Source: Sphingomonas sp. NFR15 (GTDB lineage: Bacteria > Pseudomonadota > Alphaproteobacteria > Sphingomonadales > Sphingomonadaceae). Taken from it: a DNA stretch of 64,000 nt. The stretch is from contig NZ_FMWX01000003.1 in NCBI RefSeq assembly GCF_900103265.1, positions 434,001 through 498,000 of the forward strand, in the 5' to 3' direction. A model generated the notes under the pieces. It was not told the origin of the DNA and ran no database searches. It saw nothing but the letters and a program-made list of their open reading frames with translations. How positions within the stretch are numbered: position 1 is the first letter of the stretch; each line of letters begins with the position of its first letter. Shown one piece after another: positions 1 through 64,000 of this stretch. The position numbers were made by a program, and so were the translations under genes.

Positions 1-651
1 GGCGTGCTTGTAGCCGAGCTGCCGCTCGACCCGCAGCCGCACCGGCGCGCCGTGGCCGACATCGAGGACATGGTCGTTGAGTGCCCAGGCGAGGATCGTC
101 TGCGGGTGGAAGGCATCGACCAGATCGATCGATTCGTAATAGGGCGCGCCGCCGTACAGATCGGCACAGGTGAACACGATGTAGCGCGCCGCGTCGCGAA
201 TGCCCGCGGCGTTGAGCAAGGTGGCCAGTCGTGGTCCGTGCCATTTGCCGATCGCGCTCCAGCCCTCGACACAATCGTGGCGGGTGATCTGGGTGCGCGC
301 CGGCAGACCGCGAAGTTGCGCCAGCGAAAGGCTGAGCGGCTTCGCCACCAGCCCGCCGACCTGCAAGCGCCAGTGCGCGAAATTCTCCGCGACCATCGCG
401 GTATATTCGGCCGTGTTCGGATTGTGCGTGCCGTTGACGCGGAAGCGCGGCGACATCTCCGCTGCGCTGAACTCGGGCGCGAGCGCGTCCCGGTTGGTCA
501 GCGCGCGCTGCAGGCCACGGTTCATGATCTCGCCCGAGAACAGGATTTTCCGAAGCGCCGGCACCTGCGCGACTTGATCGCAGCCTGATAGCAGCAGCCC
601 GGCGCCGGCGGCGCCCCCGGCGATGAGCGTGCGGCGGGTGATGAGGCTCAT
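1..651 (-). CDS. Molybdopterin-dependent oxidoreductase, sulfite-oxidase family (3' part cut off by window edge)
   Basis: The first 217 codons are visible. The N-terminus has a twin-arginine-like TRR followed by a hydrophobic stretch and a lipobox LLSGC (Cys24), so the protein is probably exported folded by Tat and lipid-anchored. DCVEGW (Cys127) matches the molybdenum-ligating cysteine of the sulfite oxidase/MsrP fold. The late segment GAPVRLRVERQLGYK is the family's conserved GAPxRL...LGYK signature. It starts with ATG overlapping the stop of the upstream cytochrome b gene (ATGA), so the two are translationally coupled and the cytochrome is the likely electron partner. Substrate cannot be told from sequence. 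The C-terminus lies outside the window. Confidence 0.85.
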   Translation of the reverse strand, partial: MSLITRRTLIAGGAAGAGLLLSGCDQVAQVPALRKILFSGEIMNRGLQRALTNRDALAPEFSAAEMSPRFRVNGTHNPNTAEYTAMVAENFAHWRLQVGGLVAKPLSLSLAQLRGLPARTQITRHDCVEGWSAIGKWHGPRLATLLNAAGIRDAARYIVFTCADLYGGAPYYESIDLVDAFHPQTILAWALNDHVLDVGHGAPVRLRVERQLGYKHA

Positions 652-1391
652 GCCGCCTCCTCCGGCACGCGCCAGCGCCCGGTCAGCATCGATCCCACCT
701 CGTTGATCGGCCCGGCGAGGATCACCAGGACGAGATGGATGACGATGAAGCCGGTCAGCCCCGAGGCGGCGATGAAATGGATCGACCGTGCCGATTGTCG
801 TCCGCCGAACAGATCGAGCAGCCACGGCCAGGCCGCGTCCATCGCCGGCGACATGGCGAGGCCGGTCAGGATCATCACCGGGATCAGGATGAAGATGACG
901 AGCACGTAGGAGAGTTTCTGGAAGATATTGTACGCGCGCGGATCGGCGGGATCGTGGAAGCGAAAGGCGAGATGCTCGCGCAGGTCATGCCACAGATTTG
1001 CCGCCGATAGGTCGCGCAGCCGCACGCGAAGATCGCGCGCGAAGTGGCGGTTGGCGACGCTCACGATCATATAGGCGAGCAGGCTGAACGCCAGCACCAG
1101 CGCGAACAGCAGATGCCAGCGCCGCGCGATCGCGAGGTTGTAATGCGCCGGGATCGTCACATAGCTCGGCCAGTGGATCGTGTTGAGCCACGGGTGGTCG
1201 AAGTTGGCGCCGTACGCGCCCCAGTAGAGATGCGGATGCGCGTTGAGGATCGTCAGCCCGCTACCGATCATGATGAAGATCGTGACCGCGTTGAGCCAGT
1301 GCCACAGCCGCGTCGCCACGCGGTGGCGGTAGATCGTGCGCGGCGCGGGCGGCGCATCGGCGGGAGCGGGGGAGGGCGTGGCTATGGTCAT
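648..1391 (-). CDS. Cytochrome b/b561-type membrane subunit
   Basis: A 247-residue integral membrane protein with four hydrophobic helices (about residues 33-50, 92-112, 160-180, 207-227) and histidines positioned as haem-b ligands: H31 (RLWHW), H93 (RRWHLLFA), H205 (SIHFIAA) and H219 (VIHLVLV). This is the pattern of the Ni-hydrogenase/formate-dehydrogenase type b cytochromes that pair with molybdoenzymes. I chose ATG 1391 over ATG 1397 because AAGGG lies 7 bases from 1391 but abuts 1397. It overlaps the oxidoreductase gene by 4 bp and probably passes quinol electrons to or from it. Function inferred from context; substrate unknown. Confidence 0.83.
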   Translation of the reverse strand: MTIATPSPAPADAPPAPRTIYRHRVATRLWHWLNAVTIFIMIGSGLTILNAHPHLYWGAYGANFDHPWLNTIHWPSYVTIPAHYNLAIARRWHLLFALVLAFSLLAYMIVSVANRHFARDLRVRLRDLSAANLWHDLREHLAFRFHDPADPRAYNIFQKLSYVLVIFILIPVMILTGLAMSPAMDAAWPWLLDLFGGRQSARSIHFIAASGLTGFIVIHLVLVILAGPINEVGSMLTGRWRVPEEAA

Positions 1392-1482
1392 CGTCATACC
1401 CTTATTCGCCGGTGATACCGAAACGGTTACATGCGTCGCGCGATTTTGTAGAGGCACGAGGGTCACAGGGAAACAGCGCGCG

Positions 1483-2100
1483 ATGGCCGACCAGCATTTC
1501 TACGAACCCGCAAACGGCCACGGCCTCGCGCACGATCCGCTGAACGCGATCATCGCGCCGCGCCCGATCGGCTGGGTCAGCACGGTGAGCGCGAGCGGCG
1601 TGCGCAACCTCGCGCCGTACAGCTTCTTCACATTGTTCAACTATCGTCCGCCGATCATCGGCTTCTCGTCGATCGGCTGGAAGGACAATGCCGCCAACAT
1701 CGCCGCGACCGGCGAGTTCGTCTGGAACCTCGCGACCCGGCCGCTCGCCGAGGTGATGAACGCCAGTTCCGCGATGGTCGGCCCGGAGGTCGATGAGTTC
1801 GAGCTGGCGGGGATCGCGGCGCTGCCGTCGCGGCTGGTCAGGCCCGACCGCGTCGCCGGCAGCCCGGTGCAGTTCGAATGCCGCGCGACGCAGACGCTGC
1901 GGCTCGAATCGAAGGAACGCCAGGCGCTTGATACCTGGGTGATGTTCGGCGAGGTGATCGGCGTGCATATCGACCATGATCTGCTCGAAGACGGCGTGTA
2001 CCAGACCGGCCGCGCCCGCGCGATCCTGCGCGGCGGCGGCCCGGCCGACTATTTCGAGGTCGGCGAGGACAATCTCTTCAAGATGTTCCGCCCCGGTTAG
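1483..2100 (+). CDS. Flavin reductase family protein
   Basis: 205 residues beginning MADQHFYEPANGHGL. The early motif NAIIAPRPIGWVSTVS followed by NLAPYSFFTLFNYRPP is typical of the FMN-binding split-barrel flavin reductase-like proteins (DUF447/HpaC-related). Such proteins bind FMN and often supply reduced flavin to a partner oxygenase, but no monooxygenase is adjacent, so the partner is unknown. It is divergent from the cytochrome b gene, and its stop overlaps the stop of the convergent TSUP gene. Start ATG chosen from the compact conserved N-terminus; a longer upstream reading frame overlaps the cytochrome gene start and has no family similarity. Confidence 0.8.
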   Translation: MADQHFYEPANGHGLAHDPLNAIIAPRPIGWVSTVSASGVRNLAPYSFFTLFNYRPPIIGFSSIGWKDNAANIAATGEFVWNLATRPLAEVMNASSAMVGPEVDEFELAGIAALPSRLVRPDRVAGSPVQFECRATQTLRLESKERQALDTWVMFGEVIGVHIDHDLLEDGVYQTGRARAILRGGGPADYFEVGEDNLFKMFRPG

Positions 2101-2852
2101 CCGTAAGCGCGTACGAAGAACACGATCGTCGTCACCGCCGTCACCGCGAGCGTCCAGCCGCGCACCATGCCCGGCGTGAGCCGCTTGCCGAGCTTTGCGC
2201 CGAGCCAGCCGCCGAACACCGCGCCGATTAGCATCGGCAGGCCCGCGTCCCAGCGCACCAGCCCGGTCGCGACGAACACGATCGATGCCGCCGTGTTGGC
2301 GACCGCGAGCATCAGCGTGCGCGGCGCGAACAGCGCGCGGGGCGTGATATGCGCGAGCAGCCCGTAGGTCGCGGTGAGCATCATGCCGACGCCGCCGCCG
2401 AAATAGCCGCCATAGATGCCGAGCAGCGCTTGCCCGACGATCAGCGTGCGCGGGCCGATCGTGACGACGCGGTGCAGTGCCACCGCCGCGCGTGGCCCGA
2501 ACGCGATGACGAGGCCAGCGGTGAGCAGCAGCCACGGGATCATCAGATCGAACACATGCGTCGGGGTGGAGACGAGCAGCAGGCTCCCGCCGAGGCTGCC
2601 GACGAAGGCGATCACCGCCAGCAGCCGCACATCGACTCCGCCGAGCGGACGAAGCTCATCGCGGAACGCCCAGGCGCTCGTCGCCGCACCTGGCAGCAGC
2701 GACACGTTCGAGGTCGCGTTGGCGGCGTTGGCGGGCAATCCGAGCGCGATCAGCGCGGGCAGCGTCGCGAACGTGCCGCCGCCGGCCAGCGCGTTCATCG
2801 CCCCGCCGAAGACGCCGGCGCCGGCGGCGAGGGCGATGGTCTGGACGGTCAC
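2097..2852 (-). CDS. TSUP (TauE/SafE) family membrane permease
   Basis: 251 residues, almost entirely hydrophobic, with an N-terminal half containing GGAMNALAGGGTFATLPAL, the typical TSUP motif (GxxNxxAGGGxxxxxP), and a second half with GIYGGYFGGGVGMM, the internal repeat counterpart. Family members export sulfite, sulfoacetate or other organosulfur anions across the inner membrane. The nearby molybdoenzyme of sulfite-oxidase fold makes sulfur anion export an attractive but unproven idea. Monocistronic by appearance; convergent with the flavin reductase with stops overlapping by 4 bp. Confidence 0.85.
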   Translation of the reverse strand: MTVQTIALAAGAGVFGGAMNALAGGGTFATLPALIALGLPANAANATSNVSLLPGAATSAWAFRDELRPLGGVDVRLLAVIAFVGSLGGSLLLVSTPTHVFDLMIPWLLLTAGLVIAFGPRAAVALHRVVTIGPRTLIVGQALLGIYGGYFGGGVGMMLTATYGLLAHITPRALFAPRTLMLAVANTAASIVFVATGLVRWDAGLPMLIGAVFGGWLGAKLGKRLTPGMVRGWTLAVTAVTTIVFFVRAYG

Positions 2853-2927
2853 ATCATCTCCAACGCGGGCCGAACCTCAGCATTCTCGCCCATATCGCAG
2901 GAAATGCGGACATTCGGCGGGGTGACG

Positions 2928-4124
2928 TCAGCCGAGCGCGGCCTGTTTCTCTTCGGCCAGGCGGTCGAGCTCGGCGCGGCTCTTCTTCTCGCTCGCGGTC
3001 TTGAGCTGGCCGCACGCGGCATCGATATCGCGGCCGCGCGGGGTGCGGACCGGCGCGGAGATGCCCGCTTCGAACACGATGTCGGAGAAGCGCCGCACGC
3101 GCTCGGGCGTCGAGGTCTCATAGGCCGCGCCGGGCCAGGGGTTGAACGGGATCAGATTGACCTTGGCGGGCAGGTCATAGTGTTTGAGCAGCCGGACCAG
3201 CTCGTGCGCATCGGCGTCGCTGTCGTTCTTGTCCTTGAGCATCACGTACTCGAAGGTGATGCGCCGCGCGTTGTTCGCGCCGGGATAATCGGCGCACGCC
3301 TGGAGCAGTTGCTCGATGCCGTATTTGCGGTTCAAGGGCACGATCTCGTCGCGGATTTCCTTGGTGACGCCGTGGAGCGACACCGCGAGATTGACGCCGA
3401 TCTCCGCGCCCGCGCGCGCCATCATCGGCACCACGCCCGAGGTGGAGAGCGTGATCCGCCGCTTCGACAGCGCGAGCCCGTCGCCGTCCATGACGATGCC
3501 GAGCGCATCCTTGACCGCGTCGAAATTATAGAGCGGCTCGCCCATGCCCATCATCACGATGTTGGTGAGCATCCGCCCCTCGGGCGTGCTTGGCCATTCG
3601 CCGAGCGCGTCGCGCGCGAGCATCACCTGGCCGACGATCTCGGCGGCGGTGAGGTTGCGCACCAGCCGCATCGTGCCGGTGTGGCAGAAGCGGCAGTTGA
3701 GCGTGCAGCCGACCTGGCTCGACACGCAGAGCGTACCGCGATCGGCATCCGGGATGAAAACCGCCTCATACTCCTCGCCATCGGGCGCGCGCAGCAGCCA
3801 TTTGCGCGTGCCGTCGGTCGAGACCTGCGCCTCGACCACCTCGGGCCGGCTGATCGCGAACCGCGCGGCGAGCCACGGCTGCATCGTCTTGGAGATGTCG
3901 GTCATCAGCGAAAAATCGGTGACGCCGCGATTGTAGATCCAGTGCCAGAGCTGCTTGGCGCGCAATTTGGCCTGCTTGGGTTCGAGCTGCGCGGTCTCCA
4001 GCGCCATGCGCAGTTCGAGCTTGGACAGCCCAAGCAGGTCGATACGGCCGTCCGGGCGCGGCGTCGCGGCGCGGGGGACGGGCACGGGATCGATGTGCCC
4101 GGGGATGGGCATGGAGAGGGTCAC
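2928..4124 (-). CDS. rlmN: RlmN, 23S rRNA A2503 / tRNA A37 C2-methyltransferase
   Basis: A radical-SAM methyltransferase of 398 residues with CTLNCRFC (Cys140, 144, 147), the three ligands of the 4Fe-4S cluster, and a late [12 protein letters not shown] carrying the catalytic cysteine of the dual-cysteine mechanism. It methylates A2503 in the peptidyl transferase centre and A37 in some tRNAs. Start: GTG at 4124 gives a GTGA overlap with the stop of the NYN gene and has AAGGA nine bases upstream. An in-frame ATG at 4151 lies inside the NYN gene and ATG 4112 is the other alternative. Co-translation with a putative RNase gene is notable. Confidence 0.95.
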
Positions 4125-4831
4125 GCTGTCGGTTCCTTCATCATCCGGCACGTCCGAACACCATCGACATGCTGTAACAGATCCTTGGCTGGAGTGCCTC
4201 CCATCGGATCGAGCACCACATCAATGCCTTCACGGCGCGCGAGCTTTGTCGCTGGTACGAAATCGGCGTCGCCCGCCACGAGCACGATTTGATTGACTTG
4301 CCGTTTGAAGGCCATTGCCGCTACGTCGAGACCGAGTTTCATATCGACGCCCTTCTGCTTGGTATCGATCTCGAAATCCTCGTCGGTCAGGACGGCGCCC
4401 TCCGACGTCAGAAGCCTTTTAGTACTTGCTGGGCGTATGCGCCATTCGGAGTCGTCGTTGAGCCGGCCGAGCCGCAGCGCCACCTTGCGGACGCGTTGCA
4501 ATTCGTCATGCACCGCAAAGCGAAACCTGGCTTCGGGTGTCTTTGAAAGATCGATCGCCGTGCGTGAGACCGGACGGTGAAGCTTCTTAATCAGCGGCGG
4601 GCAATCATAGAAAAAGATACGATAGAGTTCGCTGTCCTCCGCCGGACTGAACTGACCGTGAGCGACCGCACGCTCCATCAGCTTGGGGCGCATCCGATGA
4701 TGGAGGTGCCAGAATGCCATCCAGCCAACCGCGAACGCTATCTTTGCAGGATCGCTTGGATCGAGTTCCGGAAATGACCATTTGAATCGGCGCAGAAAAT
4801 ATGCGCCATCAATGACAATCGCTGTCGGCAT
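4121..4831 (-). CDS. NYN-domain (PIN-like) putative ribonuclease
   Basis: 236 residues starting [12 protein letters not shown]. The acidic residues expected of the NYN/PIN nuclease fold are present: D8 in VIDGAYF, D163 in [11 protein letters not shown], and D188/D190 in [19 protein letters not shown]. Family members (LabA/DUF88 group) are metal-dependent RNases or RNA-binding regulators; substrate here is unknown. The gene is clearly more A+T rich than its neighbours (one 60-base stretch near 4561 is 50% GC), suggesting different origin. It is preceded by a hairpin RNA element at 4854-4919 ending in a T tract 22 bases from the start codon, and its stop overlaps the rlmN start (GTGA). The ribosome binding site is weak (CAGG). 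Confidence 0.82.
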
Positions 4832-4853
4832 TCGAGCAGCCTGAAAACAAAAA

Positions 4854-4919
4854 GTCCCCGGGCTCGGCCTTGAGATGATGTCTGCTCTCGCGAGCGCCTC
4901 AAGACGTACTGCCGGGGAC
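4854..4919 (-). ncRNA. Compact structured RNA or transcription attenuator upstream of the NYN nuclease gene
   Basis: On the minus strand three nested stems can be read directly. The outer stem GTCCCCGG (4919-4912) pairs with CCGGGGAC (4861-4854). A middle stem CTTGAG (4903-4898) pairs with CTCAAG (4874-4869). A terminal hairpin is GCTC-GCGA-GAGC (4895-4884), whose GNRA tetraloop appears only on this strand. The outer stem is followed at once by TTTTTGTTTT, like an intrinsic terminator. With the promoter-like sequence just upstream this would make a discrete RNA of roughly 70-75 nt, or a leader that gates the nuclease gene. I do not recognise it as a named RNA family. Confidence 0.6.
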
Positions 4920-4929
4920 CGGATGCCGC

Positions 4930-4958
4930 ATATTTAGCATATCCGCCCGAAAAATCAA
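4930..4958 (-). promoter_or_regulatory. Candidate promoter of the hairpin RNA / NYN gene
   Basis: On the minus strand TTGATT (4958-4953) is followed after 16-17 bases by an AT-rich TAAATAT (4936-4930) that can act as a -10 box. Initiation about seven bases further on would place the RNA 5' end within a few bases of the GTCCCCGG stem. The AT-rich box is conspicuous against the GC-rich background. No experimental support. Confidence 0.4.
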
Positions 4959-4959
4959 C

Positions 4960-5466
4960 TCACCGCCCCACACACGCCACCGCCGCCGCATCGATCGCGG
5001 TCGCCGCGCCGGCGAGCGCATAGACATCGGCGAACGGGCCACCGCTGTTCGCCAGCGTCTCGACGCTCATGCTGCGGCCGGAGCGGATCGCGGCGACGAT
5101 CGCGGCGTCGGCGCGCGCATCGGGCGCCCAGGCGTCGGCGTCGGCCGCGACCAGCTCGAAGCGGCGTTCGCCGACCGACAGCGTCACACGCGCGCGGGGG
5201 TCGCGCGCGCGGCTGAGGCGGAGGTGGAGTTGGTTGCGCGCGCCGCGCGCCGGCCAGTCCGCCACGCTCGCGAATGGCCGCCAGCGGGCGCTGCCGCCGC
5301 TCCGCACCGGTTGCGCGATCGCATAGCAATGGCGCGGCGCGAGGTCGGTGAACGCGCCCCAGCTTTCGAACACGCCGATCGTCTCGCGGCCCCATGTCGG
5401 GCCGGGGGCGAGCAGCGCGAAGATCACGCCGGCGAACATCGCGCGTCGCTTTGCCTTGGAAGTCAT
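4960..5466 (-). CDS. Secreted protein resembling the invasion-associated locus B (IalB) family
   Basis: 168 residues with an N-terminal signal sequence (MFAGVIFALLAPGPTWG, after a Lys/Arg-rich start). The mature part starts with IGVFESWGAFTDLAPRHCYAIAQP, reminiscent of the IalB fold (Trp and Cys near the mature N-terminus, then beta strands), with a second cysteine at the extreme C-terminus (ACVGR) that could form a disulfide. IalB-like proteins are periplasmic and poorly understood in free-living bacteria. Divergent from the outer-membrane barrel gene. The family assignment is tentative; otherwise it is a secreted protein of unknown function. Confidence 0.6.
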   Translation of the reverse strand: MTSKAKRRAMFAGVIFALLAPGPTWGRETIGVFESWGAFTDLAPRHCYAIAQPVRSGGSARWRPFASVADWPARGARNQLHLRLSRARDPRARVTLSVGERRFELVAADADAWAPDARADAAIVAAIRSGRSMSVETLANSGGPFADVYALAGAATAIDAAAVACVGR

Positions 5467-5486
5467 GCCCGCGCTTTCAATCCCCT

Positions 5487-5502
5487 GTTGCGCAAATGCA
5501 AC
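5487..5502. promoter_or_regulatory. Short inverted repeat between divergent secreted-protein genes
   Basis: GTTGC (5487-5491) and GCAAC (5498-5502) form a symmetric element with a 6-base spacer, in the 150-bp gap between the IalB-like gene and the outer-membrane barrel gene. It may be an operator for either gene, but the match is short and could be chance. Confidence 0.25.
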
Positions 5503-5616
5503 GGATTTTCGCGTTTATCTGAGGTTCATGCAAAGCCCGTTTCTCGCACCTATTTGGAGCATCCCCGCCCCGGACGCTGCCCGGCAATCGCGGGAATGTG
5601 TAATGGAGTGAGTATC

Positions 5617-6291
5617 ATGCAGAAGTTTCTTGTCACCGCCGCCACCGCCGCGCTCGGCCTTGGTCTCGCTGCCCCCGCATTCGCGCAGGATGGTCCGCCG
5701 CCCGCACCGGCTGGTGCCTTCGATGGCCCGCGCATCGGCGTGCTGCTCGGGTATGACAAACTTCAGCCCGGCCGCGGGCCGGACTCGGACATCAGTAGCG
5801 ATCGCAAGGCGGACGGCCTGCTCTATGGTGGCGACATCGGCTACGACAAGGATCTCGGCCAGGTCGTGATCGGCGTCGAGGGTGAAGTGACCGGCTCGAC
5901 CGGCAAGGTCACCAACGCGCCGACCAGCGCAGCCGCGCTCGGCTACGGCCGGGTCAAGCAGGGCCGCGATCTCTATGCCGGCGTGCGCGTCGGCTTCAAG
6001 GCGTCGCCGACCACGCTCGTCTATGCCAAGGGCGGCTACACCAATGGCCGGCTCGACCTGACGGCGAGCGACGGCGTCACCCAGAGCGGCGCGCACTTCA
6101 ATCTCGACGGTTACCGCGTCGGCGCCGGTGTCGAGGAAGCGATCGGCCGCAACACCTATGCCAAGATCGAATATCGCTATTCGAACTATGGCCGCGCCCG
6201 GTTCGAATATCCGAACGGCTCCAACACCAACAACTTCGATGTCGACACCGATCGGCACCAGATCGCGGTGGGCGTGGGCTATCGGTTCTGA
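5617..6291 (+). CDS. Outer-membrane beta-barrel protein (Omp25/RopB-like)
   Basis: 224 residues. A clear signal peptide ends at AFAQDG (cleavage near residue 23-25). The rest alternates aromatic/hydrophobic beta strands such as LYAGVRVGFKASPTTLVYAKGGYTN and YAKIEYRYSNYG, and the chain ends in YRF, the C-terminal aromatic signal read by the BAM complex. This is the small eight-stranded barrel family common in alphaproteobacteria. ATG 5617 follows GGAGTG; the longer frame upstream covers the 3' end of the divergent gene region and was rejected. Followed by a strong intrinsic terminator, so probably monocistronic and well expressed. Confidence 0.87.
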   Translation: MQKFLVTAATAALGLGLAAPAFAQDGPPPAPAGAFDGPRIGVLLGYDKLQPGRGPDSDISSDRKADGLLYGGDIGYDKDLGQVVIGVEGEVTGSTGKVTNAPTSAAALGYGRVKQGRDLYAGVRVGFKASPTTLVYAKGGYTNGRLDLTASDGVTQSGAHFNLDGYRVGAGVEEAIGRNTYAKIEYRYSNYGRARFEYPNGSNTNNFDVDTDRHQIAVGVGYRF

Positions 6292-6332
6292 CCGGCGCTT
6301 CCAGGCCAAACGCCTGATTTCGGCACGGATGA

Positions 6333-6363
6333 GGGGTCGGGGCGCTTGCTCCGGCCCCTTTTT
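6333..6363 (+). terminator. Intrinsic terminator after the outer-membrane protein gene
   Basis: An 11-bp stem with two G-U pairs (arms 6333-6343 and 6348-6358) and a GCTT loop is followed by five T residues at 6359-6363, about 40 bases beyond the stop codon. Confidence 0.75.
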
Positions 6364-6446
6364 GCGGTAAGGAAGGAGACGGCGAATTGCCCCCGGCTTC
6401 TGACGCCTGGCGGGATGAAATGAGGGCGGCGGCCCGGGGGATTGAG

Positions 6447-7559
6447 ATGAAGGCGACGATCGAACGCGCGACCCTTTTGAAGGGCCTCAGCCATGTCCAG
6501 TCGGTGGTGGAACGGCGCAACACCATCCCGATCCTGTCGAACGTGCTGATCGAAGCCACGCCCGAGGGCGGGCTCAAGCTGATGGCGACCGATCTCGATC
6601 TCCAGATCAACGAGACGATCGCGGCGGCGGTCGACCAGCCCGGCGCGACCACCGTGTCCGCGCACACGTTGTTCGACATCGCGCGCAAGCTGCCCGAGGG
6701 ATCGCAGGTCAGCCTGTCCGCCGCCGACGGCAAGCTGACGATCGTGGCGGGCCGCGCGCGCTTCCAGCTCGGCACGCTGCCGCGCGACGATTTTCCGGTG
6801 ATCGCCGAAGGCGAACTGCCGGTCAGCTTCGAACTGCCCGCCGAGACGCTCAAGCAGATCATCGACAAAACCCGTTTCGCGATCTCGACCGAGGAGACGC
6901 GCTATTATCTCAACGGCATCTTCCTCCACGTCTCGGCCGATCCGCAGCCGGTGCTCAAGGCCGCCGCGACCGACGGCCATCGCCTCGCCCGCGTGACGAT
7001 GCCGCGCCCGGAAGGCGCCGAGGCGATGCCCGACGTGATCGTGCCGCGCAAATGCATCGCCGAGCTGCGCAAGCTGCTCGACGAGGTCGATGCTTTGGTC
7101 GGCGTGTCGTTGTCCTCGACCAAGATCCGCTTCGATCTCGGCCATGCGCTGCTCACCTCGAAGCTGATCGACGGCACCTTCCCCGATTACAGCCGCGTCA
7201 TCCCGACCGGCAACGACAAGATCCTCAAGATCGATCCGCGCAGCTTCGAGGAGGGCGTCGACCGCGTCTCGACGATCGCGACCGAGAAGACGCGCGCGGT
7301 GAAGATGGCGCTGGACCGCGACAAGATCATCCTCTCGGTGACCAGCCCCGATAATGGCACCGCTGCCGAGGAAGTGCCCGGCGAATATACGTCGCTGCCG
7401 TTCGAGATCGGCTTCAACAGCCGCTACCTGCTCGACATCCTCGGCCAGCTCCACGGCGACACGATCGAGGTGCATCTGGCGGACGCGGCCGCGCCGACGC
7501 TGATCCGCGAGAACGACAAGGCTGCGGCGCTGTACGTGCTGATGCCGATGCGGGTGTGA
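6447..7559 (+). CDS. dnaN: DNA polymerase III beta subunit (sliding clamp)
   Basis: 370 residues, the normal length, beginning MKATIERATLLKGLSHVQSVVERRNTIP with the family's N-terminal signature and ending in YVLMPMRV, the conserved C-terminal clamp tail. The homodimeric ring tethers Pol III and other enzymes to DNA. Start ATG 6447 was chosen from family alignment; twenty upstream codons are open but unconserved. dnaA, recF and gyrB are not adjacent, and no DnaA-box cluster is seen, so dnaN stands alone here and does not mark the replication origin. Confidence 0.96.
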   Translation: MKATIERATLLKGLSHVQSVVERRNTIPILSNVLIEATPEGGLKLMATDLDLQINETIAAAVDQPGATTVSAHTLFDIARKLPEGSQVSLSAADGKLTIVAGRARFQLGTLPRDDFPVIAEGELPVSFELPAETLKQIIDKTRFAISTEETRYYLNGIFLHVSADPQPVLKAAATDGHRLARVTMPRPEGAEAMPDVIVPRKCIAELRKLLDEVDALVGVSLSSTKIRFDLGHALLTSKLIDGTFPDYSRVIPTGNDKILKIDPRSFEEGVDRVSTIATEKTRAVKMALDRDKIILSVTSPDNGTAAEEVPGEYTSLPFEIGFNSRYLLDILGQLHGDTIEVHLADAAAPTLIRENDKAAALYVLMPMRV

Positions 7560-7656
7560 CCGGCGCAGCGCGCGCGGACAGGGTTGCGGCGGCGTTAATC
7601 GAAAACTGATGTCCGCGCGCTAGATCTTGCTCGATCCACTGACCGAGCACGTCCCG

Positions 7657-8238
7657 ATGCCCCATGACACGGTTTCCGCACCGCTATATCCCGGCACGAC
7701 CCGCAGCATCCTCGTCGTCGATGACAACCACACCGCGCTGGCGGTGATCGGCCGGCGGCTCGGACGGCTCGGCTACCTGCCGGTGCTGTGCGACAAGGCC
7801 GCCGACGCGCTCGATCAGGTGGCGGCGCGGCGCTTCGACCTCGTGCTCGCCGACATGGTGATGCCGGGCATGTCGGGGATGCAATTGCTGCGCGCCTTGC
7901 GGTCCAGCCCGGAAGCGCGCGACGTGCCGGTGATCCTGCTGACCAGCCGTTCCGATCCCGCCGCCGCGATCGACGCGCTCGCCGCCGGTGCCGACGACCA
8001 TGTCGCCAAGCCGTTCGACTTCGACGTGCTGGTCGCGCGGATCGAGCATGTGATCGGCCAGGCGCGGCGTCTCGCCGACCTCAAGACTTCCAACGCCGCG
8101 CTCGACGCGCGCATCGCCGAGCGTGCGATCGAGCTCGGCGAGGCCCAGGCCGAACTCGCCGCCACCCGCGCCGACCGCCAGCGGCTCATCGCCTCGCTTC
8201 AGGCGCTCAACGACCGGGTCGAACTGGCGGGCTGCTGA
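7657..8238 (+). CDS. Receiver-domain response regulator with C-terminal coiled coil
   Basis: 193 residues. The receiver domain (about 16-135) has the acidic pair D22-D23 in LVVDDN, phospho-acceptor D66 in LVLADMVMPGMSG, and K118 in HVAKPFD. No DNA-binding output domain follows. Instead residues about 140-190 are Ala/Leu/Glu-rich heptads (LDARIAERAIELGEAQAEL), likely a coiled coil for dimerisation or partner binding. No histidine kinase is next to it, so its sensor is unknown. ATG 7657 was preferred over TTG 7627. Monocistronic by position, convergent with the siroheme-synthase gene. Confidence 0.87.
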   Translation: MPHDTVSAPLYPGTTRSILVVDDNHTALAVIGRRLGRLGYLPVLCDKAADALDQVAARRFDLVLADMVMPGMSGMQLLRALRSSPEARDVPVILLTSRSDPAAAIDALAAGADDHVAKPFDFDVLVARIEHVIGQARRLADLKTSNAALDARIAERAIELGEAQAELAATRADRQRLIASLQALNDRVELAGC

Positions 8239-8257
8239 TTCGTCCGATCAGCGGCGT

Positions 8258-9031
8258 TCATGATGGCCGGGCCGGCGCGTGGATCGCCACGGTCAGCCCG
8301 GCAAGCGGCTGTTCGGGCAAGGTCGCGATCCGCGTCGCGTCGGCGCGGGCGCGCGCGAGAACCCCGTCGGGTACGTCGCCCGCGATGAACAGCCGCTCGG
8401 CCTGCGCGAGCCAGCGCGCCTCGCGCAAGGTGAGGTCGTCGGGATCGCCCGAGCGCAAGCGGATATGAACGAGACCGGCTGGGACGTCTCCGGCATGGTC
8501 CAGCCAGCGTTCCACCGCCCCCGGCCCGGCCGTGAACGGGTCGAGCGCGCCGCCTTCGCCGAACGCGGCGCCGAGTGCCATCCGGCGCGCGCCCGCATCG
8601 GCGAAGCGCGCGCGAACCGCGCCGCGCGCGGCGAACAGCGCTTCGGCGAGCCGCCCGAGCGTCGGCGGCAGCAGCGCTTCGAGCCGCTGGCGCAGGGCCG
8701 CGGCCAACCCCGCCGACACACCGCCGGTGCCGATCGCGACGATGACGGGTGAGCGATCGACGATCGCGGGGAGGGTGAAGTCGCACAAGGCCGGGCGATC
8801 GACCGCGTTGACGAGCACGCCGCGCGCCTTGAGGCGCGCGACGACGGCCTGCGCCTCGGTCTCGTCCTCGATCGCGACGATCGCGAGCGCGGCGGTGCCG
8901 TCCTCGTCGACCACCACCGCGCCGGCGCGTTCCAGAAGCCGTCGCTTCGCCGCCGCCGCGTCGCCATCGCCCACCAGTATCACCGCCCGGCCCCGCGCCG
9001 CGACGAAGATCGGCAGGCTGGCGAGGCTCAC
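8258..9031 (-). CDS. Precorrin-2 dehydrogenase / sirohydrochlorin ferrochelatase (CysG N-terminal half)
   Basis: 257 residues. The N-terminus SLASLPIFVAARGRAVILVGDGDAAAAK is the NAD-binding Rossmann start of the CysG/Met8 domain, and IVAIGTGGVSAGLAAALRQRLE matches its signature for the catalytic region. It oxidises precorrin-2 and inserts iron to form sirohaem for sulfite and nitrite reductases. The methyltransferase (SUMT) half of full CysG is lacking apart from a short C-terminal tail with weak resemblance. GTG 9031 gives a GTGA overlap with lysA and has GGAG eleven bases upstream; GTG 9043 is the alternative. Confidence 0.82.
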   Translation of the reverse strand: MSLASLPIFVAARGRAVILVGDGDAAAAKRRLLERAGAVVVDEDGTAALAIVAIEDETEAQAVVARLKARGVLVNAVDRPALCDFTLPAIVDRSPVIVAIGTGGVSAGLAAALRQRLEALLPPTLGRLAEALFAARGAVRARFADAGARRMALGAAFGEGGALDPFTAGPGAVERWLDHAGDVPAGLVHIRLRSGDPDDLTLREARWLAQAERLFIAGDVPDGVLARARADATRIATLPEQPLAGLTVAIHAPARPS

Positions 9032-10290
9032 GCGGTCAGCCACTCCGGCAGGCGTTCGGCGGCGAGGATCGTCTCGGGCTGGATGCGATCGGCGACGACG
9101 GCGTAGCGGTCGCCGCTCACCAGCACCTCGGGCACCAAAGCACGACTGTTGTAGGTGCTCGCCATTGTCGCGCCATAGGCGCCGGCGGTGCGGAAGATCG
9201 CGAGATCGCCCGATTCGACCGAGTCGATGTCGCGGCCCATCGCGAAGGTGTCGCCGCTTTCGCAGACCGGGCCGGCGATGTTGGCGGTCATCCGCGCGCC
9301 GGTCGGGCGCACCGCCGCGAAATCATGCCAGGCGTCGTACATCGCGGGCCGGGCGAGATCGTTCATCGCGGCATCGACGATGACATAGGGGTTGGTCACG
9401 CCGGGCTTGACCCAGATCACGCGCGTCAGCAGCACGCCGGCATTGCCCGCGATCACCCGGCCGGGTTCGAACATCAGCGTCGCGTTCCAGCCATCGGTGA
9501 CGCGGGCGACCATCGCGCCATAGGCGGCGGGGCTGGGGAACACGTCGCCGGCCTTGTAGGGCACGCCGAGTCCGCCACCGAGATCGACATGGCTGATCGC
9601 ATGGCCGGCGGCGCGCAGTTCCTGCACGAGCTGGCCGATTCGGCGATAGGCCGCCTCGAGCGGGGCAAGCTCCGAAAGCTGGCTGCCGATATGGATCGCG
9701 ACGCCGCGCAGGTTGAGTCCGGGCAGCCCCGCCAGCCGATCGAAGATCGCGCGCGCCTCGCTGATCGGCACGCCGAACTTGTTCTCGGCCTTGCCGGTCG
9801 AGATCTTGGCGTGGGTGCCGGCATCGACATCGGGGTTCACGCGCAGCACGGCATCGGCGGTTTGACCGCGCGCCGCCGCGAGGGCCGCCAGCACGGCGCC
9901 TTCTTCCTCGAGCTCGAGGTTGAACTGGCCGAGTCCGACGTCGAGCGCCTTGGTCAGTTCACCGACCGTCTTGCCCACGCCCGAGAACACGATGTCCGAT
10001 GCCGGTATCCCCGCCGCGATCGCGCGCGCCAGTTCGCCGCCCGAGACGACGTCGGCGCCGTACCCCGCATTGGCGAGCAGCCGCAGCACGGCGAGATTGG
10101 GATTGGCCTTGATCGCATAGGCGATGTGCTTGCGCTTCACCCCGGCGAGGCCCTCGCGGAACACCTCGGCGTGGCGCGTGAAGGTCGCCGCCGAATAGAC
10201 GTAGACGGGGGAGCCGACGTCCGCCGCGATCCGCTCGAGCGACACGCCCTCGCAGTGCATGACGCCGTCGACCAGCGCGAAATGATCCAT
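9028..10290 (-). CDS. lysA: Diaminopimelate decarboxylase
   Basis: 420 residues, PLP-dependent fold-III decarboxylase that makes L-lysine from meso-diaminopimelate. K61 in HIAYAIKANPN is the Schiff-base lysine; HIGSQ, VDLGGGLGVPY, MFEPGR and CESGDTF mark the PLP-phosphate and active-site loops in the expected order. It lies 11 bases downstream of the small lipoprotein gene and argH, the typical arrangement in sphingomonads, and overlaps the following siroheme-synthase gene. Confidence 0.96.
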   Translation of the reverse strand: MDHFALVDGVMHCEGVSLERIAADVGSPVYVYSAATFTRHAEVFREGLAGVKRKHIAYAIKANPNLAVLRLLANAGYGADVVSGGELARAIAAGIPASDIVFSGVGKTVGELTKALDVGLGQFNLELEEEGAVLAALAAARGQTADAVLRVNPDVDAGTHAKISTGKAENKFGVPISEARAIFDRLAGLPGLNLRGVAIHIGSQLSELAPLEAAYRRIGQLVQELRAAGHAISHVDLGGGLGVPYKAGDVFPSPAAYGAMVARVTDGWNATLMFEPGRVIAGNAGVLLTRVIWVKPGVTNPYVIVDAAMNDLARPAMYDAWHDFAAVRPTGARMTANIAGPVCESGDTFAMGRDIDSVESGDLAIFRTAGAYGATMASTYNSRALVPEVLVSGDRYAVVADRIQPETILAAERLPEWLTA

Positions 10291-10301
10291 CGGAATGCCG
10301 T

Positions 10302-10538
10302 TCAGTTATGGGGTGGAAGATCGAACTCGTCGCCGCGGCGCGTTTCCGATTTCTTGAGCAATTCGTCGCTGCGCTCGGGCCTAGCCTGGGTGGGCGGGGT
10401 GAGCAATTGCGTCGCGGTCGGCGTCGCGCGGGCGCCGTACGGCGCGATCGGCAGATGCTGATTGCTGGCGGGCTTGAGGTCCGACGCCGAACCGCAACCG
10501 CCGAGCGCGAGCACGCCCGCGAGGACCAGACGCTTCAT
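10302..10538 (-). CDS. Small lipoprotein, LptM (YifL)-like
   Basis: 78 residues. [15 protein letters not shown] is a compact lipoprotein signal with the acylated cysteine at position 15; the mature part is short, polar and proline-rich. Its place directly upstream of a lysine/DAP pathway gene mirrors E. coli LptM, a lipoprotein that assists LptD oxidative maturation. The homology is positional and architectural, so the role in LPS export is inference. ATG overlaps the argH stop (ATGA). Confidence 0.7.
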
Positions 10539-11923
10539 GCCAGTTGCTCCCGTGCCGCCGCGATGGCGGCACGAACGCGCGCTGGCGCGGTGCCGCCGAA
10601 GCTGGTGCGGCTCGCCACCGACGCATCGACCGAGAGCACGCCGTACACGCGATCGTCGATCCGCGCGTCGATCGCGACGAGGTCGTCGAGCGGGAGCTTG
10701 TCGAGCGCGACGCCGAGTTCCTCTGCGCGCTTCACCGCGCGGCCGGTGATGTGGTGCGCCTCGCGGAACGGGATGCCGCCCTCGCGCACCAGCCAGTCGG
10801 CGAGATCGGTCGCGGTCGAGAAGCCCGCCTCGGCGGCGGCGCGCATACGCTCGGTTCGGAAAGTGGCGCTTTCGACCATGCCGGTCATCGCCGCGATCGA
10901 CAGGCCGAGCAGGTCGTGCGCCTCGAACACCGGTGGCTTGTCGTCCTGCATGTCCTTCGAATAGGCGAGCGGCAGCCCCTTCATCGTCACCATCAAGGCG
11001 GTGAGGCAGCCGATGATGCGGCCGCTATGCCCGCGCACCAGCTCGGCGGCATCGGGGTTGCGCTTCTGCGGCATGATCGACGAGCCGGTCGACCATTGAT
11101 CCGACAGCGAGACGAAGCCGAACGGCTGCGACGCCCACAGGATGAACTCCTCGGCGAGACGCGACAGGTGCAGCGCGGTCTGCGCGGCGGCGGTGAGATA
11201 GTCGATCGCGAAGTCCCGGTCCGAAACCGCATCGAGAGAGTTGCACGTCGGGCCGTCGAAGCCGAGCGCGGCGGCGGTCATCGCGCGGTCGATCGGGAAG
11301 CCGGTGCCGGCCAGCGCGGCCGAGCCGAGCGGGCTGCGGTTGCCGCGCGCGCGCGCATCGGCGAAGCGGCTGCGGTCGCGCGCGGTCATCTCGAAATAGG
11401 CCATTAGATGATGGCCGAGCGTGACCGGCTGCGCGCTTTGCAAGTGGGTGAAGCCCGGCATCACGCTGTCGGCATGGTCCTCGGCGCGGGCGAGAAGCGC
11501 CAACTGGAAGCCCTTGAGCGCGGCATCGACCTGATCGATCGCATCGCGCACCCACAAACGGAAATCGGTCGCGACCTGATCGTTGCGCGAGCGCGCGGTG
11601 TGCAGCCGTCCCGCGACCGGGCCGATCGCCTCGGCGAGCCGCGCCTCGCTCTGCATGTGGATGTCCTCGAGCGCCATGTCCTCGGCGACGCCGTTCGCTT
11701 CATAGTGCGCGGCGACCGTGTCGAGCCCGGCCGAGATCACAGCGGCATCCTCGGCCGCGACGATGCCGGTCGCGCCGAGCATCGCGACATGCGCCTTCGA
11801 GCCCGCGACGTCCTGCCGCCAGAGGCGCTTGTCGAACGGGATCGAGGCATTTATCTCGCGCATCACCGCCGCCGGGCCTTCCGCGAAACGGCCGCCCCAC
11901 ATCGCATTGGATGCGTCCTTCAT
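10535..11923 (-). CDS. argH: Argininosuccinate lyase
   Basis: 462 residues. [10 protein letters not shown] at the N-terminus, [13 protein letters not shown], and [19 protein letters not shown] (the fumarase/aspartase superfamily signature with the catalytic serine loop) identify ArgH, last step of arginine synthesis. The start codon is ATG 11923, whose CATG is shared with the start codon of the divergent TlpA-like gene at 11922; ATG 11902 (MWGGRF) is a shorter alternative. A long upstream extension (to 12382) is an antisense shadow of the thioredoxin gene and was discarded. Coupled by ATGA to the lipoprotein gene. Confidence 0.95.
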
Positions 11924-12551
11924 GTCCTTACGCTCGACGATCGTGCCGCTCCCTGCCTTGGTGCTGCTCACTCTGATGACTGGCTGTGGCGATAAGCAAG
12001 ACTCCACCAAGGAGCAAGCGGTGCCGCGCGCTGCGCCGACCGCTTCGGCGAGCCCCTCGCCCACGCCTGCCGCCACCTCGACGGCGGACGCCCCCAAGGA
12101 AGGCGAGAAGGTGCCGGTCGATCCGATCGGAACGATCGACCGCAGCCACAAGGGCGAGGCCGCCCCCGATGTCAGCTTCGACGACGCGCACGACAAGCCC
12201 ACCACGATCGCCGCGTTCAAGGGCAAGCCGGTGCTGGTCAATCTGTGGGCGACCTGGTGCGGGCCGTGCGTCGCTGAAATGCCGACGCTGGAGAAGGCCG
12301 CCGCGACCTTCCATGTCGCCGCGATCAGCCAGGACAAGGATCGCGGTACCGTCTCCGCCCATTTCGCGAAGAAGGGCTTCACGCGGCTTCAGCCGTATCT
12401 CGATTCGAAGGTGGGCCTGAGCATTGCGTTCAACGCCAGCCTGCCGACCAGTATCCTCTACGATTCGACGGGCCATGAAGTGTGGCGGATGGTCGGCGGA
12501 ATGGACTGGACCACCCCGACCGCGCAGGCGCTGCTCGCCGAGGCGAAGTAA
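11922..12551 (+). CDS. TlpA-like thioredoxin-fold lipoprotein
   Basis: 209 residues. [22 protein letters not shown] is a lipoprotein signal (Cys22), then a Pro/Ala/Ser linker to about residue 60, then a TlpA/ResA-type domain with [15 protein letters not shown] (Cys113-Cys116) and the cis-Pro region [11 protein letters not shown]. It would act in the periplasm as a thiol-disulfide reductase, for example in cytochrome c or lipoprotein maturation. No Shine-Dalgarno precedes the ATG. The ATG overlaps the argH ATG on the other strand, so its promoter must lie inside argH coding sequence. Confidence 0.85.
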
Positions 12552-12586
12552 GAAGGTTTTGCACGCGGAGGCGCGAAGCAGCATAT

Positions 12587-12674
12587 CGTCGCCCCGGCGA
12601 AGGCCGGGGCCGCTGCGTTGCTTTGCGAACCTGTTGCCCCAAACATAGCGGCCCCGGCCTTCGCCGGGGCGACG
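12587..12674. repeat. Dispersed palindromic element, family A, copy 1
   Basis: Two perfect 28-bp inverted arms (12587-12614 and 12647-12674), each itself palindromic around CCCCGGC...GCCGGGG, flank a 32-base centre. The same element, including its centre, recurs in opposite orientation at 22653-22739 and inside truB at 56509-56596. It fills the gap between the TlpA-like gene and the RidA gene. The pattern resembles REP/REPIN-type elements mobilised in trans; it may also terminate transcription. Confidence 0.85.
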
Positions 12675-12751
12675 CAAATTGGCGCGCAGAACAAGAGGAG
12701 AGCCGCAAGGCGGCAGAGAATCCCTCCGGCCTTTGCGCCTCGGCGCGACAA

Positions 12752-13216
12752 TCAGTCGGCGATCTTCACGATCGCATCGACCTCGACGACCGCGCCGAGC
12801 GGGAGCACCGGCACGCCGACCGCGCTGCGGGCGTGCTTGCCGGCGTCGCCGAACAGTTCGACCATCAGGTCCGACGCGCCGTTGGCGACCTTGGGCTGGT
12901 CGGTGAAATCGGCCGCCGAATTGATGAACACGCCGAGCTTCACGATCCGCTCGACTCGGTGCAGGCCGCCGAGCGCCGCCTTCATCTGCGCGACCAGCAT
13001 CAGCGCGCAGCGTTGCGCGGCGTGCGTGCCATAGGCGACGTCGCGGTCCTCGCCGAGCCGCCCGGTCATCAGCGCGCCGTCGTCGAACGGCAACTGGCCG
13101 GAGATGTGGAGCAGCCCCGACGCTTCGACAGCCGCCACATAGGAGGCGACCGGCGCGGCGGCGACGGGCAGGGTGAGGCCGAGTTCGGCGAGCTTGCGGT
13201 CGATACGGTCGGTCAT
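12752..13216 (-). CDS. RidA (YjgF/YER057c) family protein
   Basis: 154 residues, slightly longer than core RidA. HISGQLPFDDG, QRCALMLVAQMKAALGGL, RIVKLGVFINSAADFTDQPKV and ARSAVGVPVLPLGAVVEVDAI match the YjgF fold; the usual catalytic arginine sits in ARSAVGV. RidA proteins hydrolyse reactive enamine/imine intermediates released by PLP enzymes. This one belongs to the longer subgroup (similar to YoaB/TdcF-like divergents). Last gene of a three-gene run with the HAD and DUF3572 genes, joined by an ATGA overlap. Confidence 0.88.
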   Translation of the reverse strand: MTDRIDRKLAELGLTLPVAAAPVASYVAAVEASGLLHISGQLPFDDGALMTGRLGEDRDVAYGTHAAQRCALMLVAQMKAALGGLHRVERIVKLGVFINSAADFTDQPKVANGASDLMVELFGDAGKHARSAVGVPVLPLGAVVEVDAIVKIAD

Positions 13217-13857
13217 GATGCGTCTCTCTCAGGGAAGGAAGCGGGCAGGCCGGCGGCGAAGCGATCGGCGATCCACGCCTGCGCGTCCTGCCAGTCATCG
13301 ATCCGCGCGTGTGCGTAAGGCGCTGCCGGCACGTTGGGCGCGAGATCAGGTTCGGAGATCATGTGCAGCCGGTGGACGTGCGGCGCGTGTTTCGCGACCG
13401 ATTCGTGATGCACGGCGAGATCATCGACGAACACCGCGACGCTCGCGTCATATTCGGCAACGAGCCGTGCGACCGGATCGCCCTTGCCGCCCTGGTTGGT
13501 CTCGACCCGGTGGCGGATGTCGAAGCGCGCGAGCTGCTCGATCCGCGCATCGCGGACATGATCCTGCAAATTCGTCAGCACGACGATGTCGGCCACGTCG
13601 CTCAGCGCCGCCAGCGCCTCGCGCGCATGCGGCACCAAGGTCTGGCGCTCCATTTCGCCGGGGAAGAAGCCGCCGAGATAGCCCCACATCTCCTCGGTGC
13701 TCGGCCGTTCGCCATTGGCGCGGCGCATGCTGGTGAACATTTCCGGGCCGGCGACGTCGAAGTCGATATCATGCGATTCGCGCAGCCACACGCCGAAGTG
13801 CCGCACCATGTGCAGCAGCACCTCGTCGCAATCGGTGATGAGCAGGGGCCGGCTCAC
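13213..13857 (-). CDS. HAD-superfamily hydrolase-like protein
   Basis: 214 residues beginning SRPLLITDCDEVLLH, in which DCDEV occupies the place of the HAD motif I DxDx(T/V). VVLTNLQDH is motif II-like (T) and a late AVFVDDLAVHH is motif IV with paired aspartates. It probably acts on a small phosphate ester, substrate unknown. GTG 13857 overlaps the stop of the DUF3572 gene (GTGA), and its own stop overlaps the RidA start, so the three genes are translationally coupled. Confidence 0.8.
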   Translation of the reverse strand: MSRPLLITDCDEVLLHMVRHFGVWLRESHDIDFDVAGPEMFTSMRRANGERPSTEEMWGYLGGFFPGEMERQTLVPHAREALAALSDVADIVVLTNLQDHVRDARIEQLARFDIRHRVETNQGGKGDPVARLVAEYDASVAVFVDDLAVHHESVAKHAPHVHRLHMISEPDLAPNVPAAPYAHARIDDWQDAQAWIADRFAAGLPASFPERDAS

Positions 13858-14138
13858 AGGTCGAACCTCCCGCCGTCGAGCGCGTGGTGCGCGGTGACGA
13901 TCGATTCGGGCCGCACGCCGAGGGCGTCGGCGCAGGCGACCAGATCGGGCTCGTAATTTTCGAGGAAGCCGAGCACCGCCGCCAGCACCGCAGGCTCGCC
14001 GGCGCGGGCGCGCAGATCGTCGGGCATCAGCCCGGTGGTGTCGAGCAGGCGCTGCGCGCGATCGGGTTCGGCGAGGGTCCACACCAGCGCGCGCAGCGCC
14101 AGCTCGGTCGCGTCGGCATTTGTATCGGGCGCGCGCAT
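13854..14138 (-). CDS. DUF3572 family protein
   Basis: 94 residues: MRAPDTNADATELALRALVW, then LLDTTGLMPDDLRARAGEPAVLAAVLGFLENYEPDLVACADALG. This pattern (ALRALxWxxxDxxRxxRxLxxTGLxPxDLR) matches the DUF3572 family of short helical alphaproteobacterial proteins of unknown role. It is divergent from divK, as found in several alphaproteobacteria, so it may share regulation with the cell-cycle gene. A longer start at 14189 runs into the divK leader and is rejected. Confidence 0.75.
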   Translation of the reverse strand: MRAPDTNADATELALRALVWTLAEPDRAQRLLDTTGLMPDDLRARAGEPAVLAAVLGFLENYEPDLVACADALGVRPESIVTAHHALDGGRFDL

Positions 14139-14182
14139 TGCGTAACCAGCGCTTTCAAGTCGAGGTTCGGATCGGGGTGGAC

Positions 14183-14551
14183 GTGGCAAAAAGGGTGCTC
14201 GTTGTCGAGGACAACGAACTCAACCTCAAACTTTTCTGCGATCTGCTGCGCGCCCATGCGTTCGTGACCGAGGGCCTGCGCGACGGACGCGAGGCGGTGG
14301 CGCGCGCGCGCGATTTCGCGCCGGATCTGATCATCACCGACATCCAGCTCCCGCATGTCACCGGCTTCGAGCTCATCACGCAGTTGAAGGGCGATCCGGC
14401 GCTGCGCGAGATCCCGATCATGGCGGTGACGGCCTATGCCGGGCGCGAAGACGAGGAGCGGATTCGCGGCGCGGGGGCCGACGCCTATGTCTCCAAGCCG
14501 ATTTCGCTGATGCGATTCGTCGAGACGGTCAACGCGCTGATGGCGCCGTGA
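14183..14551 (+). CDS. divK: DivK single-domain response regulator
   Basis: 122 residues, one receiver domain and nothing else. VLVVEDNELNLKLFCDLL, phospho-acceptor D53 in IITDIQLPHVTG, T83 in MAVTAYAG and K105 in YVSKPIS match Caulobacter DivK closely, including the Asp53 numbering. DivK relays the DivJ/PleC phosphosignal to DivL-CckA and so controls CtrA and asymmetric division. GTG 14183 has GGGG five bases before it and gives the usual AKRVLVVEDN start; GTG 14177 is two codons upstream. Confidence 0.9.
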   Translation: MAKRVLVVEDNELNLKLFCDLLRAHAFVTEGLRDGREAVARARDFAPDLIITDIQLPHVTGFELITQLKGDPALREIPIMAVTAYAGREDEERIRGAGADAYVSKPISLMRFVETVNALMAP

Positions 14552-14632
14552 CGTACCAAAACTGACATGCCAAAAAGCCGCCGAGGTCGCCCCCGCGGCT
14601 CTTGATCTCCGCTTGCGCGGGAATGATCCAAA

Positions 14633-14648
14633 GGCGGCTTACGCCGCC
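14633..14648 (-). terminator. Weak bidirectional hairpin between divK and rpmG
   Basis: GGCGGC-TTAC-GCCGCC lies eight bases past the rpmG stop, with three T residues following on the minus strand and CTTT on the plus strand. It could end both convergent transcripts, but the T tract is short. Confidence 0.4.
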
Positions 14649-14655
14649 CTTTAGA

Positions 14656-14823
14656 TCACTTGATCTTGGCTTCCTTGAACTCGACATGCTTGCGCACGAC
14701 CGGATCGTACTTCTTGAAGCTCAGCTTCTCGGTCTTGGTGCGCGGGTTCTTCTTGGTCACGTAGAAGAAGCCAGTGTCAGCCGAGCTGATGAGCTTGATC
14801 TTGACGGTGGTTGGCTTGGCCAT
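14656..14823 (-). CDS. rpmG: 50S ribosomal protein L33
   Basis: 55 residues, full length for the family: [29 protein letters not shown] then [23 protein letters not shown]. This is the cysteine-free (zinc-independent) L33 form typical of proteobacteria. Monocistronic, with AGGG ahead of the ATG and a small hairpin after the stop. Confidence 0.96.
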
Positions 14824-15018
14824 GAGCCCTGTTTCCTGCAAATCGTAAAAAAGCAAAGGCGGCCGCGATGGGCCGCCCCGTAGGCGAAGCGCGTTGGCGC
14901 ACGCGGCCGGAATTGTCAAGCCTCGCGCCCGCGTTAACGCGACCGATACCCTCGCGCGCTTAGCGCGGTCGCATGGCGATGTCGCTTCCAATACCCCGCC
15001 GGGCGGGCTGAGCGCGCG

Positions 15019-15585
15019 ATGGATGCGCTGATGGCGGCGTTCGTCGCCGCGCTCGTGATCGAGGTTGGCGATCGGGCGCCGTGGCTGGCGGCGATCCTCG
15101 GCGACCGATTCGCGCGGCGCGGCACGGTGATCGCCGCGACCGTGCTCGCGCTCGCGCTCGGCAACGGCATCGCGGGGGCGGGCGGGGGGCTGGTCGCCGC
15201 GCATCTCACGCCCAATGCGCGCGCGCTGCTGGTGTCGGTGGCCCTGCTCTCGGCGGGCCTGGGGGCGTTCGGCCGGCTGAAAGCGCCCGAACGACTCGTG
15301 ACATGGCGAACCGGGGCGTTCGCGACGAGCTTCCTCGGCGTCGCCATCCTCGCCTTCGGGGACCGCACCCAGTTCGCGACGATGGCGTTCGCGGCGCGCG
15401 GCGACGCGCCCGTGCTCGCCGCGATCGGCGCGACGCTGGGGGCCGGGCTGGTCAACGCCGCCGCCGTGCTGACCGGAGAGCGTATGCGCAAGCGGTTGCC
15501 GATTCGCGCGATCCGTATCGGCACCGGGCTGCTGCTGTGCGCGGTCGGCGCGATCTCGGGCGTGTCGGCGTTGCGCCTGATCTAG
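15019..15585 (+). CDS. GDT1/TMEM165 (UPF0016)-like membrane transporter
   Basis: 188 residues with six predicted hydrophobic segments in two halves. Each half carries a version of the family's ExGD(K/R)(T/S) motif: EVGDRAP at 15-21 and AFGDRTQ at 112-118. Both are degenerate, the first lacking the final Thr/Ser and the second lacking the Glu, so ion specificity may differ from the Mn2+/Ca2+ exporters MneA and TMEM165. No neighbouring metal gene or manganese riboswitch was seen. Confidence 0.75.
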
Positions 15586-15627
15586 CCACTCGATCAGTCC
15601 GATCGCAAAAACGTGGGCGGACAGGCG

Positions 15628-15652
15628 GGAGCCATTGCGCTATCGAATCGTT
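15628..15652 (+). promoter_or_regulatory. Candidate general-stress (EcfG-type) promoter of dps
   Basis: GGAGC (15628-15632), 16 bases, then CGTT (15649-15652). This is one mismatch from the alphaproteobacterial EcfG consensus GGAAC-N16/17-CGTT, and it sits 33 bases before the dps start. Dps is a common member of the general stress regulon, which supports the reading, but the match is short. Confidence 0.35.
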
Positions 15653-15684
15653 CACGCAACGAACTTATCCACAGGAGCTGTTCC

Positions 15685-16176
15685 GTGACCGACGACGCGC
15701 TGAAAACCCCGACCGACATCAAGTCCAACGCCGCGAAGACGGTCGCCGAGGCGCTCAACGCGATCCTCGCCGATTCGTTCGCGCTCTACCTCAAGACCAA
15801 GAACTTCCATTGGCACGTTTCGGGCCCGCATTTCCGCGATTATCATCTGATGCTCGACGATCAGGCGACGCAGATCCTCGGCACCACCGACGCGATCGCC
15901 GAGCGTGTGCGCAAGACCGGCAACACCACGCTGCGCTCGATCGGCGACATCGCGCGCCACCAGTCGATCGAGGACAATGACGAGGAATTCGTACCCGCCG
16001 CGCAGATGCTGATCGAGCTGCGCGAGGACAATCTCAAGCTGGTCGAGAAGCTGCGCGAGGCCAAGGACATCGTCGACGAGGCCAAGGACAATGCCACCAG
16101 CGGCATCCTCGACGAGTGGACCGACCTCGCCGAGGAGCGCGCCTGGTTCCTGTTCGAAGCGAGCCGCAACGCCTGA
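15685..16176 (+). CDS. dps: Dps/ferritin-like DNA-protection protein
   Basis: 163 residues. TKNFHWHVSGPHFRDYHLMLDDQ and the following TDAIAERVRKTG hold the His, Asp and Glu ligands of the inter-subunit ferroxidase centre of Dps. The dodecamer oxidises and stores iron and limits Fenton damage; there is no obvious lysine-rich DNA-binding tail. GTG 15685 follows AGGAG with a 7-base gap; an upstream ATG frame has no conserved residues. Preceded by an EcfG-like promoter. Confidence 0.92.
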   Translation: MTDDALKTPTDIKSNAAKTVAEALNAILADSFALYLKTKNFHWHVSGPHFRDYHLMLDDQATQILGTTDAIAERVRKTGNTTLRSIGDIARHQSIEDNDEEFVPAAQMLIELREDNLKLVEKLREAKDIVDEAKDNATSGILDEWTDLAEERAWFLFEASRNA

Positions 16177-16203
16177 GCCACGCGGTTGTGGCCGGCCCGG
16201 CGC

Positions 16204-17034
16204 TCAGGCGCCGGGCTTCGGCCGCAGCGTCAGCAGCCAGAGATCGGGCGGCGCGCCGAGCCGGAACGGCACCCCGGTCGCGCCGAGCCCGGCGGTGACG
16301 ACGACCTTTCCGGTGCCGTCGCCGATCATGCCGCAGCGATATTGCGCCGGCGTCACCTCGACGATCGGCCCAATCAGCGGCAACACCACCTGACCGCAAT
16401 GCGTGTGTCCGGCGAGCAGCAGCGGCATGTCGGGCGCCATATCCTTGGCGATCTGAGGCGAATGCGTGAACACGACCGGCGCGCCGGGCAGAATCCGCAT
16501 CTGCGCCATCGTGTAGATCGGGTGGGCATGGCCACTCGCCGCGTCATCGACTCCGCCCAGCACGAGCGGGCCGACCACCATCGCCTTGTCGCGCAGCAGC
16601 GTGATGCCGACAGCGGCAAGATCGCGCGCCACCACCGGCAGACCGGTCGCGTGATCGTGGTTGCCAGGCACCGCGAAAACGCCGAGCCGCGCGTGTAGGC
16701 CCTTCAGCGGCGCGATCATCGCCGGGCCGTGCAGCGCCGCGCCATCCTTGCGCTCGCCGAAGATGAAATCGCCCGCGATCAGTACCAGATCGGGATTGAG
16801 CGCATTGATCTGCGCGACGATCCGGTTCAGCCGCGTGGCGTCGCTCGCCAGCGAGCCGATGTGGATGTCGCTTACCAGCACGACGCGCACCACCGGTTGC
16901 CCGGCGGGCCAGCGCGGCAGTGCGATATCGGCGCGGCGCACCACCGGATCGCGCCGCGCTTCGGCGAAGGCATAAAGCGCGACCGCCACCCCGATCACGA
17001 GCAGCAGGCCGAAAGCGAGAAGAAGGCGGCGCAT
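16204..17034 (-). CDS. Membrane-anchored metallophosphoesterase
   Basis: 276 residues. One N-terminal transmembrane helix (about 4-24) anchors a calcineurin-like catalytic domain on the periplasmic side. All metal motifs are in order: DIH (D56, H58), GD (D89), GNHD (N125-H126), TH (H191) and GHTH (209-212). This matches the YkuE/LpxH-like family of phosphohydrolases that act on lipid phosphates or nucleotides; exact substrate unknown. It is divergent from the DNA ligase gene but is not the soluble ligase-associated nuclease PdeM. Confidence 0.85.
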   Translation of the reverse strand: MRRLLLAFGLLLVIGVAVALYAFAEARRDPVVRRADIALPRWPAGQPVVRVVLVSDIHIGSLASDATRLNRIVAQINALNPDLVLIAGDFIFGERKDGAALHGPAMIAPLKGLHARLGVFAVPGNHDHATGLPVVARDLAAVGITLLRDKAMVVGPLVLGGVDDAASGHAHPIYTMAQMRILPGAPVVFTHSPQIAKDMAPDMPLLLAGHTHCGQVVLPLIGPIVEVTPAQYRCGMIGDGTGKVVVTAGLGATGVPFRLGAPPDLWLLTLRPKPGA

Positions 17035-17100
17035 TGCTGCACCTGCTAACAGATGGCGCGGGCTGGCGGAACCACCGGCGTGGCCCCATGTTGAACCCTG

Positions 17101-18693
17101 ATGCAAGCCTTCGCGCAGCTCCTCGATTCGCTCATCTACACGCGCTCGCGCAACGCGAAGCTCAAACTGATCGTCGATTATCTCCATGCCACGCCCGATC
17201 CCGATCGCGGCTGGGCGATGGCGGTGCTGACCGGCGACCTCGATCTGCCCGCGATCAAGCCGGCGCTGATCCGCGCGCTGATCGAGGCGCGAGTCGATCC
17301 GGTGCTGTTCGCGATGAGCCGCGAATATGTCGGCGACACCGCCGAGACGGTGAGCCTGCTGTGGCCGGACCCGATCGTGCCGCCGCGCGAGAGCGGGCCG
17401 CTGTCGCTCTCAGCCGTGATCGAGCGGCTCGGCAGCCTCTCGCGCGCCGATGCGCCGGGCGCGCTGGCGGCGATGCTCGACCGGCTCAACGCCAACGAGC
17501 GCTTCGCTCTGCTCAAGATGGCGATGGGCGCTTTGCGGATCGGCGTGTCGGCGCGGCTCGCAAAGACCGCGCTGGCACAGGCGTTCGCGATCGAGATCGA
17601 GGCGGTCGAGGAGCTGTGGCACGGCATCGACCCGCCCTATTCGGCGCTGTTCGCCTGGGCGCAGGGCGAAGGGGCGTTGCCGACCGCCGCCGACACGCCG
17701 GTGTTCCGCCCGTTCATGCTCGCGCACCCGCTCGAGGACGGCCGAGTCGATCTCGCCGACTATGCCGCCGAGTGGAAATGGGATGGTATCCGCGTCCAGC
17801 TCGTCCATGTCGCGGGCGAAACGCGGTTGTACAGCCGCGCGGGCGACGACATCACGCGCGCCTTCCCCGAAGTCGCGCGCGAATTCACCGTGCCGGGGGT
17901 GCTCGACGGCGAGCTGATGGTGAAGGGGGACGCGCAGGGACACAGCACCGAGGAGGGGGGTGCTGCAAGCTTCAACGCGCTTCAGCAGCGGCTCGGGCGC
18001 AAGGTGGTTTCGGCGAAGATGCTGGCTGAGGCGCCGGCGTTCGTGCGGCTTTACGACATCCTGTTCGACGGCGCCGAGGATTTGCGCGCGTTGGGGTGGA
18101 CCGAGCGGCGCGCGCGGCTAGAGGATTTCGCGGCGCGGCTGCCGGCCGAGCGGTTCGACATCAGCGCGCTGATCGCCGCGCCCGATTTCACCACCCTCGA
18201 AGGCATTCGCGCCGGCGCGCGCGACGGGGCGATCGAGGGGGTGATGCTCAAGCGGCGTGACTCGGCGTATGTCGCCGGGCGGCGAGTCGGGCTGTGGTAC
18301 AAATGGAAGCGCGATCCGCTCACCGCCGATTGCGTGATGATGTACGCGCAGCGCGGCAACGGGCGGCGCTCGTCCTTCTATTCGGATTACACCTTCGGCT
18401 GCTGGACCGAGGACGGCGAGCTGCTGCCGGTCGGCAAGGCCTATTCGGGCATCACCGACGAGGAGATGAAGATGCTCGACCGCTTCGTGCGCGCGCATAC
18501 CACCGCGCGGTTCGGGCCGGTGCGCGAAGTCGAGAAGAGCCTGGTGCTGGAGATCGCGTTCGATTCGATCCACGAGTCGAAGCGGCACAAATCGGGCGTG
18601 GCGATGCGCTTCCCCCGCATCGCCCGCATCCGCACCGACAAGCCGGCGAACGAGGCGGATACGGTGGCGGGGCTCAGGCGGCTGGTGACGTAG
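17101..18693 (+). CDS. ATP-dependent DNA ligase (LigB-type, DNA damage response family)
   Basis: 530 residues. N-terminal DNA-binding domain (MQAFAQLLDSLIYTRSRNAKL, about 1-200), adenylyltransferase with AMP-accepting K226 in AEWKWDGIRVQ, ELMVKG and MLKRRDSAYVAGRRVGLWYKWKR (motifs V-VI region), then an OB domain. This matches the bacterial ligase usually encoded with Lhr helicase, an mBL exonuclease and PdeM in a repair cluster (cisplatin resistance). None of those partners is visible in the window. It is separate from the NAD-dependent LigA used for replication. Confidence 0.9.
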   Translation: MQAFAQLLDSLIYTRSRNAKLKLIVDYLHATPDPDRGWAMAVLTGDLDLPAIKPALIRALIEARVDPVLFAMSREYVGDTAETVSLLWPDPIVPPRESGPLSLSAVIERLGSLSRADAPGALAAMLDRLNANERFALLKMAMGALRIGVSARLAKTALAQAFAIEIEAVEELWHGIDPPYSALFAWAQGEGALPTAADTPVFRPFMLAHPLEDGRVDLADYAAEWKWDGIRVQLVHVAGETRLYSRAGDDITRAFPEVAREFTVPGVLDGELMVKGDAQGHSTEEGGAASFNALQQRLGRKVVSAKMLAEAPAFVRLYDILFDGAEDLRALGWTERRARLEDFAARLPAERFDISALIAAPDFTTLEGIRAGARDGAIEGVMLKRRDSAYVAGRRVGLWYKWKRDPLTADCVMMYAQRGNGRRSSFYSDYTFGCWTEDGELLPVGKAYSGITDEEMKMLDRFVRAHTTARFGPVREVEKSLVLEIAFDSIHESKRHKSGVAMRFPRIARIRTDKPANEADTVAGLRRLVT

Positions 18694-18723
18694 CCCGCGA
18701 GGGCATCAGCCCTTTCCCCGAAA

Positions 18724-18869
18724 CCGTTCGTCCTGAGTAACCACCGAGTAGCCCGCAGGGCGTATCGAGGTGGTGTATCGAAGGACAGGTAATCGCGCGG
18801 GGCGGTGCTTCGATACGCTACCTCGGTACGGCGCTGCGCGCCTACTCGGCAGCTACTCAGCACGAACGG
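18724..18869. repeat. Dispersed inverted repeat, family B, composite copy
   Basis: The outer ends CCGTTCGTCCTGAGTA and TACTCAGCACGAACGG are inverted. Inside are further inverted stretches (ACCACCGAGTAGCCCGCAGG against CTACCTCGGTACGGCGCTGC-like sequence). It fills the gap between the ligase and nusB, whose transcripts converge here, so it may also act as a terminator. Confidence 0.6.
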
Positions 18870-18903
18870 AGGTACTTGTCGTAGTCGCGCTTCATGCCGG
18901 GCC

Positions 18904-19368
18904 TCAGCCCGTGCGGCGCACGTCCTTGGCGATGCCGTCGAGCAGCCCGTTGACGAACCCGGCCTCGCGCTTGTCGAAGAAGGCGTGCGCGACATCGACA
19001 TATTCGCTGATGACGGTGGCGACCGGCACATCGACTCGCGCGAGCAATTCGTAGGTGCCGGCGCGCAGGATCGCGCGCATCGACTTGTCGAGCCGTTCGA
19101 GCGTCCAGCCGCTCGCGAGCTTCTGGCGGATCGCCGCGTCGATCTCGGCGCCGCGCGCGGTCGCGCCGGTCACGACATCGTCGAAGAAGGCGACGTCGGC
19201 CTCGGCATATTCGGCATCCTCGATGGTCGCGCCGAGCCGGTGGTTGTGAAATTCGTGGAGCAGGCGCGGCACCGGCGTCCCCTCCATCTCATGCTGGTAG
19301 AGGGCCTGGGTGGCGGCGAGACGCGCGGCGGCGCGGGCCTTGGATCGGGCAGCGGTACGGGAAGACAT
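18904..19368 (-). CDS. nusB: Transcription antitermination protein NusB
   Basis: 154 residues, all helical. ARLAATQALYQHEMEG, RLDKSMRAILRAGTYELL and VISEYVDVAHAFFDKREAGFVNGLLDGIAKDVR are the conserved NusB segments. With NusE (S10) it binds boxA RNA to allow antitermination in rRNA operons. It is the last gene of hisG-hisD-nusB, a conserved sphingomonad order, though a repeat element separates it from hisD. Confidence 0.94.
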   Translation of the reverse strand: MSSRTAARSKARAAARLAATQALYQHEMEGTPVPRLLHEFHNHRLGATIEDAEYAEADVAFFDDVVTGATARGAEIDAAIRQKLASGWTLERLDKSMRAILRAGTYELLARVDVPVATVISEYVDVAHAFFDKREAGFVNGLLDGIAKDVRRTG

Positions 19369-19405
19369 TCGGGGCCTTTAGCGAAGGCGGGCGAAAAATC
19401 ACACC

Positions 19406-19475
19406 CCGTTCGTGCCGAGCGAAGTCGAGGCACCTGCGCTCGGGGCTGCCCCTCGACTTCGCTCGGGGCGAACGG
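19406..19475. repeat. Dispersed inverted repeat, family B
   Basis: Imperfect inverted arms starting CCGTTCGTGCCGAGCGAAG and ending CTTCGCTCGGGGCGAACGG, with a short GC-rich loop, between hisD and nusB. Members of the same family appear at 22784, 25750, 39396 and 63291. Confidence 0.75.
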
Positions 19476-19486
19476 CTGTTGGTGTT

Positions 19487-20770
19487 TTACAGCCGTAGTG
19501 CGACCGACTTGGCGTGCGCGGGCAGTCCTTCGGTTTCCGCGAGCGCCACCGCCGCCGGGCCGATCGCGGCGAGGCTGGCGGGATCGAGTTGGAGGAAGCT
19601 GGTGCGCTTCATGAAATCGAGCACCGACAGCCCGCTCGCGAAGCGCGCGCGGCGGCCGGTTGGCAGCACGTGGTTCGGGCCGGCGACATAATCGCCGATC
19701 GCCTCGGGCGTGTGGCGGCCGAGGAACACCGATCCGGCGTGGCGCACGCGATCGAACAGGCTTTGCGGATCGTCGCACGCCAGTTCGAGATGCTCGGGCG
19801 CGAGCCGGTCGACCAGCGGGATCGCTTCTTCGAGGCTGGCGGTGACGATGATCGCGCCGTTCGCGTCCCAGCTTCGCCGCGCGGTATCGGCGGTGGCGAG
19901 CTGGCCGATCTGGAGATCGACCGCGTCGGCGACGGCGTCCGCAAACGCGGCATCGTCGGTGAACAGGATCGACTGGCTGGTCGGATCATGCTCGGCTTGG
20001 CTGAGCAAGTCGGCGGCGATCCATTGGGGGTCGTTCCTGCCGTCCGCCACCACGACGATCTCGCTCGGCCCCGCCACCATGTCGATGCCGACGAGGCCGT
20101 AAAGCTGGCGCTTGGCCTCGGCGACCCAGGCGTTGCCCGGCCCGGTGATGACGTCGACCGCCGCGATCCGCTGCGTACCGTAAGCCAGGGCGGCGATCGC
20201 CTGCGCGCCGCCGACGCGCCACACCTCATCCACCCCCGCGAGGTGCGCGGCGGCGAGCACCAGCGGGTTGACCTCGCCCTTCGGCGTGGGCGTGACCATC
20301 ACCAGCCGCTCGACCCCGGCGACCCGCGCGGGGATCGCGTTCATCAGCACCGAGGACGGATAGGCGGCGCGGCCGCCGGGGATGTAGATGCCGGCCGCTT
20401 CGATCGCGTTCCAGCGCGCGCCGAGCCGGACGCCCGCCGAGTCGGTGGTGTCGCTATCGGCCGGCTTCTGCTTCTCGTGATAGGCGGTGATGCGCGCGGC
20501 GGCGAGATCGAGCGCGGCGCGCAGATCCGGCGCGAGCGCTTCGTAGGCGGCGATCCACTCGGATTTTTCGATCCGCCAGCCGGTCGCATGGAGATCGTGC
20601 CCGTCGAACTTCTGCGTGAACGCGGCGAGCGCGGCATCGCCCTCGTCGCGCACGCTGGTGACGATCGTGCGGACATCGCGCGCGACATCGGCATCGACCT
20701 CGCGGCGTGCGTTGACGAGCGCGGTGAAGTCGACGGCGAAGGCGGGATCGGATGTGGCGAGGCGGATCAC
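19487..20770 (-). CDS. hisD: Histidinol dehydrogenase
   Basis: 427 residues. Catalyses the last two oxidations of histidine synthesis. GIYIPGGRAAYPSSVLMNAIPARVAG, VDVITGPGNAWVAEAKRQLYG, DMVAGPSEIVVVAD and GDYVAGPNHVLPTGRRARFASGLSV are the standard signatures, with zinc-ligand His and Gln residues among SQAEHDP and GPNHVLPTG. GTG 20770 is chosen as start, since the codons upstream lie inside a repeat element. Its purine-rich ribosome binding site (AGGGGAAT) is itself the end of that repeat. Confidence 0.95.
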   Translation of the reverse strand: MIRLATSDPAFAVDFTALVNARREVDADVARDVRTIVTSVRDEGDAALAAFTQKFDGHDLHATGWRIEKSEWIAAYEALAPDLRAALDLAAARITAYHEKQKPADSDTTDSAGVRLGARWNAIEAAGIYIPGGRAAYPSSVLMNAIPARVAGVERLVMVTPTPKGEVNPLVLAAAHLAGVDEVWRVGGAQAIAALAYGTQRIAAVDVITGPGNAWVAEAKRQLYGLVGIDMVAGPSEIVVVADGRNDPQWIAADLLSQAEHDPTSQSILFTDDAAFADAVADAVDLQIGQLATADTARRSWDANGAIIVTASLEEAIPLVDRLAPEHLELACDDPQSLFDRVRHAGSVFLGRHTPEAIGDYVAGPNHVLPTGRRARFASGLSVLDFMKRTSFLQLDPASLAAIGPAAVALAETEGLPAHAKSVALRL

Positions 20771-20772
20771 AT

Positions 20773-20878
20773 TCCCCTCCCGCTTGCGGGAGGGGCTAGG
20801 GGAGGGCATGTCCCCAGACGTGCGGCGGGTGAGGAGGACAGGCCCTCCCCCAGCCCCTCCCACAAGTGGGAGGGGAGT
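20773..20878. repeat. Dispersed inverted repeat, family D, copy 1 (hisG-hisD gap)
   Basis: TCCCCTCCCGCTTGCGGGAG with GGGGAGGG at one end and CCCTCCCCCAGCCCCTCCC... ACTTGTGGGAGG-type sequence at the other form nested hairpins over the whole 117-bp gap between hisG and hisD. A related element is inside ylxR (50141-50242) and another precedes rbfA. It may modulate readthrough from hisG into hisD. Confidence 0.75.
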
Positions 20879-20887
20879 GAAGTCGCG

Positions 20888-21550
20888 TCACGCGGCATCG
20901 CGCATCTCCACCGCCTGCCGGAAGCGTTCGACCAGCGGCACCACCTCACCGCGCGTCTTGAACGCGGCGCGGTTGACGATCAGCCGCGAGGAGACCTCGG
21001 CGATCACCTCGACCTCGACCAGCCCGTTCTCCTTGAGCGTGCGCCCCGAGGAGACCAGATCGACGATGCGCGGCGCGAGGCCGAGCAGCGGCGCCAGTTC
21101 CATCGCGCCGTTGAGCTTGACGCACTCGGCCTGCACGCCGCGCGCTTCGAAATGCTGCGCGGTGACGTGCGGATATTTGGTGGCGATGCGGATGTGGCTC
21201 CAGCCGCGCGGGTCGTCGCCTGCCGCCATCTGCGCGGGTTCGGCGACCGACAGCCGGCAATGGCCGATGCCGAGATCGACTGGCGCGTATAGTTCGGAAT
21301 AGTCGAACTCCGCCAGCACGTCCGAGCCGACGATGCCGAGTTGCGCGGCCCCGTGCGCGACGAAGGTGGCGACATCGAACGCGCGCACGCGGATCAGGTC
21401 GATGCCGGGCGTCTGCGTGTGGAAGCGCAAAGCGCGGCTGCCCTCGTCGCTGAACGCTGCCTCGGGGACGATGCCGGCGCGTTCGAGCAGCGGCACCGCT
21501 TCTTCGAGGATGCGACCCTTGGGGACGGCGATGATGATCGGATCGGTCAT
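20888..21550 (-). CDS. hisG: ATP phosphoribosyltransferase, short form
   Basis: 220 residues beginning [26 protein letters not shown], with [31 protein letters not shown] and [16 protein letters not shown]. It lacks the C-terminal ACT-like regulatory domain of long HisG, so it belongs to the short class that works with the HisRS-like subunit HisZ; hisZ is not in this window. First step of histidine synthesis. Heads the hisG-hisD-nusB run. Confidence 0.95.
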
Positions 21551-21608
21551 GAAGGCGCGGCTTTACTTGCGCGGCGGCACCGGCGCAACAGAGCGCAGGA
21601 GGCGAATC

Positions 21609-22652
21609 ATGGTGGATGAAGCGGCGAACCGGCAGGCGTTCGGGGTCCAGCAGCATTTCTGCGAGACGATGGGCGCGCCGATCACCGCGCGGATCTGCGC
21701 CGCGCTCGCGGTGAGCCTCGACCGTACGACGCGAACGGGCGCGCGCATTCTCGACTGGCCGGGCGAGCCGACCGCCGACGCGCTGCCGCTGCGCACGGTC
21801 GGCGGGCTGCATGCGCTCGACCTCGCCGGGGTCGCGCCGGAGTTGAGCCGTGTGTTCGCGGGTGAGGTGGTGGCACCTGGGCCGGTGCAAACGGTGTTGC
21901 GGGCCACTTTCGCCGTGCATGACGATGCGCTGCTAGCCTGGCTCGATGGCCCGCCGCAGACCAACGAGGCTGGCCGCTCGGCGGTCTTGATGACCGGGCT
22001 GACCGAGGTGGCGCGGCGGTACGGCCTGCCGCTGGACCTGATCGAGATCGGATCGAGCGCGGGTCTCAACCTGCTGATCGATCGCTTCCGCTTCGATCTC
22101 GGGGGTATGGGGGTGGGGCCGGCGGACTCGCCCGTCGTGATCCGCCCCGACTGGCGCGGCGCGCCGCCGCCGGCGGTGGCGGTCGCGATCCAGTCGGTGC
22201 GCGGGGTCGAAATCGCGCCCGTCGATGTGCGCGATCCCGCTGCCGCCGAGCGGCTGCGCGCCTATGTGTGGGCGGACAATCCGGACCGGATGGAGCGCCT
22301 GACGCGGGCAATCGCGATGATCCGCGCGAAGCCGGTCGCGCTTGAACAGGGCGACGCCGCCGACTGGGTGGAAGCGCGCCTCGCCGAGCCGCAGCCCGAC
22401 GGCGTCGTGCGCGTGTTGATGCATTCGGTGGTGTGGCAGTATCTGGGTGCCGAACGGCAGGCGCGGATCGCGGCGGCGATGGCGCAGGCGGCGGCGCATG
22501 CCACGCCCGAACGCCCGCTCGCGTGGGTGCGGATGGAGCCGGATCGCGCGATCGCCGAGCAGCAATTGTGGGTGCAGAGCTGGCCCGGCCACGACGAACC
22601 GGTCAAGCTCGCCCGCGCGCAGGCGCATGGCGCGTGGATCGAGCCCATCTGA
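21609..22652 (+). CDS. DUF2332 family protein
   Basis: 347 residues. The central LIEIGSSAGLNLLIDRFRFDLG followed by a late VLMHSVVWQYLGAERQARI and PLAWVRMEP are typical of DUF2332 proteins. The glycine-rich IGSSAGLNL looks like a nucleotide or SAM-binding loop, but no activity is known for the family. Divergent from hisG with a 58-bp gap; ATG 21609 follows GGAGGCG. Not part of the histidine pathway as far as can be told. Confidence 0.75.
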   Translation: MVDEAANRQAFGVQQHFCETMGAPITARICAALAVSLDRTTRTGARILDWPGEPTADALPLRTVGGLHALDLAGVAPELSRVFAGEVVAPGPVQTVLRATFAVHDDALLAWLDGPPQTNEAGRSAVLMTGLTEVARRYGLPLDLIEIGSSAGLNLLIDRFRFDLGGMGVGPADSPVVIRPDWRGAPPPAVAVAIQSVRGVEIAPVDVRDPAAAERLRAYVWADNPDRMERLTRAIAMIRAKPVALEQGDAADWVEARLAEPQPDGVVRVLMHSVVWQYLGAERQARIAAAMAQAAAHATPERPLAWVRMEPDRAIAEQQLWVQSWPGHDEPVKLARAQAHGAWIEPI

Positions 22653-22739
22653 CGTCGCCCCGGCTAGGCCGGGGCCGCTATGTGTGGGGCATCCGATTCG
22701 CCAAACTACGCAACGGCCCCGGCCTGCGCCGGGGCGACG
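22653..22739. repeat. Dispersed palindromic element, family A, copy 2 (inverted orientation)
   Basis: Arms at 22653-22677 and 22714-22739 (core CGGCCCCGGCCTGCGCCGGG) surround a centre that matches the reverse complement of the copy-1 centre (shared TGTGGGGCA...TTCGC...ACGCAACG). So it is the same element inserted in the opposite orientation. Confidence 0.8.
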
Positions 22740-22783
22740 GTTCTACCGTTGGTTCGCGACCACCACCTGCGCCGTCCCCCCCG

Positions 22784-22871
22784 CTCCGTTCGTGCTGAGC
22801 GAAGTCGAAGCACGTGCCGCAGACGTCAGCGCTTGAGGCACGCCCTTCGACTTCGCTCAGGGCGAACGGAG
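22784..22871. repeat. Dispersed inverted repeat, family B
   Basis: CTCCGTTCGTGCTGAGCGAA ... TTCGCTCAGGGCGAACGGAG form long inverted arms around AAGCACGTGCC...GGCACGCCC. Very close to the copy at 63291-63373. Lies between two convergent genes. Confidence 0.8.
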
Positions 22872-22910
22872 TGGGGGTGGGTGCCCGTGCTCTTTCCCAA
22901 TTTCACGCTT

Positions 22911-24011
22911 CTACTGCCCGTTCGCCACCACCGCCTGCACCACCGACTGCATCAGTTCCTGTCGCTGCGGGATCGTGCGTGGGGTGTCGCCGATCATCAC
23001 CGCGATCGCATAAGCGCGGCCATCGGGCGCCATTAGCAGGCCGACGTCGTTATAGCCGGCAGTGCGCCCCGCGAGATCCTGGCCGGTGCCGGTCTTGTGG
23101 CCGAAGCTCCAGCCCGGCGGCACCGCGCCGCGCATGCGCTGCTTGCCGGTCTTGGACGATTCCATCGTGCTGATGAGGTAGGCGGTCGAGGTGGGCGAGA
23201 GCAGCTCGCCCTTCTTGAGCCGTGCCAGCGCATCGGCGATCGCGCGCGGGGCGGCGCCGTCGGGCGGATCGGCGACGTAGCGTTCGAACGCGGCGATGCG
23301 GGCCGATTGCGGCAGCCGCGCGCGCGCGAGCGAGAAGGCGTTGCCGAACGCATATTCGGGCCGCCAGGTCAGCCCGGCGGTCGCACTCTGGAGCAGGCGC
23401 TCGCCGGGGCCGAAGCGGATGTTGCCGAGGCCCTTGCGCGCGATGAAGGCGCGCACCGCGCTCGGGCCGCCGACATAGCGCAGCAGCCGATCGTTGCAGG
23501 TGTTGTCGCTCATCGTCAGCGCGCGGCGCAGCAATTCGCCGACCGTGGTCTGATATTCACCGTTCTTGAGCAGCGAGGCGACCGGCTGGTGGAACAGCGT
23601 CAGGTCGTTGCGGGTGAGGGTGATCGGATCGTCGAGCGTGAGCCGGCCGGAATCGCGGAAATCGAGCACGGTCATCGCCACCCACAGCTTGCTCACGCTT
23701 TGCTGCGGCAGGCGGACATCGCCGTTGCTTTCGACCGTCCAGCCCTTGTCGATGCTGCGCACCGCGACGCCGACGCGGCCGTCGAAGCTGCGCGCCACCG
23801 CGTTGATCGAGCGCGCCAGCGCCTCGGGCGCGGCGACCGGGCGGGGCGTGGACGGCGGCACCGCCATCACGACCTGCGCGGGGTAGCGTGGGGGAAGCGC
23901 GCCGGGCGCCCGCGCCACCGTCCGCGTGTCTTGGACGCAGGCGCACAGCGCCACGGCGAGCAGGATACCGGTGAGCGGCCGGGACGATTCGAATGCCAAG
24001 GTGTCGGTCAC
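22911..24011 (-). CDS. Class A beta-lactamase-like serine hydrolase
   Basis: 366 residues with a lipoprotein-like signal ending LLAVALCAC. The catalytic set is present in order: SVSK (S105, K108), SDN (168-170), an omega-loop glutamate E204 in RFGPGERLLQ that aligns with Glu166 of TEM, and HKTGTG (K306). At the TEM Asn170 position the residue is Gln208, and there is extra sequence between the omega loop and KTG. It probably hydrolyses penicillins or cephalosporins in the periplasm, but the altered loop makes the spectrum or rate uncertain. No ampR-type regulator adjoins it. Confidence 0.82.
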   Translation of the reverse strand: MTDTLAFESSRPLTGILLAVALCACVQDTRTVARAPGALPPRYPAQVVMAVPPSTPRPVAAPEALARSINAVARSFDGRVGVAVRSIDKGWTVESNGDVRLPQQSVSKLWVAMTVLDFRDSGRLTLDDPITLTRNDLTLFHQPVASLLKNGEYQTTVGELLRRALTMSDNTCNDRLLRYVGGPSAVRAFIARKGLGNIRFGPGERLLQSATAGLTWRPEYAFGNAFSLARARLPQSARIAAFERYVADPPDGAAPRAIADALARLKKGELLSPTSTAYLISTMESSKTGKQRMRGAVPPGWSFGHKTGTGQDLAGRTAGYNDVGLLMAPDGRAYAIAVMIGDTPRTIPQRQELMQSVVQAVVANGQ

Positions 24012-24150
24012 TTCATGGTTGCCCTGCCAACCCCCATCTGCAGGAAGAGCCGAAGGTGCGGATTCTTTCGCAACTTGGCAATATCATAACATCCCGCCCG
24101 AGTCGGCCATCGCGACGAGCCGACGCAAATCAGCGGCAAATGCTGCTCGC

Positions 24151-25737
24151 TCAGGGAACCAGCACCGTGTCGATCGCCTCCGGGAGCATCTCGGGATAAT
24201 CGAGCGTGTAGTGCAAGCCCCTGGATTCCTTGCGGTGCAACGCCGATCGCACGATCAGTTCGGCGGTCTGGAGCAGGTTGCGCAGCTCGATCAGGTCGGG
24301 CGTCACGCGGAAGTGGCCGTAATAATCGTTGATCTCGTCGGTGAGCATGCGGATGCGGTGCTGCGCGCGCTCGAGCCGCTTGGTGGTGCGCACGATGCCG
24401 ACGTAATTCCACATGAAGCGCCGGATCTCGGTCCAGTTCTGCTTGATGACCACCTCTTCGTCCGAATCGGTGACGCGGCTTTCGTCCCAGGGGCGGATGC
24501 GGGGCGGCGGCGGCAGATCCTCCCAATGGTCGGTGATGTGGCGCGCGCACGCCTCGCCGAACACGAAACATTCGAGCAGCGAGTTGGAAGCGAGCCGGTT
24601 GGCGCCGTGCAGCCCGCTTTCCGAACATTCCCCCGCCGCATAGAGCGCGGGCAGATCGGTGCGCCCGTCGATATCGATGACGATGCCGCCGCAGGTGTAA
24701 TGTTGCGCGGGCACGACCGGAATCGGCTCTTTGGTCATGTCGATGCCGAGACCGAGCAGCTTCTCCTTGATGTTGGGGAAATGCTCGTTGATGAAATCGG
24801 CGCCGCGGTGGCTGATGTCGAGATGGACGTAATCGAGCCCGAGCCGCTTGATCTCGTGGTCGATCGCGCGCGCGACGATATCGCGCGGCGCGAGCTCGGC
24901 GCGGGGATCGAAATCGGGCATGAAGCGGTAGCCTGAATCCGGCAGCAGCAGATGCCCGCCTTCGCCGCGCACCGCTTCGGTGATGAGGAAGTTCTTGACG
25001 TCGAGGTTGTACAGGCAGGTGGGGTGGAACTGCATCATCTCCATGTTGGAGACGCGCGCGCCCGCGCGCCACGCCATCGCGATGCCGTCGCCGGTCGCGC
25101 CGCGCGGCGCGGTCGAGAACAGATAGGTGCGGCCCGCGCCGCCGGTGGCGAGGATCGTCGCGCGCGCGGTGAACAGCTCGACGCGGCCGGTCGCGCGGTT
25201 GACCGCATAGACGCCCCAGACATGCCCCGCGCCCGAATAGCGCTCCTCATGCTTGCTGGTGGCGAGATCGACGCAGACCATGTCGGGGATCAGCCGGATG
25301 TTGGGATGCGCTTCCGCCGCCGTCTGGAGCGCGACCTGCACGGCATGGCCGGTCGCGTCATCGACATGGACGATGCGGCGATGCGAATGCCCGCCCTCGC
25401 GCGTGAGATGCGGCGCGTTACCCTCCATGTTGAAGGGCACGCCGAGTTCGGTCAGCCGCGCGATCGCCTTGGGCGCGTTCTCGACGACGAACTCGACCGT
25501 CGCCAGATCGTTGAGGCCGGCGCCCGCAATCATCGTATCGTTAATGTGGCTCTCGAACGTGTCGCCCGGTTCGAGCACCGCGGCGATTCCGCCCTGCGCC
25601 CAGGCGGTCGATCCTTCATCGAGCCTGCCCTTGGCGAGCACCGTTACCTTGAAATGATCGGCGAGGTTGAGCGCGGCGGTCAGCCCCGCCGCGCCCGAGC
25701 CGATGATGAGGATGTCGCTCGTATGGGCGTCTGGCAT
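24151..25737 (-). CDS. nadB: L-aspartate oxidase
   Basis: 528 residues. FAD-binding start DILIIGSGAAGLTAALNLAD, then the flavoprotein fumarate-reductase-like body with EGGHSHRRIVHVDDATGH (active-site region), QFHPTCLY and GLHGANRLASNSLLECFVFGEACARHI, ending in the helical C-terminal domain. It oxidises aspartate to iminoaspartate, the first step of NAD synthesis. nadA and nadC are not next to it. Downstream 24012-24150 shows no gene or motif. Confidence 0.95.
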   Translation of the reverse strand: MPDAHTSDILIIGSGAAGLTAALNLADHFKVTVLAKGRLDEGSTAWAQGGIAAVLEPGDTFESHINDTMIAGAGLNDLATVEFVVENAPKAIARLTELGVPFNMEGNAPHLTREGGHSHRRIVHVDDATGHAVQVALQTAAEAHPNIRLIPDMVCVDLATSKHEERYSGAGHVWGVYAVNRATGRVELFTARATILATGGAGRTYLFSTAPRGATGDGIAMAWRAGARVSNMEMMQFHPTCLYNLDVKNFLITEAVRGEGGHLLLPDSGYRFMPDFDPRAELAPRDIVARAIDHEIKRLGLDYVHLDISHRGADFINEHFPNIKEKLLGLGIDMTKEPIPVVPAQHYTCGGIVIDIDGRTDLPALYAAGECSESGLHGANRLASNSLLECFVFGEACARHITDHWEDLPPPPRIRPWDESRVTDSDEEVVIKQNWTEIRRFMWNYVGIVRTTKRLERAQHRIRMLTDEINDYYGHFRVTPDLIELRNLLQTAELIVRSALHRKESRGLHYTLDYPEMLPEAIDTVLVP

Positions 25738-25749
25738 GCGATGCTTATT

Positions 25750-25818
25750 CCGTTCGTGTCGAGCGTAGTCGAGACACCCGCCCCCGCCCAGGTGTCTCGA
25801 CTACGCTCGACACGAACG
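25750..25818. repeat. Dispersed inverted repeat, family B, perfect 29-bp arms
   Basis: Arms 25750-25778 and 25790-25818 are exact reverse complements (CCGTTCGTGTCGAGCGTAGT...), with an 11-base C-rich loop. It occupies the space between the ABC ATPase gene and nadB on the same strand and would fold into a very stable RNA hairpin. Confidence 0.85.
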
Positions 25819-25839
25819 GGGGAAGGGTTTCTGATCGGT

Positions 25840-26766
25840 TCAGGCCGCGTTCGCCGCGCGGGTGAGGTTGAGGAACACGTCTTCCAGATCGGCCTCGCGC
25901 GTGCTGACATCGACGATGCCGAACCCGTCCGACTGGATCGCGGCGAGCACCTGGCCCGCGTTGACCCGGTCCTTGCGATAGGTCACTTCCAGCACGCGGT
26001 CGCCCTTGAGCGCGATCTTCTCGAAACTGTCATGCACCGGCGCCGCCGCCACGTCGCGATCGACCGTCACCGCGACGATCTTCTCCTGCGCCATGCCGAC
26101 CAAGGCGCGGGTCGGTTCGTTGGCGATCAGCCGACCGTGGTTGATGATGGCGATCCGGTCGCAGAGCTCCTCGGCCTCTTCGAGATAGTGCGTGGTCAGC
26201 ACCACCGTCACGCCCTGATCGTTGAGCGTCTTCACATAGGCCCAGAGCTGCTGGCGAAGCTCGATATCGACACCGGCGGTCGGCTCGTCGAGCACCAGCA
26301 CCGGCGGCGAGTGAACCATCGCCTTGGCCACCATCAGGCGGCGCTTCATCCCCCCCGACAGCGTACGCGCATAGGCATTGGCCTTGTCCTCGAGATGCAC
26401 CGCGCGGAGCAATTCCATCGAGCGGCGGTGGCCCTTGGGCACCCCGTACAGGCCGGCGGCGATCTCGAGCGTCTCGAACGGGGAGAAGAACGGATCGAAC
26501 AGGATCTCCTGATTGACGATGCCGATCGACACCTTGGCGTTGCGCGGATGCTGATCGATGTCGAACCCCCAGATCGTCGCCGATCCGCTGGTCTTGTTGA
26601 CCAGCCCCGCGAGGATGTTGATGAGCGTCGACTTGCCCGCGCCGTTCGGCCCGAGCAGCCCGAAGATTTGGCCGCGCGGCACGTCGAACGTCACGCCATC
26701 GAGCGCGCGCTTGCCGCCCTGATAGGTCTTGCACAGATCGGTGATCGCGATGGCGGCTTCGGTCAT
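25840..26766 (-). CDS. ABC transporter ATP-binding protein (ABC-2/DRA type)
   Basis: 308 residues. Walker A GPNGAGKST (39-47), Q-loop IVNQEI, signature LSGGM (136-140), Walker B VLVLDEPTAG (D160, E161) and switch His in LTTHYLEEAEEL. The C-terminal 90 residues after the core form the extension found in DrrA/CcmA-like ATPases of ABC-2 exporters. No ABC-2 permease gene follows or precedes it in this window, so the membrane partner is encoded elsewhere. ATG 26766 follows AAAGG; an upstream extension is an antisense region to the zinc-finger gene. Confidence 0.9.
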   Translation of the reverse strand: MTEAAIAITDLCKTYQGGKRALDGVTFDVPRGQIFGLLGPNGAGKSTLINILAGLVNKTSGSATIWGFDIDQHPRNAKVSIGIVNQEILFDPFFSPFETLEIAAGLYGVPKGHRRSMELLRAVHLEDKANAYARTLSGGMKRRLMVAKAMVHSPPVLVLDEPTAGVDIELRQQLWAYVKTLNDQGVTVVLTTHYLEEAEELCDRIAIINHGRLIANEPTRALVGMAQEKIVAVTVDRDVAAAPVHDSFEKIALKGDRVLEVTYRKDRVNAGQVLAAIQSDGFGIVDVSTREADLEDVFLNLTRAANAA

Positions 26767-26854
26767 GGGCGGACCTTTAGGCCGCGCGGCCAAGCGCGCC
26801 AACCCCGCAGAGAGCAATTGAAGCCGCGCGCCGGCGCTGCTATCGCTCGCCGCC

Positions 26855-27088
26855 ATGATCGCACCGCCCGAAATCACCCGCGTCCACCAGCCCCGCGTCG
26901 CCTGTGACGGCGCCAGCGAGATTCCCGGCGGGGCCGCGCTCGGCCATCCGCGCGTGTTTCTCGAAATCGACGAGACCGGCTATGTCGATTGCGGCTATTG
27001 CGACCGCCGCTTCGTGCTGATCGGCGGCCCGGCCGACGGCGTCGACCAGTCGACCCTGCCCGATCATCCGGCCGGCGCGAGCATCTGA
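26855..27088 (+). CDS. CHCC zinc-finger protein (NDUFS6/complex I 13-kDa-like)
   Basis: 77 residues. ACDG (C17), [10 protein letters not shown] (H31), [12 protein letters not shown] (C46, C49) give the C-H-C-C zinc site of the PF10276-type family, the bacterial homologue of the mitochondrial complex I accessory subunit NDUFS6. In alphaproteobacteria such proteins are single-copy and thought to help assemble or stabilise complex I. Divergent from the ABC ATPase gene; no nuo genes nearby. Confidence 0.85.
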
Positions 27089-27111
27089 ACGACGGATCGG
27101 CGCGGGGGTCA

Positions 27112-27139
27112 TTTACCCGGCGTCGAGCGGCCCTATATT
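27112..27139 (+). promoter_or_regulatory. Candidate promoter giving a leaderless or very short-leader tldD mRNA
   Basis: TTTACC (27112-27117), 16 bases, TATATT (27134-27139). Only six bases (GGCGGG) separate the -10-like box from the ATG at 27146, so initiation would fall on or next to the start codon. Confidence 0.4.
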
Positions 27140-27145
27140 GGCGGG

Positions 27146-28576
27146 ATGAACAGCCCCACCGATCCGCGCGCCTTCCTCTATCGTGACGGCCAGCTTTCTC
27201 CCGACGAGGCGCAGGCGCTCGCCGCGAGCGCGCTGTCGCGCGCCGAGGATGGCGAACTCTATCTGCAATATCGCAAGTCCGAGGCGTTCGGCTTCGACGA
27301 CGGTCGGTTGAAGACCGCGAGCTACGACACGCATTCGGGCTTCGGCCTGCGCGCCGTCTCGGGCGAGACGACCGCGTTCGCGCACGCCAACGAGCTTAGC
27401 GCCGACGCGATCCGCCGCGCGACCGAGACGATGGCGCTGATCGATCCCGCCACCGGCCCCAAGGCCGCGCCGCCGCGCGCGACCAACCGGCACCTCTATA
27501 CCGCCGCCGATCCGCTCGATCTGGTGCCGTTCGCCGACAAGGTGAATCTGTGCCAGACGATCGACGCCGCCGCACGCGCGCGCGATCCGCGCGTCAGCCA
27601 GGTGTCTGTATCGCTGATGGGAAGCTGGCAGGTCGTCGAGATCGTGCGGCCCGACGGTTTCATCGCGACCGACGTGCGCCCGCTGGTGCGACTGAACGTC
27701 TCGATCGTGGTCGAGCAGAACGGCCGCCGCGAAACCGGCACGCATGGTCTGGGCGGGCGCTATCTCTATGCCGATCTGTTCGAGCCCGAGACATGGAACC
27801 GCGCGATCGACATGGCACTGGCGCAGGCGGTGGTGAATCTCGACTCGGTCGCGGCGCCCGCCGGCGAGATGACGGTGCTGCTCGGGCCGGGCTGGCCGGG
27901 CATCCTGCTCCACGAAGCGATCGGCCACGGCCTTGAAGGCGACTTCAACCGCAAGGGGACCTCGGCCTTTTCCGGCCGGATCGGCGAGCGCGTCGCCGCG
28001 CCGGGCGTGACGGTGGTGGATGACGGTTCGATCATGGACCGGCGCGGCTCGCTGTCGATCGACGACGAGGGCACACCGACCCAGGAGAACGTGCTGATCG
28101 AGGACGGTATCCTCAAAGGCTATATCCACGACCGCCTCAACGCGCGGCTGATGGGGGTCGCGCCGACCGGCAACGGCCGCCGCGAATCGTTCGCGCACGC
28201 GCCGATGCCGCGCATGACCAACACCTTCATGCGCGGTGGCAGCGACGATCCCGCCGAACTGCTCAGCCGCGTCAAGACCGGCATTTTCGCCAAGTCGTTC
28301 GGCGGCGGGCAGGTCGATATCGTCTCGGGCAAGTTCGTCTTCTCCTGCACCGAGGCGTACCGGATCGAAAACGGCAAGCTCGGCGCGCCGATCAAGGGCG
28401 CGACGCTGATCGGCGATGGCCCTACCTGCCTCACCAAGGTCAAGGGCATCGGCAACGACTTCGCGCTCGACGAGGGCGTCGGCATGTGCGGCAAGGGCGG
28501 CCAGAGCGTGCCGGCGGGCGTCGGGCAGCCGACGCTGCTGGTCGAGGGGCTGACGGTCGGCGGGACGGCGGTCTAG
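27146..28576 (+). CDS. tldD: Metalloprotease TldD
   Basis: 476 residues, full length. The zinc motif HEAIGH (256-261) with downstream EGD, and the C-terminal GKFVFSCTEAYRIENGKLGAPIKGATLIGDGP, are characteristic. TldD works with TldE (PmbA) as a peptidase that trims unfolded peptides such as microcin precursors and CcdA antitoxin. tldE is not in this window. The start is ATG at 27146 after a TATATT box. Confidence 0.95.
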   Translation: MNSPTDPRAFLYRDGQLSPDEAQALAASALSRAEDGELYLQYRKSEAFGFDDGRLKTASYDTHSGFGLRAVSGETTAFAHANELSADAIRRATETMALIDPATGPKAAPPRATNRHLYTAADPLDLVPFADKVNLCQTIDAAARARDPRVSQVSVSLMGSWQVVEIVRPDGFIATDVRPLVRLNVSIVVEQNGRRETGTHGLGGRYLYADLFEPETWNRAIDMALAQAVVNLDSVAAPAGEMTVLLGPGWPGILLHEAIGHGLEGDFNRKGTSAFSGRIGERVAAPGVTVVDDGSIMDRRGSLSIDDEGTPTQENVLIEDGILKGYIHDRLNARLMGVAPTGNGRRESFAHAPMPRMTNTFMRGGSDDPAELLSRVKTGIFAKSFGGGQVDIVSGKFVFSCTEAYRIENGKLGAPIKGATLIGDGPTCLTKVKGIGNDFALDEGVGMCGKGGQSVPAGVGQPTLLVEGLTVGGTAV

Positions 28577-28597
28577 CGCGGCGCCGCCGCGCCGGCG

Positions 28598-29275
28598 TCA
28601 GGGCGCTGGCGCGGCCGGGTCGAGAAGAATCTCGCCGCCGAGCGCGGTGACCGCCGATCGCAGGACCGTCCTCCCGACCAGATTGACCAGCAGCAGCCCC
28701 AGCAGATTCGCCTTGAGCGCGTTGGAGAGCGTGCTGCGGGCGATGATGCCGGTCTGCTCGCGCGCGGCGGTCTGCTCGTCGGCGTCGATGTTCTGCATCA
28801 CGCCGAAGCAGAACGCGGGCAACGCATCCACCGCCTTGGCGAAATCGACGTTGCGCATGATCTCGGGAACTTCGCTCGCGCGCGGCAACGCGCGGCTGCG
28901 GTCGACCGACCGATCGGTCACCGCGAGCAGCACCTGCAGGATCGCGCTCGGCCCGATTTCGAGCGTCGCGTCGCCCTGTCGCACCGTGAACAGGGTGGTG
29001 CGGAAGAAGGCGACCGCCGCGAGCCCCGCCGCGAGCACTTGCACCGTGACCAGCCGGACGGGGTCCGCCGCCTTGATCCCGAATTTGACATCGAACACCA
29101 GCACGAGGTGATAGGCGAGGAGCGAACTGAGCGCGTTGAAGCCGATATACAGCATGCCCGCCGGCTGGCGGAGCGTCGCGACCGGATCGTCGCGATAGCG
29201 CCGCAACAGCTCCACCGATCCGGCGATGCCGCCGATCAGTCCCGCGAAGACATAGTTAGCGAGCATCGCCACCAT
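28598..29275 (-). CDS. Membrane protein of unknown function (paired with winged-helix protein)
   Basis: 225 residues. Hydrophobic segments at about 3-22, 42-62, 72-92 and 190-213 leave a central soluble part of roughly 95 residues (GDATLEIGPSAILQVLL...TDRSVDRSRALPRASEVPEI) that I do not recognise. It lies 40 bp downstream of the small winged-helix gene on the same strand, so the two are probably co-transcribed. No catalytic motif was seen. Possibilities include a small channel, a stress-sensing membrane protein or a defence effector; none is supported beyond architecture. Confidence 0.6.
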   Translation of the reverse strand: MVAMLANYVFAGLIGGIAGSVELLRRYRDDPVATLRQPAGMLYIGFNALSSLLAYHLVLVFDVKFGIKAADPVRLVTVQVLAAGLAAVAFFRTTLFTVRQGDATLEIGPSAILQVLLAVTDRSVDRSRALPRASEVPEIMRNVDFAKAVDALPAFCFGVMQNIDADEQTAAREQTGIIARSTLSNALKANLLGLLLVNLVGRTVLRSAVTALGGEILLDPAAPAP

Positions 29276-29315
29276 GATTTACCCCGTTTTCCGCGCGCCC
29301 CCGCGCCGCGTGCGT

Positions 29316-29618
29316 CTACTCCATCGGCGCCAGATCATTGCCCAGGCTGGTCAGCGCGTATCGCCCGCCGCTGTCGCCGTCGGTCTTCCGGACCAGTTTG
29401 AATTGCTGCATGTCCTCGAGCACCTTCAGCGTCTGCGTCGGGCTGCCGCTGGTCTGGGCGACCAAATCGCGCAGGCTGATCGGCTCGGGCGCCTTGGCGA
29501 GCAGCGACAGCAGTTCGTTCTCGATCTCGGGATGCGGGGCCGCGCCGGCCGGCGACGCCTCCGGCGCCCGGCTACCCGACAGGAAAGACCCGAAGATATC
29601 GACTTTCTTTGCGTCCAT
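29316..29618 (-). CDS. Small winged-helix (MarR/TrmB-like) protein
   Basis: 100 residues. After a short polar N-terminus, HPEIENELLSLLAKAPEPISLRDLVAQTSGSPTQTLKVLEDMQQFKLVRKTDGDSGGRYALTSLGNDL fits a winged helix: helix-turn-helix (about 53-78), then a two-strand wing (about 80-95). It may bind DNA to autoregulate the pair, or be an adaptor. The same-strand membrane-protein gene follows after 40 bp. Named family not recognised. Confidence 0.65.
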   Translation of the reverse strand: MDAKKVDIFGSFLSGSRAPEASPAGAAPHPEIENELLSLLAKAPEPISLRDLVAQTSGSPTQTLKVLEDMQQFKLVRKTDGDSGGRYALTSLGNDLAPME

Positions 29619-29845
29619 GTGAACACTGACCTTTCCGGTACCGCGCCGATACTAAACTATTCGCGCGCCGGAGTCAGCAGCCGAGGCATGGGTGTCCGGC
29701 ACCGCGCGGGAGGCGCCCACGGCTTCGAGCCTCCGCCGCGACCGCTTCGTCGAGCGCCCCGTTGACCCGACGGTGTTTCCCGCGCGATGCTTCGGCGGCC
29801 ATGCCGATATGCGACGCGTGGCGACCGGGACGATTGGAGACGGCG

Positions 29846-30784
29846 ATGCGTGACGACTGGCCCACTCTCGACTGGCCCGCGTGGCGCGAGACCGCGATCG
29901 CGCTCCAGCTTCGCACGCAGATCGTGGGCAAGGTGCGGCTCGCGCTGACGCCGTGGCTCAACCATAGCTGGCACGTGCCGCTATATGTTTCGGCGCGCGG
30001 GCTCACCACCTCGGCGATTCCGTTCGGCGACCGGCTTCTCGAAATCGATTTCGATTTCGTCCACGATCGGCTGGTCTTCATCACCAGCGACGGGCGCAGC
30101 CGGGGCATCGGCCTTCATGCCGGCAGCATCGCCGAATTCCACAAGACGGTGATCGCCTGTCTGGACGAGCTCGGCGTGCCGAGCGCCTTCGATGGCGCGC
30201 CCAGCGAAATGCCCGATGCGACGCCCTTCGCCGAGGACCATGCGCATCGCCCCTATGACGCGGAGGCGGTGCGCGCGTTCTGGCACGCGTTGATTCGCAT
30301 CGCGCGCGCGTTCCGCACGTTCCGCACCGGGTTTCTGGGCAAGGCCAGCCCGGTGCATTTCTTCTGGGGCAGTTTCGATCTCGCGGCGACGCGTTTCTCA
30401 GGGCGCGCCGCGCCGCGCCACCCGGGCGGCGTGCCCGGTCTGCCCGACGCCGTGACGTGCGAAGCCTATAGCCACGAGGAAGCGAGCGTCGGCTTCTGGC
30501 CCGGCAGCGACGCCTATCCGACCGCCGCCTTCTACGCTTATGCCTATCCCTCGCCGCCCGGCTATGCCGCCGCCGCCGTCGCGCCCGAGGCCGCTGCGTG
30601 GGACGCGACGCTCGGCGAGTTCATCCTGCCCTATGAGGCGGTGCGCACCGCGCCCGATCCGCAGGCGGCGATCCTCGCCTTCTGCCACAGCACCTATGAT
30701 GCGGCGGCGGATCTCGCGCATTGGGGCCGCGACGCGCTCGAATGCCCGCTCGGCCGGCCGCGCGTGCCGCGCGTGGTGGTCTGA
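29846..30784 (+). CDS. DUF5996 family protein
   Basis: 312 residues starting MRDDWPTLDWPAWRETAIALQLRTQIVGKVRLALTPWLNHSWHVPLYV. The WPxLxWxxWRxT...HLxxQIVGKVRL start and SPVHFFWGSFDLAATRFSGR are typical of DUF5996, whose function is unknown; it looks like a soluble beta-rich protein. ATG 29846 follows TTGGAG. Its stop overlaps the next start (TGATG), coupling it to the DUF2007 gene. Confidence 0.8.
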   Translation: MRDDWPTLDWPAWRETAIALQLRTQIVGKVRLALTPWLNHSWHVPLYVSARGLTTSAIPFGDRLLEIDFDFVHDRLVFITSDGRSRGIGLHAGSIAEFHKTVIACLDELGVPSAFDGAPSEMPDATPFAEDHAHRPYDAEAVRAFWHALIRIARAFRTFRTGFLGKASPVHFFWGSFDLAATRFSGRAAPRHPGGVPGLPDAVTCEAYSHEEASVGFWPGSDAYPTAAFYAYAYPSPPGYAAAAVAPEAAAWDATLGEFILPYEAVRTAPDPQAAILAFCHSTYDAAADLAHWGRDALECPLGRPRVPRVVV

Positions 30785-30987
30785 TGGCGCTTGTCGAGGT
30801 CGGCCGGTTCAATCGCAACGAAGCGCATATCGTGATCGGGCGGCTCGAGGCGGACGGGATTCCGGCGCTCGCGCTCGATGCCAATGCGAGCATCGCCGAC
30901 GGCAGCTATCTGTTCATCCCGGTGCGCGTGATGGTGGACGAAGACGATGCGGAGGCTGCCCGCCGCATCATCGCGGATGCTGCCTGA
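30784..30987 (+). CDS. DUF2007 putative signal-transducing protein
   Basis: 67 residues: MALVEVGRFNRNEAHIVIGRLEADGIPALALDANAS then LFIPVRVMVDEDDAEAARRII. This is the small PII-like alpha/beta fold of DUF2007, often found fused to or beside other domains. TGATG overlap with the DUF5996 gene. It ends 142 bp before glnK, but a sigma-54-type promoter intervenes, so it is not part of the glnK operon. Confidence 0.8.
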   Translation: MALVEVGRFNRNEAHIVIGRLEADGIPALALDANASIADGSYLFIPVRVMVDEDDAEAARRIIADAA

Positions 30988-31077
30988 AATTCGGGCAGTT
31001 TCGCACCACTGCACAAAATTTACCCGCAAGTAACGTTTTGGTTCCGCCGAACGTCGCGTAATCGCGTCGTTTCGACT

Positions 31078-31093
31078 TGGCACGGCGTTTGCT
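31078..31093 (+). promoter_or_regulatory. Sigma-54 (RpoN) promoter of glnK-amtB
   Basis: TGGCAC-GGCGT-TTGCT at 31078-31093 matches the -24/-12 consensus TGGCAC-N5-TTGCW exactly, with GG and GC ten bases apart. It lies 36 bases before the glnK start codon. NtrC-activated sigma-54 control of glnK-amtB under nitrogen limitation is well established in proteobacteria. No clear NtrC palindrome was found upstream. Confidence 0.8.
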
Positions 31094-31129
31094 CAGCACC
31101 TCTCGGGACTATTCAAGAGGGGGCGTCGA

Positions 31130-31468
31130 GTGAAACTCGTTATTGCCATCATCAAACCGTTCAAGCTCGACGATGTGCGCGAAGCGCTCACCGAGATCGG
31201 TGTCGCGGGCATGACCGTCACCGAGGTGAAGGGGTTCGGCCGCCAGAAGGGGCAGACCGAAATCTATCGCGGCGCCGAATACAGCACCAACATGGTGCCG
31301 AAGATCAAGATCGAGATCGTCTGCGCGTCGGACCTCGCCGCCAAGGTGGTCGAATCGATCCAGGCTTCGGCCAACACCGGCGCGATCGGCGACGGCAAGA
31401 TCTTCGTTCTCGATGTCGGCCAGACGGTGCGCATCCGCACCGGCGAAACCGACGAGACGGCACTGTGA
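31130..31468 (+). CDS. glnK: Nitrogen regulatory protein P-II
   Basis: 112 residues. MKLVIAIIKPFKLDDVREAL opening, T-loop with Tyr51 in YRGAEYSTN (uridylylation site), B-loop TGAIGDGKIFV and C-loop RIRTGETDETAL are all intact. The trimer senses 2-oxoglutarate and ATP/ADP and plugs AmtB. GTG start at 31130 after AGAGGGGG. Linkage to amtB and the sigma-54 promoter point to GlnK rather than GlnB. Confidence 0.94.
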   Translation: MKLVIAIIKPFKLDDVREALTEIGVAGMTVTEVKGFGRQKGQTEIYRGAEYSTNMVPKIKIEIVCASDLAAKVVESIQASANTGAIGDGKIFVLDVGQTVRIRTGETDETAL

Positions 31469-31494
31469 ACTCCGGGCTCATGAAGGGGGCAATG

Positions 31495-32823
31495 ATGAAC
31501 AAGACGTTGAAATATGTCGGCGTTGCCGGCCTGGGGGCGGCGCTGTTCGCATCCCTGCCGGCCTGGGCGCAGGCCGCCGCGCCCGCGCCGACCGTCAACA
31601 AGGGCGACACCGCCTGGATGATGACCTCCACGCTGCTGGTGCTGATGATGATCGTGCCCGGCCTGGCGCTGTTCTACGGCGGCCTCACGCGCGCCAAGAA
31701 CATGCTGTCGACGATGACGCAGATCGGCGCGGTCGCCTGCCTCGCGATGCTGCTGTGGGTGATGTACGGCTACACGATGGCCTTCGGTGACGGCGGCAAC
31801 GATTTCATCTCCGGCTTCGGCAAGGCGTTCCTGAAGGGCATCACGCCTGATTCGACCGCGGCGACCTTCACCGCCGGCGTCGCCATCCCCGAATATGTCT
31901 TCATCTGCTTCCAGATGACCTTCGCCGCGATCACCGTCGCGCTGGTGCTCGGCTCGGTGGTCGAACGCATGAAGTTCTCGGCGGTGATGGTGTTCGGCGC
32001 GGTGTGGCTGACGATCGTCTATTTCCCGATCGCGCACATGGTCTGGGCGTCGGGCGGCCTGTTCTTCAAGGCGGGCGCGCTGGATTTCGCCGGCGGCACC
32101 GTCGTCCACATCAACGCCGGCGTCTCCGCGCTGGTCTCCGCGCTGATCCTCGGTAAGCGCATCGGCTATCCGACCGAGCGCATGGCGCCGCACTCGCTGA
32201 CGATGACCGGCATCGGCACCGGCCTGCTGTGGGTGGGCTGGTTCGGCTTCAACGCCGGCTCCGCGCTCGAAGCCAATGGTTCGGCCGCGCTCGCCATGAT
32301 CAACACTTTCGTCGCGACCGCGTCCGCCGGCCTGTTCTGGATGCTGGTTGAGCGCGCCAACGGCCACAAGGGGTCGGCGCTCGGCTTCTGCTCGGGCATC
32401 GTCGCCGGCCTCGTCGCCGTCACGCCGGCGGCGGGTAATTCCGGCCCGTTCGGCGCGATCATCCTCGGCGGCGTCGCCTCGGTGGTCTGCTATTACGCGG
32501 TGTCGTTCCTCAAGCCCAAGCTCGGCTATGACGACGCGCTCGACGCGTTCGGTGTCCACGGCATCGGCGGGATGATCGGCGCGGTCGGCACCGGCATCGT
32601 CTATGCGCCGTGGCTCGGCGGCCCCGGCAAGCCCGATTTCGACATGGGCCATCAGGTTATCGTGCAGATCGAGGCGGTCGCCACGACGATCATCTGGGCC
32701 TCGGTCGGCACCGCCATCGCGATCTTCGCGGCAAAGCTGCTGACCGGGCTGCGCGTCACGCCGGAAGTCGAGCTCGAGGGCCTCGACATCGGCGAGCACG
32801 GCGAGCGCGCCTACAACGCCTGA
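31495..32823 (+). CDS. amtB: Ammonium transporter AmtB
   Basis: 442 residues: signal peptide ending at AWAQAAA, then eleven membrane helices with NKGDTAWMMTSTLLVLMM, VPGLALFYGGL, the helix containing VWASGGLFFKAGALDFAGGTVVHINAG (central pore His), and the second His in DAFGVHGIGGMIG. The C-terminal tail VELEGLDIGEHGERAYNA contacts GlnK. ATG 31495 has AAGGGG six bases before; ATG 31492 and a GTG at 31465 overlapping the glnK stop are alternatives. Followed by a strong terminator. Confidence 0.94.
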   Translation: MNKTLKYVGVAGLGAALFASLPAWAQAAAPAPTVNKGDTAWMMTSTLLVLMMIVPGLALFYGGLTRAKNMLSTMTQIGAVACLAMLLWVMYGYTMAFGDGGNDFISGFGKAFLKGITPDSTAATFTAGVAIPEYVFICFQMTFAAITVALVLGSVVERMKFSAVMVFGAVWLTIVYFPIAHMVWASGGLFFKAGALDFAGGTVVHINAGVSALVSALILGKRIGYPTERMAPHSLTMTGIGTGLLWVGWFGFNAGSALEANGSAALAMINTFVATASAGLFWMLVERANGHKGSALGFCSGIVAGLVAVTPAAGNSGPFGAIILGGVASVVCYYAVSFLKPKLGYDDALDAFGVHGIGGMIGAVGTGIVYAPWLGGPGKPDFDMGHQVIVQIEAVATTIIWASVGTAIAIFAAKLLTGLRVTPEVELEGLDIGEHGERAYNA

Positions 32824-32880
32824 TCCAAATCGGGGCGGGTGAGCCCGCCCCCCAATACGTTCCTCCTGCGGACGACCTAA

Positions 32881-32911
32881 GGCCGGTGCGGCGACGCACC
32901 GGCCCTTTTTT
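32881..32911 (+). terminator. Intrinsic terminator of glnK-amtB
   Basis: Perfect 10-bp stem GGCCGGTGCG / CGCACCGGCC with GCGA loop, one C, then six T residues (32906-32911), about 58 bases after the amtB stop. Confidence 0.92.
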
Positions 32912-32994
32912 ATTGCGGCGGAGGACGTTGCCCGTTGATCCATCGTGATCTTTCCGCTCGCCCTGAGCGCCATCGAACGTCAGACGGGGCGGGA

Positions 32995-33483
32995 TCAGAG
33001 CGTGCGAAACATCACCAGCGCATCGACATCCCCCAGCACCGGATGCGCGAACGCGCCGGGGAGCGTGCCCACCACCGCGAAACCGCACGCCTTCCATAAG
33101 GCGACCGCGCGCGTGTTGCTCACCACCACGAAGTTGAACTGCATCGCGCGAAAACCCGCCGCGCGCGCCTGATCGAGCGAATGCGCGCACATGGCGTGCG
33201 CGATGCCGCGTCCGGTCGCGTGCCCCGCGGTCATGTAGCCGCAGTTGGCGACATGCGCGCCGCCGCCGCTCTGGTTGGCGCGCAACAGATAGGTGCCGAG
33301 GAGCGCGCCGTTCTCCTCCGCGACGAACACGCGGTTGCCGGGCGCGAACCAATAGGCGAGCGCGGCATCCTTGCGCATCGTCCGCTCGAGCGCATAGGTC
33401 TCGCCCGCGCGGATCACGGGTTCGAGGATCGCCCAGATCGCGGCGCGGTCTGCCCAGGTGGCGGAACGGATCGATAGCATCAT
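32995..33483 (-). CDS. GNAT-family N-acetyltransferase
   Basis: 162 residues. SIRSATWADRAAIWAILEPVIRAGETYAL start, VAEENGALLGTYLLR, then the acetyl-CoA loop region HATGRGIAHAMCAHSLDQARAAGF and NTRAVALWKACGF. The substrate is not predictable. It is separated by 171 bp from amtB, which converges from the other side. The downstream area 32912-32994 shows nothing else. Confidence 0.85.
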   Translation of the reverse strand: MMLSIRSATWADRAAIWAILEPVIRAGETYALERTMRKDAALAYWFAPGNRVFVAEENGALLGTYLLRANQSGGGAHVANCGYMTAGHATGRGIAHAMCAHSLDQARAAGFRAMQFNFVVVSNTRAVALWKACGFAVVGTLPGAFAHPVLGDVDALVMFRTL

Positions 33484-33512
33484 AGCCCGCTCGCCCTGCC
33501 CGGTACCGGTTG

Positions 33513-33546
33513 GGGCACGTGCTTCGGCAGGGTCAGCACGAACGGG
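33513..33546. repeat. Partial family B repeat (half element)
   Basis: GGCACGTGCTTCGGCAGGGT followed by CAGCACGAACGG resembles one half of the family B inverted repeats, with the partner half missing. It lies between the convergently arranged GNAT start region and the CNT transporter end. Confidence 0.45.
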
Positions 33547-33576
33547 GCTGGAGGTCGAAGCCCGTGCATGCTGGAC

Positions 33577-34839
33577 CTAGGCGATCAGCAGCCCCGCCAG
33601 CGCCGCCGACATCAGGTTGGCGAGGCTGCCCGCCGCGAGCGCGCGCAGGCCGAGCTTGGCGATCATCGGTCGCTGGTTGGGGGCGAGGCTGCCGGTCGAG
33701 GCCATCTGGATCGCGATCGAGCTGAAATTGGCGAACCCGCACAGCGCGAACGTGACGATCGCGACCGTCCGCGGGCTGAGCCCCCGCATCTGCCCCATGT
33801 CGGCGAAAGCGACGAATTCGTTGAGCACCACCTTGGTGCCGAGCAGTCCACCCGCCGCCGCCGTCTCGCTCCACGGCACGCCGAGCAGGTACATCACCGG
33901 CGCGAGCACGGTGCCGAGCAGCGACTGGAAGCTGAGACCCTTCAGCCCGAACCAGCTCCCCACCTCGGCGAGCAGCCCGTTGGCGCACGCCACCAGCGCG
34001 ACGAACGCCAGCACCATCGCGCCGACCGCGACGGCGATCCGCACGCCGGTCTGCGCGCCCATCGCGGCGGCCATGATGATGTTGGCGGCGCGCTCCTCCT
34101 CGGCGGCGACTTCGGCGACACGCACGGCCTGCTCCTCGCGGTCGTCGCCGAGCGGCAGTTCGCCGTCCTCGAACGGCGCATCGGGCATGATGATCTTCGC
34201 CATCAACAATCCGCCCGGCGCGGCCATGAACGACGCCGCGAGCAGGAACGGCAGCGATCCCGGCCCGAGCAGGGCGGCATAAGCGGCGAGGATCGTCCCC
34301 GCCACGCCGGCCATGCCGACCGACATCACCGCGAAGAGCTGCGAGGGGGTGAGCGTGGCGAGATACGGGCGGATCACCAGCGGCGCCTCGCTCTGCCCGA
34401 CGAAGATGTTCGCGGCCGCGCACAAAGATTCGACCTTGGAGACGCCGGTCACCCGCTCGATCGCGCCGCCGATCCAGCGCACCACGAGCTGCATGATGCC
34501 GACATGATAGAGCACCGCGACCAGCGCCGCGAAGAAGATGATCACCGGCAGCGACGAGATCGCGAAGGCATGGCCGAACTTGGGGTCGGTGGCGAGATCG
34601 CCGAAGATCACGCGCGTGCCTTCGCCGGCATAGCCGAGCAGCGCGGAGACGGCGGCGGACATGCCGTAGATCGCCGCCTTGCCGGCCGGAACGTAGAGCA
34701 CCAGCACCGCGATTGCGACCTGCAGCGCGAACGCCGCCCCGACCACGCGCGGGCGGATCGCACGGCGGTTGGTGGAAAGCGCGAGCGCGATCAGGAGGAT
34801 AACGGTAATACCGGCAAGGCCGATCAGGAATTTGGTCAT
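33577..34839 (-). CDS. Concentrative nucleoside transporter (CNT/NupC family)
   Basis: 420 residues of mostly membrane helices. Conserved motifs: NIFVGQSEAPLVIRPYL (the CNT QxEAPL nucleoside-contact loop), GVAGTILAAYAALLG, and KVVLNEFVAFADM near the end with GFANFSSIAIQMASTGSLAPNQ, all typical of CNT proteins. It imports nucleosides with Na+ or H+. A short soluble segment EEQAVRVAEVAAEEERAA lies mid-protein. ATG 34839 chosen over ATG 34857. Confidence 0.9.
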   Translation of the reverse strand: MTKFLIGLAGITVILLIALALSTNRRAIRPRVVGAAFALQVAIAVLVLYVPAGKAAIYGMSAAVSALLGYAGEGTRVIFGDLATDPKFGHAFAISSLPVIIFFAALVAVLYHVGIMQLVVRWIGGAIERVTGVSKVESLCAAANIFVGQSEAPLVIRPYLATLTPSQLFAVMSVGMAGVAGTILAAYAALLGPGSLPFLLAASFMAAPGGLLMAKIIMPDAPFEDGELPLGDDREEQAVRVAEVAAEEERAANIIMAAAMGAQTGVRIAVAVGAMVLAFVALVACANGLLAEVGSWFGLKGLSFQSLLGTVLAPVMYLLGVPWSETAAAGGLLGTKVVLNEFVAFADMGQMRGLSPRTVAIVTFALCGFANFSSIAIQMASTGSLAPNQRPMIAKLGLRALAAGSLANLMSAALAGLLIA

Positions 34840-35022
34840 GCGTGTCTTCGCGCCCATCGTGCGGCGGCCGCCCCCCGGGCGCCTGCTGTTCGCGGCGCAC
34901 CATACAGGGCGAAGGCGCGCACGCCAGAGCCTAACGAAATGCGCCCGCTCAGCCCCGGTTCAGCCGCGAGCGCGCTTTGATCCGCGGCGGAATGCCGCTA
35001 CGGTGCGACACACTGCCCTTCG

Positions 35023-36390
35023 ATGGATGGAAATATCCGCTTGATGCCCCGCGTTCCCGGTTCCCGTGCCTTTCTGCAAGCCACTGCGATCGCCGCCGTC
35101 CTCGCGATCGTTCCGCTCGGCACCGGCGCGATGGCGGCGGTGGACACCAGCGCCTATCGCGAGATCTCCGTGTTTATGGAGGTGTTCAACCGCGTGAAGG
35201 CGGAATATGTCGACAAGGTCGACGACAAGACGCTGGTGAAGGGCGCGATCGACGGGATGCTCGCCGCGCTCGATCCGCACAGCAGCTTCGAGACCGGGCT
35301 CGATTACGACAATTTGCGCATCCAGACCACCGGCAGCTACGGCGGGCTTGGGCTCACCGTCACGATGGAGGACGGCGCGGTCAAGGTGATCGCCCCGCAG
35401 GAGGATACGCCGGGCTGGCGCGCGGGCGTCAAATCGGGCGACTATATCACGCATATCGACGGCAAGTTGATCTTCGGCGACACGCTCGACGAGGCGATCG
35501 CCAAGATGCGCGGCAAGCCCGGCACCAAGATCACGCTGACCTTGCAGCGCCCCGGCGCGTCCGATCCGATCATCGTGACGATGGTGCGCGAACAGATCGT
35601 CCAGAAGCCGGTCAAATGGTCGGTGAAGGGCGATATCGGCATCATCAACATCAACACCTTCTCCGAACATACCGGCGACGCCGTCCATGCCGCGATCCTC
35701 GGCATCGACAAGCAACTCGGCCACCAGCCGACCGGTTATGTCGTCGACCTGCGCGACAATGGCGGCGGGCTTCGCGACGAGGCGGTCGCGGTCGCCGACA
35801 ATTTCCTGTCGTCGGGCGTGATCGTGTCGCAGCGCGGGCGCGACCGCAGCGATGTCGAGACCTTCTATGCCGAGAGCTATTTCAAGGGCGATCCCTCGCA
35901 CGGGCTGCCGGTGATCGTGCTCACCAACGCGGGCACCGCCTCCGCGTCCGAGATCGTGGCGGGCGCGTTGCAGGATCATCACCGCGCTTTGGTGATGGGC
36001 GAGCGTTCGTTCGGCAAGGGATCGGTCCAGACCGTCATCGACATGGGCAACAACACCGCGCTTCGGCTCACCACCTCGCGCTATTACACGCCGTCGGACC
36101 GGTCGGTGCAGGAAGGCGGGATCGAACCCGACGTGCAGGTGCCGCAGATTTCCGACCCCGATTACAAGAAACGCCCGACATTCCGCGAGGATGATTTGCG
36201 CCGCCACCTCATCAACGAAATCAAGAACGACGATTCGGTGCTGGAGCAGGACAGCAAGCCCGACCCGCGTTTCGCCGCGACCCCGGCCGAGCTGAAGGCC
36301 AAGGGCATCGACGATTTCCAGCTCGATTATGCGATCAAGACGCTCGCGCGGCTCGGCCCCGCGCCGCAGGTCGTCGCGGCGAGGCGCTGA
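35023..36390 (+). CDS. C-terminal processing peptidase, S41 family (CtpA/Prc)
   Basis: 455 residues. Signal/anchor segment (about 16-38), then a PDZ domain (about 90-175) and the S41 catalytic domain with YVVDLRDNGGGL, LTNAGTASASEIVAGAL (Ser near 307-309) and the lysine in RSFGKGSVQT. It acts in the periplasm on C-termini of proteins such as cell-wall hydrolases. Followed by dsbB after 3 bp, then coq7, suggesting one transcript. Confidence 0.92.
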   Translation: MDGNIRLMPRVPGSRAFLQATAIAAVLAIVPLGTGAMAAVDTSAYREISVFMEVFNRVKAEYVDKVDDKTLVKGAIDGMLAALDPHSSFETGLDYDNLRIQTTGSYGGLGLTVTMEDGAVKVIAPQEDTPGWRAGVKSGDYITHIDGKLIFGDTLDEAIAKMRGKPGTKITLTLQRPGASDPIIVTMVREQIVQKPVKWSVKGDIGIININTFSEHTGDAVHAAILGIDKQLGHQPTGYVVDLRDNGGGLRDEAVAVADNFLSSGVIVSQRGRDRSDVETFYAESYFKGDPSHGLPVIVLTNAGTASASEIVAGALQDHHRALVMGERSFGKGSVQTVIDMGNNTALRLTTSRYYTPSDRSVQEGGIEPDVQVPQISDPDYKKRPTFREDDLRRHLINEIKNDDSVLEQDSKPDPRFAATPAELKAKGIDDFQLDYAIKTLARLGPAPQVVAARR

Positions 36391-36393
36391 GCG

Positions 36394-36879
36394 ATGGGCC
36401 CGGATCGCTTCGCCCACGCCCGCGCGCTCGCGCTGATCGTCCCCGCCGCGCTGCTCGCCGGCGCTTATGGCTTCCAATATCTCGGGCATCTGTACCCATG
36501 CGAAATGTGCTGGTGGCAGCGCTATCCGCATTTCGCGGCGGTCGTGCTCGCGCTTGCCGCCTTCGTCGTGCCGACGCGGGCTGGCCGCCTGCTGGTGGCG
36601 TGCGCCGCGCTCGCGATCTTCGTGAGCGGCGCGATCGGCGTGTACCATGCGGGCGTGGAATATCATTGGTGGGAGGGCATCACCGCTTGCTCATCGACGA
36701 TGGCGGGGCATGGCGGCTCGGTCGATGACATGCTCGCGCGGATCATGAAGGCGCCGGTGGTGCGCTGCGACGTGCCGCAATGGACGCTGTTCGGCATCTC
36801 GCTCGCCGGGTTCAACGCACTGATCTCGATCCCGGCCGCGCTGGTGATCTTCGCATTGCTTCCGAAAGGCCAGAGATGA
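36394..36879 (+). CDS. dsbB: Disulfide bond formation protein DsbB
   Basis: 161 residues, four transmembrane helices. First periplasmic loop cysteines C36-C39 (PCEMCWWQRYPH) and second pair C99 and C125 are the redox-active sets of DsbB that reoxidise DsbA with quinone. The QR in WWQRYPH is the conserved quinone-binding Arg region. Overlaps coq7, which makes ubiquinone, by ATGA: a fitting neighbour because DsbB feeds electrons to ubiquinone. Confidence 0.9.
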   Translation: MGPDRFAHARALALIVPAALLAGAYGFQYLGHLYPCEMCWWQRYPHFAAVVLALAAFVVPTRAGRLLVACAALAIFVSGAIGVYHAGVEYHWWEGITACSSTMAGHGGSVDDMLARIMKAPVVRCDVPQWTLFGISLAGFNALISIPAALVIFALLPKGQR

Positions 36880-37412
36880 GCGGCTGGAAACCCGGTGACC
36901 CCCGCCGCGACGCGCGCTCGATGGTGCGTGTCGATCAGGCCGGCGAATATGGCGCGACGCGGATCTACGCCGGTCAGCTCGCCGTGATGGGGGACCGTAC
37001 GCCCGCCGCGCGTGCGATCGCCGGAATGGCCAACCAGGAAGAGCGGCACCGCGCGTTCTTCGACGCGATGATCGTCGCGCGCGGTGTACGCCCGACGTTG
37101 CTGCAACCGTTCTGGGATGTGGCGGGTTTCACCCTCGGGGCGGTGACGGCGGCGCTCGGCCCGGAAGCGGCGATGGCCTGCACCGCCGCGGTCGAGACCG
37201 AGATCGACAAACATTATGCCGATCAACTCGACGTGCTGGGGGATTCGGACCCCGAACTGTCGGCGGCGGTGCTGGAGTTCCAGGCGGAGGAAGTCGAGCA
37301 CCGCGAGACCGCGCTCGCCTCGGGGGCCGAGGCCGCGCCGGCCTATCTGCTGCTGAGCGGGGCGATCCGGCTCGGCTGCCGCGTCGTGATCGCGGCGGCG
37401 AAACGCATTTGA
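36876..37412 (+). CDS. coq7: Demethoxyubiquinone hydroxylase (Coq7/CatA)
   Basis: 178 residues. MVRVDQAGEYGATRIYAGQL, NQEERHRAFFDA and QAEEVEHRETAL contain the two ExxH diiron motifs with the family's conserved Glu and His residues. It hydroxylates demethoxyubiquinone in ubiquinone synthesis, the Coq7-type enzyme replacing UbiF in alphaproteobacteria. ATG 36876 gives an ATGA overlap with dsbB. A longer upstream frame duplicates the dsbB 3' end and was discarded. Confidence 0.94.
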   Translation: MSGWKPGDPRRDARSMVRVDQAGEYGATRIYAGQLAVMGDRTPAARAIAGMANQEERHRAFFDAMIVARGVRPTLLQPFWDVAGFTLGAVTAALGPEAAMACTAAVETEIDKHYADQLDVLGDSDPELSAAVLEFQAEEVEHRETALASGAEAAPAYLLLSGAIRLGCRVVIAAAKRI

Positions 37413-37440
37413 CGGGCGGTGCCCGTACAGGAGTGATGCG

Positions 37441-37854
37441 ATGAAGAAGATGGTTTCGTGGGCGATGGCCGCGCTGGCGACGGCCCTGGCATCCGCGCCG
37501 ACCCATGTGGCGGCGCAGGGCAAGCAGGTTCCCTCGCTCGTCATCTATGGCGATCAGAAATGTCCGACCGACAATGACGGCAACGAGGTCGTCGTCTGTG
37601 TCCGCCGCCCGGCGAGCGAGCAGTTCCGCATCCCGAAGGAACTGCGCGACTTCAAGGTGACGCCCGAGAACGAGAGCTGGGCGGCGAAGGTCGCCGCCAA
37701 CGATCACGTCGCCGATAGCGGCATCGGCAGTTGCAGCAACGTCGGCCCGGGCGGCGCGAGCGGCTGCTTCCTGCAGAATTCGCAGATCAACCGCGCGACC
37801 AACAAGGAACGCGCGCGCGACCAGCGCGTGCTCGAATCGACCATCGGCAAGTAA
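37441..37854 (+). CDS. Secreted hypothetical protein conserved in sphingomonads
   Basis: 137 residues. Signal peptide MKKMVSWAMAALATALASAPTHVAAQ (cleavage after AAQ), mature part GKQVPSLVIYGDQKCPTDNDGNEVVVCVRRPASEQFRIPKELRD, with four cysteines (two near 41 and 53, two near 98 and 108) that could form disulfides. No enzymatic motif. It lies 28 bp after coq7 on the same strand, so it may share the transcript. Family recognised only by general resemblance to other secreted sphingomonad proteins. Confidence 0.72.
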   Translation: MKKMVSWAMAALATALASAPTHVAAQGKQVPSLVIYGDQKCPTDNDGNEVVVCVRRPASEQFRIPKELRDFKVTPENESWAAKVAANDHVADSGIGSCSNVGPGGASGCFLQNSQINRATNKERARDQRVLESTIGK

Positions 37855-37932
37855 CGTCGCGGCCGGGGGCGGTATGACGCACACGGCGGCCGTGGGGGCG
37901 CATGTTCGGCACCTGGGTGTTCGGTTGGGGGC

Positions 37933-39390
37933 ATGATGTACGCAAGACCGATGGAGCGCGGGCCGCATGGCGTCGCGCTCGTGCTGTTCGCGTTGGTGTG
38001 GTTCTCCTGCGCGTGGTTCGGCTCATGGGAGCTCAACCCCAACAACGCGACCCGGCTGTTCGCGGCGTTTTCGATCGTCGAGCGCAGCGATGCGACGATC
38101 GACCGCTTTCAGTCGCTGACGATCGACAAGGCGCGCTTCGGCGACCATTATTACATGGACAAGGCGCCGGGCATGACGCTGATGGCGGTGCCGCTCGTAT
38201 GGGCTGTCGAGAAGACCACCGGCGGGGAGACCGACACGCAGGTGATCGACGCCGCCAACCCGCGGCTGATGCGCTTCATGGCGCTGCGGCTGCGCGTGGT
38301 GGTCGCGCTTGGTGCGGCGCTGCTCACCGCCTTCGCGACGGTGCTGCTGCTCGATCTCGCCACCGGCATCACCGGTAGCCCGGCGGCGGGGCTGTATGCC
38401 GCGCTATCCTATGCGCTCGGGTCGATCGTGTGGGGCTGGTCGACGACGATGCTCGGCCATGCGCCGGTCGCGGCGCTGCTGCTGATCGCGACCTGGGCGA
38501 TCTGGCGGGGCACGAGCGGCGCGGCGGAGCTGGCGCGCTGGCGCTATCCGCTGCTGGCGGGCCTCGCGCTCGGCTGGGCGGTGGTGGTCGAATTCCAGGC
38601 CGCGCTCGGCGGCGTCGCGATCGCCGGCTGGGCGCTGTGGCGGACGCGGGACGTGGCGTGGCCGGTGCGCGGGCGCGTGCTGGCGATGGCGGTGGGGACG
38701 GGCATCGTCGCGATGCTGCCGCTGTTCGCCTATAATCTGTTCACGTTCGGCACGCTGTTCCGGCTCGGCTATCAGGGGGTGGTCGGGTTCGACGGCATGC
38801 AGCAGGGGCTGTTCGGGCTGACCTATCCCAAGCCGGAGGCGCTGTTCGGCATCCTGTTCGGGGTGCGGCGCGGGCTGCTCTGGGTGTCGCCGGTCATCAT
38901 TCTGGGCACGGTCGGGATCGCCGGGATGATCCGCACGCGCGAGACGCGCGATCTAGGCGTGCTCGCGGCGGTGGTGATCGCGATCGTGCTGATGGTCAAC
39001 GCCTCCTACGTCTATTGGGACGGCGGCGCGTCGATCGGCCCGCGTCATTCGGTGCCGGCGATCCCGTTCCTCGCGATCGGGCTGGCGGTGCTGTGGGCGC
39101 GCTGGCGCGGGGCGGGGCGGCGTGCCGCGCTGGTCGCGCTGCTGGTGGTTTCGGTGGCGATCAATCTGATGATCGCCTCGACCGACATCTTCGGTTCGGA
39201 AGCCTATGCCGATCCGCTGTGGAGCCGCACGATCGTCGCGATGTTCCTGCCCGGCAATCTCAGCACGATCCCGAGCGACTTCTTCGGCTGGAGCGCGTGG
39301 CGCGGCTTCTTCCTGTATCTCGACGTCGCCGTGCCGCTGCTGGTGCTGCTGATCGTGTGGACGCGCGCAGCGGAGCGCCAGACGAGATAG
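37933..39390 (+). CDS. GT-C-like polytopic membrane protein
   Basis: 485 residues with about eleven hydrophobic segments. The first large extracytoplasmic loop has ERSDATIDRFQSLTIDKARFGDHYYMDKAPGMTLMAVP, resembling the catalytic-loop pattern of GT-C glycosyltransferases (Asp-rich, then YxxKAPG) such as ArnT/GT39-like enzymes that use lipid-linked sugars. A second conserved-looking loop is NASYVYWDGGASIGPRHSVP. Substrate unknown; could modify LPS, capsule or glycolipids. The sequence is not close enough to name. ATG 37933 or 37936 can serve as start. Confidence 0.7.
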   Translation: MMYARPMERGPHGVALVLFALVWFSCAWFGSWELNPNNATRLFAAFSIVERSDATIDRFQSLTIDKARFGDHYYMDKAPGMTLMAVPLVWAVEKTTGGETDTQVIDAANPRLMRFMALRLRVVVALGAALLTAFATVLLLDLATGITGSPAAGLYAALSYALGSIVWGWSTTMLGHAPVAALLLIATWAIWRGTSGAAELARWRYPLLAGLALGWAVVVEFQAALGGVAIAGWALWRTRDVAWPVRGRVLAMAVGTGIVAMLPLFAYNLFTFGTLFRLGYQGVVGFDGMQQGLFGLTYPKPEALFGILFGVRRGLLWVSPVIILGTVGIAGMIRTRETRDLGVLAAVVIAIVLMVNASYVYWDGGASIGPRHSVPAIPFLAIGLAVLWARWRGAGRRAALVALLVVSVAINLMIASTDIFGSEAYADPLWSRTIVAMFLPGNLSTIPSDFFGWSAWRGFFLYLDVAVPLLVLLIVWTRAAERQTR

Positions 39391-39395
39391 GTTCG

Positions 39396-39466
39396 CCGTT
39401 CGTGCCGAGCAAAGTCGAGGCACCTCCGCTCCGGGCGCGTCCCTGGACTTCGCTCGGGACGAACGG
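39396..39466. repeat. Dispersed inverted repeat, family B
   Basis: CCGTTCGTGCCGAGCAAAGT ... ACTTCGCTCGGGACGAACGG with a GC-rich loop, between the convergent GT-C-like gene and DedA gene. One arm has substitutions relative to the other. Confidence 0.75.
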
Positions 39467-39474
39467 AGCGGGTT

Positions 39475-40104
39475 TCAGCCTCGTTTCATTCCCCGTATCC
39501 GGTGCCAGACGAAGAACGCCACCGCCGCCAGCAGCACGCCCGCGATCGCCACGTCGGCGCTGTGGAACGCCGCCTTCACGCGCGGGTCGCTGTCCCATTT
39601 CTCGCCGAGCGTCGCGCCGAGCCAGGCCAGCGCGAAGCACCACGGCCATGAGCCGATGAAGGTGTAGAGGTGGAATGGCACCAGCGGCATCCGTGCGACG
39701 CCCGCCGGAAAGGCGATGAACGAACGGATCAGCGGCAGCAACCGCGCGATCAGCACCGCCGGGCCGCCAAAGCGCGCGAAGAACCGGTCGGCGGTGTCGA
39801 GTTCGCCCGGCCCGACGAGCACGTACCGGCCCCAGCGCTCGGCGAGCGGGCGGCCGCCGTGCCTGCCGATCTCATAGCCGACGATCGAACCGAGGTTGCA
39901 GCCGATCGCCCCCGCCGTCGCGACGAGCAGCAGGTTCAGTTCGCCCTTCCAGACCAGATAGCCCGCGAACGGCATGATGATCTCCGAGGGCAACGGGATG
40001 CACGCCGATTCGATCGCCATCAGCAGCGCGATGCCGAGATAGCCGCCGCTCGAGATGATGGCGATGATGATGGTGGCTAGAAAGCCGAGTATCTTTTCGA
40101 TCAT
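39475..40104 (-). CDS. DedA family membrane protein
   Basis: 209 residues. AIESACIPLPSEIIMPFAGYLV (the DedA E-x-x-x-x-P-x-P-x-E motif), GSIVGYEIGRHGGRPLAERWG and the FARFGGPAVLIARLLPLIRSFIAFPAGVARM (conserved F-x-R-x-x-P-x-x-R) identify a DedA protein. These act as undecaprenyl-phosphate or phospholipid flippases in E. coli and others. Divergent from rpiA with a 123-bp gap that shows no clear motif. Confidence 0.88.
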   Translation of the reverse strand: MIEKILGFLATIIIAIISSGGYLGIALLMAIESACIPLPSEIIMPFAGYLVWKGELNLLLVATAGAIGCNLGSIVGYEIGRHGGRPLAERWGRYVLVGPGELDTADRFFARFGGPAVLIARLLPLIRSFIAFPAGVARMPLVPFHLYTFIGSWPWCFALAWLGATLGEKWDSDPRVKAAFHSADVAIAGVLLAAVAFFVWHRIRGMKRG

Positions 40105-40227
40105 GCCATCGCTCTGCCCCGAACATGGCGCATCTCGCCAGTGTAAAAACGTTGCTGGCGCTGGCGGCGGATGGAAATTCACGGTCGCCTGCCCTACGTC
40201 TGCGCCGCGAACGTGCGAAAGGCCGGT

Positions 40228-40908
40228 ATGAACGCGGACGAAGACAAGCGCGGGGCGGCCAACGCGGCGGTCGGCGAGATCGCTGACGGCATGCTCGTCG
40301 GGCTCGGCACCGGATCGACCGCGGCGTTCGCGATCGCGCGGCTCGGCGAGCGCGTGCGAGCGGGGCTGCGGGTGCGCGCGGTCGCCACCTCGCTGCGCAG
40401 TCTGGAACAGGCCCGCGCGGCCGGTATCGACACGCTCGACTTCGCCGACGTCGCCGCCACCGATCTCGCGATCGACGGCGCCGACGAGATCGACGCGCGG
40501 CTCCACGCGATCAAGGGCGCGGGTGGGGCGATGCTGCGCGAGAAGATCGTCGCAGAATCCGCCGCGCGGATGATTGTCATCGCCGATGGATCGAAGCGCG
40601 TCGCCGCGATCGGCGCCGCCAAGCTGCCGGTCGAGGTGCTGCCATTCGCGCGCAGCTTCGTCACGCGCCGGGTGGCCGATCTCGGCGCGGCGGTGACGGT
40701 GCGCGGCGGCGCGGCGGCGCCGTTCCGTACCGATCAGGGCAATCTCGTGCTCGACTGCCGCTTCGCCGCGCTGGGCGATCCTTTCGCACTCGCCGAGGCG
40801 CTGGCGGCGATCCCCGGGGTGCTCGGCCACGGCCTCTTTCTTCGTGAAATTGATAGCGCTATCATCTGCGAACAAGGGCAGGTGACACGGATCGACCGGC
40901 CCGTGTAG
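40228..40908 (+). CDS. rpiA: Ribose-5-phosphate isomerase A
   Basis: 226 residues. MLVGLGTGSTAAFAIARLGE, ATDLAIDGADEIDARLHAIKGAGGAMLREKIVA and VIADGSKRVAAIG are the standard RpiA motifs, with the catalytic Asp/Glu/Lys in DGADEID and KGAGGAM. Interconverts ribose-5-phosphate and ribulose-5-phosphate. ATG 40228 follows GAAAGG; the upstream ATG 40171 is less likely. Followed by tkt-tal-gnd on the same strand after a 109-bp gap. Confidence 0.93.
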   Translation: MNADEDKRGAANAAVGEIADGMLVGLGTGSTAAFAIARLGERVRAGLRVRAVATSLRSLEQARAAGIDTLDFADVAATDLAIDGADEIDARLHAIKGAGGAMLREKIVAESAARMIVIADGSKRVAAIGAAKLPVEVLPFARSFVTRRVADLGAAVTVRGGAAAPFRTDQGNLVLDCRFAALGDPFALAEALAAIPGVLGHGLFLREIDSAIICEQGQVTRIDRPV

Positions 40909-41017
40909 GGAAGATCATGACGCAGCCGGATCGTTCGAGCGCGAAAATTCGAGCGACCGTCACGCAACCACATCAGCGCGATGGCGTTAGCCGTTGACGA
41001 CAAGAAAGGTCTTTTGA

Positions 41018-43102
<2,085 letters not shown>

Positions 43103-44227
43103 ATGAGTCTCCTCAAGGATCTCGCAAGCCACGGCCAGGCGGTGTGGCTCGATTTCGTCGATCGCAAGTTCCTCGAGGCGGGTGGCCTCAAGAAGCTCGT
43201 CGAGGAAGATGGCCTGACCGGGGTCACCTCTAATCCGTCGATCTTCGAAAAGGCGATGGGCTATGGCGACGCCTATGACGCCACGCTCGCCGAATATGAC
43301 AGGCAGCATCCCGGCGCGGCGACGATGGACCGCTACGAAGCGCTCGCGATCCTGGACATCCAGGCCGCCGCCGAGACGCTCGCGCCGGTCTATGAGGCGA
43401 CGCAGGCCAAGGACGGCTATGTCAGCCTGGAAGTGTCGCCCTATCTCGCCAACGATACCGACGCGACGATCGCCGAGGCGCAGAAACTGTGGGCGGCGGT
43501 CGATCGCCCCAATCTCATGATCAAGATCCCCGGCACCCCGGCGGGCGTGCCCGCGATCGCCGCGACGATCGCCGCGGGCATCAACGTCAACGTGACGCTG
43601 CTGTTCTCGAACTCGGCCTATCAGGCGGTCGCGCTCGCCTATGTCGAAGGTCTCGAACAGCGCGTCGAGCAGGGTTTGCCGATCGACCGGATCGCCAGCG
43701 TCGCGAGCTTCTTCGTCAGCCGCATCGACAGCAAGATCGACGACAAGATCGACGCGCGCATAAAGGCCGGCGATCCCGAGAGCGAGGCGCTCAAGGCGAT
43801 TCGCGGCAAGGTCGCGATCGCCAACGCGAAGCTCGCCTATGACTGGTTCCTCGAGTTCAACAAGAGCGCGCGCTGGCAGGCGCTCGCCGCCAAGGGCGCG
43901 CAGGTCCAGCGGCTGCTGTGGGCCTCGACCGGGACGAAGAACCCGGATTATCCCGACACGCTGTATCTCGACGAGCTGATCGGGCCGGACACGGTCAACA
44001 CCGTGCCGCCCAAGACGATGGACGCGTTCCGCGACCACGGCACGCCCGCCAACACGCTCGGCACCGACATCGCCGGCGCGCGGCACGTTCTGTCCGAGGC
44101 CGAGCGGCTCGGGCTAGATCTCGACGGCGTCACCGAAACGCTGGTCGAGGAGGGCGTCGCGTCCTTCTCCAAGGCGTTCGACGATCTGCTCGGCGCGATC
44201 GCGAAGAAGCAGCCGGCGGACGCATAA
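43103..44227 (+). CDS. tal: Transaldolase
   Basis: 374 residues, the longer class. GVTSNPSIFEKAM at the N-terminus and PNLMIKIPGTPAGVPAI (Schiff-base lysine in MIKIPGT) are diagnostic; LLFSNSAYQAVALAYVEGLEQR is the transaldolase signature 2 region. Transfers a dihydroxyacetone unit from sedoheptulose-7-phosphate. Its ATG begins immediately after the tkt stop codon, so the two are co-translated. Confidence 0.94.
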   Translation: MSLLKDLASHGQAVWLDFVDRKFLEAGGLKKLVEEDGLTGVTSNPSIFEKAMGYGDAYDATLAEYDRQHPGAATMDRYEALAILDIQAAAETLAPVYEATQAKDGYVSLEVSPYLANDTDATIAEAQKLWAAVDRPNLMIKIPGTPAGVPAIAATIAAGINVNVTLLFSNSAYQAVALAYVEGLEQRVEQGLPIDRIASVASFFVSRIDSKIDDKIDARIKAGDPESEALKAIRGKVAIANAKLAYDWFLEFNKSARWQALAAKGAQVQRLLWASTGTKNPDYPDTLYLDELIGPDTVNTVPPKTMDAFRDHGTPANTLGTDIAGARHVLSEAERLGLDLDGVTETLVEEGVASFSKAFDDLLGAIAKKQPADA

Positions 44228-44247
44228 CCGGCTGCCGCATGACCCTA

Positions 44248-44322
44248 TTCCCCCGCGAAAGCGGGGGACCAGAGCTGGCCGCGCGGCGTTTGTTGCTGTG
44301 GACCCCCGCCTTCGCGGGGGAA
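44248..44322. repeat. Dispersed inverted repeat, family C
   Basis: TTCCCCCGCGAAAGCGGGGG (44248-44267) and CCCCCGCCTTCGCGGGGGAA (44303-44322), nested palindromes around a GC-rich centre, between tal and gnd. Such an element may act as a terminator or stabiliser in the pentose-phosphate transcript. Confidence 0.7.
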
Positions 44323-44350
44323 CGGTGTTCAGAATCGTAGGAGTATCCTC

Positions 44351-45334
44351 ATGAAGATCGGTATCATCGGCCTCGGCCGGATGGGCGGCAACATCGCGCG
44401 GCGGCTGATGCGCGCCGGCCATGAGGCCGTCGTGTTCGACCGGGACGAGAAGGCGGTCGCGGCGCTGGTCGCCGACGGGGCGGTCGGCGCCTCCTCGCTC
44501 GCCGACATGCAAGGCAAGCTCGCCGATCCGGCGATCTACTGGGTGATGCTCCCGGCGGGCGGCCCGACCGAACAGACCGTGGCGGCGCTCGCCGAGCAAT
44601 GCGGTCCCGGCGGCATCATCATCGACGGCGGCAACAGCTTCTACAAGGACGACATCCGCCGCGCCAAGGCGCTTGCGGAAAAGCAGGTCCATTACGTTGA
44701 CGTCGGCACCTCGGGCGGCGTCTGGGGGCTGGAGCGCGGCTATTGCATGATGGTCGGCGGCGACCCGGAGACGATCAAGACGCTCGATCCGATCTTCGAA
44801 GCGCTGGCGCCGGGCATCGGCACGATCCCGCGCACGCCGGGCCGCGACAACGACAAGGAAGATCCGCGCGCCGAACTGGGCTATATCCATGCAGGGCCGG
44901 CGGGTGCGGGCCATTTCGTCAAGATGGTCCACAACGGCATCGAATACGGGCTGATGCAGGCATATGCCGAGGGCTTCGACATCCTCAAGGGCAAGTCCTC
45001 CGAGCATCTGCCCGAGGACGAACGCTTCGATCTCAACCTCACCGACATCGCCGAAGTCTGGCGGCGCGGCAGCGTGATCTCGTCGTGGCTGCTCGATCTC
45101 ACCGCGATCGGTCTCGCCAAGGATCAGATGCTCGATCATTTCTCGGGCAATGTCGCCGATTCGGGCGAAGGCCAGTGGACGATCGACGCGGCGATGGAAG
45201 AGAAGGTGCCGGCGAACGTGCTGAGTGCGGCGCTGTACGCACGCTATCGCAGCCGCGTCGAGCATACGTTCGGCGACAAATTGCTGTCGGCGATGCGCTT
45301 CGGCTTCGGTGGCCACGTCGAAATGCCGCAATGA
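44351..45334 (+). CDS. gnd: 6-phosphogluconate dehydrogenase, decarboxylating (short form)
   Basis: 327 residues, the short YqeC/GndA-like class. Rossmann motif [16 protein letters not shown] (G-x-G-x-x-G), [17 protein letters not shown] (substrate-binding), [19 protein letters not shown] and [26 protein letters not shown] with the catalytic lysine. It makes ribulose-5-phosphate, CO2 and a reduced coenzyme. Zwf and pgl are not in the window. Overlaps the following HAD phosphatase by ATGA. Confidence 0.92.
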
Positions 45335-46146
45335 GCGGGGTGACGAAGGACGGCATCCGACTGTTCATCTCCGATCTCGACGGCACTCTGGTCGATCGGA
45401 AGAAGGAACTGACGGCGGGTACGATCGCATCGGTCGCGCGACTCAAGGCGGCGGGGATCGGCTTCACCGTCATCAGCGCGCGGCCGCGCTCGGGGGTGCG
45501 GCCGATCGTCGATGCGCTCGAACTCGACGTGCCGATCGGCGCGTTCAACGGCGGCACCTTGTTCAAGCGCGACGGCACGGTGCTGGCCGAGCACCGCATC
45601 GCGCCGCATGTCGCGGCGGGCGTGTTCGAGCTGGCGCAGGGGCTCGATGTCGCGCCTTGGCTGTTCGCCGATGACCGTTGGTATGCGCTCGCCGAACAGG
45701 GCATGCATTTCGACAGCGAACGCGTATCGGCGAACCAGTCCCCGGTGGTCGTCTCGGATTTCTCTCCATATTACGATCGCGCCGACAAGATCACCTTCGT
45801 CAGCGACGATCCGCCGCTACTCGCGGGGCTGCTCGACCGCGCGCGGGCGGCCTATGGCGAGGCGGCGACGATCGCCCAGTCGCAGACCTATTATCTCGAT
45901 GTGACCGCGACCGCCGCCAACAAGGGCGACGGCGTGGCGGCGCTGGCGGAGAGCTTCGGCGTGCCGCTGTCGCAGACCGCGGTGATCGGCGATCAGTTCA
46001 ACGATCTGCCGATGTTCGCACGCGCCGGCCTGTCAATCGCGATGGGGCAGGCGCCGGAGGGCGTGAAGGCGCTCGCGCAGCACGTTACGGGTGCGAACGA
46101 CGCCGATGGCGTGGCGCAGGCGATCGACGAGATCATTCTGGCGTAA
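45331..46146 (+). CDS. Cof-type HAD-IIB hydrolase
   Basis: 271 residues. [21 protein letters not shown] (motif I DxDGT), VISARP (motif II region with S/T), [12 protein letters not shown] (Lys, motif III) and [16 protein letters not shown] (motif IV GDxxND). The cap is the IIB type. These phosphatases act on sugar phosphates or flavin precursors; exact substrate unknown. Co-translation with gnd suggests a sugar-phosphate role. Confidence 0.88.
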
Positions 46147-46155
46147 AACGTGCCG

Positions 46156-46251
46156 CCGTCATGCCGGACGTGTTCCGGCATCCACCGTTCAACAAGCCCT
46201 CACGCCGTTAATTTTGCGGAACGGTGGACCCCGGAATAAATCCGGGGTGAC
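46156..46251. repeat. Dispersed inverted repeat, family E
   Basis: GCCGGACGTGTTCCGGC is followed by ATCCACCGTTC, and GAACGGTGG leads into ACCCCGGAATAAATCCGGGG, giving nested hairpins and an overall inverted layout. It fills the gap between two convergent genes, the Cof phosphatase and the sugar dehydrogenase. Confidence 0.7.
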
Positions 46252-46289
46252 GCGGCGGCTTGGGGATTTGCCAACTCTACGGCGTTCCT

Positions 46290-47498
46290 TCAGCGCGGCG
46301 GGGTCAGCTTCACCAGCGCGCCATCGTCCTGGAGCAGCCAGATCGCGCCGTCCGGCCCCTGCGCCACGTCGCGGATGCGCGTCTCCATCGGCCATTGATC
46401 GGCCTTGGTCGCGGTCTCCCCGTCGAGCTTGACGCGGATCAGCGCCTCGCCGGAGAGCGCCGCGATGAACATCGATCCCTTCCACTGCGGGAACAGATCG
46501 CCCGAATAGATCATCATGCCGCCGGGCGAGATCGACGGGTTCCAGAACACCTTGGGCGCCTCGAAGCCGTCGCCGGGCTTATGATCGGGAATATCGGTGC
46601 CGTCGTAATTGCTGCCGTTCGACGCCTTGGGCCAGCCGTAATTCTTGCCGGGCAGGATCAGGTTGACCTCGTCGCCGCCCTTCGGCCCCATCTCGATCTC
46701 CCACAGGCGGCCGGCCGAATCGAACGCGAGGCCATAGGGATTGCGGTGGCCCATGCTCCAGATTTCGGCTGGCGCGGTGTTCACGCCGCCTTCGACCGGC
46801 TGCTGCGTGCCCTTTTCCTTGAAGGCCGCGCCGGTGTTCTCGGGCGGGTCGAACACCGTGACGGTGGGCGTGCCGGTCTTGCCCGCGAAGGGATTGCCGG
46901 GCGCGGGTTTGCCGTCGAGCGTGAGGTGCAGGATCTTGCCGAGCTTCTGGTTGATGTCCTGCGCGGGCGTGAAGCGCTGGCGTTCGCCCGAAGAGAGGAA
47001 CAGCGATTTGCCATCGGGTGCGAAGGCGATGTTGGCGCCGAACTGGCCGCCTTCGCCGTCAGATCCCTGCCGCCACAGCACCTGCGTGCCCTGCAACTGC
47101 GTGCCGAGCAAGGTCGCGCGCGCCAGCGCGAGCGCGGCGCCATGCGGGCGCGGTTCGGAATAGGTGAGGTAGATCGCGTGGCTGGACGCGAAATCCGGCG
47201 CCACCGCCACGTCGAGCAAGCCGCCCTGGCCGATCTCCTGGACCTTGGGCACGCCCGCGACATCGCGGATATGACCGCTCGCGTCGCGCAGCTTGAGTTT
47301 CCCGGCTTTCTCGGTGACGAGCAGGCTGCCGTCGGGCAGGAACGCCATCGCGAACGGCGTGTCGAATTGCGCCTGCTTGGCGCTGACGAACGGCGGCCCC
47401 GACGTGGCCGCCGTGGCGGAGGCGTTGCCGCCGACATTGGCGGAGGGGGAGCAGGCCGAGGTGGCGAGCAGGAGCAGCGCGAGCGGGCGGAGGTTCAT
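46290..47498 (-). CDS. PQQ-dependent sugar (aldose) dehydrogenase, lipoprotein
   Basis: 402 residues with lipoprotein signal MNLRPLALLLLATSAC (Cys16). The six-bladed propeller of soluble glucose dehydrogenase/YliI type is indicated by FAMAFLPDGSLLVTEKAGKLKL, EIGQGGLLDVAVAPDF, SMGHRNPYGLAFDSAGRLWEIEMGPKGGDEVNLI and FWNPSISPGGMMIYSGD. It would oxidise aldoses in the periplasm with PQQ (cofactor synthesis genes not here). The substrate is not predictable. Confidence 0.87.
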   Translation of the reverse strand: MNLRPLALLLLATSACSPSANVGGNASATAATSGPPFVSAKQAQFDTPFAMAFLPDGSLLVTEKAGKLKLRDASGHIRDVAGVPKVQEIGQGGLLDVAVAPDFASSHAIYLTYSEPRPHGAALALARATLLGTQLQGTQVLWRQGSDGEGGQFGANIAFAPDGKSLFLSSGERQRFTPAQDINQKLGKILHLTLDGKPAPGNPFAGKTGTPTVTVFDPPENTGAAFKEKGTQQPVEGGVNTAPAEIWSMGHRNPYGLAFDSAGRLWEIEMGPKGGDEVNLILPGKNYGWPKASNGSNYDGTDIPDHKPGDGFEAPKVFWNPSISPGGMMIYSGDLFPQWKGSMFIAALSGEALIRVKLDGETATKADQWPMETRIRDVAQGPDGAIWLLQDDGALVKLTPPR

Positions 47499-47551
47499 GG
47501 CCGCATGGTAGCGGCATCATCGCGCGTTCCCAAGCGGAAACGCGGAGGCGC

Positions 47552-47580
47552 TTGCCAGCCCTTCATGCTTCGCCTATATC
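47552..47580 (+). promoter_or_regulatory. Candidate sigma-70-type promoter of the rimP-nusA-infB operon
   Basis: TTGCCA (47552-47557), 17 bases, TATATC (47575-47580), 82 bases ahead of rimP. The spacing is optimal and the boxes stand out in otherwise GC-rich DNA. Confidence 0.5.
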
Positions 47581-47662
47581 ACCGGCATATTCTCTACATC
47601 GTTATGGTGAAGAGGTCGGAGCCACCCGGTTCCGGCGACAATCCTGCTTGTTTGGAGCATCG

Positions 47663-48259
47663 ATGGCGGACCCCGACCTGATCCGGGCCAAGCTGAACGC
47701 ATTGATCGAGCCTGAGGCGAAAGCGCTCGGCTTCGATCTCGTGCGCGTCAAGCTGTTCGGCGGCGCGGGCGACCTCACCTTGCAGGTGATGGCCGAGCGC
47801 CCCGACACGCGCCAGCTCACGATCGACGATTGCGCCGAGCTGTCGCGCCGCATCTCGGACCGGCTTGATGCGCTCGAGGAGCAGGGTACCGACCTGATCG
47901 ACGAGGAATATCGCCTCGAAGTCTCGTCGCCCGGCATAGACCGGCCGCTGACGCGGCTGGCGGACTTCGCCGACTGGGCCGGGCATGACGCGCGCATCAA
48001 TCTCGCGCAGCCGGTCGATGGGCGCAAGCAGCTCACCGGCGTCCTCAAGGGCGTCGAAGGCGATCGGATCACGATCGACGTGCGCAAGCATGGCGACATC
48101 ACGATCGGTTTCGCCGATGTCGGCGATGCCAAGCTGCTGCTGACCGACCGGCTGATCGCCGCCACCCGGCCGCTTTCGATGGATGGCGCCGACGAAGAAG
48201 AATTCGAACACGACGACAGCGACGCGCTGGAGAGCGCCGAAGATGAAGGACTGAAGTGA
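47663..48259 (+). CDS. rimP: Ribosome maturation factor RimP
   Basis: 198 residues. LIEPEAKALGFDLVRVKLFGGAG start and RRISDRLDALEE...YRLEVSSPGIDRPLT are the RimP core; it helps assemble the 30S head. An acidic C-terminal tail (DGADEEEFEHDDSDALESAEDEG) is typical of sphingomonad RimP. ATG 47663 follows TTTGGAG. TGATG junction with nusA; first gene of the translation operon. Confidence 0.93.
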   Translation: MADPDLIRAKLNALIEPEAKALGFDLVRVKLFGGAGDLTLQVMAERPDTRQLTIDDCAELSRRISDRLDALEEQGTDLIDEEYRLEVSSPGIDRPLTRLADFADWAGHDARINLAQPVDGRKQLTGVLKGVEGDRITIDVRKHGDITIGFADVGDAKLLLTDRLIAATRPLSMDGADEEEFEHDDSDALESAEDEGLK

Positions 48260-49878
48260 TGGCCACCGCCGTTTCCGCCAACAAGGCCGAGCTGATCGCA
48301 ATCGCGAACGCGGTCGCCAGCGAAAAGATGATCGACAAGGGCATCGTCATCGAGGCGATGGAAGACGCGATCCAGCGCGCGGCGCGGGCGCGCTACGGCG
48401 CGGAAAATGACATCCGTGCCAAGCTCGATCCCAACAGCGGCGATCTGCGGCTGTGGCGTGTCGTCGAAGTGGTCGAGGCGGTCGACGATTTCTTCAAGCA
48501 GGTGAACCTCAAGGAAGCGCAGAAGCTCCAGAAGGACGCCGAGATCGGCGATTACATCGTCGATCCGCTGCCGCCGATCGAGTTCGGCCGCATCGCCGCG
48601 CAGGCCGCCAAGCAGGTGATCTTCCAGAAGGTCCGCGATGCCGAGCGCGACCGTCAGTTCGAAGAGTTCAAGGATCGTCAGGGCGAGATCATCACCGGCG
48701 TCGTCAAGCGCGTCGAGTTCGGCCATGTCGTCGTCGATCTCGGCCGCGCCGAAGGCGTGATCCGCCGCGACCAGCAGATCCCGCGCGAAGTGGTGCGCGT
48801 CAACGATCGCATCCGCTCGCTGATCCTCAACGTGCGCCGCGAGAACCGTGGCCCGCAGATCTTCCTCAGCCGCGCGCATCCCGATTTCATGAAGAAGCTG
48901 TTCGCGCAGGAAGTGCCCGAAATCTACGACGGCATCATCGAGATCAAGGCCGCCGCGCGCGACCCCGGCAGCCGCGCCAAGATCGGCGTCATTAGCCACG
49001 ATTCGTCGATCGATCCGGTCGGAGCGTGCGTCGGCATGAAAGGCAGTCGCGTTCAGGCGGTGGTGCAGGAGATGCAGGGCGAGAAGATCGACATCATCCC
49101 CTGGTCGCCCGACACCGCGACCTTCGTCGTCAACGCGCTCCAGCCCGCGAGCGTCAGCCGCGTCGTGATCGACGAGGAAGAGGACCGGATCGAGGTGGTC
49201 GTTCCCGACGACCAGCTCAGCCTCGCGATCGGCCGGCGTGGCCAGAACGTGCGGCTCGCCTCGCAGCTCACCGCCAAGGCGATCGACATCCTCACCGAGC
49301 AGGATGCGAGCGAGAAGCGCCAGAAGGAATTCGTCGAGCGCACCGAGATGTTCCAGAACGAGCTCGACGTCGACGAGACGCTCGCGCAGTTGCTGGTTGC
49401 GGAGGGCTTCACCAACCTCGAGGAAGTCGCCTATGTCGAGGCCGATGAAATCGCCGGCATCGAAGGCTTCGACGAGGATCTCGCCGCCGAGTTGCAGAGC
49501 CGCGCGACCGAGGCGCTCGAACGCCGCGAGGAAGCCAATCGCGCGTTGCGCCGCGAACTCGGCGTCGAGGACGATCTCGCGACGATGCCGTATCTGACCG
49601 AGGCGATGCTCGTCACGCTCGGCAAGGCCGGCATCAAGACGCTCGACGATCTCGCCGATCTCGCCACCGACGAACTCGTCCAGAAGAAGCGCCAGGAACA
49701 GCGCCGCCGCAACGAAGAGGCGGCCAAGCGCTTCGAAGGCCGCGCCGAGGATCGCGGCGGCGTGCTCGGGGAATATGGGCTGAGCGAAGAGCAGGGCAAC
49801 GAGATCATCATGGCCGCGCGCGCGCATTGGTTCGACGACGAGCCGGCTGCGCCAGCCGCCACGAGCGAGGAGGCGTAA
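48259..49878 (+). CDS. nusA: Transcription termination/antitermination protein NusA
   Basis: 539 residues. N-terminal RNAP-binding domain (about 1-130), S1 (about 135-200), KH1/KH2 (about 205-345, including GACVGMKGSRVQAVVQEMQGEKIDII and LAIGRRGQNVRLASQL), then two acidic helix-hairpin-helix repeats. ATG 48259 overlaps the rimP stop as TGATG; an in-frame GTG at 48256 is the alternative. Confidence 0.96.
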   Translation: MATAVSANKAELIAIANAVASEKMIDKGIVIEAMEDAIQRAARARYGAENDIRAKLDPNSGDLRLWRVVEVVEAVDDFFKQVNLKEAQKLQKDAEIGDYIVDPLPPIEFGRIAAQAAKQVIFQKVRDAERDRQFEEFKDRQGEIITGVVKRVEFGHVVVDLGRAEGVIRRDQQIPREVVRVNDRIRSLILNVRRENRGPQIFLSRAHPDFMKKLFAQEVPEIYDGIIEIKAAARDPGSRAKIGVISHDSSIDPVGACVGMKGSRVQAVVQEMQGEKIDIIPWSPDTATFVVNALQPASVSRVVIDEEEDRIEVVVPDDQLSLAIGRRGQNVRLASQLTAKAIDILTEQDASEKRQKEFVERTEMFQNELDVDETLAQLLVAEGFTNLEEVAYVEADEIAGIEGFDEDLAAELQSRATEALERREEANRALRRELGVEDDLATMPYLTEAMLVTLGKAGIKTLDDLADLATDELVQKKRQEQRRRNEEAAKRFEGRAEDRGGVLGEYGLSEEQGNEIIMAARAHWFDDEPAAPAATSEEA

Positions 49879-49884
49879 GCCGCG

Positions 49885-50121
49885 ATGCCGTTCGTCAGCA
49901 TCCGATTGGCGGGGACCGCCACGCGCGAGCAGAAGGCGGGCGTCGTCGCCGACGTCACCGCTGCCCTCGTCGCGCGGCTGGGCAAGCCAGCGGCGGCTGT
50001 GCAGGTGGTGATCGAGGAAATCTCGCCCGAAAATTACGGCGCGGCCGGCCAGTTGATCGCCGATCGCGACGCCCCCAAACCCATCGTGCAGGAGGACGCA
50101 CATGCGGAATCCCCACGATGA
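49885..50121 (+). CDS. 4-oxalocrotonate tautomerase-like protein
   Basis: 78 residues, MPFVSIRLAGTATREQKAGVVADVTAALVARLGKPAAAVQVVIEEISPENYGAAGQLIADR. Pro2 becomes N-terminal after Met removal and is the catalytic base of the tautomerase superfamily. Its presence between nusA and ylxR is not the usual order of this operon. Its 3' end overlaps the ylxR start by 20 bases. Substrate unknown. Confidence 0.82.
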   Translation: MPFVSIRLAGTATREQKAGVVADVTAALVARLGKPAAAVQVVIEEISPENYGAAGQLIADRDAPKPIVQEDAHAESPR

Positions 50122-50965
50122 GGCGCTAGGCGACGCCAAAACTCCCCTCCCGCATGCGGGAGGGGCTGGGGGAGGGCCTGTTGCGGGCGCGTCTCCCAAG
50201 AACACGCCCTCCGCTAACCCTTCCCGCGCGCGGGAAGGGAAAGAAGACCCTGTTCGCAAGTGCATCCTCACCGGCGACCGTGCGCCGCGCGAGGCGCTGG
50301 TGCGGCTCGCGCTGTCGCCCGAGGGCGCGGTGCTGCCCGATGTGCGCGCCAAGGCGCCGGGGCGGGGGGCTTGGATCGGCGTGACGCGCGCGGAGCTTGC
50401 AACCGCGATCGCCAAGGGCAAGCTGAAGGGGGCGCTCGCACGCGCCTTCAAGACCGGCCCGATCGCGATTCCCGAAGACCTGCCCGAACGGCTCGCCGCC
50501 GCGCTCGAACGCGCCGCGCTCGACCGGCTCGGGCTCGAATCGCGTTCGGGCACGCTGCTGACGGGATCGGAAAAGATCGAGACCGCCGCGCGTTCGGGCC
50601 AGCTCCACCTGCTGCTCCACGCCTGCGACGCCGGCGCCGACGGCAACCGCAAGCTCGACCAAGCGTGGCGAGTCGGGCGCGACGCGGAAGGAAGTGATCT
50701 CAGGGGCTTGGTTTTGCCGGTGCCACGCACCACATTGGCCGTGGCGCTCGGACGGCAGAATGTGGTACATATCGGTCTGACGGAGCGTGATGCCGCCGCG
50801 CGCGTGGAAGAAGCGCTCCACCGCTGGCTGCATTTTCTCGGACCCGACCCCATCCTCTCGCCTTGCGAAACGGCCTCGCAGGGCGCATCGGCGTTTCCAC
50901 ACGACGCCGGGGCAGAGACTTCAGGGCCGGAGCCCGATGCCGATACGACGTTACGAGGAATTTGA
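50102..50965 (+). CDS. YlxR (DUF448) family protein with C-terminal L7Ae-like domain
   Basis: 287 residues. VRKCILTGDRAPREALVRLALSPEGAVLPDVRAKAPGRGAWI is the YlxR RNA-binding core (about 50-95); the C-terminal half is a ribosomal L7Ae-like region as in fused alphaproteobacterial YlxR proteins. Residues about 14-47 (PLPHAGGAGGGP...PSRAREGKE) are encoded by a family D repeat element (50141-50242), so the repeat is translated in frame. GGAGG six bases before ATG 50102 supports this start upstream of the repeat. Confidence 0.85.
   Translation: MRNPHDEALGDAKTPLPHAGGAGGGPVAGASPKNTPSANPSRAREGKEDPVRKCILTGDRAPREALVRLALSPEGAVLPDVRAKAPGRGAWIGVTRAELATAIAKGKLKGALARAFKTGPIAIPEDLPERLAAALERAALDRLGLESRSGTLLTGSEKIETAARSGQLHLLLHACDAGADGNRKLDQAWRVGRDAEGSDLRGLVLPVPRTTLAVALGRQNVVHIGLTERDAAARVEEALHRWLHFLGPDPILSPCETASQGASAFPHDAGAETSGPEPDADTTLRGI
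50141..50242. repeat. Family D repeat element inside ylxR coding sequence
   Basis: ACTCCCCTCCCGCATGCGGG, GGAGGGCCTG, then ACGCCCTCCGCTAACCCTTC and CCGCGCGCGGGAAGGGAAAG: same architecture as the hisG-hisD gap element (20773-20878) and the rbfA leader element. It lies wholly inside the ylxR reading frame, after the first 13 codons. Confidence 0.75.
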
Positions 50966-53743
<2,778 letters not shown>

Positions 53744-53866
53744 ACCCTCTCCCGGCGGGAGAGGGTCGAGCCGCGAAGCGGCGAGGGGTGAGGGCGCCGA
53801 CCGCCATCACCCTCACCCTCCCAAGCCTGACGGCTTGGGCCCCTCCCTCTCCCGGTGGGAGAGGTG
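53744..53866. repeat. Repeat element between infB and rbfA, family D-like
   Basis: ACCCTCTCCCGGCGGGAGAG and GAGCCGCGAAGCGGCGAGGG, then CCAAGCCTGACGGCTTGGG and CTCTCCCGGTGGGAGAG form four small hairpins in 122 bases. A CCCTC/GAGGG-rich relative of the elements at 20773 and 50141. It separates infB from rbfA and may cause partial termination. Confidence 0.7.
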
Positions 53867-53878
53867 TAAGAGAGACAA

Positions 53879-54277
53879 ATGCGCCCAACCGAAACCCCCG
53901 AAACCCGCTCTGTTCGCCTGCTCCGTGTCGGCGAGCAGGTGCGCCATGCGCTGAGCGATATCCTGATGCGCGGCGACGTGCATGACGAGACGCTCGCCAG
54001 CCATGCGGTGACGATCACCGAAGTCCGCATGTCGCCCGATCTGCGCCACGCGACCTGTTTCGTGAAGGCGCTGCTCGGCAAGGATGAGGATGCGGTGCTC
54101 AAGGCGCTGCGCACCAACACCGCTTACCTCCAGCGCGAGGTCGCCCAGCGCGTCCAGACGCGCTACGCCGCCAAGCTCAAGTTCGTCGCCGACGAGAGTT
54201 TCGACGAGGGCAGCCACATCGATTCGCTGCTGCGCGCGCCGCATGTCGCGCGGGATCTGGCGGGCGACGACGATTGA
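53879..54277 (+). CDS. rbfA: Ribosome-binding factor A
   Basis: 132 residues. [54 protein letters not shown] and [19 protein letters not shown] are RbfA signatures. Acts in 16S 5' end maturation and cold adaptation. ATG 53879 sits just past the repeat element. In most genomes truB follows; here toxin-antitoxin, tdk and another gene intervene. Confidence 0.94.
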
Positions 54278-54284
54278 CTCAGTT

Positions 54285-54308
54285 GCCGGTAAGACACATC
54301 TTACCGGC
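54285..54308. promoter_or_regulatory. Perfect 24-bp palindromic operator of the AbrB/PIN toxin-antitoxin unit
   Basis: GCCGGTAAGA (54285-54294) and TCTTACCGGC (54299-54308) are exact reverse complements separated by CACA, ending on the base before the antitoxin ATG at 54309. AbrB-type antitoxins normally repress their own operon by binding such palindromes. No Shine-Dalgarno lies in the leader, so the operator also covers the region where translation would start. Confidence 0.7.
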
Positions 54309-54581
54309 ATGAGTGTCGAGATCACCATTTCCTCGAAGGGGCAGGTCGTCATCCCGAAGGATGTGCGTGATGCGCTGGGGTTGCGGGCGGGCGAAAAACT
54401 CCGACTCTCGCATCGGGGCCGCCGGATCACGATGGAGCCTGTCGGCGAACCCGTGCGCGAGCGTATCAGCTACGAAGAGTTCAGGCGGCGCGTCCCCGCT
54501 TACGAGGGGCCGCCTGTCGCGGCCGAGGAGATGAGCGCGCGTATCGGCGAACTGTTCGAGGATTGGCCATCGCGCCCGTGA
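54309..54581 (+). CDS. AbrB/MazE-family antitoxin (VapB type)
   Basis: 90 residues. MSVEITISSKGQVVIPKDVRDALGLRAGEKLRLSHRGRRITMEP is the swapped-hairpin AbrB DNA-binding domain; residues about 50-90 (YEEFRRRVPAYEGPPVAAEEMSARIGELFEDWPSRP) would contact the PIN toxin. GTGA overlap with the toxin gene. Confidence 0.9.
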   Translation: MSVEITISSKGQVVIPKDVRDALGLRAGEKLRLSHRGRRITMEPVGEPVRERISYEEFRRRVPAYEGPPVAAEEMSARIGELFEDWPSRP

Positions 54582-54970
54582 TCGCCGTCGATACGAACAT
54601 TGTTGTCCGCCTGATTACGAACGACGACCCGATCCAGGTGCAGCGTGTGCTGGCGTTGCTCCAGCGGGAGGATTTGTTCGTCAGTCACACCGTTCTGATC
54701 AAGGCCGAGTGGGTGTTGCGTTCTGCCTATCGCTATGATCGGTTGCGCATTGCGAACGCGCTTTTCGAACTGAGCGATTTGGCGAACCTCCATTTTCAAG
54801 CCGAGGACGATGTCCGCTGGGCGCTGGGTCGCTATAGATTGGCCGGCGAGTTCGCGGATTACGTTCATATTGCCGCTGCGCGCCCGATTGGCCGCTTTGC
54901 CTCATTCGAGCGCAAACTTGCCGTCCGCGCTGGCCCGGATTCGCCCGCGGCGATTGAAGTGCTCACCTGA
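54578..54970 (+). CDS. PIN-domain toxin (VapC type)
   Basis: 130 residues. Acidic active-site residues D5 (MIAVDTN), E44 (IKAEWVL) and D94 (EFADYVH) fit the PIN RNase fold. The usual late DxxL-type aspartate position reads FERKL (Glu), a mild deviation. GTG 54578 gives the GTGA overlap with the antitoxin; a TTG at 54563 is possible. VapC toxins cleave tRNA or rRNA, plausible here. The region is less GC-rich than its neighbours. Confidence 0.87.
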   Translation: MIAVDTNIVVRLITNDDPIQVQRVLALLQREDLFVSHTVLIKAEWVLRSAYRYDRLRIANALFELSDLANLHFQAEDDVRWALGRYRLAGEFADYVHIAAARPIGRFASFERKLAVRAGPDSPAAIEVLT

Positions 54971-55549
54971 ATGGCCAAGCTCTATTTCTACTATGCCTCG
55001 ATGAACGCGGGCAAATCGACCAACCTGCTGCAAGCCGATTTCAACTATCGTGAGCGCGGCATGCGGACGTTGCTGTTCACCGCCGCGATCGACGACCGGT
55101 TCGCGGCGGGGACGATCACCTCGCGGATCGGCTTGACGGCGCCGGCGCTGGCGTTCGACCCCGCGACTGATCTCGCGGCGATGACGCTCGGCCAGGACCA
55201 GCCGCCGGCCTGCGTGCTGGTCGACGAGGCGCAGTTCCTCACCGCCGCGCAGGTCGATCAGCTCGCGCGGCTGGCCGACCGGCATGACATTCCGGTGCTC
55301 GCATATGGCTTGCGCACTGATTTCCGGGGCGAATTGTTCGAGGGCTCGGCGCGGCTGCTGGCGCTCGCCGACGCGCTCATCGAGATCAAGTCGGTGTGCG
55401 AATGCGGGCGCAAGGCGACGATGAACCTGCGCGTCGACGACACCGGGCGCGCCGTCACCCGTGGCACACAGACCGAGATCGGCGGCAACGATCGTTACGT
55501 CGCGCTCTGTCGGCGGCATTTCAGCGAGCGTTCAGCCAACGCCGCGTAA
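54971..55549 (+). CDS. tdk: Thymidine kinase
   Basis: 192 residues. P-loop YYASMNAGKSTNLLQ (K15), VDEAQFL (Walker-B/active site), and zinc-site cysteines in CECGRKATM and CRRHF. Type-II thymidine kinase for thymidine salvage. ATG begins the base after the PIN toxin stop, so it is likely co-transcribed from the operon. Confidence 0.93.
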   Translation: MAKLYFYYASMNAGKSTNLLQADFNYRERGMRTLLFTAAIDDRFAAGTITSRIGLTAPALAFDPATDLAAMTLGQDQPPACVLVDEAQFLTAAQVDQLARLADRHDIPVLAYGLRTDFRGELFEGSARLLALADALIEIKSVCECGRKATMNLRVDDTGRAVTRGTQTEIGGNDRYVALCRRHFSERSANAA

Positions 55550-55577
55550 GTCTCCCGCGCGATTTCGGAGACCCTTG

Positions 55578-56000
55578 ATGCAAAAGGCAATGTTGCTCGC
55601 CGCCGCATTCGTCCTGTCGCCAAGCGCGGCGCTGGCCGACGCTCCGGCCGATGCCCGGCTGGGCGGGTGGACGCGGGCCGAAATCGGCAAGGAAGCCAGC
55701 ATCCCTTTCATCCGCGATCAGCGCCTCTACGGCTTCGAGAGCGATGGTGATCGTGGCGTATGGCTGCAGGATCAGCGCCGGCGCTGGTATTATGCCAAGC
55801 CGCTCGGGCGGTGCGCCGGCCTCGGCCTGGCGACGATGATCGGCGTCGATTCGCGCTTCAACGGCGATTCGTTCGATCGCACCGGCACCTTGCTCGTCGA
55901 TGGCCAGCGCTGCCCGCTCAGCAGCCTCACCGCGAGCGAGGGGCCGCCACCCAAGCCCGGCAAGCTCAAGCCGGGATTGAACCGCATCAAGCGGGGCTGA
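55578..56000 (+). CDS. Secreted DUF6491-like protein
   Basis: 140 residues. Signal peptide ending SAALADAPADA, then IPFIRDQRLYGFESDGDRGVWLQDQRRRWYYAKPLGRCAGLGLATMIGVDSRFNGDSFDRTGTLLVDGQRCPLSSL. The order RxWYYAxLxxxCxGL...DRxGxxLVxGxRCxxxxL resembles DUF6491 proteins, whose role is unknown; two cysteines could bond. Located between tdk and truB; start ATG 55578. Confidence 0.65.
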   Translation: MQKAMLLAAAFVLSPSAALADAPADARLGGWTRAEIGKEASIPFIRDQRLYGFESDGDRGVWLQDQRRRWYYAKPLGRCAGLGLATMIGVDSRFNGDSFDRTGTLLVDGQRCPLSSLTASEGPPPKPGKLKPGLNRIKRG

Positions 56001-56047
56001 CATCAAGTGGGCTGACGGGGCGGCATTCCCGCGTTAGGCGCACCGAG

Positions 56048-57001
56048 ATGCACGGCTGGATCATACTCGACAAACCGCTCGGATTGGGTTCGACGCAAGG
56101 CGTCTCGGCGGTGAAGCGCGCGCTGCGGCAGGGCGGCTACGGCAAGTGGAAGGTCGGGCACGGCGGTACGCTCGATCCGCTCGCGACCGGCGTGCTGCCG
56201 ATCGCGGTGGGGGAGGCGACCAAACTCGCCGGGCGGATGCTCGACAGCGACAAGGTCTATGATTTCACGATCCGCTTCGGCGCGCAGACCGATACGCTCG
56301 ATGCCGAAGGCACGGTGATCGCCACCAGCGATGTGCGGCCGACCCGCGAAGCACTGGTGGCGGTGCTGCCGCGTTTCACCGGCCCGATCGCGCAGGTGCC
56401 CCCGGCCTATTCCGCGCTCAAGGTGGATGGCGCGCGCGCTTATGATCTCGCGCGGGCCGGCGAAACGGTGGTGCTGGCGACGCGTGCGGTGACGATTCAC
56501 AGCCTCACCGTCGCGCCGGCGGAGGCCGGGGCCGCCGCGCTGCTTGGCGATCCGGCTGCCCCACATGCAGCGGCCCCGGCCGTCGCCGGGGCGACGCTGG
56601 AAGAAGCCACCCTCACCGCGCATGTCTCCAAGGGCACCTACATCCGCAGCCTCGCGCGGGACATTGCGCTCGCGCTTGGCACAGTTGGCTCTGTTACCAT
56701 GCTCCGTCGCACCAAGGCCGGCCCGTTCGATCTTGTCCGAGCGATATCGCTGGACAAACTCGACGAACACGCTATGGCGCGCACCCTTGAACAGATACTC
56801 CTGCCCTTGAGGGCGGGGCTGGACGACATCCCGGCTCTATCCCTCACCCCCGACCAGGCAGGGGCGCTCCGACAGGGGCGTGTGCTGGCCGGGATCGCCG
56901 CTGAAGATGGCCTCCATTTCGCGCTGCTGGGTGATATGCCCGTCGCGCTGGTCGAGGTTTCGGACCGTAATGCCCGGGTCGAACGCGGCTTCAACCTGTA
57001 G
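56048..57001 (+). CDS. truB: tRNA pseudouridine55 synthase
   Basis: 317 residues. [46 protein letters not shown] (catalytic Asp in TLDPLATG), [20 protein letters not shown] and [19 protein letters not shown] identify TruB. It makes pseudouridine 55 in the T loop. Codons about 155-183 ([26 protein letters not shown]) are encoded by a family A repeat element; the frame is intact and the C-terminal motifs follow it. Confidence 0.94.
56509..56596. repeat. Family A palindromic element inside truB coding sequence
   Basis: 88 bp, the same length as copy 1. Arms 56509-56535 and 56570-56596 match the copy-1 arms with a few changes, and the centre (GCGCTGCTTGGCGAT...CTGCCCCACATG) matches the copy-1 centre in the same orientation. 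It lies wholly within truB and is read through in frame. Confidence 0.85.
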
Positions 57002-57021
57002 AAGATGTCGAAGGAAAATAC

Positions 57022-57291
57022 ATGACGATCACCGCAGAGAAGCGCCAGGAACTCATCAAGGATCACGGCCGCGCCGAAGGCGACACCGGCAGCCCCGAGG
57101 TCCAGATCGCGATCCTCACCGAGCGCATCCGCAACCTGACCGAGCACTTCAAGGGCCACGCCAAGGACAACCATTCGCGTCGCGGTCTGCTCATGATGGT
57201 CAACAAGCGCCGCGCGCTGCTCGACTATCTCCGCCACAAGGATGGTCAGCGCTACCTCGATCTCATCGCGAAGCTCGGCCTTCGCAAGTAA
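57022..57291 (+). CDS. rpsO: 30S ribosomal protein S15
   Basis: 89 residues, full length: [36 protein letters not shown] and [29 protein letters not shown]. Binds 16S helix 22. GAAGGA precedes the ATG. Followed by a UUCG-loop terminator and then pnp. Confidence 0.97.
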
Positions 57292-57297
57292 ACGAAA

Positions 57298-57322
57298 GGG
57301 CGTCCTTCGGGGCGCCCTTTTT
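57298..57322 (+). terminator. Intrinsic terminator after rpsO
   Basis: GGGCGTCC-TTCG-GGGCGCCC stem (8 bp, one G-U pair) with a UUCG tetraloop and five T residues, 7 bases past the rpsO stop. Confidence 0.85.
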
Positions 57323-57525
57323 CAAAAGGCTCAAGCCCCGCGCGCCGAAATGGTGTACGCGGGTACGGCAGGCCCCGGCGCGTCGCCGGGGTCGGGACGG
57401 GAAACCGGCAATCCGGCCGCAGTCTCCCAATCGGGGAGCCACGACAGGCTCCGAACCGCGCGGACCGGTCAAGTCCGCAGACAGGCCCCGGCGCGCATAG
57501 GGCGCGGCGGAGTGAAGGAAATCTC
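57323..57525 (+). promoter_or_regulatory. GC-rich structured leader of pnp
   Basis: The ~200-base gap between the rpsO terminator and pnp holds several hairpins: CCCCGGCG-CGT-CGCCGGGG (resembling half a family A element), CTCCC-AATC-GGGGAG and a CGCGGACCG-type stem, plus a direct repeat of CAGGCCCCGGCGCG at both ends. In other bacteria pnp leaders are processed by RNase III and bound by PNPase for autoregulation. That function is inferred here. No clear promoter was seen. Confidence 0.45.
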
Positions 57526-59871
57526 ATGTTCGATACCAAGACCACCAGCATCCAGTGGGGCGGCAAGACCCTCACGCTGGAAACGGGCCGCGTTGCCCGC
57601 CAGGCCGACGGCGCGATCCTCGCGACGCTCGGCGAAACCGTCGTGCTCTGCGCCGTCACGGCGGCGCGCTCGGTGAAGGAAGGGCAGGACTTCTTCCCGC
57701 TCACCGTCCATTATCAGGAAAAGTACAGCGCGGCCGGCCGCATCCCCGGTGGCTTCTTCAAGCGTGAACGCGGCGCGACCGAGAAGGAGACTTTGGTCTC
57801 GCGTCTCATCGACCGCCCGATCCGCCCGCTGTTCCCCGAAGGTTTCTACAACGAAATCAACGTCATCGCCCAGGTGCTGAGCTATGATGGCGAGAACGAG
57901 CCGGACATTCTCGCGATGGTAGCTGCGTCGGCGGCGCTCACCATTTCGGGCGTGCCGTTCATGGGCCCGATCGGCGCGGCGCGCGTCGGCTATGTCGATG
58001 GCGAATATATCCTCAACCCGACCAACGAGCAGATCAAGGCCGGCGATCTCGACCTCGTCGTCGCCGCCACCGGCGATGCCGTGATGATGGTCGAATCGGA
58101 AGCCAAGGAGCTTTCGGAAGAGGTCATGCTCGGCGCGGTGCAGTTCGCGCACAAGGCGTGCCGTGAGGTCGTCAATGCGATCATCGATCTGGCCGAGCAG
58201 GCCGCCAAGGATCCGTGGGAAATGGCCCCGCAGGCTGACCTGACCGCCGCCAAGGACAAGCTCAAGAAGCTGATCGGCAAGGACATCGCCGCCGCCTACA
58301 AGGTGACCGACAAGTCCAAGCGTTCGAGCCTGCTCAACGAGGCGCGCGCCAAGGGCAAGGCCGCGTTCGCCGATGCGACCCCGCAGGACCAGATGGCTGC
58401 CGGCAAGCTGATGAAGAAGCTGGAAGCGGAAATCGTCCGCGGCGCCATCCTCAAGGACGGCACCCGCATCGACGGCCGCAACACCAAGCAGATCCGCCCA
58501 ATCGAGGCGATGGTCCACTTCCTGCCGCGCGCGCATGGCTCGGCGCTGTTCACGCGGGGCGAGACGCAGGCGATCTGCACCACCACGCTCGGCACCAAGG
58601 ATGCGGAGCAGATGATCGACGGGCTGACCGGCCTGTCCTACGAAAACTTCATGCTCCACTACAACTTCCCGCCCTATTCGGTCGGTGAAGTCGGCCGCTT
58701 CGGCGCGCCGGGGCGTCGTGAGGTCGGCCATGGCAAGCTCGCCTGGCGCGCGCTGCATCCGGTGCTGCCGTCCAAGGACGAGTTCCCCTACACGATCCGC
58801 GTTCTCTCGGACATCACCGAGTCGAACGGCTCGTCGTCGATGGCGACGGTCTGCGGCGGTTCGCTGTCGATGATGGACGCCGGCGTGCCGCTCAAGCGCC
58901 CGGTGTCGGGCATCGCGATGGGCCTGATTCTCGAAGGCAAGGACTTCGCGATCCTGTCCGACATCCTCGGCGACGAGGATCACCTCGGCGACATGGACTT
59001 CAAGGTCGCGGGCACCGATGCCGGCATCACCACGATGCAGATGGACATCAAGGTCGCCGGCATCACCGACGAGATCATGAAGGCGGCGCTCGATCAGGCC
59101 AAGGAAGGCCGCGCGCACATCCTCGGCGAGATGAACAAGGCCTTGTCCTCGACCCGCACCGAGCTTTCGGCGCACGCACCGCGCATCGAGAGCTTCACGA
59201 TCGACAAGTCGAAGATCCGCGACGTGATCGGCACGGGCGGCAAGGTGATCCGCGAGATCGTCGCCACCACCGGCGCCAAGGTCGATATCGACGACGAGGG
59301 CGTCATCAAGGTGTCGTCGTCCGATCCGGCGCAGATCGAAGCCGCGATCAAGTGGATCAAGGGCCTGGTCGAAGAGGCTGAGGTCGGCAAGATCTACGAC
59401 GGCAAGGTCGTCAACCTCGTCGATTTCGGCGCGTTCGTGAACTTCATGGGCGGCAAGGACGGTCTCGTTCACGTCTCGGAGATCAAGAACGAGCGCGTCG
59501 AGAAGGTCTCGGACGTCCTGAAGGAAGGTCAGGAGGTCAAGGTCAAGGTTCTCGAGATCGATCCGCGCGGCAAGGTTCGCCTGTCGATGCGCGTCGTCGA
59601 TCAGGAAACCGGCGCCGAACTGGAAGATTCGCGCCCGGCGCGCGAACCGCGTGAAGGCGGCGAGCGTGGCTCGCGTGGGCCCCGCCGTGACGGCGACGGC
59701 GGCCGTGGCCCGCGCGGCGAAGGCGGACGTGGTGGTGAAGGTCGGGGCGGCGAAGGCCGTGGCGACCGCGGCCCCCGCCGCGAAGGGCGTGGCCCCAAGC
59801 GGGAAAGCGGCAACGAGGACGGCCCCGCGCCCGAATTCGCGCCCGCGTTCCTGACCGGCGATCGCGACTGA
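57526..59871 (+). CDS. pnp: Polynucleotide phosphorylase
   Basis: 781 residues. Two RNase PH domains (about 10-230 and 310-545, with [22 protein letters not shown] and [23 protein letters not shown]), KH domain ([15 protein letters not shown]) and S1 domain ([32 protein letters not shown]). The C-terminal 70 residues are Arg/Gly-rich repeats ([20 protein letters not shown]) likely binding RNA or RNase E. Phosphorolytic 3'-5' exonuclease of the degradosome. Confidence 0.97.
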
Positions 59872-59896
59872 TCTCTCGCCGAGGCGATCAAGAAAA

Positions 59897-59923
59897 GGCC
59901 CGGGGGTGACCCCGGGCCTTTTT
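59897..59923 (+). terminator. Intrinsic terminator after pnp
   Basis: GGCCCGGGG-GTGA-CCCCGGGCC (9 bp) with five T residues, about 25 bases after the pnp stop. Ends the operon begun at rimP. Confidence 0.92.
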
Positions 59924-59948
59924 CATGCAACGCGCGGGCGGTGGCGCG

Positions 59949-60302
59949 TCAGCGGACCGGCGCGATCTCCCGGAACGCGGCGCGCACCATCTCGTCGGCG
60001 ATCGGCTTGGCGAGAATGCGGGTCGGCGGATCGCACGGCGTGCATTGATCGGGCGAGGCGGTGATGAAGAGCACCGGCACCGGCCCCAGTTCCTCGACGA
60101 TCACCGCCACCGCGCGCGGGCCGGTGCCCTCGCGCAGCATCACATCGGACGTGATGACATCGGGGCGGCGCGCGCGCGCCTCGGAGACCGCCTCATCCTC
60201 GGTCTCCGCAAAGGCGAAGCTGGTCGCGCCAGCCGCCGCGAGCATGTCCTGCAGGTCGAACGCCAGCAGCGGCTCGTCCTCGATGATCAGTACATGACAC
60301 AT
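59949..60302 (-). CDS. Single-domain response regulator
   Basis: 117 residues. VLIIEDEPLLAFDLQ with acidic D/E pair, phospho-acceptor Asp in DVITSDVMLREGTGP (about residue 53), and Lys in ILAKPIAD (about 99). No output domain. Typical of sphingomonad single-receiver proteins that modulate histidine kinases or act in general stress response. ATG 60302 has AGGAGG seven bases upstream; ATG 60305 is adjacent. Convergent with pnp. Confidence 0.88.
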   Translation of the reverse strand: MCHVLIIEDEPLLAFDLQDMLAAAGATSFAFAETEDEAVSEARARRPDVITSDVMLREGTGPRAVAVIVEELGPVPVLFITASPDQCTPCDPPTRILAKPIADEMVRAAFREIAPVR

Positions 60303-60381
60303 CATTGCGCCTCCTTTGCCGTTTCATAACGCAGGTAAAGTCGAAACGGACGCACGGCCGCGCGGATTTCCGCGAGTCGGA

Positions 60382-60410
60382 TTGACTTTCCGCACCGCAG
60401 CGTACATATC
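60382..60410 (+). promoter_or_regulatory. Candidate promoter of the DEAD-box helicase with long leader
   Basis: TTGACT (60382-60387), 17 bases, CATATC (60405-60410). If used, the helicase mRNA would have a 5' leader of about 155 bases, including the small hairpin GGCGCCGGGGCC-type stem near 60534. Cold-shock helicase mRNAs often have such leaders. Confidence 0.35.
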
Positions 60411-60571
60411 TGGCGCACCGATGCGTTTTGCAGCGTGATCGAGACCGAAAGGTCCGGGCTCCGTGTCGGTATTGTCGCAAGGCTTCCCTTTTCACGCGGG
60501 GCGTCATCTTCCCCCGCCACCCTTGCGCCTATCGGCGCCGGGGCCAGGCCTGATATCTGGACCTTATCCAT

Positions 60572-61969
60572 ATGACTTTCGCAAACCTCGGCCTCGCCGA
60601 ACCGCTCGTCCGCGCGCTCGACGCCAAGGGCTATTCCGCGCCGACGCCTATCCAGCAGCAGTCGATCCCGACCTTGCTCGAAGGGCGCGACCTGCTCGGC
60701 ATCGCGCAGACCGGCACCGGCAAGACAGCCGCTTTCGTGCTGCCCTCGATCCAGAACCTGATCGCCAGCGGCAAGCGCGTGTTGCCGACGCATTGCCGCA
60801 TGCTCGTGCTCGCGCCCACGCGCGAGCTCGCCAGCCAGATCGCCGACAGCGCGCGTGACTATGGCAAATTCTCCAAGATGAGCGTCGCCACCGTGTTCGG
60901 CGGCGTCAGCATCAACAAGAACCGCCAGGACATGAGCCGCGGTGTCGATATCCTCGTCGCCACGCCGGGCCGGTTGCTCGATCTGATCGAGCAGCGCTTC
61001 GTCAGCCTCGCGACGCTCGAAATCCTCGTCCTCGACGAAGCCGATCAGATGCTCGATCTCGGCTTCATCCACGCGCTGAAAAAGATCGTGCGGATGCTGC
61101 CCAAGCAGCGCCAGACGTTGTTCTTCTCGGCGACGATGCCCGCTGCGATCCGCGACCTCGCCGATCAGTTCCTGACCGACCCCGCCACCGTCAAGGTCGC
61201 GCCGGTGTCCTCGACCGCCGAGCGCGTCGATCAGTTCGTCACCCTGGTCAACCAGTCGGAAAAGCAGGCGCTGCTGACGATCCACCTGCGCAACCCGGAG
61301 ATCGAGCGCTGCCTCGTCTTCACGCGCACCAAGCATGGCGCCGATCGCGTCGTGAAGCTGCTCGCCGCCAATGGCATCGCGTCTAACGCGATCCACGGCA
61401 ACAAGAGCCAGCCGCAGCGCGAACGCGCGCTCGGCGAATTCAAGTCGGGCAAGGTCAAGGTGTTGGTCGCGACCGATATCGCCGCGCGCGGCATCGACGT
61501 CTCGGGCGTCAGCCACGTCTTCAACTTCGAACTGCCCAACGTCCCCGAGCAGTACGTCCACCGCATCGGCCGCACCGCGCGCGCGGGCGCGTCGGGCGTG
61601 GCGATCAGCTTCTGCGCGGATGACGAAAAGCCGTACCTGCGCGACATCGAGCGGCTGACCAAGGTCAAGCCGACTCCGCTGCCGCTGCCGGCCGATTTCA
61701 CCGCCGAGCAGGCGCGCATCAAGGCGGCGCGCCCGGCCGGATCGGACACGCCCGAGCGGCGCATCGACGATTCGGGCCGTCACCGGCAGGGTCCGCGCGC
61801 GACGCATTCGGCGCGCCCGACCGGCGAACGTCCGGCCGGCGGCGCGGGGCGTCCCGGCGGTCAGGGCCGCCCCGGCGGCCAGGGTCGTCCGGCCGGCGGC
61901 GGCGGTCGCCCCGGTGGTCCGCGGCGCCAATCGTCGGGTGGCGGTCGCCGGTCGCCCGCCGCGGGCTGA
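60572..61969 (+). CDS. DEAD-box RNA helicase (RhlE type)
   Basis: 465 residues. Q motif GYSAPTPIQQQSIP, motif I AQTGTGKTAAF, DEAD box VLDEADQML, SAT motif FFSATMP, and VATDIAARGIDVSGV with YVHRIGRTARAG in the helicase C domain. The C-terminal tail (about 400-465) is Gly/Arg/Pro-rich (RPGGQGRPGGQGR), as in RhlE/CsdA RNA-binding tails. Probably works in ribosome biogenesis, RNA decay or cold adaptation. Confidence 0.93.
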   Translation: MTFANLGLAEPLVRALDAKGYSAPTPIQQQSIPTLLEGRDLLGIAQTGTGKTAAFVLPSIQNLIASGKRVLPTHCRMLVLAPTRELASQIADSARDYGKFSKMSVATVFGGVSINKNRQDMSRGVDILVATPGRLLDLIEQRFVSLATLEILVLDEADQMLDLGFIHALKKIVRMLPKQRQTLFFSATMPAAIRDLADQFLTDPATVKVAPVSSTAERVDQFVTLVNQSEKQALLTIHLRNPEIERCLVFTRTKHGADRVVKLLAANGIASNAIHGNKSQPQRERALGEFKSGKVKVLVATDIAARGIDVSGVSHVFNFELPNVPEQYVHRIGRTARAGASGVAISFCADDEKPYLRDIERLTKVKPTPLPLPADFTAEQARIKAARPAGSDTPERRIDDSGRHRQGPRATHSARPTGERPAGGAGRPGGQGRPGGQGRPAGGGGRPGGPRRQSSGGGRRSPAAG

Positions 61970-62023
61970 TCGCGGCGCCGCGTGGCGGGTTGCGCGCGTG
62001 CGATGATACGGTAGGACGGCGGC

Positions 62024-62455
62024 ATGGCGCATCCAGAGTCCGTGTTTGATCCCGTCGCGTTCATGGCGCTGATGCAGGCCGGCCACGGCGGTCTACTCGG
62101 CGTTGAGCATCGCGCGCATGGCGCCGACTGGGCGGAACTGGCGCTGCCGTACCGCGAGGCGCTGATCGGCGATCCCGAGCGCGGCGTGCTCGCCTCGGGG
62201 CCGATCCTGGCCTTGATGGACACCGCGACCTCGCTCGCGGTGCATCTCAAGCATGGCGTCGAGCGCCCGCACGCGACGCTCGACCTGCGCATCGATTATG
62301 TCCGCCCCGCCACGCCGGGAAAGACGGTGATCGGGCGCGGCGAATGTTACCGGATCACGCGCGCGATCGCCTTCGTGCGCGGCATCGCGCACGAAGGTGA
62401 CACCGCCGATCCGATCGCCAATGTCGCCGGCACCTTCATGTTCACGGATCTGTGA
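62024..62455 (+). CDS. PaaI-type (hot-dog) thioesterase
   Basis: 143 residues. GVEHRAHGADWAELALPYREALIG, LASGPILALMDTATSLAVHLKHG (Asp of the active site) and HATLDLRIDYVRPATPGKTVIGRGECYR fit the acyl-CoA hot-dog family. Its stop overlaps the next gene as TGATG, and the second protein is a paralogue, so the pair may form one functional unit. Confidence 0.85.
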   Translation: MAHPESVFDPVAFMALMQAGHGGLLGVEHRAHGADWAELALPYREALIGDPERGVLASGPILALMDTATSLAVHLKHGVERPHATLDLRIDYVRPATPGKTVIGRGECYRITRAIAFVRGIAHEGDTADPIANVAGTFMFTDL

Positions 62456-62832
62456 TGGACGATCTGCCCTATGCGCACGCGCTCGGCGCCACGCCCGTGG
62501 CAGGCGATCCGACGCTGTTGACCTTGCCCTTCGCGAACGCGGTGGTCGGGCGGCCCGGCTTCCTGCATGGCGGCGCAATCGGCGGGTTCCTCGAGGTCGC
62601 CTCGATCGTCGCTTTGCGCCACGCGCTCGGCATCGAAAGCGATGCGCGGATCAAGCCGATCAACCTGACGGTCGATTTCATGCGCGGCGGGCGCGACAAG
62701 CCGACCTTCGCGCGCGGCGTCGTCACGCGACTGGGCACGCGCGTCGCCAATGTCGATGCGACCGCGTGGCAGGATGATCCCGCGCGGCCGATCGCGGCGG
62801 CGCGGATGAACTATCTGATCGTGCGCGCATGA
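62455..62832 (+). CDS. PaaI-type (hot-dog) thioesterase, second copy
   Basis: 125 residues. GRPGFLHGGAIGGFLEVASIVALRHAL and INLTVDFMRGGRDKPTFARGVVTRLGTRVANVDATAW are hot-dog motifs; HGGAIGGFLE carries the active-site region. ATG 62455 overlaps the upstream stop as TGATG. Its stop overlaps the next ATG (ATGA). Short for the family but with all motifs. Confidence 0.83.
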   Translation: MDDLPYAHALGATPVAGDPTLLTLPFANAVVGRPGFLHGGAIGGFLEVASIVALRHALGIESDARIKPINLTVDFMRGGRDKPTFARGVVTRLGTRVANVDATAWQDDPARPIAAARMNYLIVRA

Positions 62833-63275
62833 ACCCGATTGAGGCCCTGTTGGGGACCGCGCAGGCGGCGCGGCAGGCGGGCGATCTTGCCGCCGCGATC
62901 GACCATCAGACGGTCGCGATCGAGATGCTGCGCGGCGGCAGCAACCCGCTCGCTTTGGCGCAGGCCCTGCGCCACCGCGCCGACATGCTGATCGCGAGCG
63001 ACCGCGCCGGCGATGCCGAGCAGGATTGCGCGCAAGCCTTGTGGTTCTATGCGCAGGTGCCCGACGCGCCGCCGCTCGACATCGCCAACGCGGTGCGCTG
63101 CGCGGCGACCCAAGCCGAGGCGGTCGGCGACGTGGCGGGCGCGATCCTGCTGTGGCGCGAGGCGCGGACCCGCTATGCCGCGCTGACGGACTTGTTCGAA
63201 GCGATGACCGGCAGCGCCGCCAACCCCGGCGTTGCGGAAGCAACCGCGCGGATCGAGGCGCTGGGCGGGGAGTAG
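62829..63275 (+). CDS. TPR-like hypothetical protein
   Basis: 148 residues. Three helix-turn-helix repeats with small residues at TPR positions (AIDHQTVAIEMLRGGSNPLALAQALRHRADML, AGDAEQDCAQALWFY, GAILLWREARTRYAAL). No catalytic motif. Translationally coupled (ATGA) to the thioesterase genes, so perhaps an adaptor. Family not identified beyond TPR-like character. Confidence 0.65.
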   Translation: MNPIEALLGTAQAARQAGDLAAAIDHQTVAIEMLRGGSNPLALAQALRHRADMLIASDRAGDAEQDCAQALWFYAQVPDAPPLDIANAVRCAATQAEAVGDVAGAILLWREARTRYAALTDLFEAMTGSAANPGVAEATARIEALGGE

Positions 63276-63290
63276 CGCGACTCACGTGCT

Positions 63291-63373
63291 CCGTTCGTGC
63301 TGAGCGAAGTCGAAGCACGTGCCCCAAGCGCTTCGCCTGCGGCACGCCCTTCGACTTCGCTCAGGGCGAACGG
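63291..63373. repeat. Dispersed inverted repeat, family B
   Basis: CCGTTCGTGCTGAGCGAAGT ... ACTTCGCTCAGGGCGAACGG with GCACGTGCC/GGCACGCC inner arms; nearly identical to the copy at 22784-22871, whose loop is present in inverted orientation. Lies between two convergent genes. Confidence 0.8.
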
Positions 63374-63384
63374 TCGATGTGAGA

Positions 63385-63633
63385 TTACCGCTCGCAATTC
63401 TCGCCATGCGCGCGGCGGCAGTCCGCCGCCGCCTTGCGCCGCTCACGCCCCTCGCGCGCCTCTTGCTTGCGCATCTTGCGGCCGTAATTGCGGTCGGCCT
63501 CGGACTGGCTGGTCGTCGTCCAGTCAACGGCTTTCGAGGTGACGCGCACCGGAGCGGTCACGACATGCGCGACGGTGCGGACACAGCCTCCCGCGAGCAG
63601 GGGAAGGGCGGCCAGGATTAACACGGTACGCAT
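63385..63633 (-). CDS. Small lipoprotein of unknown function
   Basis: 82 residues. MRTVLILAALPLLAGGC is a lipoprotein signal (Cys17). The mature part, with TTTSQSEADRNYGRKMRKQEAREGRERRKAAADCRRAHGENC, is charged and has two cysteines near the end. Similar short lipoproteins occur in sphingomonads, but I cannot name the family. It starts 9 bp after the GDPD stop on the same strand. Confidence 0.7.
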   Translation of the reverse strand: MRTVLILAALPLLAGGCVRTVAHVVTAPVRVTSKAVDWTTTSQSEADRNYGRKMRKQEAREGRERRKAAADCRRAHGENCER

Positions 63634-63642
63634 GAAACACTC

Positions 63643-64000
63643 TCATTTTTGGGCGGCCGCCCGCGCCGCCGCCCCGATATCGGGGAAGTCGGTGAAGAAG
63701 CCGTCGATGCCAAGCCGCAGATATAGCTGAATTTCGTCAGAAAGACGGCCATGTGCTGCAGGCGCCGCCCCCGCCCTGAAGCTCGGGATCAGAAAGACGT
63801 TCTCCGCCCGGAAGGTCCAGGGGTGCAGCCGCAGGCCGGCGGCATGCGCATCCCGCACCAGCACCGATGGCGGCGCGTCGCCGTTCTGGATCATGTCCAG
63901 CCCCGGACCGATCCCGTAAGCATAGCGCGCGATCTGCTTGAGGCCCGCGGGCGTGGCCATAGCGGCATAGCTCGGCGCGGCCTTGTCGGCGGGGCCGCCC
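63643..64000 (-). CDS. Glycerophosphodiester phosphodiesterase, C-terminal part (cut by window edge)
   Basis: The visible 118 residues end in AHAAGLRLHPWTFRAENVFL, GRLSDEIQLYLRLGIDGFFTDFPDIG, the C-terminal half of the GDPD TIM barrel with the conserved W-T-x-R and GVDGxFTDFPD segments of the periplasmic GlpQ type. Hydrolyses glycerophosphodiesters to glycerol-3-phosphate. The N-terminal half with the HRG catalytic motif is outside the window. Confidence 0.88.
   Translation of the reverse strand, partial: GGPADKAAPSYAAMATPAGLKQIARYAYGIGPGLDMIQNGDAPPSVLVRDAHAAGLRLHPWTFRAENVFLIPSFRAGAAPAAHGRLSDEIQLYLRLGIDGFFTDFPDIGAAARAAAQK

Follow-up and report, generated by a model that had tools for sequence, protein, structure and literature searches.

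The window analysed here, a stretch of 64,000 nucleotides of Sphingomonas sp. NFR15, carries on its minus strand an IalB-like gene, followed in turn by a stretch resembling a promoter, a 66-nt hairpin with a U-run behind it, a gene for a NYN-domain protein and rlmN. The individual features are as follows.

4960-5466, minus strand: IalB-like gene (Pfam match below the cut-off), the upstream border of the insertion site
4953-4958, minus strand: tentative -35-like box, TTGATT
4931-4936, minus strand: tentative -10-like box, TAAATA, spaced 16 nt from TTGATT, read from the sequence and a weak match
4854-4919, minus strand: structured RNA (from folding and covariance models), with P1 (8 bp), an internal loop CAGUAC/CGAGC, P2 (8 bp) and P3 with a GCGA tetraloop
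4844-4853, minus strand: U-run after P1, TTTTTGTTTT, a terminator-like RNA end with presumed read-through into the NYN mRNA
4121-4831, minus strand: gene for a probable NYN-domain RNase, 236 aa, PHROG 5783 family
2928-4124, minus strand: rlmN (TIGR00048), a neighbour only, with a possible start that overlaps the NYN stop

The original prediction, made from the letters of this DNA, had drawn a 66-base element of three stems and a GCGA tetraloop, whose outer 8-bp GC stem runs directly into TTTTTGTTTT and is followed after 22 nt by the start of an NYN gene more AT-rich than its surroundings. The element folds as drawn, the NYN ATG lies 22 nt from the hairpin and opens an intact ORF, and the G+C content of the gene is 57.0% vs 67.5% for the window, lower than that of every 711-nt segment tested (step 100). 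Two further parts of the prediction need qualifying. The proposed overlap with rlmN is there as a GTGA shared by the NYN stop and a possible rlmN start, but the longest rlmN ORF begins further upstream, at 4151; the promoter-like sequence has its TTGA in register in all nine sphingomonad copies compared, but a promoter scan of the window found no consensus match here. A simple terminator scan calls nothing at the window element either, owing to its loop limit of 8 nt.

In eight of the nine sphingomonad copies rlmN follows the module, and the distance from the end of the ialB-like match to rlmN is 826-864 nt in seven copies with the module vs 53-71 nt in five module-free relatives. The fetched flanks of 29 other rlmN loci of the same genus contain no NYN match (0/29), and no rlmN match is found in the fetched flanks of any non-sphingomonad NYN locus. 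The coupling of the unit to rlmN that had been proposed is therefore a local matter, seen solely in sphingomonads, and rlmN was rejected as a general partner.

The NYN protein matches Pfam PF01936 (NYN) at E 2.2e-8, above the cut-off, and this is the sole Pfam family found at E<=0.1. A sequence search of solved structures gave no match for it; its AlphaFold model (pLDDT 89.7) has as best fold match the NYN domain of MARF1 (Z 17.4, rmsd 2.4 over 143 residues, for the predicted model), followed among solved relatives by Vibrio VPA0982 (Z 16.8). Among 133 NYN proteins of 200-300 aa, a set that leaves out the distant group L014-L021, all have D8, D163, D169, D188 and D190 (100%), and 99% have D76; we take these acidic residues to be the catalytic ones. 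The product of the gene is likely an RNase, an RNA-cutting enzyme. PHROG 5783 is listed as a family of unknown function, and PADLOC gives weak partial matches only for this protein.

Relatives of the NYN protein were gathered without regard to the DNA upstream of their genes, giving 147 loci: from 17 of 397 genomes of the same family (in 7 of these 17 the match is shorter and only distantly related), from GTDB genomes (38 loci), from 12 of the phage (15) and plasmid (165) records, and from viral contigs (the best 80 of 219 relatives). Many of the collected genes are preceded by a hairpin of comparable build. Its copies were aligned in two separate sets, for which we coined the names Firmicutes-type and proteobacterial-type, and two covariance models were built, R1 from 43 Firmicutes-type elements with no sphingomonad among them and R2 from 13 proteobacterial-type elements with the window included. 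The original prediction depended on the hairpin recurring before other NYN genes, and a covariance search does find it there: run on the window and on 142 of the 147 loci (five near-duplicates being omitted), the models match an element at E<=0.01 in 100 of the 142. On the same strand and 4-71 nt (median 25) before the NYN start lie 98 of these matches; the other two are L127, which differs by the choice of start codon, and L115, where the match is behind the gene. Training loci make up 55 of the 142, and 45 of the 87 held out are matched, some of them as near-copies of trained loci (L123 of L062, for example). R1 recovers the window element at E 3.7e-4 (520 kb searched) and every one of the 13 elements used for R2, the window's among them, at E<=0.0014; at whole-genome scale it missed four of 21 genomes known to carry the element. 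In the Sphingomonas genome the element is single-copy, the next R2 match being at E 0.05. Pairs of RNA and NYN with a model match come from Sphingomonas, Legionellales, Geobacteraceae, Clostridia, Treponema and Nitratifractor, and thus from at least five phyla.

No model match at E<=0.01 was found in 42 of the 142 loci, which include the distant NYN group of about 200 aa (L014-L021), Campylobacter and Helicobacter (L054-L056) and truncated contigs; many of the unmatched loci show variant hairpins by eye (e.g. L064, L066 and L068). Among the 147 upstream regions a strict motif test was positive in 49, vs 0.1 on average in a shuffled set and one of 406 control windows, and a stem detector that asks for 8/8 pairs found 71 vs 3.4 in shuffles, while its loose form (7/8 pairs, loose anchors) was unspecific, with 90 of the 147 vs a mean of 35.

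By folding energy the window hairpin, with P3 forming the GNRA hairpin GCUC[GCGA]GAGC, has an MFE of -32.8 kcal/mol and a z of -2.35, and 5 of 200 shuffles fold equally well. Covariation confirms that it is a real conserved structure, more than chance. In 64 aligned copies P1 is paired at 97.7% with an identity of about 55%, the pairing percentage being inflated by the choice of the aligned elements, made partly on stem pairing; sliding the P1 partner by one column brings pairing down to 49-55%. The compensatory base changes among homologues on which the prediction had staked the structure are present, two-sided changes being found in all eight P1 pairs, and over the whole structure of the 64 sequences there are 169 double-change cells vs 37.9 in shuffles. 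Taken apart, the 43 Firmicutes-type copies have double changes in 14/14 pairs and the 13 proteobacterial-type copies in 14/16. The third stem also holds in nine sphingomonad copies, eight of which keep a GNRA loop (GCGA, GCAA or GAAA). Given the selection of the aligned elements, the recovery by R1 of the other set's elements, together with the 45 matches among the 87 held-out loci, is better evidence than the pairing percentages.

The internal loop is the part conserved in sequence: mean pairwise identity is 0.90 for its AGUA side and 0.89 for the facing GA vs 0.55-0.57 in P1, with U12 and A13 the same in 64/64 aligned copies and A57 in 63/64. We take this loop, AGUA facing GA, to resemble the bulged-G motif of sarcin-ricin type. 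The letters of the sarcin-ricin loop in E. coli K-12 23S rRNA are AGUACGAGAGGACC; the sarcin-ricin pattern was not found in the Sphingomonas assembly, perhaps because the rRNA genes are missing from it or masked. No tandem repeat array was found in the RNA region, which holds a single hairpin.

A set of 93 distinct homologous RNAs was examined for flanking signals. Six or more T occur within the next 10 nt behind 81 of them, vs 5.2% when positions are drawn at random, and two promoter-like boxes (<=3 mismatches, within 90 nt upstream) precede 67 of them vs 27 of 262 control windows. Five of the nine sphingomonad copies (L005, L006, L007, L010 and L026) lack a U-run immediately behind the stem and have an A-rich stretch (AAAAUUU and similar) in its place; in these the RNA end may be made another way. 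As a GC stem with a U-run, the element might be read as nothing more than an intrinsic terminator belonging to the gene upstream, with the NYN gene next to it by chance. This is highly improbable, since the covariation and the recurrent pairing with NYN already speak against it: a conserved internal loop lies within the covarying stem, the element recurs before NYN genes across phyla, and promoter-like boxes stand upstream of the hairpin in 67 of the 93 copies.

Rfam at gathering score finds nothing in the window and nothing for the RNA in 13 loci. A permissive Rfam scan of 12 loci brought out TEG147 (RF03535) as a relative of the RNA; its model scores L209 (58.1) and L187 (57.3) above the gathering score of 56.1 bits and L192, L207, L188, L214 and L213 below it, and gives no match in the window, nor in the genome at E<=1. 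The two share the same RNA architecture, CAUGAGAGUAG...CGAAAUCAUGG, but the Rfam model of TEG147 is narrow and falls short of the window element. The RNA is thus not wholly new, TEG147 being a narrow relative. Excerpts of three papers describe TEG147 in S. aureus as a 60-nt RNA that is tabulated, with no validation entry, among the bona fide sRNAs that HG003 expresses (PMC5826253), as expressed from a genomic island (PMC3053349) and as having reached Rfam via a student course (PMC7779021); the same excerpts give no partner protein or function for it. In Rfam it is typed as cis-regulatory. In the open-licence literature neither an RNA-NYN pair nor a link of TEG147 to NYN was found among the matches listed, as judged by title and abstract opening. 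The statement in the original prediction that no named system has this arrangement therefore stands, as far as these listed matches go, for the RNA-NYN pair, and needs amending for the RNA, which has TEG147 as a narrow Rfam relative.

Genome searches with R1 gave 11 RNA copies that had not been brought in by an NYN gene. Two of them do lie beside one (L204, probably frameshifted, and L240) and one lies beside a broken NYN (L211), while the other eight have no NYN within about 1.5 kb (L187, L209, L210, L212-L215 and L241). In six genomes with such lone RNAs a search for NYN gave nothing at E<=0.001, although G633, which is among the six, also holds the broken fragment of L211; the seventh, G435, has an NYN gene elsewhere with its own RNA. 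R1 matched G441 alone among 395 genomes of its class, three of 295 genomes in the order of G435 and six of 199 in the order of G433. A DNA pattern search of viral contigs gave four, two with NYN that were already in the set and two (L206 and L208) with no NYN on the fetched 12-13 kb. In L011, an RNA with a perfect P1 precedes an NYN gene bearing five in-frame stops. The lone RNAs may be relics, or the RNA may have other roles.

These copies bear on whether the RNA is simply a cis-acting leader, in which case it would serve as an attenuator or be bound by NYN, which would thereby repress or cleave the mRNA encoding it, with no RNA acting in trans. Its place 4-71 nt before the start codon and its terminator-like end fit such a leader, as do the cis-regulatory typing of TEG147 in Rfam and the finding, in excerpts of PMC12373285, that the RNA RCd22 of an AbiF system also acts in cis through termination. 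A leader should, however, decay once its gene is lost, yet L011 and L211 keep the RNA, copies with model-level structure are present in six genomes that yielded no intact NYN of the family and others on the viral contigs L206 and L208 without NYN in the fetched sequence, and TEG147 is tabulated as a discrete sRNA in the excerpt of PMC5826253. An RNA that outlasts its protein is better predicted by an antitoxin or antidote than by a leader and nothing else; decay that set in only recently is another possible explanation. We consider a leader without any role in trans unlikely. Of the two alternatives first put forward, then, an attenuator as the sole role is weakened by the RNAs in genomes that yielded no intact NYN of the family, while a small stable RNA with a cognate RNase gains support, at the level of sequence comparison, from the covariation, the re-finding by models and the broad co-occurrence.

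The RNA might also work with the nuclease and not as its inhibitor: as cofactor or sensor in a defence ribonucleoprotein, it would switch the enzyme on or direct it to its target. The strong conservation of the internal loop and the regular pairing with NYN are consistent with this, as is the correlation between RNA and NYN distances (Mantel r 0.355 over 62 pairs, with 0 of 2000 permutations as high). The excerpts of PMC11346440 describe a CRISPR-associated NYN ribonuclease, likewise a bacterial NYN RNase in a defence setting, that processes RNA in immunity; that enzyme differs in working with type III CRISPR, and the same excerpts mention no paired hairpin RNA. The core of the RNA has no variable guide-like stretch, however, the variable P1 being paired and covarying, and lone RNAs would fit an antidote better than a cofactor. 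A role as cofactor or sensor is in our view quite unlikely.

NYN relatives are encoded in 15 phage and 165 plasmid records, Campylobacter accounting for 136 of the 165 plasmid records. In the annotated phages L064 and L065, where a variant hairpin without a model match precedes it, NYN stands directly behind a LexA-family regulator, presumably a repressor, and in the phage L062, which has a model match, between an XRE-family regulator and an integrase. Among 5426 E. coli genomes, 73 hold the ev099-type region with at least 80% of the query covered. When plasmids and phages were searched for the RNA at the DNA level, no match was obtained. The pair of RNA and NYN looks like a mobile unit, spread on phages and plasmids.

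Type III toxin-antitoxin systems (ToxIN, CptIN and TenpIN) are mobile units made up of an RNA gene, a terminator and an RNase gene. The present pair resembles them in having a terminator between RNA and protein gene, here a U-run in the window and in 81 of the 93 RNAs, which is missing in five of the nine sphingomonads; it differs in that their toxin is ToxN (PF13958), CptN or TenpN, where only NYN was found here, and in that their RNA antitoxin is a tandem repeat, where there is one hairpin here. The AbiF/Abi_2-RCd22 system is alike in its promoter, small structured RNA, terminator and toxin gene and in being prophage-borne, and its RNA acts both in cis, through termination, and in trans (excerpts of PMC12373285). 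It differs in its toxin, which is Abi_2 and not NYN, and in its RNA, the abiF motif (Rfam RF03085), which has no match in the window at gathering score and none up to E 2 in 12 loci that include the window copy L152.

On balance we lean towards regarding the pair as a mobile unit of this general kind, a type III-like toxin-antitoxin or anti-phage system in which the RNA would be the antitoxin and the NYN RNase the toxin, much as in AbiF-RCd22. The analysis itself establishes the pairing of RNA and NYN, the covariation, the order of the parts, a predicted NYN fold with invariant acidic residues and the spread on mobile elements; that this copy is transcribed, that NYN is toxic and that the RNA inhibits it are inferred, as are the trigger and the RNA that is cut. 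The promoter would yield a hairpin RNA of about 70 nt ending at its own terminator, and occasional read-through of that terminator would give the mRNA of the NYN-fold RNase. The RNA would be recognised via its conserved AGUA/GA loop, the surrounding stem being free to vary in sequence, and would bind and inhibit the RNase in trans, the leaky terminator keeping it in excess over the protein. A drop in the supply of RNA, such as a phage would cause by shutting down transcription in its host, would free the RNase, which might then cut cellular or phage RNA, leading to abortive infection or superinfection exclusion. The antitoxin reading is weakened by the RNA being a single hairpin and by several sphingomonad copies having no immediate U-run, as well as by the 42 of 142 NYN loci left unmatched, the eight of 11 unguided RNAs without a nearby NYN and the typing of TEG147 as cis-regulatory.

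If it is right, NYN nucleases would join ToxN and AbiF among the RNA-antitoxin systems, a function would be at hand for the orphan S. aureus sRNA family TEG147 and for the phage family PHROG 5783, and a widespread phage- and plasmid-linked unit would be opened to simple genetic testing. A bolder and rather doubtful extension is that the pair represents a new class of RNA-controlled toxins crossing phyla, in which the bulged-G-like loop (AGUAC facing GA) would mimic the target of NYN, for example the sarcin-ricin loop of 23S rRNA; temperate phages would carry the unit near their regulator genes so as to exclude other phages, and the stand-alone RNAs of phages and genomes would be antidotes.

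Some individual copies have other genes as neighbours. In L209 (1496-2679) the lone RNA lies directly before a promoter-like stretch, a hairpin leader and an Abi_2/AbiD gene (Abi_2 E 6.9e-35); a relationship of that leader to abiF found no support, the stretch before the Abi_2 gene matching neither R1 nor abiF. The best-scoring RNA copy of G435 (L187, 1587-2444) precedes a BRO-N gene and not NYN. By name we read this gene as DinD-like, Pfam giving Bro-N; DinD as a general partner of the RNA was rejected, with 0 of 24 viral-contig relatives having an R1 match at E<=1. On the viral contig L206 (9252-9569) a partial ToxN of 105 aa on the opposite strand runs into an RNA of the NYN type. The RNAs of L211, L212 and L215 (genomes G492 and G633), one beside a truncated NYN and two without NYN, adjoin small genes that from their sequence we take to be HicB-like, and their surroundings are possibly a region rich in toxin-antitoxin genes.

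On the Thermus thermophilus plasmid of L066 (136-6684), NYN, with a hairpin seen upstream by eye, has a helicase-related gene on one side and an N-6 DNA methylase gene on the other, in what looks like a defence island. Upstream of NYN in L064 (lambdoid) and L065 (a Proteus phage) there is a different hairpin, GCCCAGCCCCGUUCG...AACGGCUCUGGGC, similar in the two phages and without AGUA, which is perhaps a third RNA subtype. In L115 one NYN gene is flanked by RNA-like elements at 2933-2982 and 3945-3994, the upstream one a variant and the downstream one matched by R1 at E 3e-12.
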